Assembly (NCBI GenBank): GCA_017521605.1
Contig: JAFXCD010000093.1
Coordinates: 1-52,985 of the forward strand
Origin: Lachnospiraceae bacterium
GTDB lineage: Bacteria; Bacillota; Clostridia; Lachnospirales; Lachnospiraceae
Direction of reading: 5' to 3'
DNA: 52,985 bases
In this document: positions 1-52,985 of the stretch, piece after piece
Position numbering within the stretch: the first letter of the stretch is position 1
Layout of the letters: the number at the start of each line of letters is the position of its first letter
Translations under genes and position numbers: made by a program
The notes under the pieces: model-generated
The model's database searches: none
The model's input: only the letters and a program-made list of their open reading frames with translations
What the model was told of the DNA's origin: nothing

Positions 1-1
1 A

Positions 2-1273
2 CTTCCTGAAGCACCGTTTTGTAAATATGGTTTTAGCGAAGATGTCAGTAAGGAAGTTGTGGATGAGGAGGAAGGTAGCACTGAACCGGAAGACTGCTGC
101 GAGCAGGAAGAGACAAGGGGTATCAAGCCTTGCAAATTGGCTAAAAATATCATAAGAGTCTGGTCCTACAAAGGGGAACCGGTGAAACTTTTTCTTGATA
201 AAATTGTGATTGGAGAGAAGGAGCTTCCTACAGAATATAATAAATATACCTGCAAGAACGGTGTTTTGTCTTGTGAAGATGATGAAAACTTCTATGTTTA
301 TGACGGGAATCAATTTGTCCGAACAGAATGTAAATACAATCATCATAATGATTACTTTTCACCGGAAGTATTCGTTTCTGCAAAGGTGGACCAAGAAAAC
401 AGTATTCAGTACATAGCCTTAAACGACCATGGGGCTCAATACGAATTTGAATATACCTTCGCAAACCCGTATTCAAATTTCTGGAAGCTTATGAAAAATT
501 TACCTTTCGGGGATGCTGCAGGAGGTCAAACGGGCAACGCATTTTCGGAATGTCACTATTTCCCGAATGCAGGAGTATTACTCTTGTTGGACGCATTTCA
601 GTCCAAGCTTCGCTTCTTTTCTAAAACCGGAGAAGAATTGTGGAGCTTGGAACAAGTGCAGGGAAACGGGTCCTATCAGTCCCTCTCGTTTTATGTGAAT
701 ACCATGAGTATTGACTTTGAAAGCGACGAAATCCTCATAAAAGTACAAAAAGGGAAACGCTGCTATACGGTTTGCTATAATGTGCGAAACGGTGAGGTGA
801 TTTGGTATCGGAAAGAAAATCATCCGTTCCTGTTTAGCGGTGCGAAGGGTGAAGACGGACTTCTGCATGGATTGATTCCGTATAAGGATAACGGAACGCT
901 TGGTACCGTATTGTTTGAAATGAATCCTTTAACAAGGAAAGTGCGTACCTACCGTATTTCAGAGGACGCTAAGGCAGAGAAAGTGTCAGTTTCCGGCTAT
1001 GAAACCAAGAATGATGTTTACAAGTATATTTTAGACGGAGAAATCTTGTATGCGGTTCATGAATCAGAGCTGATAGTTGTGGACATTAAAAAGAAGAGGA
1101 TACTGGGCAGAAAAGCAGCACCGAAAAATTGCAAGTATTTTCAAAACGCTACGGTTCTGATAGAAGATAAGCTGTATGTATGCTTATATTATGCTTCCGG
1201 CAAGAAGGAAGGCCAATATTTTAGTGAATGTTACTGTTTGACCGAAAGGAGAAATGAAAATGATGACAAATGA
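2..1273 (+). CDS. Partial beta-propeller-like hypothetical protein (5' end outside window)
   Basis: The frame is open from base 2 with no stop, so the gene almost certainly begins left of the window; the GTG at 59 has no convincing ribosome site and is probably internal. The visible 424 residues begin with an acidic, Cys-containing linker, followed by a beta-rich region. Segments such as FSKTGEELWSLEQ, YNVRNGEVIWYRKE and LIVVDIKKKRILG recall PQQ/WD-type propeller blades, in which a chain alternates between a bound value and a Trp-containing strand. No signal peptide can be judged because the start is missing. The stop overlaps the start of the next gene, so the two are co-transcribed. I do not recognise a named family; the propeller call is inference from pattern only. 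Confidence 0.6.
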   Translation, partial: LPEAPFCKYGFSEDVSKEVVDEEEGSTEPEDCCEQEETRGIKPCKLAKNIIRVWSYKGEPVKLFLDKIVIGEKELPTEYNKYTCKNGVLSCEDDENFYVYDGNQFVRTECKYNHHNDYFSPEVFVSAKVDQENSIQYIALNDHGAQYEFEYTFANPYSNFWKLMKNLPFGDAAGGQTGNAFSECHYFPNAGVLLLLDAFQSKLRFFSKTGEELWSLEQVQGNGSYQSLSFYVNTMSIDFESDEILIKVQKGKRCYTVCYNVRNGEVIWYRKENHPFLFSGAKGEDGLLHGLIPYKDNGTLGTVLFEMNPLTRKVRTYRISEDAKAEKVSVSGYETKNDVYKYILDGEILYAVHESELIVVDIKKKRILGRKAAPKNCKYFQNATVLIEDKLYVCLYYASGKKEGQYFSECYCLTERRNENDDK

Positions 1274-2561
1274 AGAACTTGCTGAGTTTGAAAAAGAAAA
1301 CGAATTTAATTTATTTAATAGTGAATATATAGTATATCCGGGATACACTATGAGATTTTTGATTAAATCCCCAAAAACCTGTGCCGCCGGAGGCATTGAA
1401 AAGGTAACGGAAGAAAAGCTGCATCTTGAAATACCTGCCAGTGTTGAAATTAACGGAAATACATATTGGGTGAATGAAATATTTGCAGAAAGTTTCTGGG
1501 GTAAACGCTGTATAGAATCTGTGACGATACCTGATACGGTTACTTGCATAGACTATGGAGCGTTTAATCAATGTGAATTCTTAAAAGAGGTATATATTCC
1601 GGATTCGGTAACCGTAATTGATGAGATTGCGTTTACCGGCTGTAAATCCTTAAAATCTGTCAGCCTGCCTGCAAACGTCAAGATTGACAAAGACAGCTTT
1701 GATAGGCGTAAGTCGCTTGTCATAACAAGACGTGAGCCTGCGGAACCTGTTTTAGTTGACGCGAAAGCTGATTCTGCAAAGCAGAGTGACTGTGGTGCAG
1801 ATAAGAAGAATGAAAGCCTGTTTGATGAGAAGCTGTTTATCTGGGAAGGCAAAAAGATCTTTTCTCATGATAATTTTGACGAGCTTGATGATATGGATAA
1901 GCTACAGGTTCTTACCGGCTGTGAATGCAAAGAGTTTGATGGTTCGGTTGACACTTATTTCAAATACCGTGAGCAGGGTAAGAAAGAAGGCTTCATTCCT
2001 GTGATCGTTGCCACGGACGATATATATTTTGAGCAACTGGAAGCTCTTTTGAAATGTGGTGGCGAAGGTTCTATCTCTAAGATTCAGAAAATTGTGGAGA
2101 AATATCATAAAAAGATGTTGGCAGAGCCTGTGGAAGACGGCAAGGCTTATCTTGAGAAGAATTATAGTTCCGGCGAATGGGATGATGATGTAGATTTAGA
2201 CGGTGAAGATTATGAAGCATCAGACACATTCACCAGAAACGGTTACCTTGTGAGAGTGCCCGTTACCGAGCCGTGGCTCATTTGGGCGTATCTACCTTAC
2301 GGCGGCTGGAATTCCTGTCCGAAGGTTACCGAGCACATGGCTGTATCAAAGTACTGGTATGAGCAATACGGAGCATATCCTGCCGCGTTATCCTTTAACA
2401 CCATAGATTATGCGGTAGAAAAGCCGGTAGAAGACCTTGAAAAGCTTGCGAATGAAATGGGTGCCTACTGTTTTGATATTGTGGAGCAGGGCTGTGAAAC
2501 CTACAGTGCTTTGGCGGCAAGCCTTAAAAATTCAAAAATCTGGAATTTCTGGTGGGATTAA
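1260..2561 (+). CDS. BspA-type leucine-rich repeat protein with C-terminal DUF4253-like domain
   Basis: 433 residues from the chosen start. The open frame reaches an ATG at 1254, but the ribosome site AAGGAGA ends near 1252, so the ATG at 1260 (spacing about 8) or 1263 fits better. Residues about 60-155 contain BspA/LRR_5 repeats (IPDTVTCIDYGAFNQC, then IPDSVTVIDEIAFTGC, then SLKSVSLPANV). An acidic linker follows, and the C-terminal ~110 residues match my memory of DUF4253: W-x-YLPYGGWN, W-YEQYGAYPAAL, LANEMGAYCFDI, ending IWNFWWD. There is no signal peptide, so it is probably cytoplasmic, unlike most BspA proteins. The start overlaps the upstream stop by about 14 nt. DUF4253 has been linked to immunity-like proteins; a role here is inference. 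Confidence 0.75.
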   Translation: MMTNEELAEFEKENEFNLFNSEYIVYPGYTMRFLIKSPKTCAAGGIEKVTEEKLHLEIPASVEINGNTYWVNEIFAESFWGKRCIESVTIPDTVTCIDYGAFNQCEFLKEVYIPDSVTVIDEIAFTGCKSLKSVSLPANVKIDKDSFDRRKSLVITRREPAEPVLVDAKADSAKQSDCGADKKNESLFDEKLFIWEGKKIFSHDNFDELDDMDKLQVLTGCECKEFDGSVDTYFKYREQGKKEGFIPVIVATDDIYFEQLEALLKCGGEGSISKIQKIVEKYHKKMLAEPVEDGKAYLEKNYSSGEWDDDVDLDGEDYEASDTFTRNGYLVRVPVTEPWLIWAYLPYGGWNSCPKVTEHMAVSKYWYEQYGAYPAALSFNTIDYAVEKPVEDLEKLANEMGAYCFDIVEQGCETYSALAASLKNSKIWNFWWD

Positions 2562-2562
2562 T

Positions 2563-2769
2563 ATGAAGATAATAAAAGAAATAAAAGACTTTAAAAATAG
2601 TTTAAAGGATGGATTTAAGCCGTTTTTCATAATTATAGTTTTATTTGAGGTGATATATGTGATATTATCTATATTAGGTTACCTGATATGGATAATAGCT
2701 GATAAGATACGTATGCATAAGCGTTATGCAAAGGGGCCAAATGGGGAAGAAAAAAGTACGGAAGATTAG
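2563..2769 (+). CDS. Small single-pass membrane protein
   Basis: 68 residues from the ATG at 2563, one base after the DUF4253 gene stops, so translation is probably coupled. The chain has a charged N-terminus (KEIKDFKNSLKDG), one long hydrophobic helix at about residues 20-46 (from FFIIIVLFEV to WIIADK), and a basic then acidic cytoplasmic-type tail. The in-frame sequence further upstream lies inside the preceding gene and is not used. No family recognised. It precedes the large surface enzyme by 11 nt and could be in the same transcript. Confidence 0.55.
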   Translation: MKIIKEIKDFKNSLKDGFKPFFIIIVLFEVIYVILSILGYLIWIIADKIRMHKRYAKGPNGEEKSTED

Positions 2770-2780
2770 GAGGAGTTTTT

Positions 2781-5700
2781 ATGAAAAGGTATTTGGCAAT
2801 AATCTTATCGGTTGCTCTTATAATTTCCATGTTTCCCATGAAAGCAGAGGCAGATAGTGAACCATTGGGTGTTGGCGAAACACTGCGTTTTGATTTCGGT
2901 GGAGCAGAAGTGGAAGAGGGGTACATAGGAGTATCATCAGGAGATGCCTATACTGCAGAGGCAGGCTATGGATTTGAAAATACCGATGCAGTAGAGAATG
3001 TGACCGCAAGCGGAGAAGGAGCACTGAAGGATGCGGTACGTTTTAAGTCCGGTGTTCCGGGGCATGTTTTTCATGTGGATTTGCCAAGCGGAGTGTATAA
3101 GATAACGGTGACAACCGGTGATGTGCAGTCCACTACCATCAATGCAGAGGGTTTGCCCCAGCTTTTCTTTTTGACGGGCAATAATGCGGTGGATACCTTT
3201 ACCATACCGGTTACAGACGGGCAGCTGAATATTTATGCAGGCTCCGGTGTGGGAACAGAGTTTTCTATCAGTGCCCTGGAGATTCAGCGGACATCTACAG
3301 GAACCACTACCAAGCCCACCATCTGGACCTGTGGTGATTCCACGGTTGCAAGCTACTACAACGTACCGGCGGATGCCAAGCGTGGCTGGGGACAGTATTT
3401 AAGCAATTATGTGGATATGGAGCAATATGATATACGTAATATATCTGCAAGCGGCATTACCTCACGGGAATTAAAGGATTATTTCTTCCCTACTGCAGAG
3501 TATTACGGAAAAAGTGGCGATATCATGCTGATAGCGGTAGGACTGAATGATTATTCCCAGCAGTATAATGGTGATTCAAGTGTCCTTGACCCAAGTGAAT
3601 ATATAGCAAATGTGACCAATATGGTACAGCGTGCAAAAGCAAAGGGAATGACCGTTTATCTGGTAAAACAGAACGGTCAGTTGGATGATTGTACCAAATA
3701 CCCTGTGCTGACAAGCAAGTGGTTTGGAGAGGAACTGGAGACAATCGCCGCGACAGAGAATGTGGGTATTATCGACTTATTTGAACCCTGGCTGGTATTT
3801 TGCATGGAAAATACGGTAAGAGTGGCAGGTAAGTATTATAGCGATGATAAGCTGCATATGAATGCATTGGGGGCGGACATGCTTGCCGGCATGGTGAAGG
3901 AGCAGCTTTTCCCTGCGGCAAAACCGGCTCCCGGTGAAGACCCCTATAAAAATTTTGATACTTCGTCTACGGTATATTATGAAGCGGAAGCTTCCGGTGA
4001 ACCGGTGGTAAACCCACATAAGGGATATGTTATGACCGTTTATGATGCTTGGGCGTTTGAGTCTACGAATCCTTATGGTATCGGCGGCTCTATGAACAAT
4101 ACTGCCTGGGAAATGTCCACCATTTGTACCGGGGAACCCAAGTGGGATGAGTTAAATCCTGAGGAGGGCGTGTATGACTGGTCTTCCATCGACAGTATGC
4201 TGGAAGCCTGTGAAAAATACGGATATACTTACGGAATCCGAATTCTTCCCTATTCCCATCTTTCCGGTTCTCATGCTAATTACGGAAAGGACCATGTTTT
4301 CGTACCGGATTGGGTGTTTGCGAAGGGGGCACAGATGGACCGCGCAACACTGTACAGTGATCCTTCTGTGGAATTGGATATTCCCAAGTGGGACGACCCC
4401 ATCTTCTTGCAGGCAGCGAAGGATTTTGCAGATGCTCTTGCTGAACACTACGACGGGGACCCGCGAGTGGAGTTTATCGATATCAGTGTGTTCGGTAACT
4501 GGGGTGAGTGGCATACCACTACCTTTGAAGGGAACCCCATGCCTTCTGTAGAGATTCAGAAGGATATGGTCAAGTACTACAGCGATGCTTTTGACAAGAC
4601 ATGGCTTTGTGTTACCTCCGGTGCTTACGGAGAAGTGTATGATTATGCATTATCTCTTGGAATCCCCAAGCGTGTGAACGGTTTGATTGGTTCGCACAAC
4701 TATGAATGGAACCTAAGACCGAACTATAAAGCAAATCTACCTGTAATCGGTGAGAACTTCCTGCCCTATAGAATGATGTTTGATCCTACAGTGGCCGAAG
4801 AACAAGGTATTGTGAAGGACTATGATAAGCATTATTTAAGATGGACACCACAGCGTTTCCGTGAAACCATTGAGATTTCACACCTGTCCATTTATGCATT
4901 TGATCAGGATAGTCATCATAGTTATGAGTTTTACAACGAACAAAAAGACCTGATTGAGGAAATGAATAACCGATTGGGTTATAACTATACGGTAACTAGT
5001 GCCAAGAGAAATGGTAACAAGCTTTTGGTATCTATTAAGAATACCGGTCTGGCACCTGCATTCTTCGATATTGACCTGTGCGCGGAGATTACAGATGCAG
5101 AAGGCAATAAGCTGGGCACCTTCGGAAACCCGGTAAAGATAGCGAAGGGAAGTTTCCGTGACGACACCGAGCAAACATTTTTGTTTGAGTATGACGGAAC
5201 ACTTGCTGAGGATGTGGTACTTTGTCTGGCAATGTATGAAAGTGATAAGTTGCCTGCAACGAAGTCCAAGGCCCGTGCTACGGTTCAAGATCCTACCGTA
5301 AAATTTGACAACAAGAACACCTTGTCCAATAACAGATTGCTGATGGTAGTTGATGAAAGTATGCATACCCATGCAGGAACGTTGGTAGAGCAAAGAAACG
5401 CTACCTGTACCGAGTTTGGTGTGAAGGCATATTATGAGTGTGCTTGCGGTAAGTTCTTTGTGGATTCGGCATGCTCAGAGGAAATTGCTGACCTGGATGC
5501 ATGGAAGACCGGTGAGGGAAGAATCTGGAAGGAAGCTCATACCGGAGGAAATGCGACCTGTAAGGAAAAAGCCAAGTGTGCTGTTTGTGGAACCGAGTAT
5601 GGAGAGTTAGCAGACCATGAATATGGAGCAAACTGGAAATCTGATGAAACAAACCATTGGCAGGAATGTGCGGTTTGTGAAAACGAGAAGAATCGTGCCG

Positions 5701-6089
5701 GGCATGTAGATGCAGATAAGGATGGAAAGTGTGAAGTTTGTGGAGAAGATGTGGCATCGGAAGAAGCCGAACCGACTGCGGCGCCACCCCAGGCACCAAT
5801 TGAGGCACCTACCGAAGCGCCACCCCAGGCACCAATTGAGGCACCTACAGAAGTGCCAATCGTGACACCTACCGTAGTACCTACTGAAGCGCCTGCCACG
5901 GTACCTACGGAGGCACCGAAAGTGCCCACAACAACGGAAGAACCTGTTCCTACAAGCCAACCCATAGTACCAAATGCTCCTAAGACAGGGGATGACTTTA
6001 ATCCTTGGCTCTTTGGTGGCATTGGTATCGCTGCTATGTTGGCAGGTGTCGGTACTTTCTTTAGGAGAAAGAAGAAAGAAGCTTGCTGA
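2781..6089 (+). CDS. Modular cell-wall-anchored SGNH esterase with TIM-barrel-like domain
   Basis: 1102 residues, strong site AGGAGGAG before the ATG. Order of parts: signal peptide 1-25 (cut near AEA-DS); a beta-sandwich at about 30-170 like the N-terminal module of rhamnogalacturonan acetylesterases; an SGNH hydrolase at about 179-377 with GDST (Ser187), GLND (Asn256, Asp257) and DKLH (Asp356, His359) as the expected catalytic blocks; a region at about 410-740 beginning NPHKGYVM and containing ISVFGNWGEW, like DUF4832-type or glycosidase-related barrels; a beta domain; two Cys-rich segments (CxxC pairs, about 865-1000) as seen in clostridial surface proteins; a Pro/Thr/Glu repeat wall spacer; and a sortase signal PKTG, hydrophobic helix, RRKKK tail. 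Likely de-acetylates pectic or other plant polysaccharide at the cell surface; the substrate and any glycosidase activity are inferred. Confidence 0.85.
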   Translation: MKRYLAIILSVALIISMFPMKAEADSEPLGVGETLRFDFGGAEVEEGYIGVSSGDAYTAEAGYGFENTDAVENVTASGEGALKDAVRFKSGVPGHVFHVDLPSGVYKITVTTGDVQSTTINAEGLPQLFFLTGNNAVDTFTIPVTDGQLNIYAGSGVGTEFSISALEIQRTSTGTTTKPTIWTCGDSTVASYYNVPADAKRGWGQYLSNYVDMEQYDIRNISASGITSRELKDYFFPTAEYYGKSGDIMLIAVGLNDYSQQYNGDSSVLDPSEYIANVTNMVQRAKAKGMTVYLVKQNGQLDDCTKYPVLTSKWFGEELETIAATENVGIIDLFEPWLVFCMENTVRVAGKYYSDDKLHMNALGADMLAGMVKEQLFPAAKPAPGEDPYKNFDTSSTVYYEAEASGEPVVNPHKGYVMTVYDAWAFESTNPYGIGGSMNNTAWEMSTICTGEPKWDELNPEEGVYDWSSIDSMLEACEKYGYTYGIRILPYSHLSGSHANYGKDHVFVPDWVFAKGAQMDRATLYSDPSVELDIPKWDDPIFLQAAKDFADALAEHYDGDPRVEFIDISVFGNWGEWHTTTFEGNPMPSVEIQKDMVKYYSDAFDKTWLCVTSGAYGEVYDYALSLGIPKRVNGLIGSHNYEWNLRPNYKANLPVIGENFLPYRMMFDPTVAEEQGIVKDYDKHYLRWTPQRFRETIEISHLSIYAFDQDSHHSYEFYNEQKDLIEEMNNRLGYNYTVTSAKRNGNKLLVSIKNTGLAPAFFDIDLCAEITDAEGNKLGTFGNPVKIAKGSFRDDTEQTFLFEYDGTLAEDVVLCLAMYESDKLPATKSKARATVQDPTVKFDNKNTLSNNRLLMVVDESMHTHAGTLVEQRNATCTEFGVKAYYECACGKFFVDSACSEEIADLDAWKTGEGRIWKEAHTGGNATCKEKAKCAVCGTEYGELADHEYGANWKSDETNHWQECAVCENEKNRAGHVDADKDGKCEVCGEDVASEEAEPTAAPPQAPIEAPTEAPPQAPIEAPTEVPIVTPTVVPTEAPATVPTEAPKVPTTTEEPVPTSQPIVPNAPKTGDDFNPWLFGGIGIAAMLAGVGTFFRRKKKEAC

Positions 6090-6117
6090 TGGTAAGATTA
6101 AAGGAGTCGTAGTTCTT

Positions 6118-6324
6118 ATGGTGATTACTGAGGCGCCTCAAATGATAGAGGCGCCCCAGGTAACTACTACGCCACAGCCTATAGAATCGCCGGTACCCAC
6201 TGCTACACCGGCACTATCTACGGAGAAAAATGGCTTCCTGGTGATGATTGATGCGGGGGAACAATATAAGGGTAATCCGGAGGAGGACTTCCTGATGGCT
6301 ACTGAAGAGTATCAGGATACTTAG
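6118..6324 (+). CDS. Short Pro/Thr-rich ORF, possible remnant of a surface protein
   Basis: A 68-codon frame starting at ATG 6118 with AAAGGAG 11 nt upstream. The first half (ITEAPQMIEAPQVTTTPQ) repeats the TEAP/PIEAP style of the spacer in the preceding surface enzyme but in a different frame context; the second half (GFLVMIDAGEQYKG) matches nothing I know. It has no signal peptide and no membrane segment. It may be a small gene, or the decayed end of a second spacer-containing gene. Weak support for expression. Confidence 0.3.
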   Translation: MVITEAPQMIEAPQVTTTPQPIESPVPTATPALSTEKNGFLVMIDAGEQYKGNPEEDFLMATEEYQDT

Positions 6325-6445
6325 TACAAGGAATTGCTAATGGAACAGATAGTTGTACAAATTGACAATTTTCGACAAATTTACAGAAATTTCCAAACGA
6401 TGCAATACATTTATAAAAATACTTAAAAATAATTAAAAAAATGTG

Positions 6446-6474
6446 TTGACAAATGTCGAAGGCTTGTATATAAT
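6446..6474 (+). promoter_or_regulatory. Consensus sigma-A promoter for the non-coding transcript
   Basis: TTGACA at 6446-6451, 17-nt spacer, TATAAT at 6469-6474: both boxes are perfect matches. The predicted transcript starts near 6481. No ORF with a sensible start follows for almost 600 bases, so this promoter drives a non-coding RNA. Confidence 0.85.
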
Positions 6475-6480
6475 AAAGAC

Positions 6481-6878
6481 ATAAACAACAAGGAGTTGTA
6501 ACTATAGATTCGAAGGATGGAGACTCCATCCAAATACAAAAGAAAGAGAGGTACGGACCACCAGAAACATAAGCTGAGATTCTTGAGTGAATCAGGAAAA
6601 CTTCCATAATATACTAAAGAATGAAGTACATAGGATAGGGACGAATCACAGAAGAAAAAGTAACGCAGTACATAAGAAGAGGAATGACGTTACAGTACAA
6701 TCAGTACAAAGGAGAAATGTGAAAGGTACTAAGGATGAATGGAAGTAATTTAATAGGGGATGAAACAATTTAATAAAGAACGTAAACTATATTTTAGGAG
6801 GATTGTCCAATGGATAGCATAGTTTAGGAGAGCGTGCTGATGAAGTAATGTCGGTACGCTCTCTTTCATTATTTTTTT
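6481..6878 (+). ncRNA. Candidate structured, GGA-rich non-coding RNA of about 395 nt
   Basis: Bounded by a perfect promoter and an intrinsic terminator, with no credible protein. Hairpins I can see: ACAAC/GTTGT around loop AAGGA at the 5' end; GGATGGA-gac-TCCATCC (6515-6531); GATTC/GAATC (6578-6593); GTAACG/CGTTAC (about 6660-6692); AAACTAT (6784-6790) with ATAGTTT (6819-6825). The RNA carries 16 GGA triplets and six copies of a loose GTAC-then-AGGA motif (6550, 6625, 6667, 6694, 6703, 6725). A five-codon ORF with a perfect AGGAGG site (6810-6827, MDSIV) abuts the terminator. I cannot match it to tmRNA, RNase P, 6S or SRP RNA. The boundary calls are firm; a regulatory function is inference. 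Confidence 0.55.
6828..6878 (+). terminator. Intrinsic terminator of the non-coding RNA
   Basis: Stem GAGAGCGT (6828-6835) with ACGCTCTC (6856-6863), then a T-rich run ending in seven Ts. Confidence 0.8.
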
Positions 6879-7074
6879 GTGACAATGAATAGAGAGCTTG
6901 AGCTAAAATAAAACTATACAAAACCAATATGCTATGATATAATTTGCCAATAGATGGTCAGATGCACGATATATGCTTTAAAGTGCGGTATTTTGAATGG
7001 AATTGGAAAGAATTTTACTATATAATTTATTTGAAGGTTGAACTTTCAATAATGTACAAAGTGAGGAGAGAGAA
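6879..7074 (+). other. Intergenic leader of the LRR lipoprotein gene
   Basis: About 195 bases, AT-rich. TATAAT-like boxes occur near 6938 and at 7021-7026, but no well-spaced -35 box is visible for either. A GAGGAGAGAG ribosome site precedes the ATG at 7075. Nothing else seen. Confidence 0.4.
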
Positions 7075-7761
7075 ATGAAAAGGACAAGAAGAATTTTAAC
7101 ATTTTTATTGGCGGCACTAATCTGCATCTCCCTGACTGCATGCGGGGGAGAAAAAGACGAGGTGGTGATTGGTGGAGAGACATACAGTACGGAACTTACT
7201 GATTTGGATCTTAGTGATAGAGGGCTTAAGAATAAAGATATTAAGAACTTAAAGTATATGAAAAATCTTTGCAGCATTAATTTGCGTTCCAATGAAATAA
7301 GTGATATTTCAGTATTGGAGGAATTGCCTAATTTGAGTTATGTTATTCTTTGGGACAATAACATTAAAGATATTTCTCCACTTGCAGAGCATACAGATAT
7401 TTGGGTATTGGATATTGGAAAGAATGAGATTAAAGATATTTCTCCTCTTGAAAATTTGACTAATATATCTTGGCTGAATGCCGGTGAGAATCCTATTAAA
7501 GATATTTCCGTACTTGAAAATTTGACAAAGCTTGATACCTTGGGTATGGGCATGTGTAAGATTTCAGATGTTACTCCTTTAGAATCTCTTGATTCATTGA
7601 TAAATGTATATTTAGACGGAAATAAAATTAAGGATGTTTCTGCGTTGGAGGAATTGAGCGGATTAAAGGAATTGAATTTAAAAGATAATCCCATTAAGAA
7701 GGATAAGATAGAGGAATTACAAGAGGAATTGCCTAATTGTACTATTCATTTTGATGAATAA
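7075..7761 (+). CDS. Leucine-rich repeat lipoprotein
   Basis: 228 residues. A lipoprotein signal peptide ends in the lipobox LTAC (Cys at about residue 23), predicting attachment to the outer face of the membrane. From about residue 40 onward it is made of 22-residue repeats of the internalin/SDS22 kind: each carries a core such as IKDISPLENLTNISWL or ISDISVLEELPNL. Around seven repeats are visible, with no catalytic domain. Such solenoids bind proteins or other ligands. GAGGAGAGAG before the ATG gives a clear start. The gene stands alone, with its own terminator. The ligand is unknown. Confidence 0.85.
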   Translation: MKRTRRILTFLLAALICISLTACGGEKDEVVIGGETYSTELTDLDLSDRGLKNKDIKNLKYMKNLCSINLRSNEISDISVLEELPNLSYVILWDNNIKDISPLAEHTDIWVLDIGKNEIKDISPLENLTNISWLNAGENPIKDISVLENLTKLDTLGMGMCKISDVTPLESLDSLINVYLDGNKIKDVSALEELSGLKELNLKDNPIKKDKIEELQEELPNCTIHFDE

Positions 7762-7771
7762 GTAAATTTGA

Positions 7772-7818
7772 CCTCCCTAAACATTAATGAATCAGATTAT
7801 TGTTTAGGGAGGCTTTTC
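7772..7818 (+). terminator. Intrinsic terminator after the LRR lipoprotein
   Basis: Perfect 11-bp stem CCTCCCTAAAC (7772-7782) with GTTTAGGGAGG (7802-7812), followed by CTTTTCT. Confidence 0.85.
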
Positions 7819-7887
7819 TGCTTGAGTGGACCATAGGATGAGAGATAGACAAGAAATGTATGAAATACCGATAAGAGGAAAGTTTTG

Positions 7888-9249
7888 ATGGAAGATAGAA
7901 GAGAGTTTCGAAGAAAGAGAAGACAGAGGAATCAAATACTGGCTTATGCTGCAAGCTTTGTGATTTTGACAGTTGTAGCAGTCCTTATTGTACAGGGTGT
8001 CAAAGTGATGGCAGATAAGAAGGAACCCCAACAGGTATTACAGCAGGGAAACACGGAAAGCAGCCAGGAAAGTGTGCAGGAGAGTACACCGGAAAGTACT
8101 CAGGACATATTGGAGGATTTGTATGCATCTGAGGAGGAACTGGCACCACCTACTGCTACTCCGGAGCCAACGCCGGCACCGCCTACACAGGAGGAGTTGA
8201 TGGAACAGCGGATTGAGGAGATTATAGCAGACATGCCTTTGACGGAAAAGGTGGCGGGTCTGTTTATTTTGACACCGGAAGGATTGACCGGTGTGAATAC
8301 GGCTATAAAAGCAGGTGATGGTACCCAAAAAGCGCTGGAAGAATACAAAGTGGGTGGTATCATCTACATGAAGAAGAATATTAAGTCCAAGGAACAAATC
8401 ACAGAGATGATTGCCAAAACACAAAGTTATAGTAAATACCCACTTTTTATTGCTGTGGATGAAGAAGGTGGTGACGTGACTCGTGTTGCGGCAGCAGGAT
8501 TGGTGGATAAGCAACCTTCACCCAAGGAAATAGGTGAAACCGGTGATGCAAATAAAGCATATGAGGCGGGAAGTACCATAGGCGGGTATTTAAAAGAGCT
8601 TGGTTTTAATGTGAATTTTGCACCGGTAGCAGACTTAAGCAATGTGGAAAAGAGTATCATGCTGGAGAGGAGCTATGGTGCAATGGCAGAAGAAGTGACA
8701 CCATATGTACTAAATATGATGAAGGGACTTGAAGAGCAAGGGATTACTGCCTGTATGAAACACTTTCCGGGAATTGGTGGTACCACTGAAGATACCCATG
8801 ATGGTTTGGTAGCCATTACACGTACTGCAGAGGAGATGTGGGCTGAAGAACTTGCTGTATATAAAGCAGGCATTGATGCAGGTGTACAGATGATTATGCT
8901 TGGACATGCAGATGTGGAGTCCTTGACAGGGGACAAAACCTCTGCTGTATTTTCAGAAGTGATAGTAACAGACATTTTGCGTGGAGAGTTGGGCTTTAAG
9001 GGTGTGATTGTAACAGATGCCTTGAATATGAAGGCTATTTCAGAATATTACACATCAGAGCAGGCTGCAGTTATGGCATTAAAAGCAGGCTGCGATATGA
9101 TTATGATGCCAGAGAACTTTCTACAGGCCTATGCAGGGGTGCTTAATGCAGTGTCAGAAGGAAAGATTTCGGAAGAGAGAATCAACGATTCCCTGCGTCG
9201 AATTTACCGCATAAAGCTGGCAGATGAATTTTTGGCAGAAGGAGAATAA
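7888..9249 (+). CDS. Membrane-anchored glycoside hydrolase family 3, beta-N-acetylhexosaminidase-like
   Basis: 453 residues from ATG 7888; the frame also offers TTG at 7885, but the AGAGGAAAG site favours the ATG. A very basic N-terminus (RREFRRKRRQR) precedes one transmembrane helix (about 18-40), then a Gln/Ser/Thr/Pro-rich linker to about residue 105, so the enzyme faces outward. The rest is a NagZ-type GH3 barrel: IAVDEEGGDVTR, the KHFPGIGG block followed by a His (THDG) that forms the family's His/Asp acid-base pair, and the nucleophile loop VIVTDALNM (Asp). There is no second C-terminal GH3 domain, as usual for the NagZ branch. Likely trims GlcNAc from cell-wall muropeptides or glycans; the exact substrate is inferred. 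Confidence 0.88.
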   Translation: MEDRREFRRKRRQRNQILAYAASFVILTVVAVLIVQGVKVMADKKEPQQVLQQGNTESSQESVQESTPESTQDILEDLYASEEELAPPTATPEPTPAPPTQEELMEQRIEEIIADMPLTEKVAGLFILTPEGLTGVNTAIKAGDGTQKALEEYKVGGIIYMKKNIKSKEQITEMIAKTQSYSKYPLFIAVDEEGGDVTRVAAAGLVDKQPSPKEIGETGDANKAYEAGSTIGGYLKELGFNVNFAPVADLSNVEKSIMLERSYGAMAEEVTPYVLNMMKGLEEQGITACMKHFPGIGGTTEDTHDGLVAITRTAEEMWAEELAVYKAGIDAGVQMIMLGHADVESLTGDKTSAVFSEVIVTDILRGELGFKGVIVTDALNMKAISEYYTSEQAAVMALKAGCDMIMMPENFLQAYAGVLNAVSEGKISEERINDSLRRIYRIKLADEFLAEGE

Positions 9250-9295
9250 ACCTATGTTGGGACTCACGATGCCTTTACGTTAGGAGTAAAATAGT

Positions 9296-9586
9296 ATGAA
9301 ACCTAAGTCCCCCATGAGCGAAAGGCTCTTTGAAATGATGCTGGATAGAGGATATTCAAAAGAATTCAGCGATTTGATAACAAAGAATCTGAATACAGAT
9401 TTTACAGCCACTCGGATGATAGGCTATTTATCCCATTATTCCAGCCTGCCGGAAGGGGAGGTAGTGGATGAGATGTTGTCTATTCTTAGTGACCGGGACC
9501 GGATTATGCGTAAAAGAGAAGCAGAAGCCGCTAATGCCCGTTGGAATCAGATTATGTGGGAAGGATTTAGTGCAGAAGAGGAATAA
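9296..9586 (+). CDS. Conserved-looking small cytoplasmic protein, function unknown
   Basis: 96 residues, start supported by TAGGAG nine bases upstream. Highly charged and predicted helical (MSERLFEMMLDRGYSKEF, then EMLSILSDRDRIMRKREAEA), with no signal or membrane segment. It follows the GH3 gene by 46 nt and is closed by two terminators, so it is probably the last gene of that unit. I do not recognise the family. Confidence 0.65.
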   Translation: MKPKSPMSERLFEMMLDRGYSKEFSDLITKNLNTDFTATRMIGYLSHYSSLPEGEVVDEMLSILSDRDRIMRKREAEAANARWNQIMWEGFSAEEE

Positions 9587-9593
9587 GGAAGAT

Positions 9594-9627
9594 TTAAAAG
9601 ACGGTAGTGAAAGCTATCGTCTTTTAA
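9594..9627 (+). terminator. Hairpin after the 96-residue protein
   Basis: TAAAAGACGgTAG pairs with CTATCGTCTTTTA around a short loop. It lacks a long T tract beyond the stem and probably acts together with the stronger hairpin that follows. Confidence 0.55.
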
Positions 9628-9631
9628 CATG

Positions 9632-9668
9632 AAAAACCACAGGTGCCCTGTCGCCTGTGGTTTTTTGT
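9632..9668 (+). terminator. Strong intrinsic terminator
   Basis: AAAACCACAGG pairs with CCTGTGGTTTT and runs into a six-T tract. It separates the GH3 unit from the ABC operon. Confidence 0.85.
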
Positions 9669-9679
9669 GAAATTATATA

Positions 9680-9733
9680 TTGACAAATGATATATACAAT
9701 GGTATAAATTGTATAAAGTGATATTATACAATT
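9680..9733 (+). promoter_or_regulatory. Promoter with three TATACAAT-type half-sites (probable GntR operator)
   Basis: TTGACA (9680-9685), 17-nt spacer, TATAAA (9703-9708). Overlapping it are TATACAAT (9693-9700), its inverted copy ATTGTATA (9708-9715), and a third copy (9725-9732). The last two form a perfect 10-bp inverted repeat, AATTGTATAA at 9707-9716 with TTATACAATT at 9724-9733. Lying over the -10 box and the start of transcription, it fits repression by the GntR protein encoded just downstream. Confidence 0.75.
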
Positions 9734-9790
9734 GTAGGTTTGAGTAGTTCGAAATGCTCATTCACTATTTAGCTAAAGGAGTGCACACCA

Positions 9791-10165
9791 ATGAATATTA
9801 ATATCAGTAACTCGTCCGGCGAACCAATCTATCTGCAGATTGTAAACCAGATCAAGACGCTGATTCTGGAAGGTAAGCTGAAAGAAGGGGACGCCCTTCC
9901 TTCCATGCGTAACCTTGCAACAGAGCTCAGAATCAGCTTTATGACCACGAAACGTGCCTATGAGGAGCTGGAGCGTGACGGCTTTATCGAGTCGTATACG
10001 GGCAGAGGAAGCTTTGTAAAGGCACAGAATACGGAGCTTTACAGAGAGGAACAGATTAAGGCTATTGAGGCCTTACTTATGGAGGCCAGCGATAAGGCTA
10101 GAAAATGCGGCATCTCTACGAATCAGCTTCATGAGCTTCTGGATCTTGTAAATGAAGGAGAATAA
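9791..10165 (+). CDS. GntR family regulator, YtrA-like
   Basis: 124 residues: an N-terminal winged helix (IYLQIVNQIKTLILEG, ALPSMRNLATELRISFMTTKRAYEEL in two pieces, FIESYTGRGSFV) and a short helical tail for dimerisation, with no large ligand domain. This short form is typical of YtrA regulators, which sit at the head of ABC transporter operons and repress them. Site AAAGGAG 8 nt before the ATG. It is followed by an ATPase gene 2 nt downstream. The three half-sites in the promoter support autoregulation. The inducing signal is unknown; in Bacillus, the equivalent operon responds to cell-wall antibiotics. Confidence 0.88.
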   Translation: MNINISNSSGEPIYLQIVNQIKTLILEGKLKEGDALPSMRNLATELRISFMTTKRAYEELERDGFIESYTGRGSFVKAQNTELYREEQIKAIEALLMEASDKARKCGISTNQLHELLDLVNEGE

Positions 10166-10167
10166 AG

Positions 10168-11046
10168 ATGGACAATTACGAGAATGCAATAGAAATAAAG
10201 GGACTTATCAAGAAATACGATGGATTTACATTGGATAATGTAAGCTTTGAGGTGCCTAAGGGCAGTATCATGGGCTTTATCGGTCAAAATGGTGCCGGAA
10301 AGTCAACCACCATCAACAGTTTGTTGAATATTATACCCATAAATGGAGGAGAGATCAAACTGCTTGGGATGGACCATCTTAAAATGGAACAGGAAATTAA
10401 GGAGAGGACAGCGGTGGTTTTTGATAGTCTTCCTTTTCAGGATGTTTTTAATGCGAAGGATATCAACCGTATTTTTGAAGGAATTTATACCAAGTGGGAC
10501 AAAGAAGAATATGAGAAATATCTGGAACGTTTCCAGCTTCCCAGTAAGAAGAAGGTGGGCGATTTTTCAAAGGGTATGAGAATGAAGCTACAGATAGCCT
10601 GCGCTCTTTCACATCATGCAGAGCTTTTAATTATGGACGAACCTACATCCGGTCTGGACCCGGTAGTGCGTGATGAAATCCTGCGTATTTTCATGGAGTA
10701 TATGGAGAGTGGTGAATGCAGTATGCTGATGTCCTCCCATATTACCAGTGATTTGGAGAAAATCGCAGACAGTATTACCTTTATTGATAGAGGTAAAATC
10801 TTACTTACCGGCTACAAAGACGAAATTCTGGAAACCCATGGTGTGATTAAATGTAGCAAGGAAGAATTAAAGGAAATGGACCCTAAGGATTATGTCAGTG
10901 CCAGAGTGAATTCTTACGGAGCAGAAGTGATGGTTTCCGACAGAGAGGCTATGGGCTGCAAGTACAAAGGCTTGATACTGGATCCTACTACATTGGAGGA
11001 AATAATGCTTTTTTACGTAAATCGTGACAATAAGGGGTGGGGCTAA
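10168..11046 (+). CDS. ABC transporter ATP-binding protein (YtrB/ABC-2 type)
   Basis: 292 residues. Walker A GQNGAGKSTT at about 37-46, signature region FSKGMRMKLQIA (GKGM replaces the canonical LSGGQ core, which is common in this subfamily), Walker B LLIMDEPTSGLD, and switch His in SSHITSD. The C-terminal ~70 residues are an extra domain found in ABC-2 exporters. Starts 2 nt after the regulator and ends overlapping the first permease (TAATG). Acts at the inner face of the membrane with the following permeases. Confidence 0.9.
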   Translation: MDNYENAIEIKGLIKKYDGFTLDNVSFEVPKGSIMGFIGQNGAGKSTTINSLLNIIPINGGEIKLLGMDHLKMEQEIKERTAVVFDSLPFQDVFNAKDINRIFEGIYTKWDKEEYEKYLERFQLPSKKKVGDFSKGMRMKLQIACALSHHAELLIMDEPTSGLDPVVRDEILRIFMEYMESGECSMLMSSHITSDLEKIADSITFIDRGKILLTGYKDEILETHGVIKCSKEELKEMDPKDYVSARVNSYGAEVMVSDREAMGCKYKGLILDPTTLEEIMLFYVNRDNKGWG

Positions 11047-11048
11047 TG

Positions 11049-11828
11049 ATGAAGAAATATAAAGCTTTAGTTTTTCGGGAATGGAAGATTACGAAGAAAT
11101 TTTATGTTTTCAGGTCCGTGCTGTTTTTAGTTTTTGTGGCTATGTTTGCTGCTGCTTTTTATGGATTAACAATACAGAATGAGATGTCAGCAGATGGTGC
11201 AAGTATAACGGCTTTGGTAATATCATCTATTATGTGTGTGTTTGCTGGTGTGTTAGTGGCAGAGGATAATGCAGGCTACAAGTCCGATGTAAATTCCGGC
11301 TGGTTGAATTTCTCCTGGGCATTACCATTAACTTCTTCTGAAAAGGCTTTGGGGAAGTATCTGTTTCGTTCGCTGGTTATTTTGGTGGGGTTATTAATTA
11401 CTATTATTGCTATGTCGGGTCTTTGTGCTGTATTTGCCTGTCCCCTGCCATTATCAGCTCTATATGTCTTCTTTTGGGGTATCAATGTGGTTTTGATAAT
11501 TGACCTGATTCGTCAGTTTGTTATTATGCATGCAATTGGTATGAAAGCTTTAAAAAAATTATTAAATATCGGAACTATTATAGCGGTTGTTGGGTTCATC
11601 CTTATTGATAGTTTCATGGGAAGTAAGCTGATGGAGAAGATAAATGTCTTTATGGAAGCATCAAGTAATATGGAAGAGGAAGAGGCTGGATTGCTAATTA
11701 CAAATATGATGAAAGAACTCTTTACCATATCCCATTTGTGGGGCTGTATCGGTATCCTTTTATTATTTGTGATACTGTTTGTCAGTTTTATGGTTACCAG
11801 AAAGGGCTATGATCGCAGAAAGGGATAA
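11049..11828 (+). CDS. ABC-2 type permease, first of a tandem pair
   Basis: 259 residues from ATG 11049; the frame extends to a GTG at 11037, but alignment with the next gene (both begin MKKYKxLxFREWKxTKKFY) supports the later start. About six hydrophobic helices are visible. The conserved stretch LVAEDNAGYKSDVNSGWLNF is almost identical to the next protein, so the pair arose by tandem duplication. Probably one half of the membrane channel with the upstream ATPase. Confidence 0.82.
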   Translation: MKKYKALVFREWKITKKFYVFRSVLFLVFVAMFAAAFYGLTIQNEMSADGASITALVISSIMCVFAGVLVAEDNAGYKSDVNSGWLNFSWALPLTSSEKALGKYLFRSLVILVGLLITIIAMSGLCAVFACPLPLSALYVFFWGINVVLIIDLIRQFVIMHAIGMKALKKLLNIGTIIAVVGFILIDSFMGSKLMEKINVFMEASSNMEEEEAGLLITNMMKELFTISHLWGCIGILLLFVILFVSFMVTRKGYDRRKG

Positions 11829-11854
11829 AGAAGGAGAACTTAGGTGATATAGGG

Positions 11855-12652
11855 ATGAAAAAATATAAAGTATTACTATTTCGGGAATGGAAGGTTACGA
11901 AGAAATTTTATATTACCAGGACACTGTTATTTTTATTTTCTGTGGCAATGTTTGGAGTAGTTGCGTTTGTTTCTTCACCAAAGAATGGTGGACCGGCAGT
12001 TGGAGCAGCTGCGGACAAGACTATTTTGGCTTTAATGCTTTCTTTTTTTGTGGGGTGTTTATCTGCGATATTAGTGGCAGAAGATAATGGTACCTATAAG
12101 TCCGATGTAAATTCCGGCTGGTTGAATTTTTCCCGGGCATTACCTATAACTTCCTTTGAAAAGGCTGTGGTTAAGTACCTGTTTAGGGCTATGGTTATTC
12201 TGGTGGGAATGATATTAACGGTACTTTCTGTGGCAGAAATCTGTTTAATGGTTGGCACTCCTATTCAGCTATCGGCCATATATGCTTTCTTTTGGGTGGT
12301 GAATATTGTTTTGGTAATTGATCTGATTCATCAGGCTATCATCATTTATGATATTGATATGAAAATCATAATGAGAATATCTGATATCGGTTTTGTTTTA
12401 TTTATTGTATGGTGCTTTCTTCCCATTGATATATCCCCCTATGGTGAAATAAAGGATATCTATGGAATAATAAAGAAGGGATATCAGGGTGAAGCAATAG
12501 ACGAAGCTATGTCATTAGAGCTTTCAAATATGGCTGTAGAGTTTATGACTATATCGAATCTGTGGGGTTGCCTCGGGTTTCTTTTAGTGATTGTAATACT
12601 GATTGTCAGTTTTGTAGTTACCGGAAAGGGCTATGAAAGGAGAAAGGCATAA
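11855..12652 (+). CDS. ABC-2 type permease, second of a tandem pair
   Basis: 265 residues, six hydrophobic helices, the block VAEDNGTYKSDVNSGWLNF matching its upstream paralogue. The two have diverged in the loop after the fifth helix (this copy has an acidic segment, KDIYGIIKKGYQGE). Stop and next start share one base (TAATG), indicating coupling. Likely forms a heterodimeric permease with the paralogue. Confidence 0.82.
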   Translation: MKKYKVLLFREWKVTKKFYITRTLLFLFSVAMFGVVAFVSSPKNGGPAVGAAADKTILALMLSFFVGCLSAILVAEDNGTYKSDVNSGWLNFSRALPITSFEKAVVKYLFRAMVILVGMILTVLSVAEICLMVGTPIQLSAIYAFFWVVNIVLVIDLIHQAIIIYDIDMKIIMRISDIGFVLFIVWCFLPIDISPYGEIKDIYGIIKKGYQGEAIDEAMSLELSNMAVEFMTISNLWGCLGFLLVIVILIVSFVVTGKGYERRKA

Positions 12653-13386
12653 TGAAGGGCTATTTATATAAGGAGCTGAAGCAATACGAGAAAATTATTC
12701 ATCTGCTTTTTGTGCTGGTGCTGTATGTTGTATTTGGTGCTATTGTATTAACAATGGCTCTGGCAGGAACCATCACAAGGGAAGCCATTCTAATGTATGC
12801 GCAGGATGGTATGATCTATCGTCTTTTAATGTTGTTTTTTGGATTTGTGTTTGCAATAGGTTTGGAGGAATATACCTTTCAAGGGGACGATACCAAAATC
12901 TGGGGAAGCTTTGTGGCATCCAATCCCAAGGGAATACGAGGATACATATATACAAAATATGGACTGACCTTAGCCATGAGCGTGGGGTATTTTGCTTTGA
13001 CGGCCGGTTTGGATTTTTGTTTAACAAGGATGGTATCTGTGATTGCCCAAGCTGAGCTTCCGGTTATGGGAAAGGTAATGGCTGTACTGCTCTGTATACA
13101 GCTTCTGTATCATTCCATAACCATTCCCTTTGCCGTTCGTTTCGGCGCCAAAAGAGGAAATGTGATTAAGCTGATTTTCCTTGTAATAGCGGTTATCGTG
13201 TTGCTGGTGATGGCAACAGTACGTCCCTTAGAAACAATGGGATTCATTGATGGGATTATCCATTCCCAATGGCTATCTGATTTTCCGGAATGGGGACTGC
13301 CGATTATTGCCATAGTGGCATATATTTTGTCCTGCCGACTTTCCGTTAAGCTGTATAGGAAGGGTGTTGTGCAATATTACAGGTAG
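12652..13386 (+). CDS. Third membrane protein of the ABC operon
   Basis: 244 residues with about six hydrophobic segments and a short charged N-terminus (MKGYLYKELKQYEK) typical of ABC-2 permeases. Not clearly paralogous to the two upstream permeases. Overlaps the preceding gene by one base and is followed after 60 nt by the serine hydrolase gene. Exact role in the transporter unknown. Confidence 0.75.
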   Translation: MKGYLYKELKQYEKIIHLLFVLVLYVVFGAIVLTMALAGTITREAILMYAQDGMIYRLLMLFFGFVFAIGLEEYTFQGDDTKIWGSFVASNPKGIRGYIYTKYGLTLAMSVGYFALTAGLDFCLTRMVSVIAQAELPVMGKVMAVLLCIQLLYHSITIPFAVRFGAKRGNVIKLIFLVIAVIVLLVMATVRPLETMGFIDGIIHSQWLSDFPEWGLPIIAIVAYILSCRLSVKLYRKGVVQYYR

Positions 13387-13446
13387 CTCTAAGTGTTTGG
13401 AAAAGTATAATCACTAGCGGTGTTTGCGTTATGCAGGAGGATTAGA

Positions 13447-15315
13447 ATGAGAAGAATATTATCTTTTATGTTAAGCCTGATTTTGTTTTGTAGTATATGT
13501 GCCATGCCTGTTTATGCTACTGAAAAAGTTACGCCTTCGGGTGTGGCTTTAGAAAATGTGGGTACTGAAATTGAATTTATGGCAAAGAAGAATGAGAAGT
13601 TTTATGCTTCCTTTGCAACGGCAGTATTTCAAGGAGATGAGGTAATCTATGAGAAGCATTTCGGTTATATCGACCGGGAGAATCAGATACCTGCAGATGA
13701 AACCTGCGTTTACGAATGGGGTAGTATTTCCAAGCTTTTTGTATGGATTAGTGTGCTGCAGCTATATGAGCAGGGAAAAATCAACCTGGAAGCAGATGTG
13801 CGGGAGTATTTACCGGAAGATTTTTTTCAGAAACTGAAATATGAGGAAGCTATCACCATGCTGCATCTGATGAATCACAATGCAGGCTGGGAGGAAACCA
13901 GTTTACCAATGATGACGGAAAAAGAAAAGGATATCCTTACTCTGGAGGAGGCTCTTCGGGCGCTGGAACCTGCGCAAGTATTCCGTCCGGGAGAGATTAC
14001 TGCTTATTCTAACTGGGGAACCGCTTTGGCGGGTTACATAGTAGAACGTGTCAGCGGGATGGATTATGCGGAGTATGTACAGAAGAATATCCTGACTCCT
14101 TTGGGTATGGAACAGACAGCGGTTAGTGCAGATTATCGGGATAATGAATGGGTTCGCAAGCAGCGGGAAGGAGAGAAGTCCTATTTGATTATGGGGGATG
14201 AAGAGGTTGGAGTTGTGACGGATGAGGAATTAGGAACAGCTATCAGCTATATCCAGATTTATCCTGCGGGCTCCGTGACCGGTACTTTGGCAGATATTAC
14301 AAAGTTTGCACAAACCTTTGTGGACGATGAATGTCCTTTGTTTGAAAAGCAGGAGACCTTGGATTTCATGCTTTCAGCAAGTGATTACTATGGGGACAGT
14401 GATATACCTAAGAACTGTCATGGATTGTGGTGTACGGAATATGCAGTTCGTACCATGGGACATGCAGGGAATACCACCGGTGGCAGTGCCAATCTGGTAT
14501 TTGACAGAGAAAGTAAAATGGGTGTAGTAGTGATGACAAATCAGCAATATGAAACACTTTTCTGCTATGGGATTCCAGAAATGATTTTTGGCAGTATCGA
14601 AGAGAACACGATTTATAAGAATGCCATCATTACACAGGAAATGGATGTGAGTGGGGATTATGTGGCGAGCAGAGGGCTGTTTGAAGGCAGTAGGAAAATA
14701 TATCCCGGTCTTTCCTATACACCATTTAAAGCTTCAAAGGAGGCGAGGATTTTTGATGTTCTGAATGAACCGGCTCTGGTACAATTTGGTGACAATCTGT
14801 TTCGAATGCCGGATACCAATGATTTTCTTTATGCTACAACCACCCCGGATGGAGAACGAATTCTGGAATATTCCTCTGTAACGTATATTAGAGATGAGGT
14901 AGCCTCTGTGGAATCTGCAGCAGTCACTATTTTTGTGGGTATTTCACTGGTAAGTTTGATTTTAATGGTAGTAATAGGAGGCAAGGAATTACTGAAGCTG
15001 GAGGAGAAGATGCCGGCGGTTAAGTGGATTGTGGCTGGTCAGGTCACAGCCTTTGTCTTAGGTGCCTTTCTTTTTGTGCTACGACCGGAGATTGAATCTA
15101 TAACACTCAGCCAGGTTTTTAAAGTGGTGTCGAGAGGTATAGTACTGGCAGGGATGGTGGTGTGCCTGCTAGCGGCAGGTGGTACCTTGAAAGCAGTGGT
15201 GACAGAAAAGGGCATGAAGTTGGTGAATCGTCTGAAGTATGTAGGGTATGTCTTGTGTAATCTTTATGTGATTGGATTTATGGTGTATTTCAGATTGTTT
15301 GATTTTTGGACGTAA
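13447..15315 (+). CDS. Beta-lactamase-fold serine hydrolase with four C-terminal membrane helices
   Basis: 622 residues from ATG 13447, chosen because AGGAGG lies 6-8 nt upstream; the frame reaches GTG 13420, with no ribosome site. Signal peptide to about residue 24 (VYA). The class C beta-lactamase/D,D-peptidase fold shows SISK (Ser93, Lys96), YSN (Tyr187, Asn189) and HAG near residue 340. A beta domain follows, then four transmembrane helices from about residue 490 to the end. Such proteins cleave or transfer peptide or ester bonds at the outer membrane face. Its place right behind an ABC exporter suggests a shared role in envelope stress or in processing an exported peptide; this is inference. 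Confidence 0.85.
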   Translation: MRRILSFMLSLILFCSICAMPVYATEKVTPSGVALENVGTEIEFMAKKNEKFYASFATAVFQGDEVIYEKHFGYIDRENQIPADETCVYEWGSISKLFVWISVLQLYEQGKINLEADVREYLPEDFFQKLKYEEAITMLHLMNHNAGWEETSLPMMTEKEKDILTLEEALRALEPAQVFRPGEITAYSNWGTALAGYIVERVSGMDYAEYVQKNILTPLGMEQTAVSADYRDNEWVRKQREGEKSYLIMGDEEVGVVTDEELGTAISYIQIYPAGSVTGTLADITKFAQTFVDDECPLFEKQETLDFMLSASDYYGDSDIPKNCHGLWCTEYAVRTMGHAGNTTGGSANLVFDRESKMGVVVMTNQQYETLFCYGIPEMIFGSIEENTIYKNAIITQEMDVSGDYVASRGLFEGSRKIYPGLSYTPFKASKEARIFDVLNEPALVQFGDNLFRMPDTNDFLYATTTPDGERILEYSSVTYIRDEVASVESAAVTIFVGISLVSLILMVVIGGKELLKLEEKMPAVKWIVAGQVTAFVLGAFLFVLRPEIESITLSQVFKVVSRGIVLAGMVVCLLAAGGTLKAVVTEKGMKLVNRLKYVGYVLCNLYVIGFMVYFRLFDFWT

Positions 15316-15321
15316 AAAAGA

Positions 15322-15366
15322 AAGAGTGTGTTCCGCTGATGATTGGGAGCGCACTCTTAGTGTTTT
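15322..15366 (+). terminator. Intrinsic terminator of the ABC operon
   Basis: AGAGTGTGTTCC pairs with GGGAGCGCACTCT (with G-T pairs), followed by TAGTGTTTTATT. Closes the GntR-ABC-hydrolase operon. Confidence 0.7.
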
Positions 15367-15768
15367 ATTGTCTTCTTTCGTAAATTGATTTTCAATATTC
15401 TACTATAAGTTGTTGGGAATAACAAGGGGAGACCAATGTAAACGAGTCTAAAATCAAAGTAATTTAAAAAATAAAGATGCAAAATATAAAATGAGAGAAG
15501 ATAGGATTTGTATTTTCTTGTATTCAGTGGTATAATAAAATATATAGAAGATACAACTTATAAGAAATAAATGTTTAAGGAAGTTCATACTATAAAGTTG
15601 ACAAGTGATATGTAAACGTGCTATAAAGTTTATAGATATATTGGGATTGTTGAAAAGACATTTATGATGTACTAAGCAAAACAATATCTGTTATTGTATA
15701 TCATAAAGGAATTATAATAAGTTAATAAAGTTGATAGCAATACGCACTTATGTATTGTTATAAAAATG
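15367..15768. other. AT-rich intergenic region with candidate promoters
   Basis: No protein-coding frame convinces. An extended -10 box TGGTATAAT (15528-15536) has a weak -35. A better promoter reads TTGACA (15598-15603), 18-nt spacer, TATAAA (15622-15627) on the plus strand; its transcript would run into the bidirectional terminator at 15814-15859, antisense to the toxin-like gene's 3' end. CAATAC/GTATTG (about 15738-15757) is a small inverted repeat. Confidence 0.4.
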
Positions 15769-15813
15769 GGGTGTTATTCGTATACAAACGGTTCGCCTCA
15801 GTTAAATTGTGAT

Positions 15814-15859
15814 ATCAAAAAAGCAACCTATCTTTGGCGGGAGCGGTTGCTTTTTTGAT
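15814..15859. terminator. Bidirectional terminator at the toxin-like locus
   Basis: Perfect 15-bp inverted repeat: ATCAAAAAAGCAACC (15814-15828) with GGTTGCTTTTTTGAT (15845-15859). Six As on one side and six Ts on the other let it work in both directions. The stop codon of the minus-strand small ORF lies at the edge of the stem. Confidence 0.85.
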
Positions 15860-15971
15860 GCTTTTCTTCATCTTTGCTTTCCAATGTAACCTTGATACTG
15901 ATGATACCAACAATAATACTTATTATTGTTACCACAATACCAATGACATTTAGAACTACTAAAGTCATCAT
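15828..15971 (-). CDS. Small hydrophobic peptide, candidate type I toxin
   Basis: 47 residues starting MM at 15971 (minus strand), with AAAGGAAC just upstream. Residues 3-30 are a single hydrophobic helix (LVVLNVIGIVVTIISIIVG); the tail is short and strongly charged (ESKDEEKHQKSNRSRQR). A lone membrane helix with a charged tail, a terminator at the stop codon, and a promoter close upstream are the marks of type I toxins such as TxpA, BsrG and Fst, although I see no direct sequence match to these. A second ORF with a better ribosome site overlaps it in another frame. Not previously callable by ordinary length cut-offs. Confidence 0.5.
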   Translation of the reverse strand: MMTLVVLNVIGIVVTIISIIVGIISIKVTLESKDEEKHQKSNRSRQR

Positions 15972-16011
15972 TTGTTCCTTTCACTTTTATAGAATTAAGT
16001 AATATCTTCAT
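15868..16011 (-). CDS. Overlapping leader ORF of the toxin-like locus
   Basis: 47 codons in a different frame, starting at ATG 16011 with a near-perfect AAAGGAGG 8 nt upstream. The translated sequence (MKILLNSIKVKGTNDDF, then a Cys/Tyr/Asn-rich stretch) looks like a shadow frame rather than a folded protein. Its ribosome site is nevertheless the strongest in the locus, and it reads through the start of the hydrophobic peptide, as mok does over hok. It may serve to couple translation rather than make a product. Confidence 0.3.
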   Translation of the reverse strand: MKILLNSIKVKGTNDDFSSSKCHWYCGNNNKYYCWYHQYQGYIGKQR

Positions 16012-16101
16012 GCTGTCATCCTCCTTTGAAGCTGAAGCCTCAGAAATACAATTCTGGCGAAAGGCGAACCGCTATTCGTTTTAAATAACACCCACAAACA
16101 G

Positions 16102-16129
16102 ATTATATCAAATATAAAAAAATAAGCAA
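16102..16129 (-). promoter_or_regulatory. Promoter of the toxin-like transcript
   Basis: On the minus strand, TTGCTT (16129-16124), 16-nt spacer, and an extended TG-A-TATAAT (-10 at 16107-16102). The transcript would begin near 16095, just at the right arm of the inverted repeat, about 85 nt upstream of the leader ORF. Confidence 0.65.
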
Positions 16130-16318
16130 TGTATGTACAAGAAAAACACACACAAATAGGGCAGGATGTTTTTGTTGAAAATTTCTAAATGGGTATAAAG
16201 TATTATAAACAAGAACAGTTGCTTTTGTTATCAACATTATAGTACCTTGCAACAAACATACGATTTGATGGTAAAAGCACTGTAATTTATGTGCTGTCTA
16301 CAAATTTGAAGATATAAC

Positions 16319-16352
16319 GAAAAAAAGAATTCCGAAAAATCGAAATTCTTTT
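16319..16352 (-). terminator. Terminator of the tRNA-Gly gene
   Basis: Read on the minus strand: AAGAATTTCG pairs with CGGAATTCTT around loop ATTTTT, followed by a run of seven Ts. Lies directly 3' of the tRNA. Confidence 0.75.
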
Positions 16353-16363
16353 CAAAAAATAAG

Positions 16364-16435
<72 letters not shown>

Positions 16436-16743
16436 ATGTTTTTGCGTTCCTTCGAACAAATAATAATATACATGATATTATAGCATTTGTCAACAGTGCA
16501 ATTGTACTTCTTTAGAAAAAGTTTAACTGAATTGCACAACAGAAACAAACAATAAGGGGAAAAAGTGTGAAAATAACCACGAATAGAAGCAGGAAGTCTT
16601 GTTTATAAGTCTTGTTCAGATTGCATAGAGGTGGTTTCTGTGATAAAATATATTTGAATATAATGAATCAAGGAGATGTCAGGCTTAAGTCTGGTGAGGG
16701 TTTATAAATTACAATAAAAGAATATGTGAACGGAGGGAATGGT
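16436..16743. other. Intergenic region between tRNA-Gly and the beta-CASP nuclease
   Basis: About 300 AT-rich bases holding the divergent promoters. A TATAAT-like box lies near 16657 without a clear -35 partner. No ORF or structured RNA recognised. Confidence 0.4.
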
Positions 16744-18342
16744 ATGAAACTTACATTTATTGGTGCAGCCCACGAGGTTACCGGTAGTTGTCATTGCTTG
16801 GAAGTAGGTGGCAAGTATATTTTAGTTGATTATGGTATGGAGCAGGGGGTAAATACTTTTGAAAATGCAGATTTGCCCGTGGCAGAATCCATGATTGATT
16901 ATGTGCTTCTGACACATGCTCATGTGGATCATTCCGGTATGCTGCCTCTTTTGTATGCAAGAGGATTTAGAGGACAGATTTTTACTACAGATGCTTCAGC
17001 GGATTTGTGTGGTATCATGCTTCGTGACTGTGCACACATCCAGATGATGGAGGCAGAGTGGAAGAATCGTAAGCTGAAGCGTAAAGCAGGTGCCCAGCTG
17101 GTGGAACCACTCTTTACTATGGAGGATGCAGATGGCTGTATTAAGAAAATCGTTCCCTGTCATTATGATGATGTTATAGAAATTTGTGAAGGTGTGAAGG
17201 TTCGTTTTACGGATATCGGACATTTACTGGGTTCAGCCAGTATTGAGGTTTGGGCTACGGAGAACGGAGTGACCAAGAAGCTGGTATTTTCCGGAGATAT
17301 CGGTAATAAGAATCAGCCTCTTTTGAAGGATCCCGGTTTCACTGCAGAAGCAGACTATGTGATTATGGAATCCACCTATGGTGACAGATTTCATGACAAG
17401 GAGCGTCTGGATTATGTGAAAGAACTGGCCGCGATTATACAGGATACCTTTGATAGAGGAGGTAATGTGGTAATTCCGTCTTTTGCAGTAGGTCGTACTC
17501 AGGAGATGTTGTATTTCCTGCGTCAGATTAAGGTTAATAAATTGATAAAAGGACATGATAATTTCCCGGTTTATGTGGATAGTCCCATGGCAGTGGAAGC
17601 TACCAGTGTATTTACGGAGAATCGTTATGAGTGCTTCGATGAAGAAGCCATGGAATATGTGCGTGAGGGAATCAATCCCATTTCCTTTGCAGGACTGCGT
17701 CTTTCCATTACCAGTGATGAATCCAAGGCCATTAATTTTGAGGAAACACCGAAGGTAATTCTTTCTGCTTCCGGTATGTGTGAGGCGGGGCGTATCAGGC
17801 ATCATTTGAAGCATAACTTGTGGAGACCGGAATGTACCGTACTTTTCGTAGGATACCAGTCTGTAGGAACTTTGGGGCGTGCTATCTTAGAAGGCGCTCA
17901 GGAAGTGAAGCTTTTTGGGGAGCCTATTGAAGTACGTGCAAAGATTATGAGTATGCGTGGTTTGAGTGGTCATGCGGACAAGGAAGGCCTGATTGAGTGG
18001 TTGGAGGGATTCAAGGAGAAGCCCAGAAAAGTGTTTGTAGTACATGGTGAAGATAGTGTGTGTACCAATTTCGTGGAATGCTTACAGGTGGAATATGGTC
18101 AGCGTGCATATGCTCCATATAGTGGTACTGTGTTTAATCTGTTGAGTGGTCAGCTGGAGTTCGAGGCAAGTCCTATCCCTCTGCAGAAGAAGACCCAGCC
18201 GGCTACCGGTGCTTACGCCCGTCTGCTGGCAGCAGGTCAGAGACTACTTGCTATTATTAAGAAATCAGAGGGTTATGCCAATAAGGATTTGGGCAAGATG
18301 ACCGACCAGATCATCTCACTCTGTGATAAATTGGAGAAGTAA
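16744..18342 (+). CDS. Metallo-beta-lactamase/beta-CASP RNA-processing nuclease (YSH1/Cft2-like)
   Basis: 532 residues from ATG 16744, with GGAGGG 6 nt upstream (the frame extends to GTG 16726, but that covers the ribosome site). Metal-binding motif HAHVDH (His58, His60, Asp62, His63), SGDIGN with its metal Asp, and the beta-CASP blocks: ESTYGDR, FAVGRTQEML, SASGMCEAGRIRHHL and LSGHADKEGL. Family members cut or trim RNA using two zinc ions; the length and lack of an RNase J C-terminal domain place it in the CPSF73-like group. The next gene starts immediately after its stop. Confidence 0.9.
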   Translation: MKLTFIGAAHEVTGSCHCLEVGGKYILVDYGMEQGVNTFENADLPVAESMIDYVLLTHAHVDHSGMLPLLYARGFRGQIFTTDASADLCGIMLRDCAHIQMMEAEWKNRKLKRKAGAQLVEPLFTMEDADGCIKKIVPCHYDDVIEICEGVKVRFTDIGHLLGSASIEVWATENGVTKKLVFSGDIGNKNQPLLKDPGFTAEADYVIMESTYGDRFHDKERLDYVKELAAIIQDTFDRGGNVVIPSFAVGRTQEMLYFLRQIKVNKLIKGHDNFPVYVDSPMAVEATSVFTENRYECFDEEAMEYVREGINPISFAGLRLSITSDESKAINFEETPKVILSASGMCEAGRIRHHLKHNLWRPECTVLFVGYQSVGTLGRAILEGAQEVKLFGEPIEVRAKIMSMRGLSGHADKEGLIEWLEGFKEKPRKVFVVHGEDSVCTNFVECLQVEYGQRAYAPYSGTVFNLLSGQLEFEASPIPLQKKTQPATGAYARLLAAGQRLLAIIKKSEGYANKDLGKMTDQIISLCDKLEK

Positions 18343-19032
18343 ATGAAAAAGATAGGTTTAGTGGGTGGAACCGGTCCGGAATCCACCCTAATGTATTATA
18401 AAGAATTAAATGTCGGGATGGATGAGGCTACAGGTGGTAAGAATATGCCGGAGATAGCCATTGAAAGTGTAAATTTTCGCAAAGCATGGGAATTGGTTTC
18501 TGCAGAGAAGTATAAAGAACTGGCCGATTATCTTTCAAAAAAGGTTCACAATTTAGTGGCCTGTGGTGCGGAAGTTATATCCTTAACAGCGGTTACAATG
18601 CATATGGTATTTGATGAGATAGAAAACAATACAGGGGTTTCGTTAGTGAGTATTCCCCGAGCTGTATGTAAGGAAGCAATGGAAAAGGGTTATAAGAAGG
18701 TGGGACTGCTGGGAACTATTCTCACCATGGAGCAGGACTTTATGAAAAAGGATATGCTTCAGGCGGGAATCGAAGTAATTGTACCGGATAAGGATGACAG
18801 GGAGCTTATCGCTAAAAAGATATATGAAGAACTGGAATTGGGGATTGTGAAGAAATCTACCTTGCAGGAGTTTAATAAAATCATTGAAGCAATGCAACGG
18901 GCTCATGGGATTGAGGCTGTTGTTTTGGGGTGTACAGAATTACCTTTGTTACTAAATGATGAGAATTGTATATTGCCTTGTCTGGATAGTGTGGAGATAC
19001 ATATTAAGAGGCTTATCGAGCTGGCGCAGTGA
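18343..19032 (+). CDS. Aspartate/glutamate racemase family protein lacking one catalytic residue
   Basis: 229 residues, ATG directly after the upstream TAA, so probably translated by coupling. N-terminal MKKIGLVGGTGPEST and the block NMPEIAIESVNF are typical of the family. The C-terminal catalytic Cys is present (LGCTELPLL, Cys197). The first catalytic position, normally C or T in a CNTxH or TNTMH context, reads LTAVTMH, so residue 83 is Ala. From memory, E. coli YgeA uses Thr83 and Cys197, matching this numbering exactly. It may be one-sided, inactive as a racemase, or have another activity such as elimination. Confidence 0.82.
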   Translation: MKKIGLVGGTGPESTLMYYKELNVGMDEATGGKNMPEIAIESVNFRKAWELVSAEKYKELADYLSKKVHNLVACGAEVISLTAVTMHMVFDEIENNTGVSLVSIPRAVCKEAMEKGYKKVGLLGTILTMEQDFMKKDMLQAGIEVIVPDKDDRELIAKKIYEELELGIVKKSTLQEFNKIIEAMQRAHGIEAVVLGCTELPLLLNDENCILPCLDSVEIHIKRLIELAQ

Positions 19033-19185
19033 GGGAATGGCAAAGTTTGGAGGGAAAGGATATGTTACCAACTATTTAAGAAGCTATATTGATATCTCGT
19101 TACAAGTATATGCTTTATAGGAACTTAACCTACGGTTTCATATTGAAGTTTGTGAATAGACAAGGAATAATGGGAAAAGAACAAA

Positions 19186-19635
19186 ATGAAAAAAACAGAT
19201 AAAAATGTAGATGTATTAGAATTTAAGATTATTAATCCTAAAGGGATAGAGGATTGGGCGGATGATTGTGATATCAGAGAAGTAGTTGAGATTTATATTA
19301 ATGGCAGGGAAATTGTAGAGCTTTTAAAAGAGATAGAAATGCCGTGGGCAATAAAAGAAGGTGAAATAGATTTGGCGGGAACATATGGGCATCTGCCCCC
19401 AAAAGAATTGTATTCGGAATTAAATGATACAGAGGAAAGTGCGTTATTATGTTGTGATGGTTGTGGTTTAGTTGGTTGTTGGTCTGTCTTTGTCAATGTG
19501 GAAAAGGATGAGAAGTATGTCTATTGGAAAGATTTTAGACATAATCATCGGGAATGGAAATATAATATTTCCTACAAATTTTACAGGTCAGAGTATGAAG
19601 ATATGCTAAAAGGGGTATTGGAGCACCAAGAGTAA
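19186..19635 (+). CDS. Hypothetical cytoplasmic protein with a CCDGCGLVGC motif
   Basis: 149 residues. The centre has five cysteines in CCDGCGLVGC (about 105-115), which could bind a metal; nearby are VYWKDFRHNHREW and a tyrosine-rich end. No signal or membrane segment. The layout (acidic N-half, Cys cluster, W-x-F-x-H-N-x-R-x-W) feels like a widespread single-domain family, but I cannot name it. Ribosome site is weak (GGGAAAAG). It is followed by two more unrecognised small genes, a pattern seen with immunity or orphan islands. Confidence 0.6.
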   Translation: MKKTDKNVDVLEFKIINPKGIEDWADDCDIREVVEIYINGREIVELLKEIEMPWAIKEGEIDLAGTYGHLPPKELYSELNDTEESALLCCDGCGLVGCWSVFVNVEKDEKYVYWKDFRHNHREWKYNISYKFYRSEYEDMLKGVLEHQE

Positions 19636-19697
19636 TTAATGGTAAAATGGCATGTCTTTTGGGTTGGGAAAGTATAGCAATTGGAAGGAGACCAATT

Positions 19698-19892
19698 ATG
19701 AATTACAAAATGAATAAACAAGATTCTTATTGGGAAATAGAAGCAGAGAAGCCAATTTCCATAGAGGATTGTTGTCATGATGTTACAACAGACACATTTG
19801 TGATTGCAGTGAAGCATAATAAGGATGGTGGATATTGTGATAGAGAATTTATTGATTATGCTAATTCTTGTGGTATTGGTAATTGTATTTAG
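19698..19892 (+). CDS. Small hypothetical protein
   Basis: 64 residues from ATG 19698, chosen for AGGAG 7 nt upstream; the frame continues to 19647 without such a site. Contains two Cys groups (EDCCHDV and NSCGIGNC) and many charged residues. Its 3' end overlaps the next ORF by 68 bases in another frame, so the two could be the halves of one frameshifted gene. Family not recognised. Confidence 0.45.
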   Translation: MNYKMNKQDSYWEIEAEKPISIEDCCHDVTTDTFVIAVKHNKDGGYCDREFIDYANSCGIGNCI

Positions 19893-20409
19893 AGATGAAA
19901 TTTCATTCTATTATTTGCGTATTTTATCCAGGTTTTTTCCTGAATTGCAGGTTGAGGAACCGGCTACTTTTTCCGCCTTTGAAAAAGGTGTGTTAATAGT
20001 ATTAATTGTAGCTGTAATTTTGTTAATTATTGGTAGCGTATTAAACATTATTTTGGGACGAAAAGCTTCTAAGCGGTATAAGGAAGAATTAGCCAGGTTC
20101 CAAAGGGAACAAGAGGAAAAAAGGGTTGTGCTCTTAAAGGAATTGTCTCTTGACAAAACGGATGCTGAAACATTATTAAAGCAAGTGCAGAAGATTGAGA
20201 TTCTATCTGAGCCGGTAGCCGAAAATTTTTACCATCATAGAAATTCCACAGATGATAGAGATAAATGGGGAGTTTATATTGGTCGTTACTTCTTAAAATG
20301 TAATTGTACTGTTGAAACGTATCGTTGTGTTAAGTTATTACGTGCAAGAGGTATTGGGGTTAAGTATGATACTACTTGTATATATGAAAAGGATGTTGAA
20401 GGTGTTTAA
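19825..20409 (+). CDS. Membrane protein with two helices and a cytoplasmic tail
   Basis: 194 residues. Two hydrophobic helices, residues about 7-22 (LLIMLILVVLVIVF) and about 53-76 (VLIVLIVAVILLIIGSVLNI), are followed by a charged, coiled-coil-like segment (RYKEELARFQREQEEKR) and a C-terminal domain with GVYIGRYFLKCNCTVETY. The ATG at 19825 sits inside the preceding frame and has only AAGG next to it, so start and separateness are uncertain. Function unknown. Confidence 0.55.
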   Translation: MVDIVIENLLIMLILVVLVIVFRDEISFYYLRILSRFFPELQVEEPATFSAFEKGVLIVLIVAVILLIIGSVLNIILGRKASKRYKEELARFQREQEEKRVVLLKELSLDKTDAETLLKQVQKIEILSEPVAENFYHHRNSTDDRDKWGVYIGRYFLKCNCTVETYRCVKLLRARGIGVKYDTTCIYEKDVEGV

Positions 20410-20463
20410 ATCTGACGTTGCTGATTACTATCTACATGTTTGGGTTTGAGGAGGAGATAATTT

Positions 20464-20955
20464 ATGAATCTATATGTTACAGCCGATTCCAATTGGGCCA
20501 TTGGAAAGGGAAAGGAATTGTTGATTCGTATTCCCAGAGAGCAGAAGCTGTTTATGGAAGAAACTGCAGGAAAAGTGATTGTAATGGGACGTAAAACCCT
20601 TGAGAGTAAGTATCAGGGAATGGCTGTTCAAGGTAGAACCAATATCATTTTGTCTGAAAATAAAAATCTGCAGGTAAAAGGGGCAACAGTAGTCTATTCG
20701 CTGGAAGCCTTATTGGAGGAACTGCAGAAATATCCGGATGAGGATATTTATATTATAGGCGGAGAGAAGGTCTTTGCGCAGTTGCTGCCTTATTGCAAGG
20801 TGGCCCATGTTACAAAGCTGGACCATGCTTATGCAGCAGATAAATACTTTTCTAATCTGGATCAAAACCCAGAATGGAAGCTGACAGCGGAAAGTGATGA
20901 ATTGACCTATTTTGATATCGCATATGAGTTTTTAAGATATGAGAAAGTTGAGTAA
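20464..20955 (+). CDS. folA: Dihydrofolate reductase
   Basis: 163 residues, strong GAGGAGGAG site. Reduces dihydrofolate with NADPH for one-carbon metabolism. Visible blocks: AIGKGKELL, IPREQKLFMEET, VIVMGRKTLES (NADPH site), IYIIGGEKVFAQLL and VTKLDHAY. The carboxylate at the position of E. coli Asp27 is Glu26, and the Trp22 position is Ile21, so the substrate pocket is slightly unusual but plausible. It is followed 6 nt later by a membrane protein gene. Confidence 0.88.
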   Translation: MNLYVTADSNWAIGKGKELLIRIPREQKLFMEETAGKVIVMGRKTLESKYQGMAVQGRTNIILSENKNLQVKGATVVYSLEALLEELQKYPDEDIYIIGGEKVFAQLLPYCKVAHVTKLDHAYAADKYFSNLDQNPEWKLTAESDELTYFDIAYEFLRYEKVE

Positions 20956-20961
20956 GAAGTG

Positions 20962-22662
20962 ATGATGGATACAAAAACAAAGAAAAAAGGATATATTTGG
21001 TTTTCGCTGGTGGGTATTCTTTCGATGCTTTTTACCTTAGCTTGCAGTGAATTGACAGCTAAGGGTAATATCATTTGGAGCTTGTCCCGGATTCTGAAAT
21101 GGGTAGGTCTAAGTGTAGTATTGGGAATTCTTTGCGGAGCTTTGTTGTTTTTTCTTGTGGTTGTGTGGAAGGAAAAGTTGAGTGGGCACATAAAATTACC
21201 CGGTTATCTGATTGCAGAATGCAGTGCGGGCAGAACATTTGGAATAAGTTTTGGAGTATTGCTATTGTGTTGGTTTCCTGTGTGGCTGGCTTATTATCCG
21301 GGAATATGCAGCTATGATATTCCTGTACAAATGACACAGATTCTTACAGGGCAGTACAATACGCATCATCCTTTAATCCATACCTTGTTGATGGAAGGTT
21401 TTTATCGTTTAGGTAATATGGCAGGTAATGATAATTGGGGAATCGGTTTGTATACATTTCTTCAGATGCTTGTTTTGGCAGGTACTATGGCAGGGATGAT
21501 TGCTGTATGGACCAAGTGGAAAATAAAACGTTGGCAAGGTATATTGCTGACGATTTATTGTGCATTATTACCGGTCAACAGTTACATGAGCATTACCACT
21601 ACCAAGGATGTCTTTTTTGCTATTTTTGTGCTTTGGTTTTTTGGTGGGATATATGTGTATTTGAACAAAGAGGAGAAGTGCACTAAAATAGTACACTCTT
21701 TATTGATTGTAGCAACAGCAGGTGTATACCTGTTTCGAAACAACGGAAAGTATGCTTTGGCAATAACCTTAGGTGTGCTTGTCATAATTCTTTTATGGAA
21801 TGCTGTAAAAAGGCGCAAACTTCGGAAATGGATGGGGCTTTTGGCAGATGTGTCCATCGGCCTGGTAGCAGGCTGTATGGTGGCGGCCTGCCTAGCAAAG
21901 GGATTAAATGCCATTCCCGGAGATAAGAGGGAAATGCTTAGTATGCCTATTCAGCAGCTGGCGAGAACCATGGTTTATCATGGTGGAGCAGGTGTTTTGC
22001 CGGAAGATGACAATACCATGGAGAATCAGGACAAAGAGCTGATTAAGGAATTGTTTTTGAACGAGAGCTATAAATATTATCGTCCCGAGATTTCAGACCC
22101 GGTTAAAAGGCATACCAACACCTATGTGGTAAGGTATCGTACGTCAGAATTTGTGAGAACCTATTTAAATTTACTGAAAGAATATCCCGGAGATTTTGTA
22201 AATGCTGCCTTGGAAGTGAATGCAGGATGGTTTTCACTGACAGATATCAGTCATGCAACTATTAATCAGTTTGAAATAAAGGAAGGCTTTGGTTATATTC
22301 AGACTAATTGGAGCCGGGAGTTGGGAGAGACGAAACTATATCAGGATTCCAAATGGCCATGGTTACGTGAGAAAATGAACAGCTTTGCTGATAACAACAC
22401 ATACTTGCAAATACCTTTGCTACGATATTTAGTGGCACCTGGCATGTATTTATGGGGGTATCTGCTGTTGGCAATATGGTTGTTCCTTCACAAGAAATTC
22501 AGTGATTTATTACCATTCACGTGGATAATGGGATATTATGGGACTCTGATTTTAGGTCCTACAGTACAAATGCGATATTTATATCCGTTGATGATAGCCT
22601 TTCCCTTTTTCCTGATTTATGTTGGAAAGCAGACCGGAAATGTTAAGAGTGAAGGTGTGTAG
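20962..22662 (+). CDS. Polytopic membrane protein, DUF6020/GT-C-like
   Basis: About 566 residues (ATG 20962 or 20965; GTG 20959 is less likely). Twelve or so hydrophobic helices. After the first extracytoplasmic loop comes YPGICSYDIPVQM, then TGQYNTHHPLIHTLL, features of the DUF6020 family, which I recall as GT-C-type glycosyltransferases of Lachnospiraceae using lipid-linked sugars. A long outward loop at about 310-470 lies before the last helices. It ends at a terminator shared with the convergent gene, which encodes another protein of this general kind. Confidence 0.7.
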   Translation: MMDTKTKKKGYIWFSLVGILSMLFTLACSELTAKGNIIWSLSRILKWVGLSVVLGILCGALLFFLVVVWKEKLSGHIKLPGYLIAECSAGRTFGISFGVLLLCWFPVWLAYYPGICSYDIPVQMTQILTGQYNTHHPLIHTLLMEGFYRLGNMAGNDNWGIGLYTFLQMLVLAGTMAGMIAVWTKWKIKRWQGILLTIYCALLPVNSYMSITTTKDVFFAIFVLWFFGGIYVYLNKEEKCTKIVHSLLIVATAGVYLFRNNGKYALAITLGVLVIILLWNAVKRRKLRKWMGLLADVSIGLVAGCMVAACLAKGLNAIPGDKREMLSMPIQQLARTMVYHGGAGVLPEDDNTMENQDKELIKELFLNESYKYYRPEISDPVKRHTNTYVVRYRTSEFVRTYLNLLKEYPGDFVNAALEVNAGWFSLTDISHATINQFEIKEGFGYIQTNWSRELGETKLYQDSKWPWLREKMNSFADNNTYLQIPLLRYLVAPGMYLWGYLLLAIWLFLHKKFSDLLPFTWIMGYYGTLILGPTVQMRYLYPLMIAFPFFLIYVGKQTGNVKSEGV

Positions 22663-22670
22663 AGTAAATA

Positions 22671-22710
22671 AAAACCGCTACAGTGTCAAAGTGATACCGT
22701 AGCGGGTTTT
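22671..22710. terminator. Bidirectional terminator between two convergent membrane protein genes
   Basis: CCGCTAC pairs with GTAGCGG inside A-rich and T-rich flanks (AAAAA on the left, TTTT on the right). Serves both the gene ending at 22662 and the one ending at 22745. Confidence 0.75.
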
Positions 22711-22744
22711 GTATATTCATCGGAAATTGTGCAATGTCCTCTTT

Positions 22745-24331
22745 TTATGCATCTTCATGTCGACCGGGCAAAGCTTTCATTAGGGAAATCCATCCATAAG
22801 CTGCATAGGGATAAAGCAGTAGTGTATAAGGGAAGATGTATCTGGAGTTAGCTTCCCAGAACATGTGGAATAAGAAGGCACCAAAAACGCCGATGATACC
22901 CAGATAAAGGGAATACTGTGAAAGTGTGGTATCGGCTTTATTGCGGATTGGGAGAAATGCAAAAACTGCACATCCCAAATAGAGTAGTAATTGTATCAGG
23001 TTACAGAAAGGGATAAATAACAAATCATATTTGCCACTATATAAATTCACAAAGACCTGACGGCGTCCTCCCAGATTGTTTAAGGTAGCCTGAAGGCAGG
23101 CATATGTGCCATCACACCACTGAGAGAGATATTTACCGGCATAAAATTCTACTGCATGGGAAGGATTTTCTTTAAAGAATAGGGAACGCTCGGCAATGGC
23201 TTCCCGACTGACTTTGTTTGCCAGTTCTTTATTAAGACCGGAGTTTTCATAGGTGGTGAGGTTGAAACCGTTGTACCAGCCTTGTGCCCGGTTGCTTTCC
23301 TGCATTCCCATGGCGATGTAAGATAAGGCAGTGACACCGGAGCTCAATTCATTTCCGGCACGCTGCACATAAATCTTTTGAATGGTTGGCAGGGTTAGGA
23401 AAGTAATAAGTGCATATACGACCAACATACAGAAAAAGGATCTTTTGCCATAACGAATGCATTCAAACAGAACTACACCCATTACGGCAATCATCAGAAT
23501 CATGGCATTTTTTCGTAACATCATACAACCAATAAAAGCCACAAAGCTTAAAAGCATGTAGCCCCAAGGGAGAAGTTTTTTCTCAGAAGTATTAGTATCT
23601 TTTTCCTTTTCAAAAACTTTCAATATGCACAAATATCCTAAAGAAAACAGGGAAATAGAGGGTATTTCGCCATAAACAAAGGAAGTATAAAACAGGAAAG
23701 GAACATTGCATATCATTAATAAAAGATAGGTAATGTTGATTTTGTAATTATGAAAGAGCATGTCAATGGTTTTATATTGACATAGGATCATTAAACATGT
23801 CCAAAAAACATTTATAACCTTTATAAAGTGAAAACCAATCAGACTTACAGGTAGCAGGTTCCACAAGCGTAGTAGTATTTCATAGTAAGCCACCAAGCCA
23901 ATTTGGTGGGGATAATAGGATAAATAAGAAGCAGTGGGATGGATGGCAGAGAAATCATTCACTGCAAATTGTTCTGCGATTCGAAAAACAGTCATGGCAT
24001 CACCACCCGGAGCTGTCCGGCAGAAAACAAGCAGAATGGCACTTGCAAATATATACCAACCCATGGTTAGACCCAGAAACAGTCTGCTACGAAAGGAGGT
24101 GTTCTTTGAGGTCCATTTTATTGCTAATTTAAGCAACAAAAGAAATAAGCCAAGACCCAATATGCTGAATAGAATATTGTCAGTACGGGTAAGTACCTTC
24201 TGTGTACCCATATCTTCAATATAACAGGTAAAAATAAGCGTGGACAGGAGTAACAAAAGAGTAAATAGAAAAGCCATGTATTTCAATATGGAAAAAACTT
24301 TGGTATAAATTGCAGAACGAAATTTTTGCAT
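22745..24331 (-). CDS. Polytopic membrane protein, GT-C glycosyltransferase-like
   Basis: 528 residues, with AAAGGAGA before the ATG on the minus strand. About ten to twelve hydrophobic helices. The first large outer loop holds APGGDAMTVFRIAEQF and SYYPHQIGLVAYYE; an acidic residue here is the usual catalytic position in GT-C enzymes (PMT/ArnT type). No cytoplasmic domain. Faces its neighbour gene tail to tail. Likely transfers a sugar from a polyprenyl carrier to a wall polymer or protein; acceptor unknown. It could instead be a flippase-like protein. Confidence 0.65.
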   Translation of the reverse strand: MQKFRSAIYTKVFSILKYMAFLFTLLLLLSTLIFTCYIEDMGTQKVLTRTDNILFSILGLGLFLLLLKLAIKWTSKNTSFRSRLFLGLTMGWYIFASAILLVFCRTAPGGDAMTVFRIAEQFAVNDFSAIHPTASYLSYYPHQIGLVAYYEILLRLWNLLPVSLIGFHFIKVINVFWTCLMILCQYKTIDMLFHNYKINITYLLLMICNVPFLFYTSFVYGEIPSISLFSLGYLCILKVFEKEKDTNTSEKKLLPWGYMLLSFVAFIGCMMLRKNAMILMIAVMGVVLFECIRYGKRSFFCMLVVYALITFLTLPTIQKIYVQRAGNELSSGVTALSYIAMGMQESNRAQGWYNGFNLTTYENSGLNKELANKVSREAIAERSLFFKENPSHAVEFYAGKYLSQWCDGTYACLQATLNNLGGRRQVFVNLYSGKYDLLFIPFCNLIQLLLYLGCAVFAFLPIRNKADTTLSQYSLYLGIIGVFGAFLFHMFWEANSRYIFPYTLLLYPYAAYGWISLMKALPGRHEDA

Positions 24332-24451
24332 GGCCGGTCTCCTTTATAATTGCATATTAATAATCACAATGTACCATAAATGTATTCAAAACTCAAGATG
24401 GAGCCAAGGGTTGTTTCTACTGATTTCTTGGTTTATGTATATGAAAGAATC

Positions 24452-24479
24452 TTGACTTTTAGATGGAAAGGTTTATAAT
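24452..24479 (+). promoter_or_regulatory. Promoter of ilvE
   Basis: TTGACT (24452-24457), 16-nt spacer, TATAAT (24474-24479). The 5' leader is only about 40 nt. No T-box or attenuator features are visible. Confidence 0.75.
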
Positions 24480-24525
24480 TAATTTTCAAAGGTATAAGTT
24501 CCCATAATGCAAAGGAGACGAACAA

Positions 24526-25551
24526 ATGGAAAAGAAAAATATCGATTGGGGTAATCTGGGATTCGGATATGTACAGACAGATTACAGATATGTATCTAAT
24601 TATAAGAACGGTGAATGGGATGAAGGAACCATTACCACAGACCCTAATATTACATTAAATGAGTGTGCAGGTGTATTGCAGTATGCACAAACTATATTTG
24701 AAGGCTTAAAGGCATATACTACAGAGGATGGACATATTGTAACCTTCCGTCCTGATTTAAATGCAGAGCGTATGATGGCTTCTGCAGAAAGACTGGAGAT
24801 GCCTGTATTCCCTAAGGATAGATTTATTGATGCTGTTAATCAGGTGGTTACCGTAAATGAAGCATTTGTGCCTCCTTATGGAAGTGGTGCAACTTTATAC
24901 ATCAGACCTTATATGTTTGGTTCCAATCCTGTTATTGGTGTTAAGCCTGCGGACGAGTATCAGTTCCGTATTTTAACTACACCGGTAGGACCTTATTTCA
25001 AGGGTGGAGTGAAGCCTCTGACCATCCGTATCAGTGATTTTGACCGTGCAGCACCGAACGGTACCGGTCATATCAAGGCTGGTTTAAACTATGCTATGAG
25101 CCTTCATGCTATTGTAGATGCCCATAAGCAGGGATTTGATGAGAATATGTATTTGGATCCGGCAACCAGAACAAAAGTAGAGGAAACCGGTGGAGCAAAC
25201 TTCTTGTTTGTTACCAAGGATAACAAGGTAGTAACTCCTAAGTCTAACAGTATCTTACCTTCCATTACCCGTCGTTCCTTGATGATAGTTGCTAAGGAAT
25301 ACTTGGGATTGGAAGTGGAAGAAAGAGAAATCTATGTGGACGAGCTGAAGGATTTTGCAGAATGTGGTCTTTGTGGTACCGCAGCAGTAATCTCTCCTGT
25401 AGGAAAGATTGTAGATCATGGTAAGGAAATCTGTCTGCCTGCAGGTATGAGTGAAATGGGACCTGTCACCAAGAAGCTGTATGATACCTTAACCGGTATC
25501 CAGATGGGTCGTATCGAAGCTCCGGAAGGCTGGATTCATGTGATAAAGTAA
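24526..25551 (+). CDS. ilvE: Branched-chain amino acid aminotransferase
   Basis: 341 residues, class IV fold. Makes leucine, isoleucine and valine from their keto acids with glutamate, using PLP. The PLP lysine is Lys184 in GHIKAGLNYA. Other blocks: YAQTIFEGLKAY, TLYIRPYMFG, KVEETGGANFLFV and CGLCGTAAVISPV. Length matches the BCAT class II enzymes (about 340). A single gene between its own promoter and terminator, with a GGAGAC site before the start. Confidence 0.93.
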   Translation: MEKKNIDWGNLGFGYVQTDYRYVSNYKNGEWDEGTITTDPNITLNECAGVLQYAQTIFEGLKAYTTEDGHIVTFRPDLNAERMMASAERLEMPVFPKDRFIDAVNQVVTVNEAFVPPYGSGATLYIRPYMFGSNPVIGVKPADEYQFRILTTPVGPYFKGGVKPLTIRISDFDRAAPNGTGHIKAGLNYAMSLHAIVDAHKQGFDENMYLDPATRTKVEETGGANFLFVTKDNKVVTPKSNSILPSITRRSLMIVAKEYLGLEVEEREIYVDELKDFAECGLCGTAAVISPVGKIVDHGKEICLPAGMSEMGPVTKKLYDTLTGIQMGRIEAPEGWIHVIK

Positions 25552-25600
25552 GAAAAGCTTAAGAGTTTTATCATAGTCTGTATATAGACCAAATAAGCAT

Positions 25601-25642
25601 AAAGGTGTTATAATGCAAATAGTTGCATGTAGCACCTTTTTA
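25601..25642 (+). terminator. Intrinsic terminator after ilvE
   Basis: AAAGGTG pairs with CACCTTT, with an inner stem ATGCAA/TTGCAT, and five Ts follow. It ends just before the sbcD ribosome site. Confidence 0.8.
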
Positions 25643-25662
25643 GTTTGGGGAGGAGAATGGTT

Positions 25663-26799
25663 TTGAAGCTATTACACACCGCTGATTTGCATATTGGAAA
25701 GAAAATATTTGAACAATCCATGCTGGAAGAGCAGAAGCATATGTTACAGCAGATTTATGATATCGTGCTGGAAGAAATGGTAGATGCTGTACTCATAGCC
25801 GGGGATGTATATGACCGTTCCGTACCCTCCACGGAGGCAGTGGAGCTTTTAGATGATTTTCTGACTGCACTGATACAGGCAAGGGTGCCCGTGATACTAA
25901 TCAGTGGCAATCATGATTCTCCGGAGAGAGTGGGCTTTGCGGATAGGATTCTGGAAAAGCAGGGGTTGTATATTGCGTCAACCTATGAAGGGGAACTGAA
26001 GAAGGTGACCTTACAGGATGAATATGGAGAGGTATGTATCGTTTGTCTGCCTTTTGTAAAGCCGGCAGTGGCGGAGGGAAGGAATTGTGCAGAAGCAGTA
26101 GCCAATATTTTAGAGAAAGAGGGTGCGGATTTTGCACCGGACAAGCGTTACTGTTTGCTGACCCACTATTTTGTTACCGGAACTAATGGCGAAATCCCTC
26201 GGCTTTCGGAATCAGAAACTATGATAGATGTGGGTGGAATTGATAATGTGCCTGCTTATTTATTTGCAGAATTTGATTATGTGGCTTTGGGACATATCCA
26301 CAGGTACCAACAAATAGGTAAAGAACAGATTTACTATTCCGGCACCCCATTGAAATATTCTTTTTCTGAGGTCCATAGTGATAAGTCTGTAAATATAGTT
26401 GAATTAAAGGAGAAGGGACAAGTAGAGGTCAGGCGCAGTTTTTTGAAGCCCTTACACGAAATGCGTTGTATTAAAGGGAAGCTGCGTGATTTGATTGCAC
26501 CGGAGGTGGTTGGTGCCGCGGGAGTGTCAGCTGAGGATTATATTCAGGTTACTCTCACAGACAGGGAGGAATTGATTGATCCTATTGGGACCCTGCGAAG
26601 TGTGTATCCCAATACTTTACAGATACTGATGGAACGTAGTGTGGCTGAGGATGTGGAAAACATGGAAAGTCGTTTAAGAGAAGGTGCAAAGAGTGTGGAG
26701 CAGTTGTTTGAGCAGTTTTATGAATTGTTGACAGGGGAGGCGCTAAGTGAAAATCAGCGTCTCATAGTAAAGGAAACTCTGGAAGAAGAGGAGAGATAA
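25663..26799 (+). CDS. sbcD: Nuclease SbcCD subunit D
   Basis: 378 residues from TTG 25663. The frame runs to 25645, but GGGGAGGAG (25648-25655) is itself the ribosome site and too close to the ATG at 25657; TTG 25663 gives a 7-nt gap and the usual family start MKLLHTADLHIGK. Mn-dependent nuclease: metal motifs TADLHIG, AGDVYDR, SGNHDSPERVGF, LTHYF and LGHIHRYQ. Works with SbcC to cut hairpins and protein-blocked DNA ends. sbcC starts one base after its stop. Confidence 0.92.
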   Translation: MKLLHTADLHIGKKIFEQSMLEEQKHMLQQIYDIVLEEMVDAVLIAGDVYDRSVPSTEAVELLDDFLTALIQARVPVILISGNHDSPERVGFADRILEKQGLYIASTYEGELKKVTLQDEYGEVCIVCLPFVKPAVAEGRNCAEAVANILEKEGADFAPDKRYCLLTHYFVTGTNGEIPRLSESETMIDVGGIDNVPAYLFAEFDYVALGHIHRYQQIGKEQIYYSGTPLKYSFSEVHSDKSVNIVELKEKGQVEVRRSFLKPLHEMRCIKGKLRDLIAPEVVGAAGVSAEDYIQVTLTDREELIDPIGTLRSVYPNTLQILMERSVAEDVENMESRLREGAKSVEQLFEQFYELLTGEALSENQRLIVKETLEEEER

Positions 26800-26800
26800 T

Positions 26801-29464
26801 ATGAAACCACGAAAGCTGACTATTTGTGGCTGGGGTCCTTATAAGGACAAGGTAGAGGTGGATTTTGATAGATTTGAAGGCAGGGGTATTTTCTTAATAA
26901 CCGGTCCCACCGGTGCGGGAAAGACCACTATTTTTGATGCCATCAGTTATGCCTTGTACGGAGCTTTGAGTGGTGAAGTGCGTGACAAGGAGAAAAATAG
27001 TGTCAGAAGTGATTTTGCAGATGCAGACACACCTACCTATGTAGAGCTGAATATGGTGCATGATGGTAAGGAGTATCGGATTCGCAGAAATCCGGAGTAT
27101 TTACGTCCCAAGAAGCGTCAGGGCGGAGAAAAGGCTTTTACCAAGGAAAAGGAGAATGCAGTGCTTTTGCTGCCGGAGGATAAGGTGATTGAGGGTACAA
27201 AGGAGGTCAATGCATATATCAGGGATTTATTGGTGTTGGATCATGCTCAGTTTAAGCAATTATCCATGATTGCCCAGGGAGAGTTTGCCCGTCTGTTGAC
27301 TGCACCTCCCAAGGATAAGACTAAGATATTCAGAGAGATTTTCGGAACCGGTATTTATGAACGGTTTACCACAGCCTTGGGTATAAAAGCAAAGAAGTAT
27401 TATGCCCTGATAATGGAGCAGAAGAATAAGCTGGAAGAGGATATTCGTTTGCTTATGTTAGGTGTGCAGGAGGCTGATTTGTCTCAGGAAAGTAAGACCC
27501 AGTTTCAGGAGCTTATTGAGGCAAAATACTGGAATCATGATATGATACAGCAGTGTCTGGAGGATATGAAGAAGCAGGCGGTGGAAGCCGGAAAAGAACG
27601 GCAAAATGCCTTTGAAGAAATAGAGGAAAAACTGGAAAAGGAAACTACTTATTTAACCAGAGTACAAGAGGAGAACAAGTTGGTTCTTCAGCTTAGGAAT
27701 GCTTTGCGCATCAGGGAAGAGTTGCTATCTTGTGAGGAAGAATATGCCCGGAAGGAATTGCAATATCAAAGTGCAGTCAATGCCGGATGGGTAGAGAGTA
27801 GTGATGTTAAGCAGGAGCAGGAAAAGAGAGTTTTGGCGAACCTGACGAAAGAAATAGATAAACTACATGTAGAATTGCAGGAATATAAAGAAAAAAATAA
27901 TAAACTCTTACCATTCTGGGAGAAGAGAGAGGAAATTAAGGAATTAATAGATGTTTTAGTGGTATGGGAAAGTAGTGAATCACAGCTGAAACAGTTGAGT
28001 GTCAAACTTACAGAAAGAAATAAGTCTTTGGTAGAAAAGAAGAATGACTATGAGAAAAAAGAAAAAATCAGTGTACAGAAGAAGGCACTTTACGATGGGG
28101 TTGTTTTGAATCAAAGAAGAGCAGCCATCGGGCTGGCAGCAACCATGCTGGTACAGGGAGAACCCTGCCCTGTATGCGGTTCTAAGGAGCATCCATGTCC
28201 TGCGACTTTGGAAACACAGGTGTTATCTGACCAGGAGCTGGAAGCCTGTAAGCTGGACTATGAAGAGAAGGAAAAGGAAACCTCAGAAGCTTATCGACAG
28301 GTAGTGGTTTTGCAGACTCAATTGAAGGAGCTGGAAGAACGGATGGAGGAATTGGGAAAAGAACGAAGTCTTGTATCAGCTAAGTTATCAGAAGTAAAGG
28401 ATGATATTTGTCGGGAATATTTAAAGTTCGGCTCTAAGCAGGCCAACCATATCTGGCAGGAAAACAGTGAAACCATGCAAAGGTTGCAGACCCTTCAAAA
28501 GGAGAAGGAACAACGACTGAAACAACTTCTTTGTGAGAGAGAGGAACAGGAACAAAGGGCAGCAGAATCTGCTTCCGTATTCGCAAAAACATTATTACAG
28601 TACGGTTTTGCAAGGGAAGAGGAATATAGAGAAGCTTTTTTGGATAAGCAACAAAGGGAAGGTTTAAAAAATGAACTGGATGATTATCGTCAGAAAAAGG
28701 TGGCTAACAGGGAATTGGTAGAGCATCTGCAGGGCACCATTAAGGAAGATGTGATGGTGGATTTAGAACCGGTAATACAGCGAATTGGAGAGTATAAACA
28801 GGAGAAGGCGGTAATTTTACAGAAATTAAAGAGGTGGGAGCAATTAATTAGTGAATTAAAGAAAACCCAAAAGCTTTGCAAAGAAAAACTGACTAAAATT
28901 GAGGAACAGAGCAAAGAATATGGAGAGATTAAGGAGCTGGAAAATATTGCATCCGGTAACAATGCTAAGAAATTGGTATTTGAGCAGTATGTTTTAGCAG
29001 GGTATTTTGAAGAGATTTTGTTGGCGGCCAATGTGCGTTTTCGTAAGATGACTTCAGGCAGGTATGAAATGCATCGAACCAAGGAAGTGGGGGATGGTCG
29101 TGTAAAGGATAATCTGGAGATTGAGGTGATGGATTTTTATACCGGTAAATATCGTTCCATTCGTACCCTTTCCGGCGGAGAATCCTTTAAGGCTTCTCTG
29201 TCTCTGGCGTTGGGACTAAGCGATGTGATACAGGCTATGAGCGGAGGTATAAAGGTGGATACTCTTTTTATTGACGAAGGCTTTGGAGCACTGGATAGTG
29301 AGTCTTTGGACCAGGCCTGCGCTACCCTGATGGGACTGGTGGAAACAGAGAGGATGATTGGCATCATTTCTCATGTAGCGGAGCTTCGGGAGAGAATCAG
29401 TAAGCAGATAGTGATTGAAAGAAAAGGTAGTGGAAGTACATTAAAAGTCGTGGAGGGACTATGA
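26801..29464 (+). CDS. sbcC: Nuclease SbcCD subunit C
   Basis: 887 residues, an SMC-like ATPase. Walker A GPTGAGKTTIFDAIS near the N-terminus; two long coiled coils (about 190-435 and 490-740) joined at the zinc hook CPVCGSKEHPCP (about residue 456); C-terminal signature TLSGGESFKASLSLALGL and Walker B DTLFIDEGFGALD. Length is in the normal range for clostridial forms. Its last four bases overlap the next gene (ATGA), giving tight coupling. Confidence 0.93.
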   Translation: MKPRKLTICGWGPYKDKVEVDFDRFEGRGIFLITGPTGAGKTTIFDAISYALYGALSGEVRDKEKNSVRSDFADADTPTYVELNMVHDGKEYRIRRNPEYLRPKKRQGGEKAFTKEKENAVLLLPEDKVIEGTKEVNAYIRDLLVLDHAQFKQLSMIAQGEFARLLTAPPKDKTKIFREIFGTGIYERFTTALGIKAKKYYALIMEQKNKLEEDIRLLMLGVQEADLSQESKTQFQELIEAKYWNHDMIQQCLEDMKKQAVEAGKERQNAFEEIEEKLEKETTYLTRVQEENKLVLQLRNALRIREELLSCEEEYARKELQYQSAVNAGWVESSDVKQEQEKRVLANLTKEIDKLHVELQEYKEKNNKLLPFWEKREEIKELIDVLVVWESSESQLKQLSVKLTERNKSLVEKKNDYEKKEKISVQKKALYDGVVLNQRRAAIGLAATMLVQGEPCPVCGSKEHPCPATLETQVLSDQELEACKLDYEEKEKETSEAYRQVVVLQTQLKELEERMEELGKERSLVSAKLSEVKDDICREYLKFGSKQANHIWQENSETMQRLQTLQKEKEQRLKQLLCEREEQEQRAAESASVFAKTLLQYGFAREEEYREAFLDKQQREGLKNELDDYRQKKVANRELVEHLQGTIKEDVMVDLEPVIQRIGEYKQEKAVILQKLKRWEQLISELKKTQKLCKEKLTKIEEQSKEYGEIKELENIASGNNAKKLVFEQYVLAGYFEEILLAANVRFRKMTSGRYEMHRTKEVGDGRVKDNLEIEVMDFYTGKYRSIRTLSGGESFKASLSLALGLSDVIQAMSGGIKVDTLFIDEGFGALDSESLDQACATLMGLVETERMIGIISHVAELRERISKQIVIERKGSGSTLKVVEGL

Positions 29465-30525
29465 AAAAAAGAGGATTAATAAAAGTCGGCATGATGCTGA
29501 TTTGTGTTTTGCTGACAGGCTGTATGGGAGGCTGTAAGGATTTGGACAGAGGAAAGGTGGTTTTTACCACATCCCTTGCCAAGGATGAGCTGTTTCGAAT
29601 TGATCAGGTGTCCTGTACTTTGCCGGAATATATGTTGTATCTGGTGAATACCCAGAATAAATATGAGGAGATATTTGGAAAAGAAATCTGGCAGGTATCT
29701 TTTGAAGGTATTACGCTGGAGGATAATGTAAAGGATAATGTGCTGGCTAAGATTGCGCGGATGAAATCCGTATATCTGTTGGCGTTGCAGAAGGAGATTA
29801 CGCTTACTGAACAAGAGGAAAAGCATTTACAGGAAGCGGCAAAAAAGTATTTTAGCAGTCTTTCCAAGGTGGAAGTGGAAGCAATGGGTGTGACAGAGGA
29901 AGTAGTACTGCAGTTGTACAGAGAGAATGCTTTGGCAGATAAGGTGTATCATGAGATTATAGCAGGTGTAAATCCGGAAATAAGTGATGATGAAGCAAGA
30001 ACTGTTACAGTAGAACAGATTTTTTTGCGAACAGGTACCATGGATTCGGAAGGAAATGTGATTACTTATTCAGAAGTCATGAAAGCAGAGGCTTTGGATA
30101 AAATGAATTCTTTTAGAGAATTGGCAATATCCGGTGAGCAAGGCTTTACAGAACTAGCAGGAAGATATAGTGAGGAAGAAAATATTAGGATTTCCTTGAA
30201 AAAGGGAGAAGGAGATGCTGTGTTGGAAAAGGTGATATTCAGTTTGCAGACTGATGAAATCAGTGAAGTAATTGAAACACAGCAAGGGTATTATTTGTTG
30301 AAATGTATCAGTACCTTTGATAAGGCTCAGACAGATGCCAATAAGCTGGTACTGATTGAGAAACGTAAAAATGAAGCTTTCAGTAAGGAATATGATACTT
30401 TTGTGGAGAAGCTGGCCAGAAAATTGAATGAAAAGCTTTGGCAGAAAATTAATTTGAATCAGACTCCCGGTGTGAACACCAAAAGCTTCTTTGAGGTATA
30501 TGAGGAGTGTTTAGAAAATTTTTAG
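29461..30525 (+). CDS. PrsA-like peptidyl-prolyl isomerase lipoprotein
   Basis: 354 residues; the ATG overlaps the sbcC stop by 4 nt. Lipoprotein signal with LLTGC (Cys at about 21), so it sits on the outer face of the membrane. An N-terminal helical chaperone region (SurA/PrsA type, about 40-170) leads to a parvulin-like domain (about 180-285) starting VTVEQIFLRTG and holding FTELAGRYSEEE and VIETQQGYYLLKCIS. Helps fold exported proteins. Several parvulin catalytic residues look degenerate, so it may be chiefly a chaperone. Coupling to a DNA-repair pair is odd and may be only genomic economy. Confidence 0.8.
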   Translation: MKKRGLIKVGMMLICVLLTGCMGGCKDLDRGKVVFTTSLAKDELFRIDQVSCTLPEYMLYLVNTQNKYEEIFGKEIWQVSFEGITLEDNVKDNVLAKIARMKSVYLLALQKEITLTEQEEKHLQEAAKKYFSSLSKVEVEAMGVTEEVVLQLYRENALADKVYHEIIAGVNPEISDDEARTVTVEQIFLRTGTMDSEGNVITYSEVMKAEALDKMNSFRELAISGEQGFTELAGRYSEEENIRISLKKGEGDAVLEKVIFSLQTDEISEVIETQQGYYLLKCISTFDKAQTDANKLVLIEKRKNEAFSKEYDTFVEKLARKLNEKLWQKINLNQTPGVNTKSFFEVYEECLENF

Positions 30526-30578
30526 AATTCTGAAGGAGTCCTGGAAAGCATTGTAAAATAGTGGTTTGCAGAAAATTA

Positions 30579-30605
30579 TTAGCACTCACATGTTGCGAGT
30601 GCTAA
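30579..30605 (+). promoter_or_regulatory. CIRCE element (HrcA operator)
   Basis: TTAGCACTC, 9 bases, GAGTGCTAA: an exact match to the CIRCE consensus arms and spacing. It lies 7 nt upstream of the htpG -35 box. Confidence 0.95.
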
Positions 30606-30612
30606 TTTGCTC

Positions 30613-30639
30613 TTGACATTTCAAAGAGAGGGTTATAAA
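30613..30639 (+). promoter_or_regulatory. htpG promoter
   Basis: TTGACA (30613-30618), a short 15-nt spacer, TATAAA (30634-30639). The short spacing suggests modest basal strength; HrcA bound at the adjacent CIRCE would block it. Confidence 0.65.
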
Positions 30640-30704
30640 CTTGTGGTTAGTGAGAAATCCTTGGAGGATTTCCGTAAAAAGAAACAAGAAAAGGAAGTGA
30701 TTTT

Positions 30705-32744
30705 ATGGCAGTAAGAAGCGGTAGTCTGTCAATTAACAGTGAAAACATTTTTCCCATTATTAAGAAGTGGTTATATTCTGACCACGATATTTTCTACAGA
30801 GAGTTAATCTCCAATGGTTGCGATGCGGTAACCAAGCTTAAGAAGCTGGATATGATGGGTGAGTATACCTTGCCGGATGGTTATCAGGGCAAGATAGAGG
30901 TAGTGGTTGACCCTCAGAAAAAGACATTGACCTTTACAGATAATGGTTTGGGTATGACTGCGGATGAAGTAGATGAATATATTAACCAGATTGCTTTTTC
31001 CGGAGCTACTGATTTTATTGAAAAGTATAAAGATAAGAGTAATTCAGACCAGATTATCGGTCATTTTGGTTTGGGCTTTTATTCTGCATTTATGGTAGCA
31101 AATGAAGTGCATATTGATACCCTTTCTTATCAGAAGGGGGCAAAGCCGGTACATTGGGAATGTGATGGTGGCACAGAGTTTACTATGGAAGATGGGGATA
31201 AGACAGAGATTGGTACCACAATTACTCTGTTTTTGAATGAAGACAGCTTGAAATTCTGTAATGAGTATGAAGCACGGGAAGTAATTAAAAAGTATTGCTC
31301 CTTTATGCCCACAGCCATTTATTTGTCTAAGGCAAACAATACCGATACACAGACTATTTCTACAGAGGAGAAGCTGGATACTGACGAAGTGGTAGAGGTA
31401 ATCAAGCCGGAGAAGGAAGAAGATGGCGAAAAGCTGAAAATCAAGAAACGTCCTGAGCTTATGAACGAAACCAGACCTCTTTGGACGAAGCATCCTAATG
31501 AATGCACCAGAGAAGAATATCTGGAATTTTACCGTAAGGTATTTCAGGATTATAAGGAGCCTTTGTTCTGGATTCATTTGAACATGGACTATCCTTTTAA
31601 CTTGAAAGGTATTTTATATTTCCCTAAAATTAATATGGAGTATGAGTCTATTGAAGGAACCATTAAGCTTTATAACAACCAGGTATTTATAGCAGACAAT
31701 ATCAAGGAAGTTATACCGGAATTCTTGCTTTTATTAAAGGGTGTTATTGATTGCCCTGATTTACCGTTGAATGTTTCCAGAAGTGCATTACAGAACGATG
31801 GTTTTGTAAAGAAGATTTCTGAGTATATTACAAAGAAGGTGGCAGACAAGCTTTCCGGTATGTGTAAAACCGAGAAGGAAGAGTATGATAAGTACTGGGA
31901 TGATATCAGTCCCTTCATCAAGTACGGTTGCTTGAGAGATGATAAATTCTGTGAAAAAATGACCAACTACATTTTGTTCAAGAATTTGGAGGGCAAGTAT
32001 CTGACTCTGCCGGAGTGTCTGGAAATCAAGCCTTTGGATGAAACAGAAGAGGCAGTGGATGAGAATGGTGCAGCAGTAGAGGCAGAAGTAGTAAATGAAG
32101 ATTTGGATGCTGAGGATACAGAAGAGAAGAAGGAAAAGGTTATTTACTATGTAACCGATGAAAAGCAGCAGGGGCAGTATATTGATATGTTCAAGGCTGC
32201 TAAGATGGATGCAGTGATTCTGACTCATAATATTGACCAGCCCTTTGTTTCACAGTTAGAAGCCAAGAACGAAGGAATTAAGTTCCAGAGAATCGATGCA
32301 GATTTAACAGATGTGTTTAAGGCAAGGACTTCTAAGAAGGCTGAGAAGGAGCTGGAAGAGCAAGCAGCTTCTTTGCTGGAGATAATGAAGAAGGCTCTGA
32401 AGAATGACAAGTTGAATTTGAAACTACAGAAGTTAAAGAATAAGAAAATTGCTTCTGTGATTACCCTGTCCGAAGAAAGCAGACGTATGCAGGATATGAT
32501 GAAGATGTATTCTATGCCGGGCATGGATATGAGTGCTTTTGGTGCAGAGGGTGAAACTCTGGTATTGAATGCCAACCATCCTTTGGTAGAGTATGTAGTG
32601 GCAAATCAGGAAAGTGAAAATACCAAGATGATTTGTGAGCAGCTCTATGATTTGGCAAAGTTACAGCATGAGCCTCTTGCTCCGGAAGCTATGAGCAAGT
32701 TTATTGCAAGAAGTAATGAGATTATGATGTTGTTGACGAGATAA
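30705..32744 (+). CDS. htpG: Hsp90-family chaperone HtpG
   Basis: 679 residues, AGGAAG site. N-terminal GHKL ATPase: ELISNGCDAVTKLK (N box), DNGLGMTADE (G1), and GHFGLGFYSAFMV (G2), with lid residues between. The middle domain contains the conserved arginine loop LPLNVSRSALQ. A charged acidic insertion at about residues 450-475 (EETEEAVDENGAAVEAEV in part) precedes the C-terminal dimerisation domain. Slightly longer than E. coli HtpG because of that insertion. ATP-dependent protein folding in the cytoplasm. Transcribed alone, controlled by CIRCE. Confidence 0.94.
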   Translation: MAVRSGSLSINSENIFPIIKKWLYSDHDIFYRELISNGCDAVTKLKKLDMMGEYTLPDGYQGKIEVVVDPQKKTLTFTDNGLGMTADEVDEYINQIAFSGATDFIEKYKDKSNSDQIIGHFGLGFYSAFMVANEVHIDTLSYQKGAKPVHWECDGGTEFTMEDGDKTEIGTTITLFLNEDSLKFCNEYEAREVIKKYCSFMPTAIYLSKANNTDTQTISTEEKLDTDEVVEVIKPEKEEDGEKLKIKKRPELMNETRPLWTKHPNECTREEYLEFYRKVFQDYKEPLFWIHLNMDYPFNLKGILYFPKINMEYESIEGTIKLYNNQVFIADNIKEVIPEFLLLLKGVIDCPDLPLNVSRSALQNDGFVKKISEYITKKVADKLSGMCKTEKEEYDKYWDDISPFIKYGCLRDDKFCEKMTNYILFKNLEGKYLTLPECLEIKPLDETEEAVDENGAAVEAEVVNEDLDAEDTEEKKEKVIYYVTDEKQQGQYIDMFKAAKMDAVILTHNIDQPFVSQLEAKNEGIKFQRIDADLTDVFKARTSKKAEKELEEQAASLLEIMKKALKNDKLNLKLQKLKNKKIASVITLSEESRRMQDMMKMYSMPGMDMSAFGAEGETLVLNANHPLVEYVVANQESENTKMICEQLYDLAKLQHEPLAPEAMSKFIARSNEIMMLLTR

Positions 32745-32754
32745 GAAAAATGCG

Positions 32755-32780
32755 ACGCCCGGGTGTGAGCCCGGGCGTTT
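32755..32780 (+). terminator. GC-rich hairpin after htpG
   Basis: Perfect 9-bp stem ACGCCCGGG (32755-32763) with CCCGGGCGT (32770-32778), loop TGTGAG. The T tract is only three bases, so termination may be partial. Confidence 0.6.
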
Positions 32781-32840
32781 GGTGTCATAGTAAGGGTAAA
32801 TTGCATATAATATCCGTAAAGGCCCTTTAAAGGAAAACTT

Positions 32841-34085
32841 ATGGACATCAATAACATACAATCTTTTGGAAGACTTAGAATTAGTGTTATATCCGGTGGG
32901 GAGCTACGTCCTATTGCAGGGGCGCAGGTTACGATAGCGTATACGGAAGAGCCTTCTCAGCCTGTTTTTACGGGAACTACGGATATTTCAGGGGAGACGG
33001 AGGAAATACTATTGACAGCCCCTGATTTCGGATTTTCTCAGGAACCTTCAGAAATCCAGCCATATACAGATTATAATATTACGGTAGAAGCAGAAGGGTA
33101 CGAGCCGGCATTGGTCAGTGGTACAGAAATTTTGCCGGACAGATTGGCGTTACAGCAGATACGTTTGATACCTATGGAACGTACGGAAGAAGAGCAGATT
33201 GTGGTGATTCCGGTGCATACTCTGTTTGGAGATTATCCCCCTAAGCTTCCTGAAGATGAAATAAAGCCCATGGCAGAAACCGGTGAAATTGTCTTAAGCC
33301 GGGTAGTGATACCGGAATATGTGATTGTGCATGATGGTCTGCCATCCGACAACACAGTACAAAACTATTGGGTGCGGTACAAGGATTATATCAAGAACGT
33401 GGCTTCTTGTGAAATATATGCTACCTGGCCGGAGGCGGCACTGTATGCTAATATATTGGCAATTATGTCCTTTACGCTAAACAGAGTGTATACAGAATGG
33501 TACCGAAATCAGGGTAGGGATTTTACTATCACATCGTCTACTGCTTATGATCAGAAGTGGATTTATGGCAGAAATATTTATGAGAATATTGATCAGTTGG
33601 TGGATAATGTATTTGCAAATTATTTATCCAGACCGGGGGTACGACAGCCTATTCTGACGGCATATTGTGACGGAGACAGAGTGCAATGCAGTGGGTTGAG
33701 TCAGTGGGGTTCCAGAGATTTGGCTGAACAGGGATATACTGCTATAGAGATATTGCGCTATTACTATGGGAATGATTTGTATATTAATACAGCAGAGGTG
33801 ATTTCCGGCGTACCTTCCTCATATCCCGGATATAGTCTGACCATCGGAGCTTCAGGAGATAAGGTACGCCAGTTGCAAAATCAGTTGAACAGAATTGCCC
33901 GCAATTATCCGGCAATTCCAACAGTAACCGCAGATGGTATTTACGGACCGGCCACTGCCGAGGCGGTAAGAGTATTCCAAAGAGTGTTTAATCTGCCTCA
34001 AACAGGAGTGACAGATTATGCAACCTGGTATGAAATCAGTGATATCTACGTGGGAGTCAGCCGTATTGCTGAGCCCGGTCAGTAG
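32841..34085 (+). CDS. SpoIID-like domain protein with carboxypeptidase-regulatory and PG-binding domains
   Basis: 414 residues, no signal peptide. N-terminal beta-sandwich of the carboxypeptidase-regulatory type (about 10-115: ISVISGGELRPIAGAQVTI). The middle (about 150-325) follows the SpoIID/LytB pattern, including WPEAALYANILAIMSFTLNR and GLSQWGSRDLAEQGY, then ILRYYYGNDL. The C-terminal ~60 residues (345-400) are a PG_binding_1 domain (GDKVRQLQNQLNRIA, then DGIYGPATAEAVRVFQ). Together these suggest a protein that attaches to peptidoglycan during sporulation or wall remodelling. The order of domains resembles spore coat or cortex proteins of Lachnospiraceae; the role is inferred. Confidence 0.78.
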   Translation: MDINNIQSFGRLRISVISGGELRPIAGAQVTIAYTEEPSQPVFTGTTDISGETEEILLTAPDFGFSQEPSEIQPYTDYNITVEAEGYEPALVSGTEILPDRLALQQIRLIPMERTEEEQIVVIPVHTLFGDYPPKLPEDEIKPMAETGEIVLSRVVIPEYVIVHDGLPSDNTVQNYWVRYKDYIKNVASCEIYATWPEAALYANILAIMSFTLNRVYTEWYRNQGRDFTITSSTAYDQKWIYGRNIYENIDQLVDNVFANYLSRPGVRQPILTAYCDGDRVQCSGLSQWGSRDLAEQGYTAIEILRYYYGNDLYINTAEVISGVPSSYPGYSLTIGASGDKVRQLQNQLNRIARNYPAIPTVTADGIYGPATAEAVRVFQRVFNLPQTGVTDYATWYEISDIYVGVSRIAEPGQ

Positions 34086-34104
34086 GGAAATGGATGGTTG
34101 GCTG

Positions 34105-34980
34105 TTAGTAAACATCTTTGTATTTTCCCGGTGAAACACCAAAGGTTTTTTTGAAGTTACGTAAAAAAGAGGAGTAGTCTGAAAAACCGGACTCCTGATA
34201 TACCTGAGTGATTGTTTTGCCGGCCTTTAAACCGGCAACAGCATTAATCAGCCGTTTGTTTGTAATAAAGGAATGTACGGTAACACCGGTTAATTCCTTG
34301 AATTTACGCAGGAAATGATATTTGCTCATATGGACTTCCTGCGCCAGATCGGATAAAGAAATGGAACTTTGTATATGTTCCTCAATATAGGAGGAAACAG
34401 TTTCTACCAGAGGATGAGAGATGGTTTCCTCCTTTTTGAATGAATATTCTCCGGTATTGCAAAGTAAATTTAAGTATGCAAAAAACAGGGTAAGATATCC
34501 TCTGTCCATGACTTCTTTGGAGCCGGTATACTGTCCCTCAATTAATTCGCTAAGAACCAGTTTCATCAGGTATCCCTGCAACATTTCTTCATAATAAAGA
34601 GGAAAGTGGTAAGCGCAGTAGTCATGGTTACGAAAACAGGAGGTTAAATCCATCTGATTATCAGAAAGATAATCCAAGGTGTTTTTAGTAATCCATAGAA
34701 TAATTCGTCTGGAAGAATCGTGTTTATTCTCAATATAGTGATATTTATGCATTACATTAGAATCAATTAATAAAAAGTCTCCCTTTTTTAAATGATATGT
34801 CTGATTTTCCAAAAGAGAAGAATATTCACCCTCAAGGACATAAATAATTTCGTAAAAATTATGATAGTGAAAGCTACTTGCACCAATAGGGGCACCATGT
34901 TTTTCGTATACCTCAAATTTTTCATGAATCATATATTGGCGCTCATCAGTAGCTGCCAGAGTTTTGATTTTAGCACTCAT
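34105..34980 (-). CDS. AraC family regulator, probable activator of uxuAB
   Basis: 291 residues. N-terminal cupin (about 15-100: SFHYHNFYEIIYVLEG, KKGDFLLIDSNVMHKY) for sugar sensing; C-terminal double HTH (about 190-290) with ISLSDLAQEVHMSKYHF and the AraC signature ITQVYQESGFSDYSSFLRNFKKTFGVSP in pieces. Divergent from uxuA with 281 nt between the two starts, in which a 20-bp-spaced direct repeat lies. Most likely responds to a hexuronate or an intermediate and switches on uxuA-uxuB; the ligand is inferred. Confidence 0.87.
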   Translation of the reverse strand: MSAKIKTLAATDERQYMIHEKFEVYEKHGAPIGASSFHYHNFYEIIYVLEGEYSSLLENQTYHLKKGDFLLIDSNVMHKYHYIENKHDSSRRIILWITKNTLDYLSDNQMDLTSCFRNHDYCAYHFPLYYEEMLQGYLMKLVLSELIEGQYTGSKEVMDRGYLTLFFAYLNLLCNTGEYSFKKEETISHPLVETVSSYIEEHIQSSISLSDLAQEVHMSKYHFLRKFKELTGVTVHSFITNKRLINAVAGLKAGKTITQVYQESGFSDYSSFLRNFKKTFGVSPGKYKDVY

Positions 34981-35121
34981 TATTGTTGCAGTCTCCTTTC
35001 GCTATTCAAGGCATTTTGTGGATTTGTTGAACGGATTTTCAGAGTGAAATGTTTGAAAATATTAATATTTGTTAATAATATATAAAGCTGGATACAGTAA
35101 TTAATATAAAGCAATATGTGC

Positions 35122-35155
35122 TTGTTTTCAAGCAATATTTGTTGTTTTCAAGCAA
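35122..35155 (+). promoter_or_regulatory. Direct repeat, probable AraC-family binding site at uxuA
   Basis: TTGTTTTCAAGCAA occurs twice without change, at 35122-35135 and 35142-35155, exactly 20 bp apart (about two helical turns). The second copy covers the place where a -35 box for the TATACT at 35167 would lie, as in activator-dependent promoters. Confidence 0.75.
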
Positions 35156-35166
35156 ATTATTTGTGC

Positions 35167-35172
35167 TATACT
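35167..35172 (+). promoter_or_regulatory. uxuA -10 box, activator-dependent promoter
   Basis: TATACT at 35167-35172 with no recognisable -35 box at 16-18 nt upstream; that position is inside the second copy of the direct repeat. The 5' leader is about 85 nt. Confidence 0.6.
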
Positions 35173-35261
35173 CTATTTGACAGAGGAGTGAATATGGTCT
35201 ATTATAAATTCAAGTTGAACGTTTAGAGTAATAGATAAGTCAATTAACAGGAGGTAATTTT

Positions 35262-36335
35262 ATGCAGATGACATTAAGATGGTATGGTAGTAAATTTGAT
35301 ACCGTAACCTTGAAGCAAATTAGACAGATACCGGGTGTGACGGGTGTAATTTCCACACTTTATGCTACCTCTCCCGGAGAAGCATGGAAAATGGAAGATA
35401 TTTTAGCACTGAAGAAGGAAGTAGAGGATGCAGGGCTTAAGCTGATAGGTATTGAAAGTGTAAATATTCATGATGCCATCAAGGTGGGTACTCCTGACAG
35501 AGAACAATATATTGAGAACTACATTACTACTTTAGAGAGGCTGGGACAGGCTGATATTCATATGGTATGTTACAATTTTATGCCTGTATTTGACTGGACC
35601 AGAAGTGAACTGGCACGTGTACGTCCTGATGGTTCTACCGTACTTGCTTACAATCAGGAAGCAATCGATGCCATTAATCCGGAAAAGATGTTTGAGTCCA
35701 TTGCCGGTGATATGAACGGTACCGTAATGCCCGGTTGGGAGCCTGAACGTATGGCAAGAGTAAAGGAACTCTTTGAAATGTACAAGGATGTAACCGATGA
35801 GAAATTATTTGAAAACTTGAAGTATTTCTTGGAGAGAATTATGCCGGTTTGTGATAAGTATGATATCAACATGGCAATTCATCCGGATGACCCTGCTTGG
35901 AGTGTGTTTGGCTTGCCGCGTATTATTATCAACAAGGAAAACATCCTTCGCATGATGAAAATGGTGGACAACCCTCACAATGGTGTGACTTTCTGTTCCG
36001 GTTCTTATGGTACCAATTTAAACAATGATTTACCGGATATGATTCGTTCTTTGAAGGGTAGAGTACATTTTGCACATGTGCGTAACTTGAAGTTTAACTC
36101 ACCTACAGATTTTGAAGAAGCAGCACATCTTTCCAGCGATGGCACCTTCGATATGTATGAAATCATGAAGGCACTTTACGATATTGGCTTTACCGGACCA
36201 ATCCGTCCCGACCACGGTCGTATGATTTGGGATGAAGTGGCAATGCCCGGCTATGGTTTGTATGACAGAGCACTGGGTGCCACCTACTTGAATGGTCTTT
36301 GGGAAGCAATTCAGAAGAGCCAGGAAAGAAAATAA
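35262..36335 (+). CDS. uxuA: Mannonate dehydratase
   Basis: 357 residues, perfect AGGAGG site. Dehydrates D-mannonate to 2-keto-3-deoxygluconate in glucuronate breakdown. TIM barrel with MTLRWYGSKFDTVTL at the start, WDGEPWE-type blocks replaced here by EPERMARVKELF, the metal-binding Cys/His region NPHNGVTFCSGSYG, HFAHVRNLK, and RPDHGRMIWDE near the end. Length normal for Firmicutes UxuA. The dehydrogenase gene follows after 42 nt. Confidence 0.93.
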   Translation: MQMTLRWYGSKFDTVTLKQIRQIPGVTGVISTLYATSPGEAWKMEDILALKKEVEDAGLKLIGIESVNIHDAIKVGTPDREQYIENYITTLERLGQADIHMVCYNFMPVFDWTRSELARVRPDGSTVLAYNQEAIDAINPEKMFESIAGDMNGTVMPGWEPERMARVKELFEMYKDVTDEKLFENLKYFLERIMPVCDKYDINMAIHPDDPAWSVFGLPRIIINKENILRMMKMVDNPHNGVTFCSGSYGTNLNNDLPDMIRSLKGRVHFAHVRNLKFNSPTDFEEAAHLSSDGTFDMYEIMKALYDIGFTGPIRPDHGRMIWDEVAMPGYGLYDRALGATYLNGLWEAIQKSQERK

Positions 36336-36377
36336 TCTTTGGTAAAAGCGACCAAGATGCAGGAAAGGAAAAGAAAC

Positions 36378-37997
36378 ATGGAATTAACTTTGCAGAGTTT
36401 AATAGAACATCGTCAGGAATTTATTGATGCAGGATATTGTCTGCCGGAATTTGATTATGACAAGGTGATGGAGAATACAAAAAAACGCCCTACCTGGGTG
36501 CATTTTGGTGCAGGTAATATTTTTCGTGCATTTCAGGCAAATGTAGTACAGAAGCTTTTGAATAGAGGCGAGCTGGATACGGGCTTGATTGCAGCAGAAG
36601 GTTTTGACTATGAAATCGTAGAAAAAATGTACTGGCCCCATGATAATCTGGGTATTCTGGCTACATTGAAGGCAGATAATACTGTGGACAAGACCATTGT
36701 AGGTAGTATTATGGAATCTTTGGTGTTGGATAGCGAAAATGAAGCACAATATGGACGTTTAAAGGAGATTTTTGCAAATCCTTCTTTGCAGATGGCGAGC
36801 TTTACTATCACCGAAAAGGGATATTCCTTGGTAGATGGTAAGGGCAATACTGTGCCAGCAGTAGAAGCGGACTTCGCAAACGGACCGAAGAAGCCTGCGA
36901 GTTATTTGGGTAAGGTGGTTTCTCTGCTTTATACCAGGTACGAAAGCGGCAAACTTCCCATTGCCATGGTAAGTATGGATAACTGTTCACATAACGGTGA
37001 CAAGCTGGCGGCGGCAGTATTTGCTTTTGCAGATAAGTGGGCAGAAAACGGTGTGGCTGACAAGGGCTTTGCAGAATATGTACGAGATACAAAGGCAGTT
37101 TCTTTCCCTTGGAGCATGATTGACAAGATTACCCCCCGTCCGGACAAAACTGTGGAAGAAATGTTGAATGCAGATGGTATTGATGGACTGGACGCGGTTA
37201 TTACCTCTAAAAACACTTATGTGGCGCCTTTTGTAAATGCAGAGGAATGCGAATATCTGGTTATTGAAGACTGGTTTCCTAACGGCAAGAGTGCCTGGGA
37301 TAAGGGGGGCTTGATTTTTACAGACCGAGAAACCGTAGACAAGGTGGAGAAAATGAAGGTTTGTACCTGTTTGAATCCTTTGCACACCACCCTGGCAGTG
37401 TATGGTTGTCTGCTGGGATATACCTTGATTTCAGCAGAAATGAAGAACCCTGATTTAAAGAAATTTGTAGAAATTGTAGGCTATAAGGAAGGTCTGCCGG
37501 TGGTAGTAAATCCGGGCATTATCGATCCTAAGAAGTTTATTGACGAAGTGGTAAATAGCCGTATTCCCAATCCATTTATGCCGGATGCACCTCAGCGTAT
37601 TGCTACTGATACTTCCCAGAAGCTGGCCATACGTTTTGGTGAAACCATTAAAGCGTATGTAGCTCATGAGGAATTAGATGTAAAATCCCTGAAATTGATT
37701 CCGCTAGTTTATGCAGGATGGTTACGCTATCTTATGGCTGTGGATGATAACGGAAATTCTTTCGAACCCAGTTCGGATCCATTGTTGGATACAGTTATGC
37801 CTTATGTGGCAGAGTATGAGCTTAGTGAGGAGCCTAAGGACCTAAGCAAGTTGGACGAATTGCTGAAAAATGATAAGATTTTCGGTGTGAATCTTTTTGA
37901 GGTAGGATTAGCTGATTTGGTTAAGAAATATTTCGCTGAGTTAAGCTGTGGTCAAGGAGCAGTGGCTTCCACTGTAAGCAAATATGTAAATGAATAA
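36378..37997 (+). CDS. uxuB: Fructuronate reductase (mannitol dehydrogenase family)
   Basis: 539 residues from ATG 36378, preceded by AGGAAAGGAA; a further in-frame TTG (36339) and ATG (36357) lack a ribosome site. NADH-dependent reduction of D-fructuronate to D-mannonate, feeding UxuA. Rossmann motif HFGAGNIFRAFQ, the NCSHNGDKL-type active-site block (MVSMDNCSHNGDK), and FPWSMIDKITPRP; the C-terminal helical domain begins near CLNPLHTTLAVYG. Pairing with uxuA makes this substrate far more likely than mannitol or altronate. Ends at a good terminator. Confidence 0.9.
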   Translation: MELTLQSLIEHRQEFIDAGYCLPEFDYDKVMENTKKRPTWVHFGAGNIFRAFQANVVQKLLNRGELDTGLIAAEGFDYEIVEKMYWPHDNLGILATLKADNTVDKTIVGSIMESLVLDSENEAQYGRLKEIFANPSLQMASFTITEKGYSLVDGKGNTVPAVEADFANGPKKPASYLGKVVSLLYTRYESGKLPIAMVSMDNCSHNGDKLAAAVFAFADKWAENGVADKGFAEYVRDTKAVSFPWSMIDKITPRPDKTVEEMLNADGIDGLDAVITSKNTYVAPFVNAEECEYLVIEDWFPNGKSAWDKGGLIFTDRETVDKVEKMKVCTCLNPLHTTLAVYGCLLGYTLISAEMKNPDLKKFVEIVGYKEGLPVVVNPGIIDPKKFIDEVVNSRIPNPFMPDAPQRIATDTSQKLAIRFGETIKAYVAHEELDVKSLKLIPLVYAGWLRYLMAVDDNGNSFEPSSDPLLDTVMPYVAEYELSEEPKDLSKLDELLKNDKIFGVNLFEVGLADLVKKYFAELSCGQGAVASTVSKYVNE

Positions 37998-38010
37998 TAT
38001 GAGTGTTTTG

Positions 38011-38046
38011 GTGGTGCATTTTATGGTGGATGCACCACTTATTTTT
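38011..38046 (+). terminator. Intrinsic terminator of the uxuAB operon
   Basis: Perfect 9-bp stem GTGGTGCAT (38011-38019) with ATGCACCAC (38030-38038), followed by TTATTTTTT. Confidence 0.85.
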
Positions 38047-38070
38047 TGACCGGAAATGCCCAATAATCAT

Positions 38071-38099
38071 TTGCCATGAGGGGGAGTCCATGTTATACT
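38071..38099 (+). promoter_or_regulatory. Promoter of the DUF5717-like operon
   Basis: TTGCCA (38071-38076), 17-nt spacer, extended -10 TGT-TATACT (-10 at 38094-38099). The leader to the first gene is about 70 nt. Confidence 0.65.
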
Positions 38100-38178
38100 T
38101 ATGGATAGTGGGTGATTTTATCCCTTTGAGGGAAAAGAGCTTGGATTATCATGAAAAAGCATGGTCGGGAGAGTATGT

Positions 38179-41100
38179 ATGCGGGAAGCAATAGAACAAA
38201 TTTTAGATGGTACATATGATTATGAAAAAGGTGCTTTGAACTTTTCCTGTACAAAGCTGGAGATAGAGCTGCAGAAGGGTGAAATCTATGAGGGAAGTTT
38301 TACCATTCTTGCGTCGGAGGGAAAGTATACTGTAGGCTACATTACTGCTACCGACCCCAGGATGGAGTGTTTGTCTACAGAAATACATGGCAATCAGGAG
38401 GAGATTGCTTTTCGCTTTCATGGAGAATGGATGGAAGAAGGGGAAGTGACCAAGGGTGAATTTCAGGTGGTAAGTAACAAAGGAGAGTATTATTTACCAT
38501 TTGTAGTCAGTGTAATGCATGGTGCGCCAAAGTCTTCCATGGGACTTGTGAAGAATCTGTTACAGTTTACCAATCTGGCCAGAAGCAACTGGCAGGAAGC
38601 GGTAAGTGTTTTTTATTCACCGGCATTTGCCCAGGTGTTAAAGGAATCAGGAAATCAGTTGTATCTGACTTATCGAGGTCTGGCTATTCAGGAAGGGAAT
38701 GAACAGCATGTGGAAGAATTCCTGGTGGCAGCCAACAAGAAACAGAGAATAGAATATTTGGCTTCTGAAAAGAGGATATTTCTGGAGAATCCGGTAGGAA
38801 TTACAGAACAGCCTATACATATTTTCAGAAACGGTTGGGGATACACCAATCTGGAAGTATGGTGTGACGGAGATTTTCTGTTTGTAGAAAAGAATATAAT
38901 TACAGAAGATGACTTTCTGGGAAATCAGTTTACTCTTCCGGTTTATGTGGATAATGCGTTATTACATCAAGGCAGAAATATGGGCAAAATCTTACTTAAG
39001 AGTATCGGGTGTGAGGTGGAAATCCCTATCACCATATTGAATCGGAATGGCAATAAGGAAGAGTTCTTTGAAAGAACAGAGTATAAAAAATATATTTACA
39101 GTCTGGTGCAGAAGTTTCAGGAGTTGCGCTTAGAAATGATAAATAAGGCAGATTGGCTTCAGGAAGTTACAAGAATCATTGAACGTATGGTTATGTTGAA
39201 TGAAAAGGATGTGATGACAAGACTTTATCAGGCACATTTGCTTTTAACCAAAGAGCAAGTAAATGAAGCCGGCTGGATTTTAGAGCATGTAGGTGAATTG
39301 ATGGATGATGCAGAACCTACATTGGAGGCATATTATTTGTATTTAAATTCCCTGTATCGGAAGGAAGAGGGATATAATGGTGAGATGAACTGGCAGGTGA
39401 ACAGGATTTACCGGGAATATGGTAATGATTGGCGCGTGGCATGGCTTTTGCTGTTTATGACAGAGGAATATAACAGGGAACCAATTCTTAAGTGGAATTT
39501 ATTGAAGGAACAGTTTGGAAATGGTTGCCGCAGTCCGTTAATCTATCTGGAAGCATTATTATTGTTAAATCAGAACCCGACTTTATTACGTAAAATAGAA
39601 GGTTTTGAAATGCAGGTGCTTCATTATGGTAAAAAGAAGGAAAAAATAGGTCTTGAATTATTGGAACAGGTTATTTATTTGTCGGAACGAACAAAAGATT
39701 ACCACCCCCTTCTTTATGCACTTTTAGTGAGTAATTATCAAAAAAAAGCAGATGAGAGAGTATTAAAAGAAATATGTACACAATTAATCAAAGGCAACAG
39801 AACGGATACAGAGGCCTTTGACTGGTTTGAAAAAGGTGTAGAAGCAGGAATTCGTATTACTAATCTGTATGAATATTATATGATGTCTATGGATTTGGAA
39901 AAGGACTGTGAAATTCCTAAACAGGTATTGTTGTATTTTACATATCAGACCAATTTGGATTATTTTCATAATGCGTATTTATTTTATTATGTAACAAAGC
40001 GGGAAAGAACTCTGGCAGATATATATATGAATTATCGTCCCAGAATCCAGCTTTTTGTGAAGGAACAGGTATTGAAAGGGCGTATTAACAGGCATTTGGC
40101 AGGCTTGTACCGTCATTTCCTAAATAAGGACATATTGGATGGAGATATGGCTAATAGTTTATCCGGTCTTTTGTTTACCTATGAGATAAGATTGGAGCGT
40201 AAGGACATTAAGCATGTAATAGTGTGTCAGCCCAATCATTTAAAAGAGCAAAAGTATGCAGTGTCAGGAGACAAAGCATGGATTTCTTTATATGGAAAAG
40301 CCAATAGTATTCTGTTTGAGGATTACCAGGGACTTCGCTATGCCTGTGATGTGCCATATACCATGGAGGAGCTTATTTTACCAAAGGAACTTTTGGATAA
40401 AGTAATTCCCATGGTGGAGAATAATCCGGCATTGGATATTTATTTATATGGTATGCCCCGAAAGGGTATAGATGTTAATGAACAGGAAATACAAAGATGG
40501 ATAAGACTATCGGGATATGAGTACCTGCCGGATTTTATCCGGGGAGATATTGTTATAAAGCTTCTCAAGTATTATGGAAAGGAAGAAGATAACAGATATC
40601 TGATAGAATATCTGAGCAACCTGGATGGTGGATTTATGTCTGCTACACAGCGGGGAGAGGTCGTTCGGCAGATGGTGCTTTGCGATTGCATGGATATGGC
40701 GTATGGCTGGTATGATAAGTATGGCAATTGCAAGGTAGATGATAAAATATTGTTACATCTGTTTGAGGCACAGGTGGACAGAGGACATGTCAGTCCCGGA
40801 GGAGAATTGGCAGTATACGTTTATCATTTGATGAAAAGAGGTACCTTTAGTGGTAAGTTATTAGCCTATTTAATGTCATGTTACCAAGGGTTAATAAGAG
40901 ACTTGCGTAAGATTTGGACTATTTCAAAAAACTATGCTGTAGATCGAAAAGCCTTTTGTGAGCGATTTGTGATACAGTCATTATTCTCCGGATATTATGT
41001 GAGTGAGCAGGCAGAAATTTTCAAGGAATTTGTATTTGCCAATGGGGATGAAGAGGTTATTGAAGCCTATTTGACCAAACATAGCTATGAAGCCTTTACC

Positions 41101-41736
41101 ACAAATATGTTAGTTCAGCAGGAAGTATTGTTGGAAATCAGCCGGTTACATAGTGTTGGAAAAGTGGTGCCGGAGATTTGTCGATTGGCATATCTGAAGT
41201 ATTACGCAGAAAACAGGGAAGAGATTCAGAAGGAAGATGTTTCCATAATTCGGGGTTTTATGGATGATATGCTTGAAGAAGGAATCTATTTAAATTGTAT
41301 AATGGATTTGCGGCAGTATAGTAGTAAGTCTCAACTTTTAATGGACCGTTCTTTGGTTGAGTATCATGGTGATTCTCAAAGCCAGCCGGTAATTCATTAT
41401 CTGATTATCGGTGAAGATGGAGAAGTGGGTGACTATGTGTCAGAGCCGATGAAGCATGTGCTGGGTGGGATTTTTGTTAAAGAATTCATTTTATTCTTTG
41501 GCGAAAGTCTGCAGTATTATATTGTAGAAGCTGGAGAGGGCGAAGGTAAGCTTACACAAAGTGGTACCATACAGAGGAATGAAATGTTAGGCGAAGAGTT
41601 TTACGGCAGATATGGTGTTATTAATGATATTATTATCAGCAAAACCATGCAGGATTACAATACCTTTGATAATCTGTTGGAAGAATATTACAGAAATGAT
41701 TTTTATAATCAGGAATTGTTTAAACCTAGAAAATAA
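38179..41736 (+). CDS. Giant protein of unknown function, DUF5717-like
   Basis: 1185 residues from ATG 38179, which has GGGAGAG about 7 nt upstream; the frame begins at ATG 38161, with weaker context. The first ~290 residues are beta-rich, with repeats resembling immunoglobulin-like modules (FSCTKLEIELQKGEIYEGSF, then YTVGYITATDPRME). The next ~750 are alpha-helical in pairs resembling tetratricopeptide or HEAT-like solenoids (LLTKEQVNEAGWILEHVGEL, WRVAWLLLFMTEEY). The final ~150 are beta again (QPVIHYLIIGEDGEVGDYV). No signal peptide or clear membrane helix, so cytoplasmic. From memory this pattern is the DUF5717 family. It heads a four-gene operon of uncharacterised function. I cannot offer a biochemical activity. 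Confidence 0.75.
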   Translation: MREAIEQILDGTYDYEKGALNFSCTKLEIELQKGEIYEGSFTILASEGKYTVGYITATDPRMECLSTEIHGNQEEIAFRFHGEWMEEGEVTKGEFQVVSNKGEYYLPFVVSVMHGAPKSSMGLVKNLLQFTNLARSNWQEAVSVFYSPAFAQVLKESGNQLYLTYRGLAIQEGNEQHVEEFLVAANKKQRIEYLASEKRIFLENPVGITEQPIHIFRNGWGYTNLEVWCDGDFLFVEKNIITEDDFLGNQFTLPVYVDNALLHQGRNMGKILLKSIGCEVEIPITILNRNGNKEEFFERTEYKKYIYSLVQKFQELRLEMINKADWLQEVTRIIERMVMLNEKDVMTRLYQAHLLLTKEQVNEAGWILEHVGELMDDAEPTLEAYYLYLNSLYRKEEGYNGEMNWQVNRIYREYGNDWRVAWLLLFMTEEYNREPILKWNLLKEQFGNGCRSPLIYLEALLLLNQNPTLLRKIEGFEMQVLHYGKKKEKIGLELLEQVIYLSERTKDYHPLLYALLVSNYQKKADERVLKEICTQLIKGNRTDTEAFDWFEKGVEAGIRITNLYEYYMMSMDLEKDCEIPKQVLLYFTYQTNLDYFHNAYLFYYVTKRERTLADIYMNYRPRIQLFVKEQVLKGRINRHLAGLYRHFLNKDILDGDMANSLSGLLFTYEIRLERKDIKHVIVCQPNHLKEQKYAVSGDKAWISLYGKANSILFEDYQGLRYACDVPYTMEELILPKELLDKVIPMVENNPALDIYLYGMPRKGIDVNEQEIQRWIRLSGYEYLPDFIRGDIVIKLLKYYGKEEDNRYLIEYLSNLDGGFMSATQRGEVVRQMVLCDCMDMAYGWYDKYGNCKVDDKILLHLFEAQVDRGHVSPGGELAVYVYHLMKRGTFSGKLLAYLMSCYQGLIRDLRKIWTISKNYAVDRKAFCERFVIQSLFSGYYVSEQAEIFKEFVFANGDEEVIEAYLTKHSYEAFTTNMLVQQEVLLEISRLHSVGKVVPEICRLAYLKYYAENREEIQKEDVSIIRGFMDDMLEEGIYLNCIMDLRQYSSKSQLLMDRSLVEYHGDSQSQPVIHYLIIGEDGEVGDYVSEPMKHVLGGIFVKEFILFFGESLQYYIVEAGEGEGKLTQSGTIQRNEMLGEEFYGRYGVINDIIISKTMQDYNTFDNLLEEYYRNDFYNQELFKPRK

Positions 41737-41750
41737 TCAGGAGGGAACCG

Positions 41751-43004
41751 GTGTTACTGAATTCAGCTAGTGAGAATATAATAATAGGATATGACTTAAC
41801 CAATACCTGCTCCCAAATCAGTTATCAATTTCTGAAAAGTGGTAGTCAGGTAGAGACTTTGACTGCTGTAGCCGGTCAGGAAAATTATGATATTCCTACG
41901 GTGTTATGCAAAAAATGCGGCGTAAATCAATGGCTTTTTGGAAAAGATGCATTGCGTTTTTATGAAAATGACCCATTGGAAGGGATTTTGGTAGATGATT
42001 TGCTGCAATTAGCCATAAAAGGTGAGATGGTGCAGCTGGGTGGCAAGGGATATGACCCGGTAGCATTGCTGACACTTTTTGTGAAAAGAAGTCTGGGAAT
42101 GTTATCCCATATTGCTACCATGGATAAGATTTATGGAATTTTGTTTACCTGTGAGGAATTGACTCCGAGAGTAATAGAAGTTCTGACCATGGTTGTCAAT
42201 GGATTGGATTTGAAAAATACAAAGATATATTTCCAAAACTATGAAGAAAGCTATTATGGATATATGCTGCACCAGCAGCAAGAGCTTTGGAAGGAACAAT
42301 CCATTTTATTCGATTATCGTGGGGATGCAGTAAAGGTAATGAAGTTGCAGAAGAATACCAAGACCACGCCCATTGTAGTTTATGTGGATAGAAAGGAAAA
42401 AAACTTTGGTGGCGGCGATAAGGCTTTTTTAGAACTGGCAAAGGAATGTATGATAGAAGGAACTACATCCTCAGTATATCTGATTGGTGAAAAGTTTGCC
42501 GGTGGCTGGATGGAGGAATCCTTACGTTTCTTATGTGAAGGCCGCAGAGTCTTTCAGGGTAACAATCTGTATAGCAAAGGAGCCTGTTATTGTTTGTCAG
42601 AGCGATTAATGCCTACTGCCATGGGAAAGGAGCATGTTTTCTTAGGAGAAGACAAGCTGAAATCCAATGTCGGTATGTTTGTGTTAAAGAGAGGCCAGGA
42701 ATCTTATTTTGCTATTTTAGATGCCGGTGTAGATTGGCGGGATATTTCTTTTGAGTGTGAGATTTACTTGCAGGATGAAAACAACCTGGAGCTGGTGGTG
42801 ACACCATTGTTAGGTGGTAAAGTCAAAATGGTGGAAATACCTTTGGAGGGGTTGTATTTAAAGAAGGGAGAAACCACACGAATTTACATGAAGTTTACCA
42901 TGCCGCAGGAAAACCTTCTAAGTATGGAAATAGAAGATTTAGGGTTTGGAATGTTTAGGGAATCTGTAGAAACTGTGTGGAAGCAAGAGATATCACTGGA
43001 TTAA
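41751..43004 (+). CDS. Actin/Hsp70-like fold protein, DUF5716-like
   Basis: 417 residues, GTG start with AGGAGGG 5 nt upstream. The N-terminus IIIGYDLTNTCSQISYQF resembles the phosphate-1 loop of the Hsp70/actin superfamily, with DLTNT in place of DLGTT. A second lobe carries VYLIGEKFAGGWMEESL followed by GACYCLSE, like the adenosine-binding motif and the helix after it. The last ~100 residues form a beta domain comparable to an Hsp70 substrate-binding sandwich. I recall the family as DUF5716. Whether it hydrolyses ATP is unclear because the phosphate-1 loop is altered. 14 nt after the giant protein gene. Confidence 0.72.
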   Translation: MLLNSASENIIIGYDLTNTCSQISYQFLKSGSQVETLTAVAGQENYDIPTVLCKKCGVNQWLFGKDALRFYENDPLEGILVDDLLQLAIKGEMVQLGGKGYDPVALLTLFVKRSLGMLSHIATMDKIYGILFTCEELTPRVIEVLTMVVNGLDLKNTKIYFQNYEESYYGYMLHQQQELWKEQSILFDYRGDAVKVMKLQKNTKTTPIVVYVDRKEKNFGGGDKAFLELAKECMIEGTTSSVYLIGEKFAGGWMEESLRFLCEGRRVFQGNNLYSKGACYCLSERLMPTAMGKEHVFLGEDKLKSNVGMFVLKRGQESYFAILDAGVDWRDISFECEIYLQDENNLELVVTPLLGGKVKMVEIPLEGLYLKKGETTRIYMKFTMPQENLLSMEIEDLGFGMFRESVETVWKQEISLD

Positions 43005-43017
43005 TTGAGAGGTAGTT

Positions 43018-43860
43018 ATGAAGGCTAGATTATGTCTGGGAGTTTATGCTACAAATGCATATTGTTTTGAAGGCTTAGGTGTGTCTGTATATTGTATGGA
43101 GGAGCTTTCGTATTGCCTGAAGGAGCATGCTTTTTTGCTGGGAACCGAGATTATGAGTGATGAATTATTGCACTTTATAGGCTCGGATTGTCAGGTGCCT
43201 GAATTGGAAAGACAGTTGTATCCTATGGTGCATCAGAAGGGTTCTTTAAGTGTTTTTGTGGCTACCATATTGGATTATGTGGGCTTCTTTGAAGAGAAGG
43301 ATATAAAGAATGTAGAAGATACGGTACGTTTGGGGTCCGGACTTTCTGAACATGAGAAGAAGAAACGGCAAATAGATAATCTTTTAGAAAGAAAGAAGTA
43401 TTATGCTGCCATTGAAGCTTATAACCAATTGATTGACCGAATGGAAGAAGAAGGAAAAAGTAATCCTCAAATAGGCGGTTTTATAGCTGATTTGTATTAT
43501 AATCGGGGTGTGGTATATGCCAATTTGCTTTTATATAAGCAGGCAGCTGAAAGCTTCAGAGAGTCTTACAATTGGAAGAAGGATGATGAAGCTTTACGAG
43601 GTTATTTTTTTGCCAGAAGGATGGAGCTTTCTGATCATGAATATGTGGCACTTGTTGCCAAGCATCCGGAATGCTATGGGATATCCATGCAGGTAGAGCA
43701 AAAAATGAAGGAGTTAGCAGAACAATGGCAAGAATCCCCTGAGAGTATGGGTCTGGATAATATGCGACGTTGGCGTACTACAGGTGATAGCCATAAGTAT
43801 TATGCGGAATGTGACCAAATAGTTAAAATTATTCAAGAGGATTATCGTAACTGTATTTAG
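43018..43860 (+). CDS. TPR-containing protein of the DUF5717-like operon
   Basis: 280 residues, GAGAGG before the ATG. No signal peptide. The first ~110 residues are mixed alpha/beta, reading like a small regulatory domain. Residues about 125-200 hold two TPR-like helical hairpins (KKYYAAIEAYNQLIDRM; NRGVVYANLLLYKQAAESF), the usual protein-docking repeats. The C-terminus is highly charged. Probably binds one of the other operon products. Function unknown. Confidence 0.68.
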   Translation: MKARLCLGVYATNAYCFEGLGVSVYCMEELSYCLKEHAFLLGTEIMSDELLHFIGSDCQVPELERQLYPMVHQKGSLSVFVATILDYVGFFEEKDIKNVEDTVRLGSGLSEHEKKKRQIDNLLERKKYYAAIEAYNQLIDRMEEEGKSNPQIGGFIADLYYNRGVVYANLLLYKQAAESFRESYNWKKDDEALRGYFFARRMELSDHEYVALVAKHPECYGISMQVEQKMKELAEQWQESPESMGLDNMRRWRTTGDSHKYYAECDQIVKIIQEDYRNCI

Positions 43861-43893
43861 TAAGAAACAAAGGAAATGAAAGGGCCGGACACT

Positions 43894-45072
43894 GTGAAAT
43901 TTTGGGAAAAGCTTTTTAAGAAAAAAAGACAGCGTTATCAGGAAGAGGACTGGGAGCAACTCATATATACCAGGGAAGGCGTTAATTTTGAACTGGCAGA
44001 GGAACGAAAGTCTTATGTGGATGAATGTCTGGAACAGATGGTAGTGGCTGCCAAGGAATTGGAACTTTTGGGAGGAGAGTATTCACTGGTGACGGCTTAC
44101 CTGACAGATACAGAAGAGGTAGAGGCATTACCACAGGATGAGCAGGATGCACTGATGGTTTCTGCAAAACGTTTACGGGTAGTAGAACAGGAGCGAAATG
44201 ACTACCTGACAAAAGAAAACCGCATGCCGGATTCCGTTTATTACAGCATGAAAGATAAGGAAGAAGAGCTGGAGGAAGGAATTCGGAAATTAAAGGAAGC
44301 GGAAGAGTATGGTTCCAAAATCAAACAGGATTTGAAACGTTTGTCCAGAGAACGCCATGCTTATGCATATCGTAAGGATGAATTGCTTGGGATACGTGAG
44401 AACTTAAAAGGCATGTTTGCCATATTTGCCGGAGCGCTGGTGGTTTGTATTACTATTTTAGCTATTTTGCAATTTGGTTTTAAGTTGAATACTGCAGTGG
44501 GCTGTTTTGTGGCAGTGGTAGCTGCGGCTATAGCTTTTACGGTAATCTGGCTGAAATTTACAGAAGCGGGCAGAGAACTGCTTCGCGTGGAGAAGGCTAC
44601 TAATAAGCTGATTCAATTACAAAATAAAGTGAAGATTAAATATGTTAATAATACCAATCTGTTGAATTATTTATATTTAAAATATCAGGTGGAAAATTGC
44701 AAAACTCTGGAAAAACAGTATGAAGCATATTTGCAGGAAAAGGAAGAGAGAAAGCAATATGAAGAAGCAGAGGCTAAAAGGGAGTATTATATCCGAAATC
44801 TGACCGAACAGTTGACTCGATTCCGTGTACGCTATCCGGAACGCTTTACCTCCAATGTGGATGCATTATTAAACCATAAAGAACTGGTAGAAATGCGTCA
44901 CGACCTGATTATACGAAGGCAGACTCTGCGTAAACAGATAAATTATAATAGTGATGTTATTAAGACTGTTAAGAAAGAAATTAAGGATATTGCTTTCTCT
45001 TATCCGGATTATGAACAGGAGATTAGTGCGAAGCTGACCGAATTTGAGACACGTTTTAAAGGAGTAGAATAG
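43894..45072 (+). CDS. Membrane coiled-coil protein of the DUF5717-like operon
   Basis: 392 residues from GTG 43894 (AAAGGG 9 nt upstream); an in-frame ATG at 43876 has its ribosome site too close. A long cytoplasmic coiled coil (about 30-165; LEEGIRKLKEAEEYGSKIKQ) is followed by two adjacent transmembrane helices (about 175-225: FAIFAGALVVCITILAIL, then AVGCFVAVVAAAIAFTVIWL), then a second coiled coil to the end. Hairpin insertion with both ends inside the cell suits a membrane anchor for the complex formed by the upstream proteins. The stop touches the next promoter, so no terminator separates them. Confidence 0.68.
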   Translation: MKFWEKLFKKKRQRYQEEDWEQLIYTREGVNFELAEERKSYVDECLEQMVVAAKELELLGGEYSLVTAYLTDTEEVEALPQDEQDALMVSAKRLRVVEQERNDYLTKENRMPDSVYYSMKDKEEELEEGIRKLKEAEEYGSKIKQDLKRLSRERHAYAYRKDELLGIRENLKGMFAIFAGALVVCITILAILQFGFKLNTAVGCFVAVVAAAIAFTVIWLKFTEAGRELLRVEKATNKLIQLQNKVKIKYVNNTNLLNYLYLKYQVENCKTLEKQYEAYLQEKEERKQYEEAEAKREYYIRNLTEQLTRFRVRYPERFTSNVDALLNHKELVEMRHDLIIRRQTLRKQINYNSDVIKTVKKEIKDIAFSYPDYEQEISAKLTEFETRFKGVE

Positions 45073-45101
45073 TTGACATTAGTGGGTGGGTATGATAACA
45101 T
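45073..45101 (+). promoter_or_regulatory. Promoter of the amino acid ABC transporter
   Basis: TTGACA (45073-45078), 17-nt spacer, extended -10 TGA-TAACAT (-10 at 45096-45101). It begins at the first base after the upstream stop codon. Confidence 0.65.
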
Positions 45102-45196
45102 ACTTGCATGTTGGCAAATTACTCTGATAAAGTAATAATGTGTCAAAGGAAGAATCTGAGTGGAAGAATACCATTCGGATTACAAAGGAGGCTATT

Positions 45197-45988
45197 ATGA
45201 AAAAATTTATAAGTTCAATGTTAGTGGCTGTTATGGCTATCGGTATGCTTACCGGTTGTGGTGCCAAGAAGGCTGAAAACTCTTTTACTGTAGGATTTGA
45301 TGCGGAATTCCCTCCCTATGGCTACCGTGATGAAAGTGGTGAGTATGTAGGGTTTGACCTGGATTTGGCTGCAGAGGTTTGTAAGAGAAATGACTGGGAA
45401 TTAGTAAAGCAGCCCATCGATTGGGATGCAAAGGATATGGAATTATCATCAGGTGCTATTGACTGTATCTGGAATGGTTTTACCATTAATGGCAGAGAGG
45501 AACAGTATACATGGTCTAAGCCATATGTAGATAACAGTCAGGTAGTGGTAGTAGCCGGCGATTCCGGTATTAAGAGCAAATCAGATTTGGCAGGCAAAGT
45601 AGTAGCTGTTCAGAAGGATTCTTCCGCATTGGCAGCATTAAATGACGAGGAAAACAAGGAAAACATTGCATTAAGGGATTCCTTTAAGGAATTAATCGAA
45701 TATGCAGATTATAATACTGCATTTATGGATTTGGAACAAGGTGCAGTAGAAGCAGTAGCTATCGATATCGGTGTGGCTCAATACCAGATTGAAAAGAGAG
45801 AAGCTGGTGCTTTTGTAATGTTGGATGATAAGCTGGCTACAGAGCAGTATGGTGTGGGATTCAAGCTTGGTAATGAAGAATTAAGAGATACTGTACAGAA
45901 GACTCTGGATGCAATGGTGGAGGATGGTACCTTCATGAAAATCGCAGAAAAGTGGGGATTGACCGATAGCGTTTGTCTTGGAAAGTAA
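45197..45988 (+). CDS. Polar amino acid ABC transporter substrate-binding lipoprotein
   Basis: 263 residues from ATG 45197, with AAAGGAGG 6 nt upstream (the frame reaches GTG 45140, unlikely). Lipobox LTGC (Cys at about residue 21). Family 3 solute-binding fold: VGFDAEFPPYGYRDE, GFDLDLAAEVCKRN, CIWNGFTINGRE, and KIAEKWGL at the end. Binds a polar amino acid outside the cell and delivers it to the permease encoded next. The FDAEFPPYGY block is typical of His/Gln/Arg/Cys binders; the ligand cannot be fixed. Confidence 0.9.
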   Translation: MKKFISSMLVAVMAIGMLTGCGAKKAENSFTVGFDAEFPPYGYRDESGEYVGFDLDLAAEVCKRNDWELVKQPIDWDAKDMELSSGAIDCIWNGFTINGREEQYTWSKPYVDNSQVVVVAGDSGIKSKSDLAGKVVAVQKDSSALAALNDEENKENIALRDSFKELIEYADYNTAFMDLEQGAVEAVAIDIGVAQYQIEKREAGAFVMLDDKLATEQYGVGFKLGNEELRDTVQKTLDAMVEDGTFMKIAEKWGLTDSVCLGK

Positions 45989-45994
45989 TTTAAA

Positions 45995-46023
45995 AAGAGC
46001 TGTTGCAGAAAGTGACAGCTCTT
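45995..46023 (+). terminator. Hairpin between binding-protein and permease genes
   Basis: AAGAGCTGT (45995-46003) pairs with ACAGCTCTT (46015-46023), with only CATTT after it. Probably a partial terminator or mRNA stabiliser, giving more binding protein than permease. Confidence 0.65.
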
Positions 46024-46027
46024 CATT

Positions 46028-46111
46028 TGTGATGGCGACGTGGCGAGCTCCATCGTGCTTGCACGAGGTGGTATTCGTCGGCCGCTCGTCAGAGCGAGAT
46101 TTGAAAAGCGT
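46028..46111. repeat. GC-rich palindromic intergenic element
   Basis: About 84 bases markedly richer in GC than all surroundings. It contains the near-palindrome TCGTGC-tt-GCACGA, CGCTC/GAGCG, and GATGG/CCATC pairs, so it can fold on either strand. Sits between the hairpin and the permease start, without a gene. Looks like a REP- or MITE-type repeated element; repetition elsewhere cannot be seen here. Confidence 0.4.
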
Positions 46112-46148
46112 ATCTTGTCTCTGTTAGGAAAGGTTTGGGTTAGGGATT

Positions 46149-46799
46149 ATGAATTTATTACCTATGATTTCACAATTGGCAGAAGGTTTTTTGGTGACAG
46201 TGGAGATTTTTGTACTTACACTAGTCTTTGCCATGCCTTTAGGCATGATTGTGGCATTTGGGCGTATGTCTAAAAATGTGATTATCAGAACTTTTGTAAA
46301 GGCATATATATCCATTATGCGCGGTACTCCATTGATGCTTCAGATATTGGTGGTATATTTTGGACCCTTTTATGTATTTGATATTCGAATGGGTACAGGA
46401 TATCGTTTCCCGGCGGTTATTATAGCCTTTGTTATTAATTATGCAGCTTATTTTGCAGAGATTTACCGTGCAGGTATTGAGTCCATTCCATTAGGACAGT
46501 ATGAAGCAGCAGAGGTTCTCGGATATAGTAAGGTACAGACCTTTTTTAAGATTATTTTACCTCAGGTGATTAAAAGAGTGCTTCCTCCTGTAACTAATGA
46601 AACCATTACCCTTGTAAAGGATACTTCATTGGCCTTTACCATTTCTTTGGCAGAGATGTTTACTGTGGCTAAGCAGATTGGTGCGGCACAGACCAGCATT
46701 ATGCCTTTGATGGCAGCAGGTGTATTTTATTATGTGTTTAATCTGTTGGTAGCGACAGTTATGGAAGCTATTGAGAAGAAACTGTCCTATTATCGCTAG
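46149..46799 (+). CDS. Polar amino acid ABC transporter permease
   Basis: 216 residues, five hydrophobic helices, HisM/GlnP type. The EAA loop EAAEVLGYSKVQTFFKIILP and the early RGTPLMLQILVVYFG block are diagnostic. Forms a homodimer channel in the membrane for the neighbouring binding protein and ATPase. Weak ribosome site (TTAGGG), consistent with read-through from upstream. 14 nt before the ATPase gene. Confidence 0.92.
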   Translation: MNLLPMISQLAEGFLVTVEIFVLTLVFAMPLGMIVAFGRMSKNVIIRTFVKAYISIMRGTPLMLQILVVYFGPFYVFDIRMGTGYRFPAVIIAFVINYAAYFAEIYRAGIESIPLGQYEAAEVLGYSKVQTFFKIILPQVIKRVLPPVTNETITLVKDTSLAFTISLAEMFTVAKQIGAAQTSIMPLMAAGVFYYVFNLLVATVMEAIEKKLSYYR

Positions 46800-46813
46800 T
46801 ACGGAGGAAAGAG

Positions 46814-47563
46814 ATGAAGCTGTTAGAAATTAATCACTTAAAAAAGAATTTTGACGGACTGCAGGTGTTAAAGGATATTTCTCTTTCTGTAGAAGAAGGA
46901 GAGGTGGTATCCATTATCGGTCCCTCCGGTTCCGGTAAATCTACCCTGCTTCGTTGTGCTACCCTGCTGGAAACCATGGATGGCGGAGAGTTGCTATATA
47001 TGGGAGAAACTGCAGCCGCAGGAGAGCCCTGTATTTATGAACCTAAAAAGCAGTTAAAGCAGATTAAGAAATGCTTTGGTCTGGTATTTCAGAGCTTTCA
47101 TTTATTCCCTCATTATACTGTAATGAAGAATATAATCGATGCACCGGTCAGCGTAGAGAAGATTTCTAAAAAGGAAGCAGAGGAAAGAGCCATAAAGCTT
47201 TTAAAGCAGCTGGGATTGGAGGATAAGGCACAAAGCTATCCTTATCAGCTTTCCGGCGGACAGCAGCAACGTGTGTCAATTGCCAGAGCTTTGGCTTTGC
47301 AGCCCAGAATCTTGTTCTTTGATGAGCCTACTTCTGCATTGGATCCTGAGCTTACTATCGAAGTGTTGAAGGTAATTAAGGAGTTGGCTAAGGAAAATAT
47401 GACCATGATTATCGTAACTCATGAGATGCAGTTTGCCAAGGAAGTTTCAGACAGAATTATTTTTATGGAGCAGGGGGTGATTCAGGAACAGGGTACCCCT
47501 GAAGAAATCTTTGCGTCAGAGAATACAAGGGTAAGAGAATTTATAGGTAAAATGAATACATAG
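46814..47563 (+). CDS. Polar amino acid ABC transporter ATP-binding protein
   Basis: 249 residues, GlnQ/HisP type. Walker A GPSGSGKSTLLR, Q-loop LVFQSFHLFPH, signature LSGGQQQRVSIARAL, Walker B ILFFDEPTSALDPE, H-loop TH. Strong GGAGGAAAG site. Powers uptake with the two genes upstream. A short insertion (GETAAAGEPCIYEPKKQ) follows the first beta hairpin. Confidence 0.93.
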   Translation: MKLLEINHLKKNFDGLQVLKDISLSVEEGEVVSIIGPSGSGKSTLLRCATLLETMDGGELLYMGETAAAGEPCIYEPKKQLKQIKKCFGLVFQSFHLFPHYTVMKNIIDAPVSVEKISKKEAEERAIKLLKQLGLEDKAQSYPYQLSGGQQQRVSIARALALQPRILFFDEPTSALDPELTIEVLKVIKELAKENMTMIIVTHEMQFAKEVSDRIIFMEQGVIQEQGTPEEIFASENTRVREFIGKMNT

Positions 47564-47573
47564 TGGAATTTTT

Positions 47574-47626
47574 AGGCACAATGGTGAAAAAATCAGGAAA
47601 AATTTGCTACCATTGTGCCTTTTTGA
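47574..47626 (+). terminator. Terminator of the amino acid transporter operon
   Basis: Perfect 12-bp stem AGGCACAATGGT (47574-47585) with ACCATTGTGCCT (47609-47620), then five Ts. Confidence 0.88.
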
Positions 47627-47630
47627 TATA

Positions 47631-47659
47631 TTGATTTCTGAACGGGCGTGGACTATAAT
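47631..47659 (+). promoter_or_regulatory. Promoter of the PurF-like gene
   Basis: TTGATT (47631-47636), 17-nt spacer, TATAAT (47654-47659). Leader about 30 nt; no purine riboswitch aptamer is visible. Confidence 0.72.
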
Positions 47660-47697
47660 GTTTATGCTGACTAAAAAAATAAGGAAGGGTAGAAAAG

Positions 47698-49104
47698 ATG
47701 GGCGGATTTTTTGGCGTAGCTTCAAAGGAAGATTGTGTTTTCGATTTGTTTTTTGGAACAGATTATCATTCTCATTTAGGAACCAGACGTGCCGGTATGG
47801 CCGTATACAGTGAGGAGAAGGGATACGATAGAGCGATTCATAATATTGAAAATTCCCCTTTTCGTACCAAATTTGATAAAGATGTAAATGCTATGGTGGG
47901 TAATCTGGGTATCGGATGTATTTCCGATTATGAACCACAACCCTTGATAGTTCGTTCCCATCATGGTACCTATGCGATTACCACTGTAGGTAAGATAAAT
48001 AATACTGACAAGATTGTACAGGAGCTTTTTGATAGAGGACATTCTCATTTCCTAGAGATGAGTGGTGGCGATATTAATGCAACAGAGCTGGTGGCGTCCA
48101 TTATCAATCAAAGAGAGAATGTGGTAGAGGGTATCCAGTATGCACAGGAGCTGATTGAAGGTTCCATGAGTATTATGCTGATGACACCTAAGGGAATTTA
48201 TGTGGCACGTGATAAAATGGGACGTACACCCATTGCCATCGGTAAGAAGGAGGATGCTTATTGTGCAGCATTCGAAAGCTTTGCATACTTGAATTTAGGC
48301 TATCAGGATGTAAGAGAATTAGGCCCAGGTGAAATTGCAGTGCTTACTCCGGAATATGTGACTACCTTGGTGCAGCCCGGTAAGGATATGAAGATTTGTA
48401 CCTTTCTTTGGGTATATTATGGTTATCCCTCTTCTTCCTATGAAGGAATCAGTGTAGAGCAGATGCGATATAACTGTGGAGCAAGACTGGCAGATAGAGA
48501 TAATGTGAAGCCGGATATTGTGGCAGGCGTGCCGGATTCCGGTATGGCACATGCCATCGGTTATGCTAACCGTTCAGGAATTCCTTTCTCCAGACCTTTT
48601 ATTAAATATACACCTACCTGGTCCAGATCCTTTACACCTACCATTCAGAAGCAACGTAATCTGATTGCTAAGATGAAGATGATTGCAGTACATGACCTGA
48701 TTCAGGACAAGAGTCTGCTTTTAATTGATGACTCTATAGTAAGAGGAACCCAGTTGGGCGAAACAACAGAGTTTCTATACCAGAGTGGTGCTAAGGAAGT
48801 GCACATTCGTCCTGCCTGCCCGCCGCTTATGTATAGCTGTAAGTATTTAAATTTCTCCCGCTCTTCGTCAGAGATGGATTTAATCACCAGAAGAGTGATT
48901 AAAGAAATGGAGGGAGAATCAGGTTCCTTAGATTTGATAAATTATGTAAATCCTGAAACAGCAGAATATCAGGAAATGGTAGACCGCATCTGTAAGAAGT
49001 TAAACTTTACCACTTTACGTTACCATCGTCTGGATGACATGCTGGATTCTGTAGGTATTGATCGTAGTAAGCTTTGTACCTACTGCTGGGATGGACGAGA
49101 GTAA
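47698..49104 (+). CDS. Amidophosphoribosyltransferase-like protein without the catalytic cysteine
   Basis: 468 residues. PurF fold: N-terminal glutaminase-like domain (1-225) and PRTase domain (about 260-400) with the PRPP loop LLIDDSIVRGTQ and RPFIKYTPTWSR. The four cysteines expected for the Bacillus-type 4Fe-4S cluster are present (Cys234, Cys381, Cys460, Cys463). Yet the protein begins MGGFFGV, where PurF has MCG: codon 2 is GGC, one base from TGC. Other glutaminase residues are also changed (TRRAG for HRGQ, GKINN for NGNLTN). So ammonia release from glutamine is unlikely. It may use free ammonia or have another PRPP-dependent role. Calling it purF would be unsafe. Confidence 0.88.
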   Translation: MGGFFGVASKEDCVFDLFFGTDYHSHLGTRRAGMAVYSEEKGYDRAIHNIENSPFRTKFDKDVNAMVGNLGIGCISDYEPQPLIVRSHHGTYAITTVGKINNTDKIVQELFDRGHSHFLEMSGGDINATELVASIINQRENVVEGIQYAQELIEGSMSIMLMTPKGIYVARDKMGRTPIAIGKKEDAYCAAFESFAYLNLGYQDVRELGPGEIAVLTPEYVTTLVQPGKDMKICTFLWVYYGYPSSSYEGISVEQMRYNCGARLADRDNVKPDIVAGVPDSGMAHAIGYANRSGIPFSRPFIKYTPTWSRSFTPTIQKQRNLIAKMKMIAVHDLIQDKSLLLIDDSIVRGTQLGETTEFLYQSGAKEVHIRPACPPLMYSCKYLNFSRSSSEMDLITRRVIKEMEGESGSLDLINYVNPETAEYQEMVDRICKKLNFTTLRYHRLDDMLDSVGIDRSKLCTYCWDGRE

Positions 49105-49109
49105 TTCCT

Positions 49110-49718
49110 ATGATAAAGAACATTATTTTTGATATTGGCAATGTGCTCATGCCTTTTGGATACAGAGCCTTTTATGAAAGCTTTGGATATGAGGAAGATA
49201 TTGTGGAGCGGTTATCTGTGGCCACAGCTCAGAGTCCGGACTGGAATGAACTGGACAGAGGAGTACTTTCTTATGAAGAGGTGTTGGAACGCTTTGTGGA
49301 AAATGATCCGGAGTTGGTAGAAATTATTCATAAGGTGTTTGCGGATTTACAAGGTATTTTAGGACTCTACGATTATACGGAAGGTTGGATTAAGCAACTG
49401 AAGGAAGAAGGTTACGGAGTTTATTATTTATCTAATTTCTTTAAAAAAGCAGAAGAAGACTGCAAAGAGCTGATGGGCTTTCTGGAACTTATGGATGGCG
49501 GTATTTTGTCCTATAAGGATAAGGTGACTAAGCCTGATAGACAAATCTACGAATTGTTGTTGAAACGTTTTGGACTGAAGGCAGAGGAATGTGTTTTTCT
49601 GGATGATATACAAAAGAATATAGACGGTGCCTGTGCGGTAGGAATACAAGGCATACTGTTTAAGGACAGAGAACAGGCGGTGGCAGAGTTACAGAAGCTT
49701 GGAGTTAAAACCAAATAG
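49110..49718 (+). CDS. HAD-family hydrolase, YihX-like
   Basis: 202 residues from ATG 49110, 5 nt after the PurF-like stop; an earlier in-frame ATG (49074) is inside that gene. Motif I FDIGNVLMPF (Asp plus Gly in place of the second Asp, as in YihX-type sugar phosphatases), motif II YYLSNFFK, motif III Lys in VTKPDRQIYELLL, motif IV FLDDIQKNIDGA. Probably dephosphorylates a sugar phosphate or nucleotide; its link to the PurF-like protein hints at a phosphoribosyl compound, which is inference. Confidence 0.85.
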   Translation: MIKNIIFDIGNVLMPFGYRAFYESFGYEEDIVERLSVATAQSPDWNELDRGVLSYEEVLERFVENDPELVEIIHKVFADLQGILGLYDYTEGWIKQLKEEGYGVYYLSNFFKKAEEDCKELMGFLELMDGGILSYKDKVTKPDRQIYELLLKRFGLKAEECVFLDDIQKNIDGACAVGIQGILFKDREQAVAELQKLGVKTK

Positions 49719-49728
49719 ATAAATAACA

Positions 49729-49766
49729 ATCCCTCCCACAACTTTTAGTTGGGGAGGGAATATTTT
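49729..49766. terminator. Bidirectional terminator
   Basis: TCCCTCCC and CAAC pair with GTTG and GGGAGGGA across loop TTTTA, with one bulged base. It separates the HAD gene (plus) from the small membrane protein gene (minus). Confidence 0.75.
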
Positions 49767-50040
49767 AGTCTTCTTTTGGTTCTTCCGGTTTCAAATAATT
49801 CGGGTCAGCAAAGGTATGACGATTGGTCAGTTTACCATACATCCATACATAAATCCAAATCAGGATGGGTACAGCAATGGTGGATACCAGACAAATCCGG
49901 AAATAGTTGCCGGATTCCCCAGGGTTAAAAATAGCAACCAATAAAGTAATAATATATATCGCAACCAGTAAAATAACACCGGCCATGGCAACTACCTGCT
50001 TGGAAGTGATTTTCTTCTTGGGATTGGAATGATCTTTCAT
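49765..50040 (-). CDS. Small two-helix membrane protein
   Basis: 91 residues, AAAGGAAA before the ATG on the minus strand. A charged N-terminus (MKDHSNPKKKITSK), two hydrophobic helices (about 16-38 and 47-67, joined by NPGESGNYFR), and an acidic Pro-rich tail (PEEPKED). A common type of small Lachnospiraceae membrane protein; family not recognised. Confidence 0.65.
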   Translation of the reverse strand: MKDHSNPKKKITSKQVVAMAGVILLVAIYIITLLVAIFNPGESGNYFRICLVSTIAVPILIWIYVWMYGKLTNRHTFADPNYLKPEEPKED

Positions 50041-50379
50041 AAAATTTCCTTTCTTTCGAGAGCATGATTTTTTCTGTTATTAGAATACCATTACATAAAG
50101 AAGAACGCAAGTGAAAATCCCGGACCTGCACTGACGCTAAGCCCGGGACCTTCTTAAGGGGAGGATTTAAGTATTATTTTTATCGGTTGTAAGATCAAAG
50201 GAGGGTTCCAATGATAGTACTAGTATGACCGGTTTTGAAAGAAATATTCATCTTTTTTCACGTTTTTATTGTGTTCGCGGGAATTTTGTTATATACTAGC
50301 ATTTAGCAGAGAAATCTATGTTCTCTAAGGAAAAAAGTTTCAGCTTGAAACAGAAGATAGAAAGGTATGGTATTAAGAG
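50041..50379. other. Intergenic region with hairpins, promoter and a five-codon ORF
   Basis: Contains TCCCGG/CCGGGA (about 50118-50147; on the minus strand it runs into TTTT and could terminate), a mini-ORF MIVLV at 50211-50228 behind a perfect AAAGGAGGG, and two leader hairpins of the following gene: AGAGAA/TTCTCT (50308-50326) and GTTTCA/TGAAAC (50337-50351). No larger gene. Confidence 0.45.
50269..50297 (+). promoter_or_regulatory. Promoter of the SEC-C protein gene
   Basis: TTGTGT (50269-50274), 17-nt spacer, TATACT (50292-50297). Leader about 75 nt with two small hairpins. Confidence 0.6.
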
Positions 50380-50883
50380 ATGGCTTTATTAGCACAGTGG
50401 AAGGAAGTTGCATACAACGAAAAGCTGGGAAGTGAGAAGCTGCAGCAGTTCTGGGGTGCATACTTCATGAAGGAAAAAGAGATTTATCAGCAGTTATTGG
50501 CAAATCCCGATGAGGAAGTAAAGGGTACTGTAAAGGAATTAGCAGATAAGTACAATGTATCCATCATGACTATGACCGGTTTCTTAGATGGTATTAATGA
50601 CAGCTTGGTAAAAGCAAATCCTATCGAGGAGATGGAAGAGGATACAGAAGTAAATCTGGTATTTGACAAGACTCTTTTATATAAGAACATGGTTGCTGCA
50701 GAAGCAGACTGGTTATATAATCTGGAAGAGTGGGATGGTATCTTTGATGAAGCTACCAGAAAGGTACTCTACAAGCAGCAGAAGACTTCTACCACCATCG
50801 TAAAGGACGCAAAGGTGTATCCCAACGATCCCTGCCCATGTGGTTCCGGCAAGAAGTACAAGAAGTGCTGTGGCAAGAATTAA
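50380..50883 (+). CDS. SEC-C zinc-motif protein
   Basis: 167 residues. An N-terminal helical domain without a clear family, then a SEC-C motif at residues about 148-166 ([19 protein letters not shown]) that binds one zinc through CxCx8CC. The same motif ends SecA and helps bind SecB or ribosomes; here it is on a small free-standing protein, as in many Clostridia. Ribosome site is indistinct (GTATTAAGAG). Single-gene unit. Cytoplasmic; may bind ribosomes or nascent chains, by analogy only. Confidence 0.82.
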
Positions 50884-50905
50884 ATTAATAATGCATAAAG
50901 AAATC

Positions 50906-50935
50906 GCCGCCCCGATTATCTCGGGACGGCTTTTC
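50906..50935 (+). terminator. Terminator after the SEC-C gene
   Basis: GCCGCCCCGA (50906-50915) pairs with TCGGGACGGC (50921-50930) with one mismatch, then TTTTCT. Confidence 0.78.
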
Positions 50936-50963
50936 TATTGCAATGATAAGGCTGAAAATCAGC

Positions 50964-51161
50964 TTATTTCATCTGCTCTTCCTGCTTCTTAATCATTCTA
51001 CGAACCATCTCACCGCCGATAGAACCTGCTTCACGAGAGGTTAAGTCACCATTATAACCTTCCTTAAGGTTTACACCAAGTTCAGAAGCTACTTCTGTTT
51101 TGAAACGATCCATAGCTGCCTTAGCTTCAGGAACTTCCATTCTGTTAGATCTGTTGTTCAT
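50964..51161 (-). CDS. Alpha/beta-type small acid-soluble spore protein
   Basis: 65 residues, AGGAGG before the ATG on the minus strand. Contains the two family signatures: KTEVASELGVNL (with the protease-cut site region) and GYNGDLTSREAGSIGGEMVR. Such proteins coat and protect DNA inside the spore and are degraded by GPR on germination. Transcribed from a sigma-G-type promoter, consistent with forespore expression. It shows that the organism, or a recent ancestor, makes spores. Confidence 0.95.
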   Translation of the reverse strand: MNNRSNRMEVPEAKAAMDRFKTEVASELGVNLKEGYNGDLTSREAGSIGGEMVRRMIKKQEEQMK

Positions 51162-51195
51162 GTTTGTTTCCTCCTATATTTCTATTGTCTATTTT

Positions 51196-51271
51196 CCAAG
51201 ATAAGTGTCTGCATTACACTTATCCCGGAAGAATCGTCCGTGTAAGTGTTTGTTGCCATCACTTATCTTGG
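51196..51271 (-). promoter_or_regulatory. Structured leader of the spore protein mRNA
   Basis: Four complementary arms in about 75 nt. Outer: CCAAGATAAGTG at 51196-51207 with CACTTATCTTGG at 51260-51271 (perfect 12 bp). Inner alternatives: ATAAGTGT (51201-51208) with ACACTTAT (51216-51223), and TAAGTG/CACTTA in the other half. So the RNA can form one long closing helix or two separate hairpins. Confidence 0.65.
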
Positions 51272-51274
51272 TTT

Positions 51275-51303
51275 TAGTATGAGCAGTGAAAAAAGAATTA
51301 TGT
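51275..51303 (-). promoter_or_regulatory. Sigma-G-like promoter of the spore protein gene
   Basis: On the minus strand, CATACTA (51281-51275) matches the sigma-F/G -10 consensus exactly, with ACATA (51303-51299) 17 nt upstream resembling the GCATA-type -35. The transcript would start at about 51268, at the first arm of the leader. Confidence 0.7.
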
Positions 51304-51335
51304 TGGAAAGTTTTTCAAACAAATTTCTAACACAT

Positions 51336-51364
51336 TTGACAGTACACAAATGATTCATTATAAT
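51336..51364 (+). promoter_or_regulatory. Promoter of the substrate-binding lipoprotein gene
   Basis: TTGACA (51336-51341), 17-nt spacer, TATAAT (51359-51364): perfect consensus. Confidence 0.85.
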
Positions 51365-51412
51365 AAGCCGTGGAATAAATATTTAAAACTGACGTTTTAG
51401 GAAGGACCGATT

Positions 51413-52399
51413 ATGAAAGAATCAATGAAAAAATTATTAATGGCAGGTTTGCTTTTTGCAATGGTCTTAGTGTGTGCGGTAGGTTGTGGGAAAGCGAAGG
51501 AAGAAAGTACCACGATCCGCGTGGGTGGTATGAAAGGACCTACCTCCATGGGACTTTTATTTTTGCAAGAAAAGGATGCAAATGGGGAAGCTCTGGAGGA
51601 TTATGAATTTCAAATGGTAACCTCTGCTGATGAACTGTTGCCTCTAATGATAAAAGGTGAGCTGGACATCGCTCTGGTACCGGCTAATGTAGCAGCTATT
51701 CTGTATCAGAAAACAGAAGGACAGGTAAGTGTCATTGATATTAATACCTTAGGTGTTTTGTACATGGTTTCCGGTGATACAGACATTCAAACAGTAAATG
51801 ATTTAAAAGGAAAAACAATCTATCTTACAGGTAAGGGAACAACACCTGATTATGTGCTTCATTATATTTTAAGTGCCAACAATATGTTGGAAGAAGTAAA
51901 GCTGGAATACAAATCAGAAGCTACGGAAGTGGCAGCTCTTTTGGCAGAGCAGCCGGAGGCTATCGGTTTATTACCCCAGCCTTTTGTGACAGTGGCTTGT
52001 ATGCAGAATGAGAAGTTACAGGTGGTTCTGGATATGAACCAAGAGTGGACCCGTCTTCAGGGCGAGGATGGCAGCCGTATGGTTACCGGTGTCACTGTAG
52101 TGCGTAATGAATTTTTAGAAACGTATCCCAATGCTGTGAAGAATTTCTTACAAGAGCATAAGGAAAGTGCAGAAGCCATCAACAGCGACGTGAAAAAGGG
52201 TGCTGAGCTGGTGGTGAATGCGGAAATCATCGCCAAAGCACCGGTGGCAGAAAAGGCCATCCCCAAGTGTAATATCACCTTTATAGCAGGAGACGAAATG
52301 AAGCAGGCATTAAGCGGATATCTGGAGGTACTCTTTGAACAGAATCCTACTGCGGTAGGCGGAAAGCTGCCGGAGGAAGGGTTTTATTATGTGAAGTAG
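51413..52399 (+). CDS. Orphan ABC substrate-binding lipoprotein (NitT/TauT/SsuA-like)
   Basis: 328 residues, GGAAGGA before the ATG. Lipobox AVGC (Cys at about residue 25). Two-lobed fold of the SsuA/NMT1 family: IRVGGMKGPTSMGL, a GELDIALVPANVAAIL block, then a lobe with LKGKTIYLTGKGTTPDYVL and the second pair ATEVAALL, EAIGLLPQPFV. Ligands in this family include sulfonates, nitrate, thiamine precursors and bicarbonate. No permease or ATPase gene lies on either side within the window, so the partner must be encoded elsewhere, or the protein acts in sensing. Confidence 0.83.
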   Translation: MKESMKKLLMAGLLFAMVLVCAVGCGKAKEESTTIRVGGMKGPTSMGLLFLQEKDANGEALEDYEFQMVTSADELLPLMIKGELDIALVPANVAAILYQKTEGQVSVIDINTLGVLYMVSGDTDIQTVNDLKGKTIYLTGKGTTPDYVLHYILSANNMLEEVKLEYKSEATEVAALLAEQPEAIGLLPQPFVTVACMQNEKLQVVLDMNQEWTRLQGEDGSRMVTGVTVVRNEFLETYPNAVKNFLQEHKESAEAINSDVKKGAELVVNAEIIAKAPVAEKAIPKCNITFIAGDEMKQALSGYLEVLFEQNPTAVGGKLPEEGFYYVK

Positions 52400-52415
52400 G
52401 TATAGTATATGAGGA

Positions 52416-52458
52416 GCGATGTCTTTGTACTATTGTAGGTGCAGGGACATCGTTTTTT
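52416..52458 (+). terminator. Terminator after the lipoprotein gene
   Basis: CGATGTC (52417-52423) pairs with GACATCG (52446-52452), then six Ts; the loop is long (22 nt). Confidence 0.7.
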
Positions 52459-52489
52459 GTGCTATAAAAATGTAAAAATTATACAGAGA

Positions 52490-52518
52490 TTGACAATTGA
52501 ATGCAATTTTTATAGAAT
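52490..52518 (+). promoter_or_regulatory. Promoter of the right-edge repeat protein gene
   Basis: TTGACA (52490-52495), 17-nt spacer, TAGAAT (52513-52518). The leader is about 65 nt and ends with AGGAGTAAGGAA before the ATG. Confidence 0.68.
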
Positions 52519-52589
52519 ATAGACGTTAATTTGCTTTGATACAGATTTAAATTAATAAAGTAAAATGATTAGCAGGAGTAAGGAATAAA

Positions 52590-52985
52590 ATGAAAAAGAT
52601 AGGCAAGATATTGGCAATAATGAGTATGGTGGGAATTTTGTTGATGGCTAATATTATGGAAATACATGCAGAAGAATATGAATATGACATGTTGAATAGG
52701 GTAAAAAAGGTTATTTATGAGGATGGGAGTTATGTGGAATACGAGTATGATAAGAATGGAAATATTGTAGATATTAAGGTGTACGAGTCACTTTCGGAGG
52801 AAGAATATAAACCCGAAGAGGAAGAGAAGCCGTCAGAAGAAGGAGACGATACTACTGAGGAAAGTAAACCCGAAGAGGAAGAGAAGCCGTCAGAAGAAGG
52901 AGACGATACTACTGAGGAAAGTAAACCCGAAGAGGAAGAGAAGCCGTCAGAAGAAGGAGACGATACTACTGAGGAAAGTAAACCC
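52590..52985 (+). CDS. Partial secreted protein with YD-like segment and perfect tandem repeats
   Basis: 132 residues visible; the gene runs off the right edge with no stop. Start ATG 52590, with AGGAG and AAGGAA upstream. Signal peptide to about residue 28 (MEIHA), then a segment like a YD/RHS repeat (VIYEDGSYVEYEYDKNGNIV). From residue 74 it becomes an acidic tandem repeat of 19 residues (KPEEEEKPSEEGDDTTEES), three full copies and a start of a fourth. The repeat is probably a flexible stalk; a functional domain may lie beyond the edge. Confidence 0.75.
   Translation, partial: MKKIGKILAIMSMVGILLMANIMEIHAEEYEYDMLNRVKKVIYEDGSYVEYEYDKNGNIVDIKVYESLSEEEYKPEEEEKPSEEGDDTTEESKPEEEEKPSEEGDDTTEESKPEEEEKPSEEGDDTTEESKP
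52809..52985 (+). repeat. 57-bp perfect tandem repeat
   Basis: Units at 52809-52865, 52866-52922 and 52923-52979 are identical base for base; a fourth begins at 52980. In frame, encoding 19 residues per unit. Continues past the edge. Confidence 0.97.

Follow-up and report, generated by a model that had tools for sequence, protein, structure and literature searches.

Lachnospiraceae is a dominant gut family, and one of its gene clusters is kept by nearly every member although the literature searched assigns it no function. The cluster, g1 to g4, lies in a 52,985-nucleotide stretch of DNA from a Lachnospiraceae bacterium (contig JAFXCD010000093.1), here called the window. Of 150 genomes sampled from the family, 148 have g1 or g2, only G029 and G091 lacking the cluster. 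The original prediction was of an undescribed, membrane-attached machine with a chaperone- or filament-like core. As for its being undescribed, no paper on the cluster was found in the open literature, searched mostly at the level of titles and the beginnings of abstracts; the present analysis adds the descent of DUF5716 from Hsp70, the constancy of the gene set and a larger operon in sister families.

Gene content and distribution

The four genes occupy positions 38179-45072 of the plus strand with spacers of 14, 13 and 33 nt, and the reading frames and gaps found in an ORF check of the window are those described earlier. The further claim, that one promoter serves all four, is weakly supported: a terminator-like hairpin (38010-38039, plus strand) separates g1 from the gene before it (36339-37997) and is followed by a weak promoter-like site (38071-38099, plus strand; TTGCCA-17-TATACT, with TG ahead of the second hexamer) that scores 10/12, but the scan gave 30 such sites against 22.6 ± 4.5 in shuffled sequences, i.e., little excess.

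Gene g1 (38179-41736, plus strand) encodes a protein of 1185 amino acids when read from the ATG at 38179; the earliest in-frame ATG, at 38161, would give 1191, and the shorter form is preferred by comparison with a 67%-identical relative in L124, which begins at the position equivalent to 38179. The protein matches DUF5717_N (PF18984; 1.1e-273, 910.6 bits) and DUF5717 (PF18983; 6.8e-80, 268.9 bits), while the 417-residue product of g2 (41751-43004, plus strand, GTG start) matches DUF5716_C (PF18980; 5.1e-89, 298.6 bits). Both are above the Pfam cut-off, in agreement with the families named for them beforehand, and both are plain members of families without function. The secondary structure predicted for g1, from a poor model only, has a beta N-terminal part followed by a long helical-repeat middle; the AlphaFold model itself, made from a two-row alignment, is too poor for use (pLDDT 34.5, pTM 0.27), and the g1 family profile found nothing better than E = 0.042 in the PDB. 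Outside the order, g1 matches in G718, G316 and G439 (E from 3e-6 to 6e-4) were rejected as relatives, being open reading frames without an Hsp70-labelled neighbor.

Gene g3 (43018-43860, plus strand) encodes 280 residues, and its identification as a TPR protein is borne out by a TPR_1 match of 1.9e-4, which is under the Pfam cut-off for that family, together with hits of the g3 family profile on TPR structures, both designed and natural. Gene g4 (43894-45072, plus strand) encodes 392 residues from a GTG at 43894 or 398 from an ATG at 43876, and no Pfam family matches it above cut-off. In the 398-residue numbering it has hydrophobic 19-mers at 180-198 and 210-228, as expected of the two-helix membrane protein with coiled coils that had been predicted, and these are flanked by long, charged helical segments. 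In family alignments, two such 19-mers are present in 20/27 g4 members and one in 7/27, while at least one occurs in 1/33 members for g1, 5/51 for g2 and 0/41 for g3.

The cluster is single-copy and at a fixed locus in nearly all family genomes, and of the 60 family loci that were fetched, 59 have g1, g2 and g3 side by side in this order, a recurrence which means that their association is more than chance. Joint conservation, whose absence would have counted against the original reading, thus extends to three of the four genes; g4 is optional, with strong matches in 65/150 genomes (64 of them adjoining g2) and none in 81/150, four weak matches (E from 1.5e-5 to 8.8e-4) being left out of the count. 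From the absence of g4 in most genomes follows that membrane attachment, for which g4 would speak where it is present, is not universal. In 5/60 loci g2 and g3 are fused, apparently by at least two independent events. Seventeen genomes of the order with weak g2 matches only (E from 1e-7 to 1e-10) were excluded, as these look like cross-matches to DnaK. A plasmid search gave no match to the cluster, viral contigs yielded no hit in a pattern scan, and the phage-collection matches that were inspected are bacterial DNA.

Descent and decay of g2

The likeness of g2 to Hsp70 requires a family profile to be seen, because the window sequence by itself fails: against the PDB it finds antibody chains only (E ≥ 0.11), and it has no match to Pfam HSP70. 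When the g2 family profile is used against the PDB, 19 of the 20 matches listed are Hsp70s, with six DnaK sequences at E ≤ 2.4e-6 and the best at 5e-8. A contig scan of genomes with the window g2 alone gave one relative. The link to Hsp70 is made from the other side as well. DUF5716_C matches residues 415-535 of an Hsp70 with intact ATP site (7.5e-10), here called C, encoded in the corresponding locus of sister families, and another Hsp70 of that locus, B, matches both DUF5716_C (1.5e-26) and Pfam HSP70 (PF00012; 1.4e-17). In the tree, all 16 g2 rows lie on one side of a branch with 100/100 support, the B protein of G450 is next (100/100), and the split between B with g2 on one side and the sister Hsp70s A, C and D with DnaK-like proteins on the other is likewise at 100/100. 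Hence, that g2 has Hsp70-superfamily ancestry and is a pseudo-Hsp70 can be held with high confidence. The AlphaFold model of g2, from a two-row alignment, is too poor for use (pLDDT 46.6, pTM 0.40); a Foldseek search with it returned exclusively Hsp70s at E ≤ 0.001, 14 in all, yet their TM-scores lie at 0.17-0.28 and the rmsd is about 20 Å or more, which makes this a hint only.

The layout of g2 is a nucleotide-binding domain without the lobe IIB insert, followed by an SBD-beta-like C-terminus and no lid, since the protein terminates about a dozen residues past the SBD-beta match and the helical lid is missing. The C-terminal part of the profile aligns to DnaK 399-461 with 5.3 bits, which is not significant by itself, and the SBD-beta-like assignment would therefore depend on the link through C. 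In this respect the original description, an actin/Hsp70-like protein with a beta C-terminus and an altered phosphate loop, is sharpened to Hsp70 specifically, and the loop in question, D15-L-T-N-T19, is present in the window protein.

The decay of the ATP site is evident from a census of the g2 family, in which K70 is kept in 0/63, the GGG loop in 0/63, T199 in 1/63, D201 in 2/63 and G342 in 0/63. Other loop residues persist (D8 in 55/63, D194 in 37/63, G341 in 62/63), parts of the loops are retained at 9/63 g2 positions, and, given D8, D194 and G341, some altered binding of nucleotide or another ligand is possible. The intact sister Hsp70s keep K70, T199, D201, GGG and G342 throughout in A (13/13), C (16/16) and D (14/15 with one gap; G342 in 15/15), and the g2 ortholog B has K70, G198, T199 and D201 each in 0/16 with D194 in 15/16. 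The span between the phosphate-2 and adenosine loops has a median of 64 in g2 and 137.5 in B, and is 127 or more across the compared Hsp70 groups, so that about 70 residues of lobe IIB are gone from g2. Because the match is to Hsp70 and the ATP site is lost, a filament-like core, as first proposed, or an ATP-driven one is unlikely.

The larger locus in sister families

The corresponding operon in sister families has eight to nine genes. The full set, present in 12 of the 17 sister loci that were fetched, comprises g1, there in two pieces, the three ATP-site-intact Hsp70s A, C and D, one of which bears a vWA domain, E, which is a long protein with a GrpE domain, the degenerate Hsp70 B, and g3; g4 is present in five. 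Pfam scans of two loci, L106 and L104, showed the vWA domain and also the GrpE domain (3e-13 and 5.4e-12, respectively), the latter being assigned in other loci by similarity to L106 only. Among nine sister-operon proteins there was no DnaJ match in Pfam at E ≤ 0.1, i.e., no dedicated J-domain protein. Two of the sister Hsp70s match the PADLOC model PDC-M61B (8.7e-11 and 4.4e-7).

That the locus is the same in the family and its sisters is indicated by a common neighbor, valS, which lies downstream in 20/60 family loci and 4/17 sister loci. The whole-genome check for losses covered the C profile (150 genomes) and PF00012 (five genomes). In the former, the best match is 197 bits, while sister C proteins score 687-1251 bits among themselves with one C as query, and C has therefore been lost rather than relocated. 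In the latter, two genomes have extra DnaK-like proteins, and in G031, G291 and G535 DnaK is the only full-length Hsp70.

By these comparisons the window cluster is very probably the reduced form of a multi-Hsp70 locus still whole in sister families, the direction being taken from the decay of B and g2 and from the families, as the tree is unrooted. Intermediate steps would be represented by the sister families and by G450. Within a single gene order, the sister loci trace an evolutionary path on which Hsp70 is first active, then ATP-dead and finally short of a lobe, and by which the role of an Hsp70 once ATP is gone, and the reason why DUF5716 and DUF5717 are so widely kept, become testable. 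An operon that combines several Hsp70s with dedicated GrpE-domain and vWA proteins is also of interest to chaperone biologists.

Proposed working and alternatives

The best explanation as a whole, which we consider to have an even chance of being right, is as follows. In the lineage leading to the window's family the locus very probably shed three intact Hsp70s and the GrpE-domain protein; the Hsp70 of the g2 line, degenerate by then, was deprived of lobe IIB as well, and g1, formerly in two pieces, merged into one gene. In the resulting cluster, g2 would no longer bind or hydrolyze ATP in the manner of Hsp70 but would serve as a fixed module for docking of clients or partners through its SBD-beta-like domain, g3 would contact g2 directly, as suggested by the fusions, and g1 would be the platform that holds both. 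Where present, g4 would tether the assembly to the cytoplasmic membrane. Clients, for which nascent or membrane-bound proteins are a guess, might be held without an ATP cycle and possibly passed to ordinary DnaK. Taken separately, the ATP-independent docking scaffold is somewhat less than an even bet, and the membrane role is more tentative still. It is about equally probable as not that, across a whole gut family, an ATP-free scaffold around a pseudo-Hsp70 without lobe IIB has been made out of a machine of four Hsp70s, a GrpE-domain factor, a vWA arm, a TPR protein and a DUF5717 scaffold; being kept in nearly every member, it would be likely to matter to the cell.

Shared with the DnaK-DnaJ-GrpE system are the Hsp70 domain order of g2 and, in the sister operon, intact Hsp70s together with a GrpE-domain protein. 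The differences are that g2 is without ATP residues, lobe IIB and lid, that neither an active Hsp70 nor GrpE is encoded in the window cluster, and that the sister operon has no J domain among its Pfam matches. Hsp110-type proteins are non-catalytic partners of Hsp70, and g2 may by analogy recruit the general DnaK, which with GrpE would have replaced the lost dedicated Hsp70s and GrpE-domain protein. In the ancestral locus the degenerate Hsp70 was paired with active ones and with a GrpE-domain protein, and the three genomes with DnaK as sole full-length Hsp70 fit such recruitment also, but in DnaK it is lobe IIB that GrpE-type factors bind, and g2 is without it; this reading is improbable, though the strongest of the alternatives.

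Clearly less probable is binding of RNA or the ribosome by the degenerate Hsp70, which would follow what has been proposed for CnuD of the CoCoNuT systems. CnuD is similar in having an Hsp70-like NBD/SBD with decayed ATP motifs, and in the CoCoNuT paper (PMC11090510) such decayed domains are argued to be suited to RNA binding. However, the Pfam matches of the window genes and of the L106 and L104 operon proteins include no McrB GTPase (CnuB in CoCoNuT), nuclease or OB-fold, and valS adjoins in only a third of the family loci, 20/60.

In its components the sister operon further resembles the GAP1-N2 GTPase conflict systems, which according to PMC7159879 carry HSP70, GrpE, FNIII/TPR or beta-repeat proteins, vWA and membrane parts of the 2TM SLATT type, and g4 has sub-threshold SLATT matches (0.12 in Pfam, 0.014 in NCBIfam). 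Against a conflict or defense role, which is thereby rejected as very unlikely, GAP1-M (PF20014) is in 0/12 locus-bearing genomes while the control in Corynebacterium glutamicum was positive, PADLOC matches none of g1-g4, SLATT is absent among the 25 families listed in a scan of 27 g4 members, the single copy at a fixed locus in nearly all family genomes is unlike patchy defense genes, plasmids gave no match, and the phage-collection matches inspected are bacterial DNA. An actin-like filament or cytoskeletal system, suggested by the fold superfamily that actin and Hsp70 share, is rejected as more unlikely still, as the match is to Hsp70 and both ATP loops and lobe IIB are lost. The weakest reading, a sporulation machine, finds some appeal in the spore-forming lineage of the family, with SpoIVA matches in 103/150 genomes, but is rejected in turn, since 47 genomes have no SpoIVA match, yet the cluster is lacking in only two, one of which, G029, has SpoIVA.

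The four-gene cluster and its spread in the family

Four tandem genes (g1-g4) occupy 38179-45072 of the forward strand and are separated by 14, 13 and 33 nt, as the original prediction had it, and the likeness that it saw between the first two and DUF5717 and DUF5716 is borne out: g1 is DUF5717 over its full length, and g2 matches DUF5716_C at residues 130-416. Pfam and NCBIfam scans give a single weak TPR match for g3, and none of the scanned families exceeds its cut-off for g4, which has two hydrophobic segments; such segments are almost absent from the g1 and g3 families. A single promoter had also been proposed, and a promoter-like site and a hairpin with a T-run do occur upstream of g1, but such sites are barely commoner than in shuffled sequences. 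The genome of the window is 92.87% complete with 5.99% contamination.

DUF5716_C occurs in 145 of 150 genomes of the window's family, mostly with one match per genome, in 0/14 control genomes, and in 4/299 genomes of the phylum draw, all four from the same family. DUF5717_N, counted in the five family genomes without DUF5716_C, is present in three of them, from which it follows that g1 or g2 exists in 148 of the 150; G029 and G091 are the sole genomes that match neither domain.

The gene neighbourhood was compared in 60 family loci, a non-random choice of best, weakest, oddest and other matches. Conservation of all four genes, which the original prediction proposed as a check, holds for g1, g2 and g3, which stand together in 59 of the 60 (the exception, from a 67%-complete genome, has g2 only), but not for g4, which is found in 26. 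In two loci, L072 and L092, g1 is split or short. With the window included, the median gaps are 14 nt for g1-g2 (n = 60), -1 nt for g2-g3 (n = 55) and 14 nt for g3-g4 (n = 27). Five of the 60 loci have g2 and g3 in a single reading frame. Mapped on a g1 tree (SH-aLRT support, quick method), these fusions require two events, and the long branch that carries one of the two is of uncertain placement. The nearest named relative, L124 (contig JAFXFO010000025.1 of Lachnospiraceae bacterium isolate RGIG6370 from sheep rectum), has g1-g4 and similarly sized flanking ORFs ordered as in the window, with 79% identity in g2 and 67% in g1. On the strength of this relative, the window's family is taken as Lachnospiraceae.

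The fourth gene is an optional member of the cluster. Of the 150 family genomes 69 match its profile; the match is strong in 65 (E ≤ 1.5e-62) and weak in four, and 64 of the 65 strong matches adjoin g2 on the same contig; in G092 the match lies at the start of a contig other than that of g2. Presence and absence of g4 amount to nine changes on the g1 tree, or at least seven by starred branches.

Three of the four phage-collection records (MT835486.1, MT835719.1 or L149, and MT835988.1; the fourth is MT837634.1), labelled 'UNVERIFIED: Bacteriophage sp.' and from human faeces, are pieces of bacterial chromosome with g1-g4; record ends cut g1 or g4 in two of them, and valS is present in one.

A larger sister form at the same locus

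Across the order, the g2 profile has matches in 91/146 genomes. Fifteen of these belong to the window's family, and 59 others have at least two matches and a best E < 1e-15; the remaining 17 have nothing but weak matches, which are probably cross-matches to DnaK. Seventeen loci from about nine other families were fetched, together with three of the window's family. The layout in the other families is a g1-like gene (13/17 loci; often two genes of ~390 and ~900 aa), Hsp70 A (~559 aa, 13/17), E (279-645 aa, 17/17), B (~457-542 aa, 16/17), Hsp70 C (~545 aa, 16/17), Hsp70 D with a vWA domain (~690 aa, 15/17), a g3-like TPR gene (~390 aa, 13/17) and a g4-like gene (5/17). Twelve of the 17 loci carry all of g1, A, E, B, C, D and g3; among the incomplete loci some are cut by contig ends, and L111, L112 and L119 are rearranged. 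L104, from genome G450, has split frames for both D and the TPR gene.

Pfam scans covered L106, parts of L110, and L104. E has a C-terminal GrpE domain in L106 and L104: the 644-aa protein at L106:10873-12804 carries it only in the last 125 residues, behind a long helical region, and G450 has a short version of 279 aa. Gene D of L105-L110, L113-L118 and L123 encodes an Hsp70 with a C-terminal vWA domain (Pfam check in L106 and L104) and, by eye, a metal-site-like DTTGS stretch. This fusion is an unusual chaperone architecture that deserves its own study.

The window's cluster and the sister form occupy the same locus. Downstream on the same strand, valS (identity checked with Pfam in two loci) is found in 20 of the 60 family loci, in L122 and in four of the 17 sister loci (L104, L110, L113 and L115), and rarA-like genes lie upstream in six loci, L120 among them.

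No Hsp70 gene occurs between g1 and g3 at the fetched family loci. Among A, C, D and E, the family-wide search was for C: its profile reaches at best 197 bits in the 150 family genomes, where most of the matching ORFs are as long as DnaK, whereas sister Cs score 687-1251 bits among themselves, the latter with a single C as query instead of the profile. A PF00012 search gave matches of DnaK and MreB size only in G031, G291 and G535, and additional DnaK-like proteins of ~560-590 aa in G000 and G022; the two of these extra proteins placed in the tree fall apart from A, C and D. DnaK-like proteins of 560-580 aa also occur at L149:16102-20042 and in L144/L145 (contigs C102 and C45 of G000). The one in L149 adjoins two proteins with a J-like start and, by eye, no obvious HPD motif; the one scanned had no NCBIfam match.

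Homology and decay of g2

The original prediction saw in g2 an Hsp70/actin-like protein. This is invisible from the window's sequence alone, which has no Hsp70 likeness in the Pfam scan or PDB search, but emerges as Hsp70 likeness with a profile of 51 family members (PDB DnaK, 5e-8). The profile finds six PDB sequences at E ≤ 2.4e-6, and Hsp70s make up 19 of 20 rows at E ≤ 10. The score against DnaK is carried by the nucleotide-binding domain; the SBD-beta stretch contributes 5.3 bits, non-significant by itself. Judged by domain matches, sister proteins C and B form a stronger bridge from g2 to Hsp70 than does the PDB match: C matches HSP70 (7.4e-63) and DUF5716_C (7.5e-10, residues 415-535), and B matches HSP70 (1.4e-17) plus DUF5716_C (1.5e-26). 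On these profile matches, g2 is a degenerate Hsp70.

The decay of the ATP site was followed in a single alignment of 63 g2, 16 B, 13 A, 16 C, 15 D and two DnaK-like proteins, with positions in DnaK numbering. D8, G10, T11, T12, K70, E171 (column uncertain by a few residues), D194, GGG, T199, D201, K270, G341 and G342 are retained in 13/13 A, 16/16 C and 14/15 or 15/15 D, where the gap is one truncated sequence; E267 was left out because it is conserved in D alone. B retains D8 (15/16), D194 (15/16), G196 (13/16) and G341 (16/16), and K70, G198, T199 and D201 are missing from all 16. In g2, D8 (55/63), D194 (37/63) and G341 (62/63) are retained, and little is left of K70 (0/63), GGG (0/63), T199 (1/63), D201 (2/63) and G342 (0/63), a pattern suggesting that g2 has lost the use of ATP. 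The stretch from the phosphate-2 to the adenosine loop has a median length of 137.5 in B versus 64 in g2. The B protein of G450 carries the g2-like signature GSGFEVPW...RRVFQGQNLFSYGACY yet has a loop-to-loop stretch of 132 residues, and can on these features be placed as an intermediate between B and g2.

In a tree with 16 of the 63 g2 sequences and several long B and g2 branches, a 100/100 branch divides {A, C, D, DnaK-like} from {B, g2}, and g2 lies on one side of a 100/100 branch, with the G450 B joining at 100/100. Models predicted from the window and L124 proteins only had pLDDT 46.6 and pTM 0.40 for g2, and 34.5 and 0.27 for g1. Foldseek with the g2 model returned Hsp70s in 14/14 matches at E ≤ 0.001 with TM of only 0.17-0.28, to which we give little weight as support for an Hsp70 fold.

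Taxonomic range and function

The sister-g1 profile matched 10/245 genomes of the class draw (nine of the window's family and, weakly, G718) and 6/299 of the phylum draw (four of the window's family and two weakly). The weak matches outside the order have no Hsp70-labelled neighbours and were rejected as relatives of the system. Its range therefore seems limited to this order, some of whose families lack it.

A sporulation role was rejected: SpoIVA matches 103 of the 150 family genomes (102 above cut-off), versus 148 with the cluster. The nearest parts list found in print to that of the sister operon is the GAP1-N2 theme, as set out in PMC7159879; this reading was rejected, with GAP1-M in 0/12 genomes. 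Our own reading is that the cluster may be an ATP-independent docking scaffold, to which clients would dock, with g1 as platform and g4 as anchor. None of g1-g4 matches a PADLOC model; of the sister proteins, two Hsp70s match PDC-M61B and the TPR protein has weak matches to three models. Nothing on DUF5716/DUF5717 as a system was found in the open-access literature, where DUF5716 is named in a listing of one unrelated paper; an earlier description is possible in subscription papers and preprints, which were mostly outside the search.

Elsewhere in the window, htpG (Hsp90; NCBIfam HtpG, 661 bits) lies at 30705-32744, ~5.4 kb upstream of g1. The 1102-aa protein at 2781-6089 has AGA-YXIM galactose-binding and GDSL domains confined to its first third, and a 528-aa ORF at 22745-24331 has no Pfam match at 1e-8.
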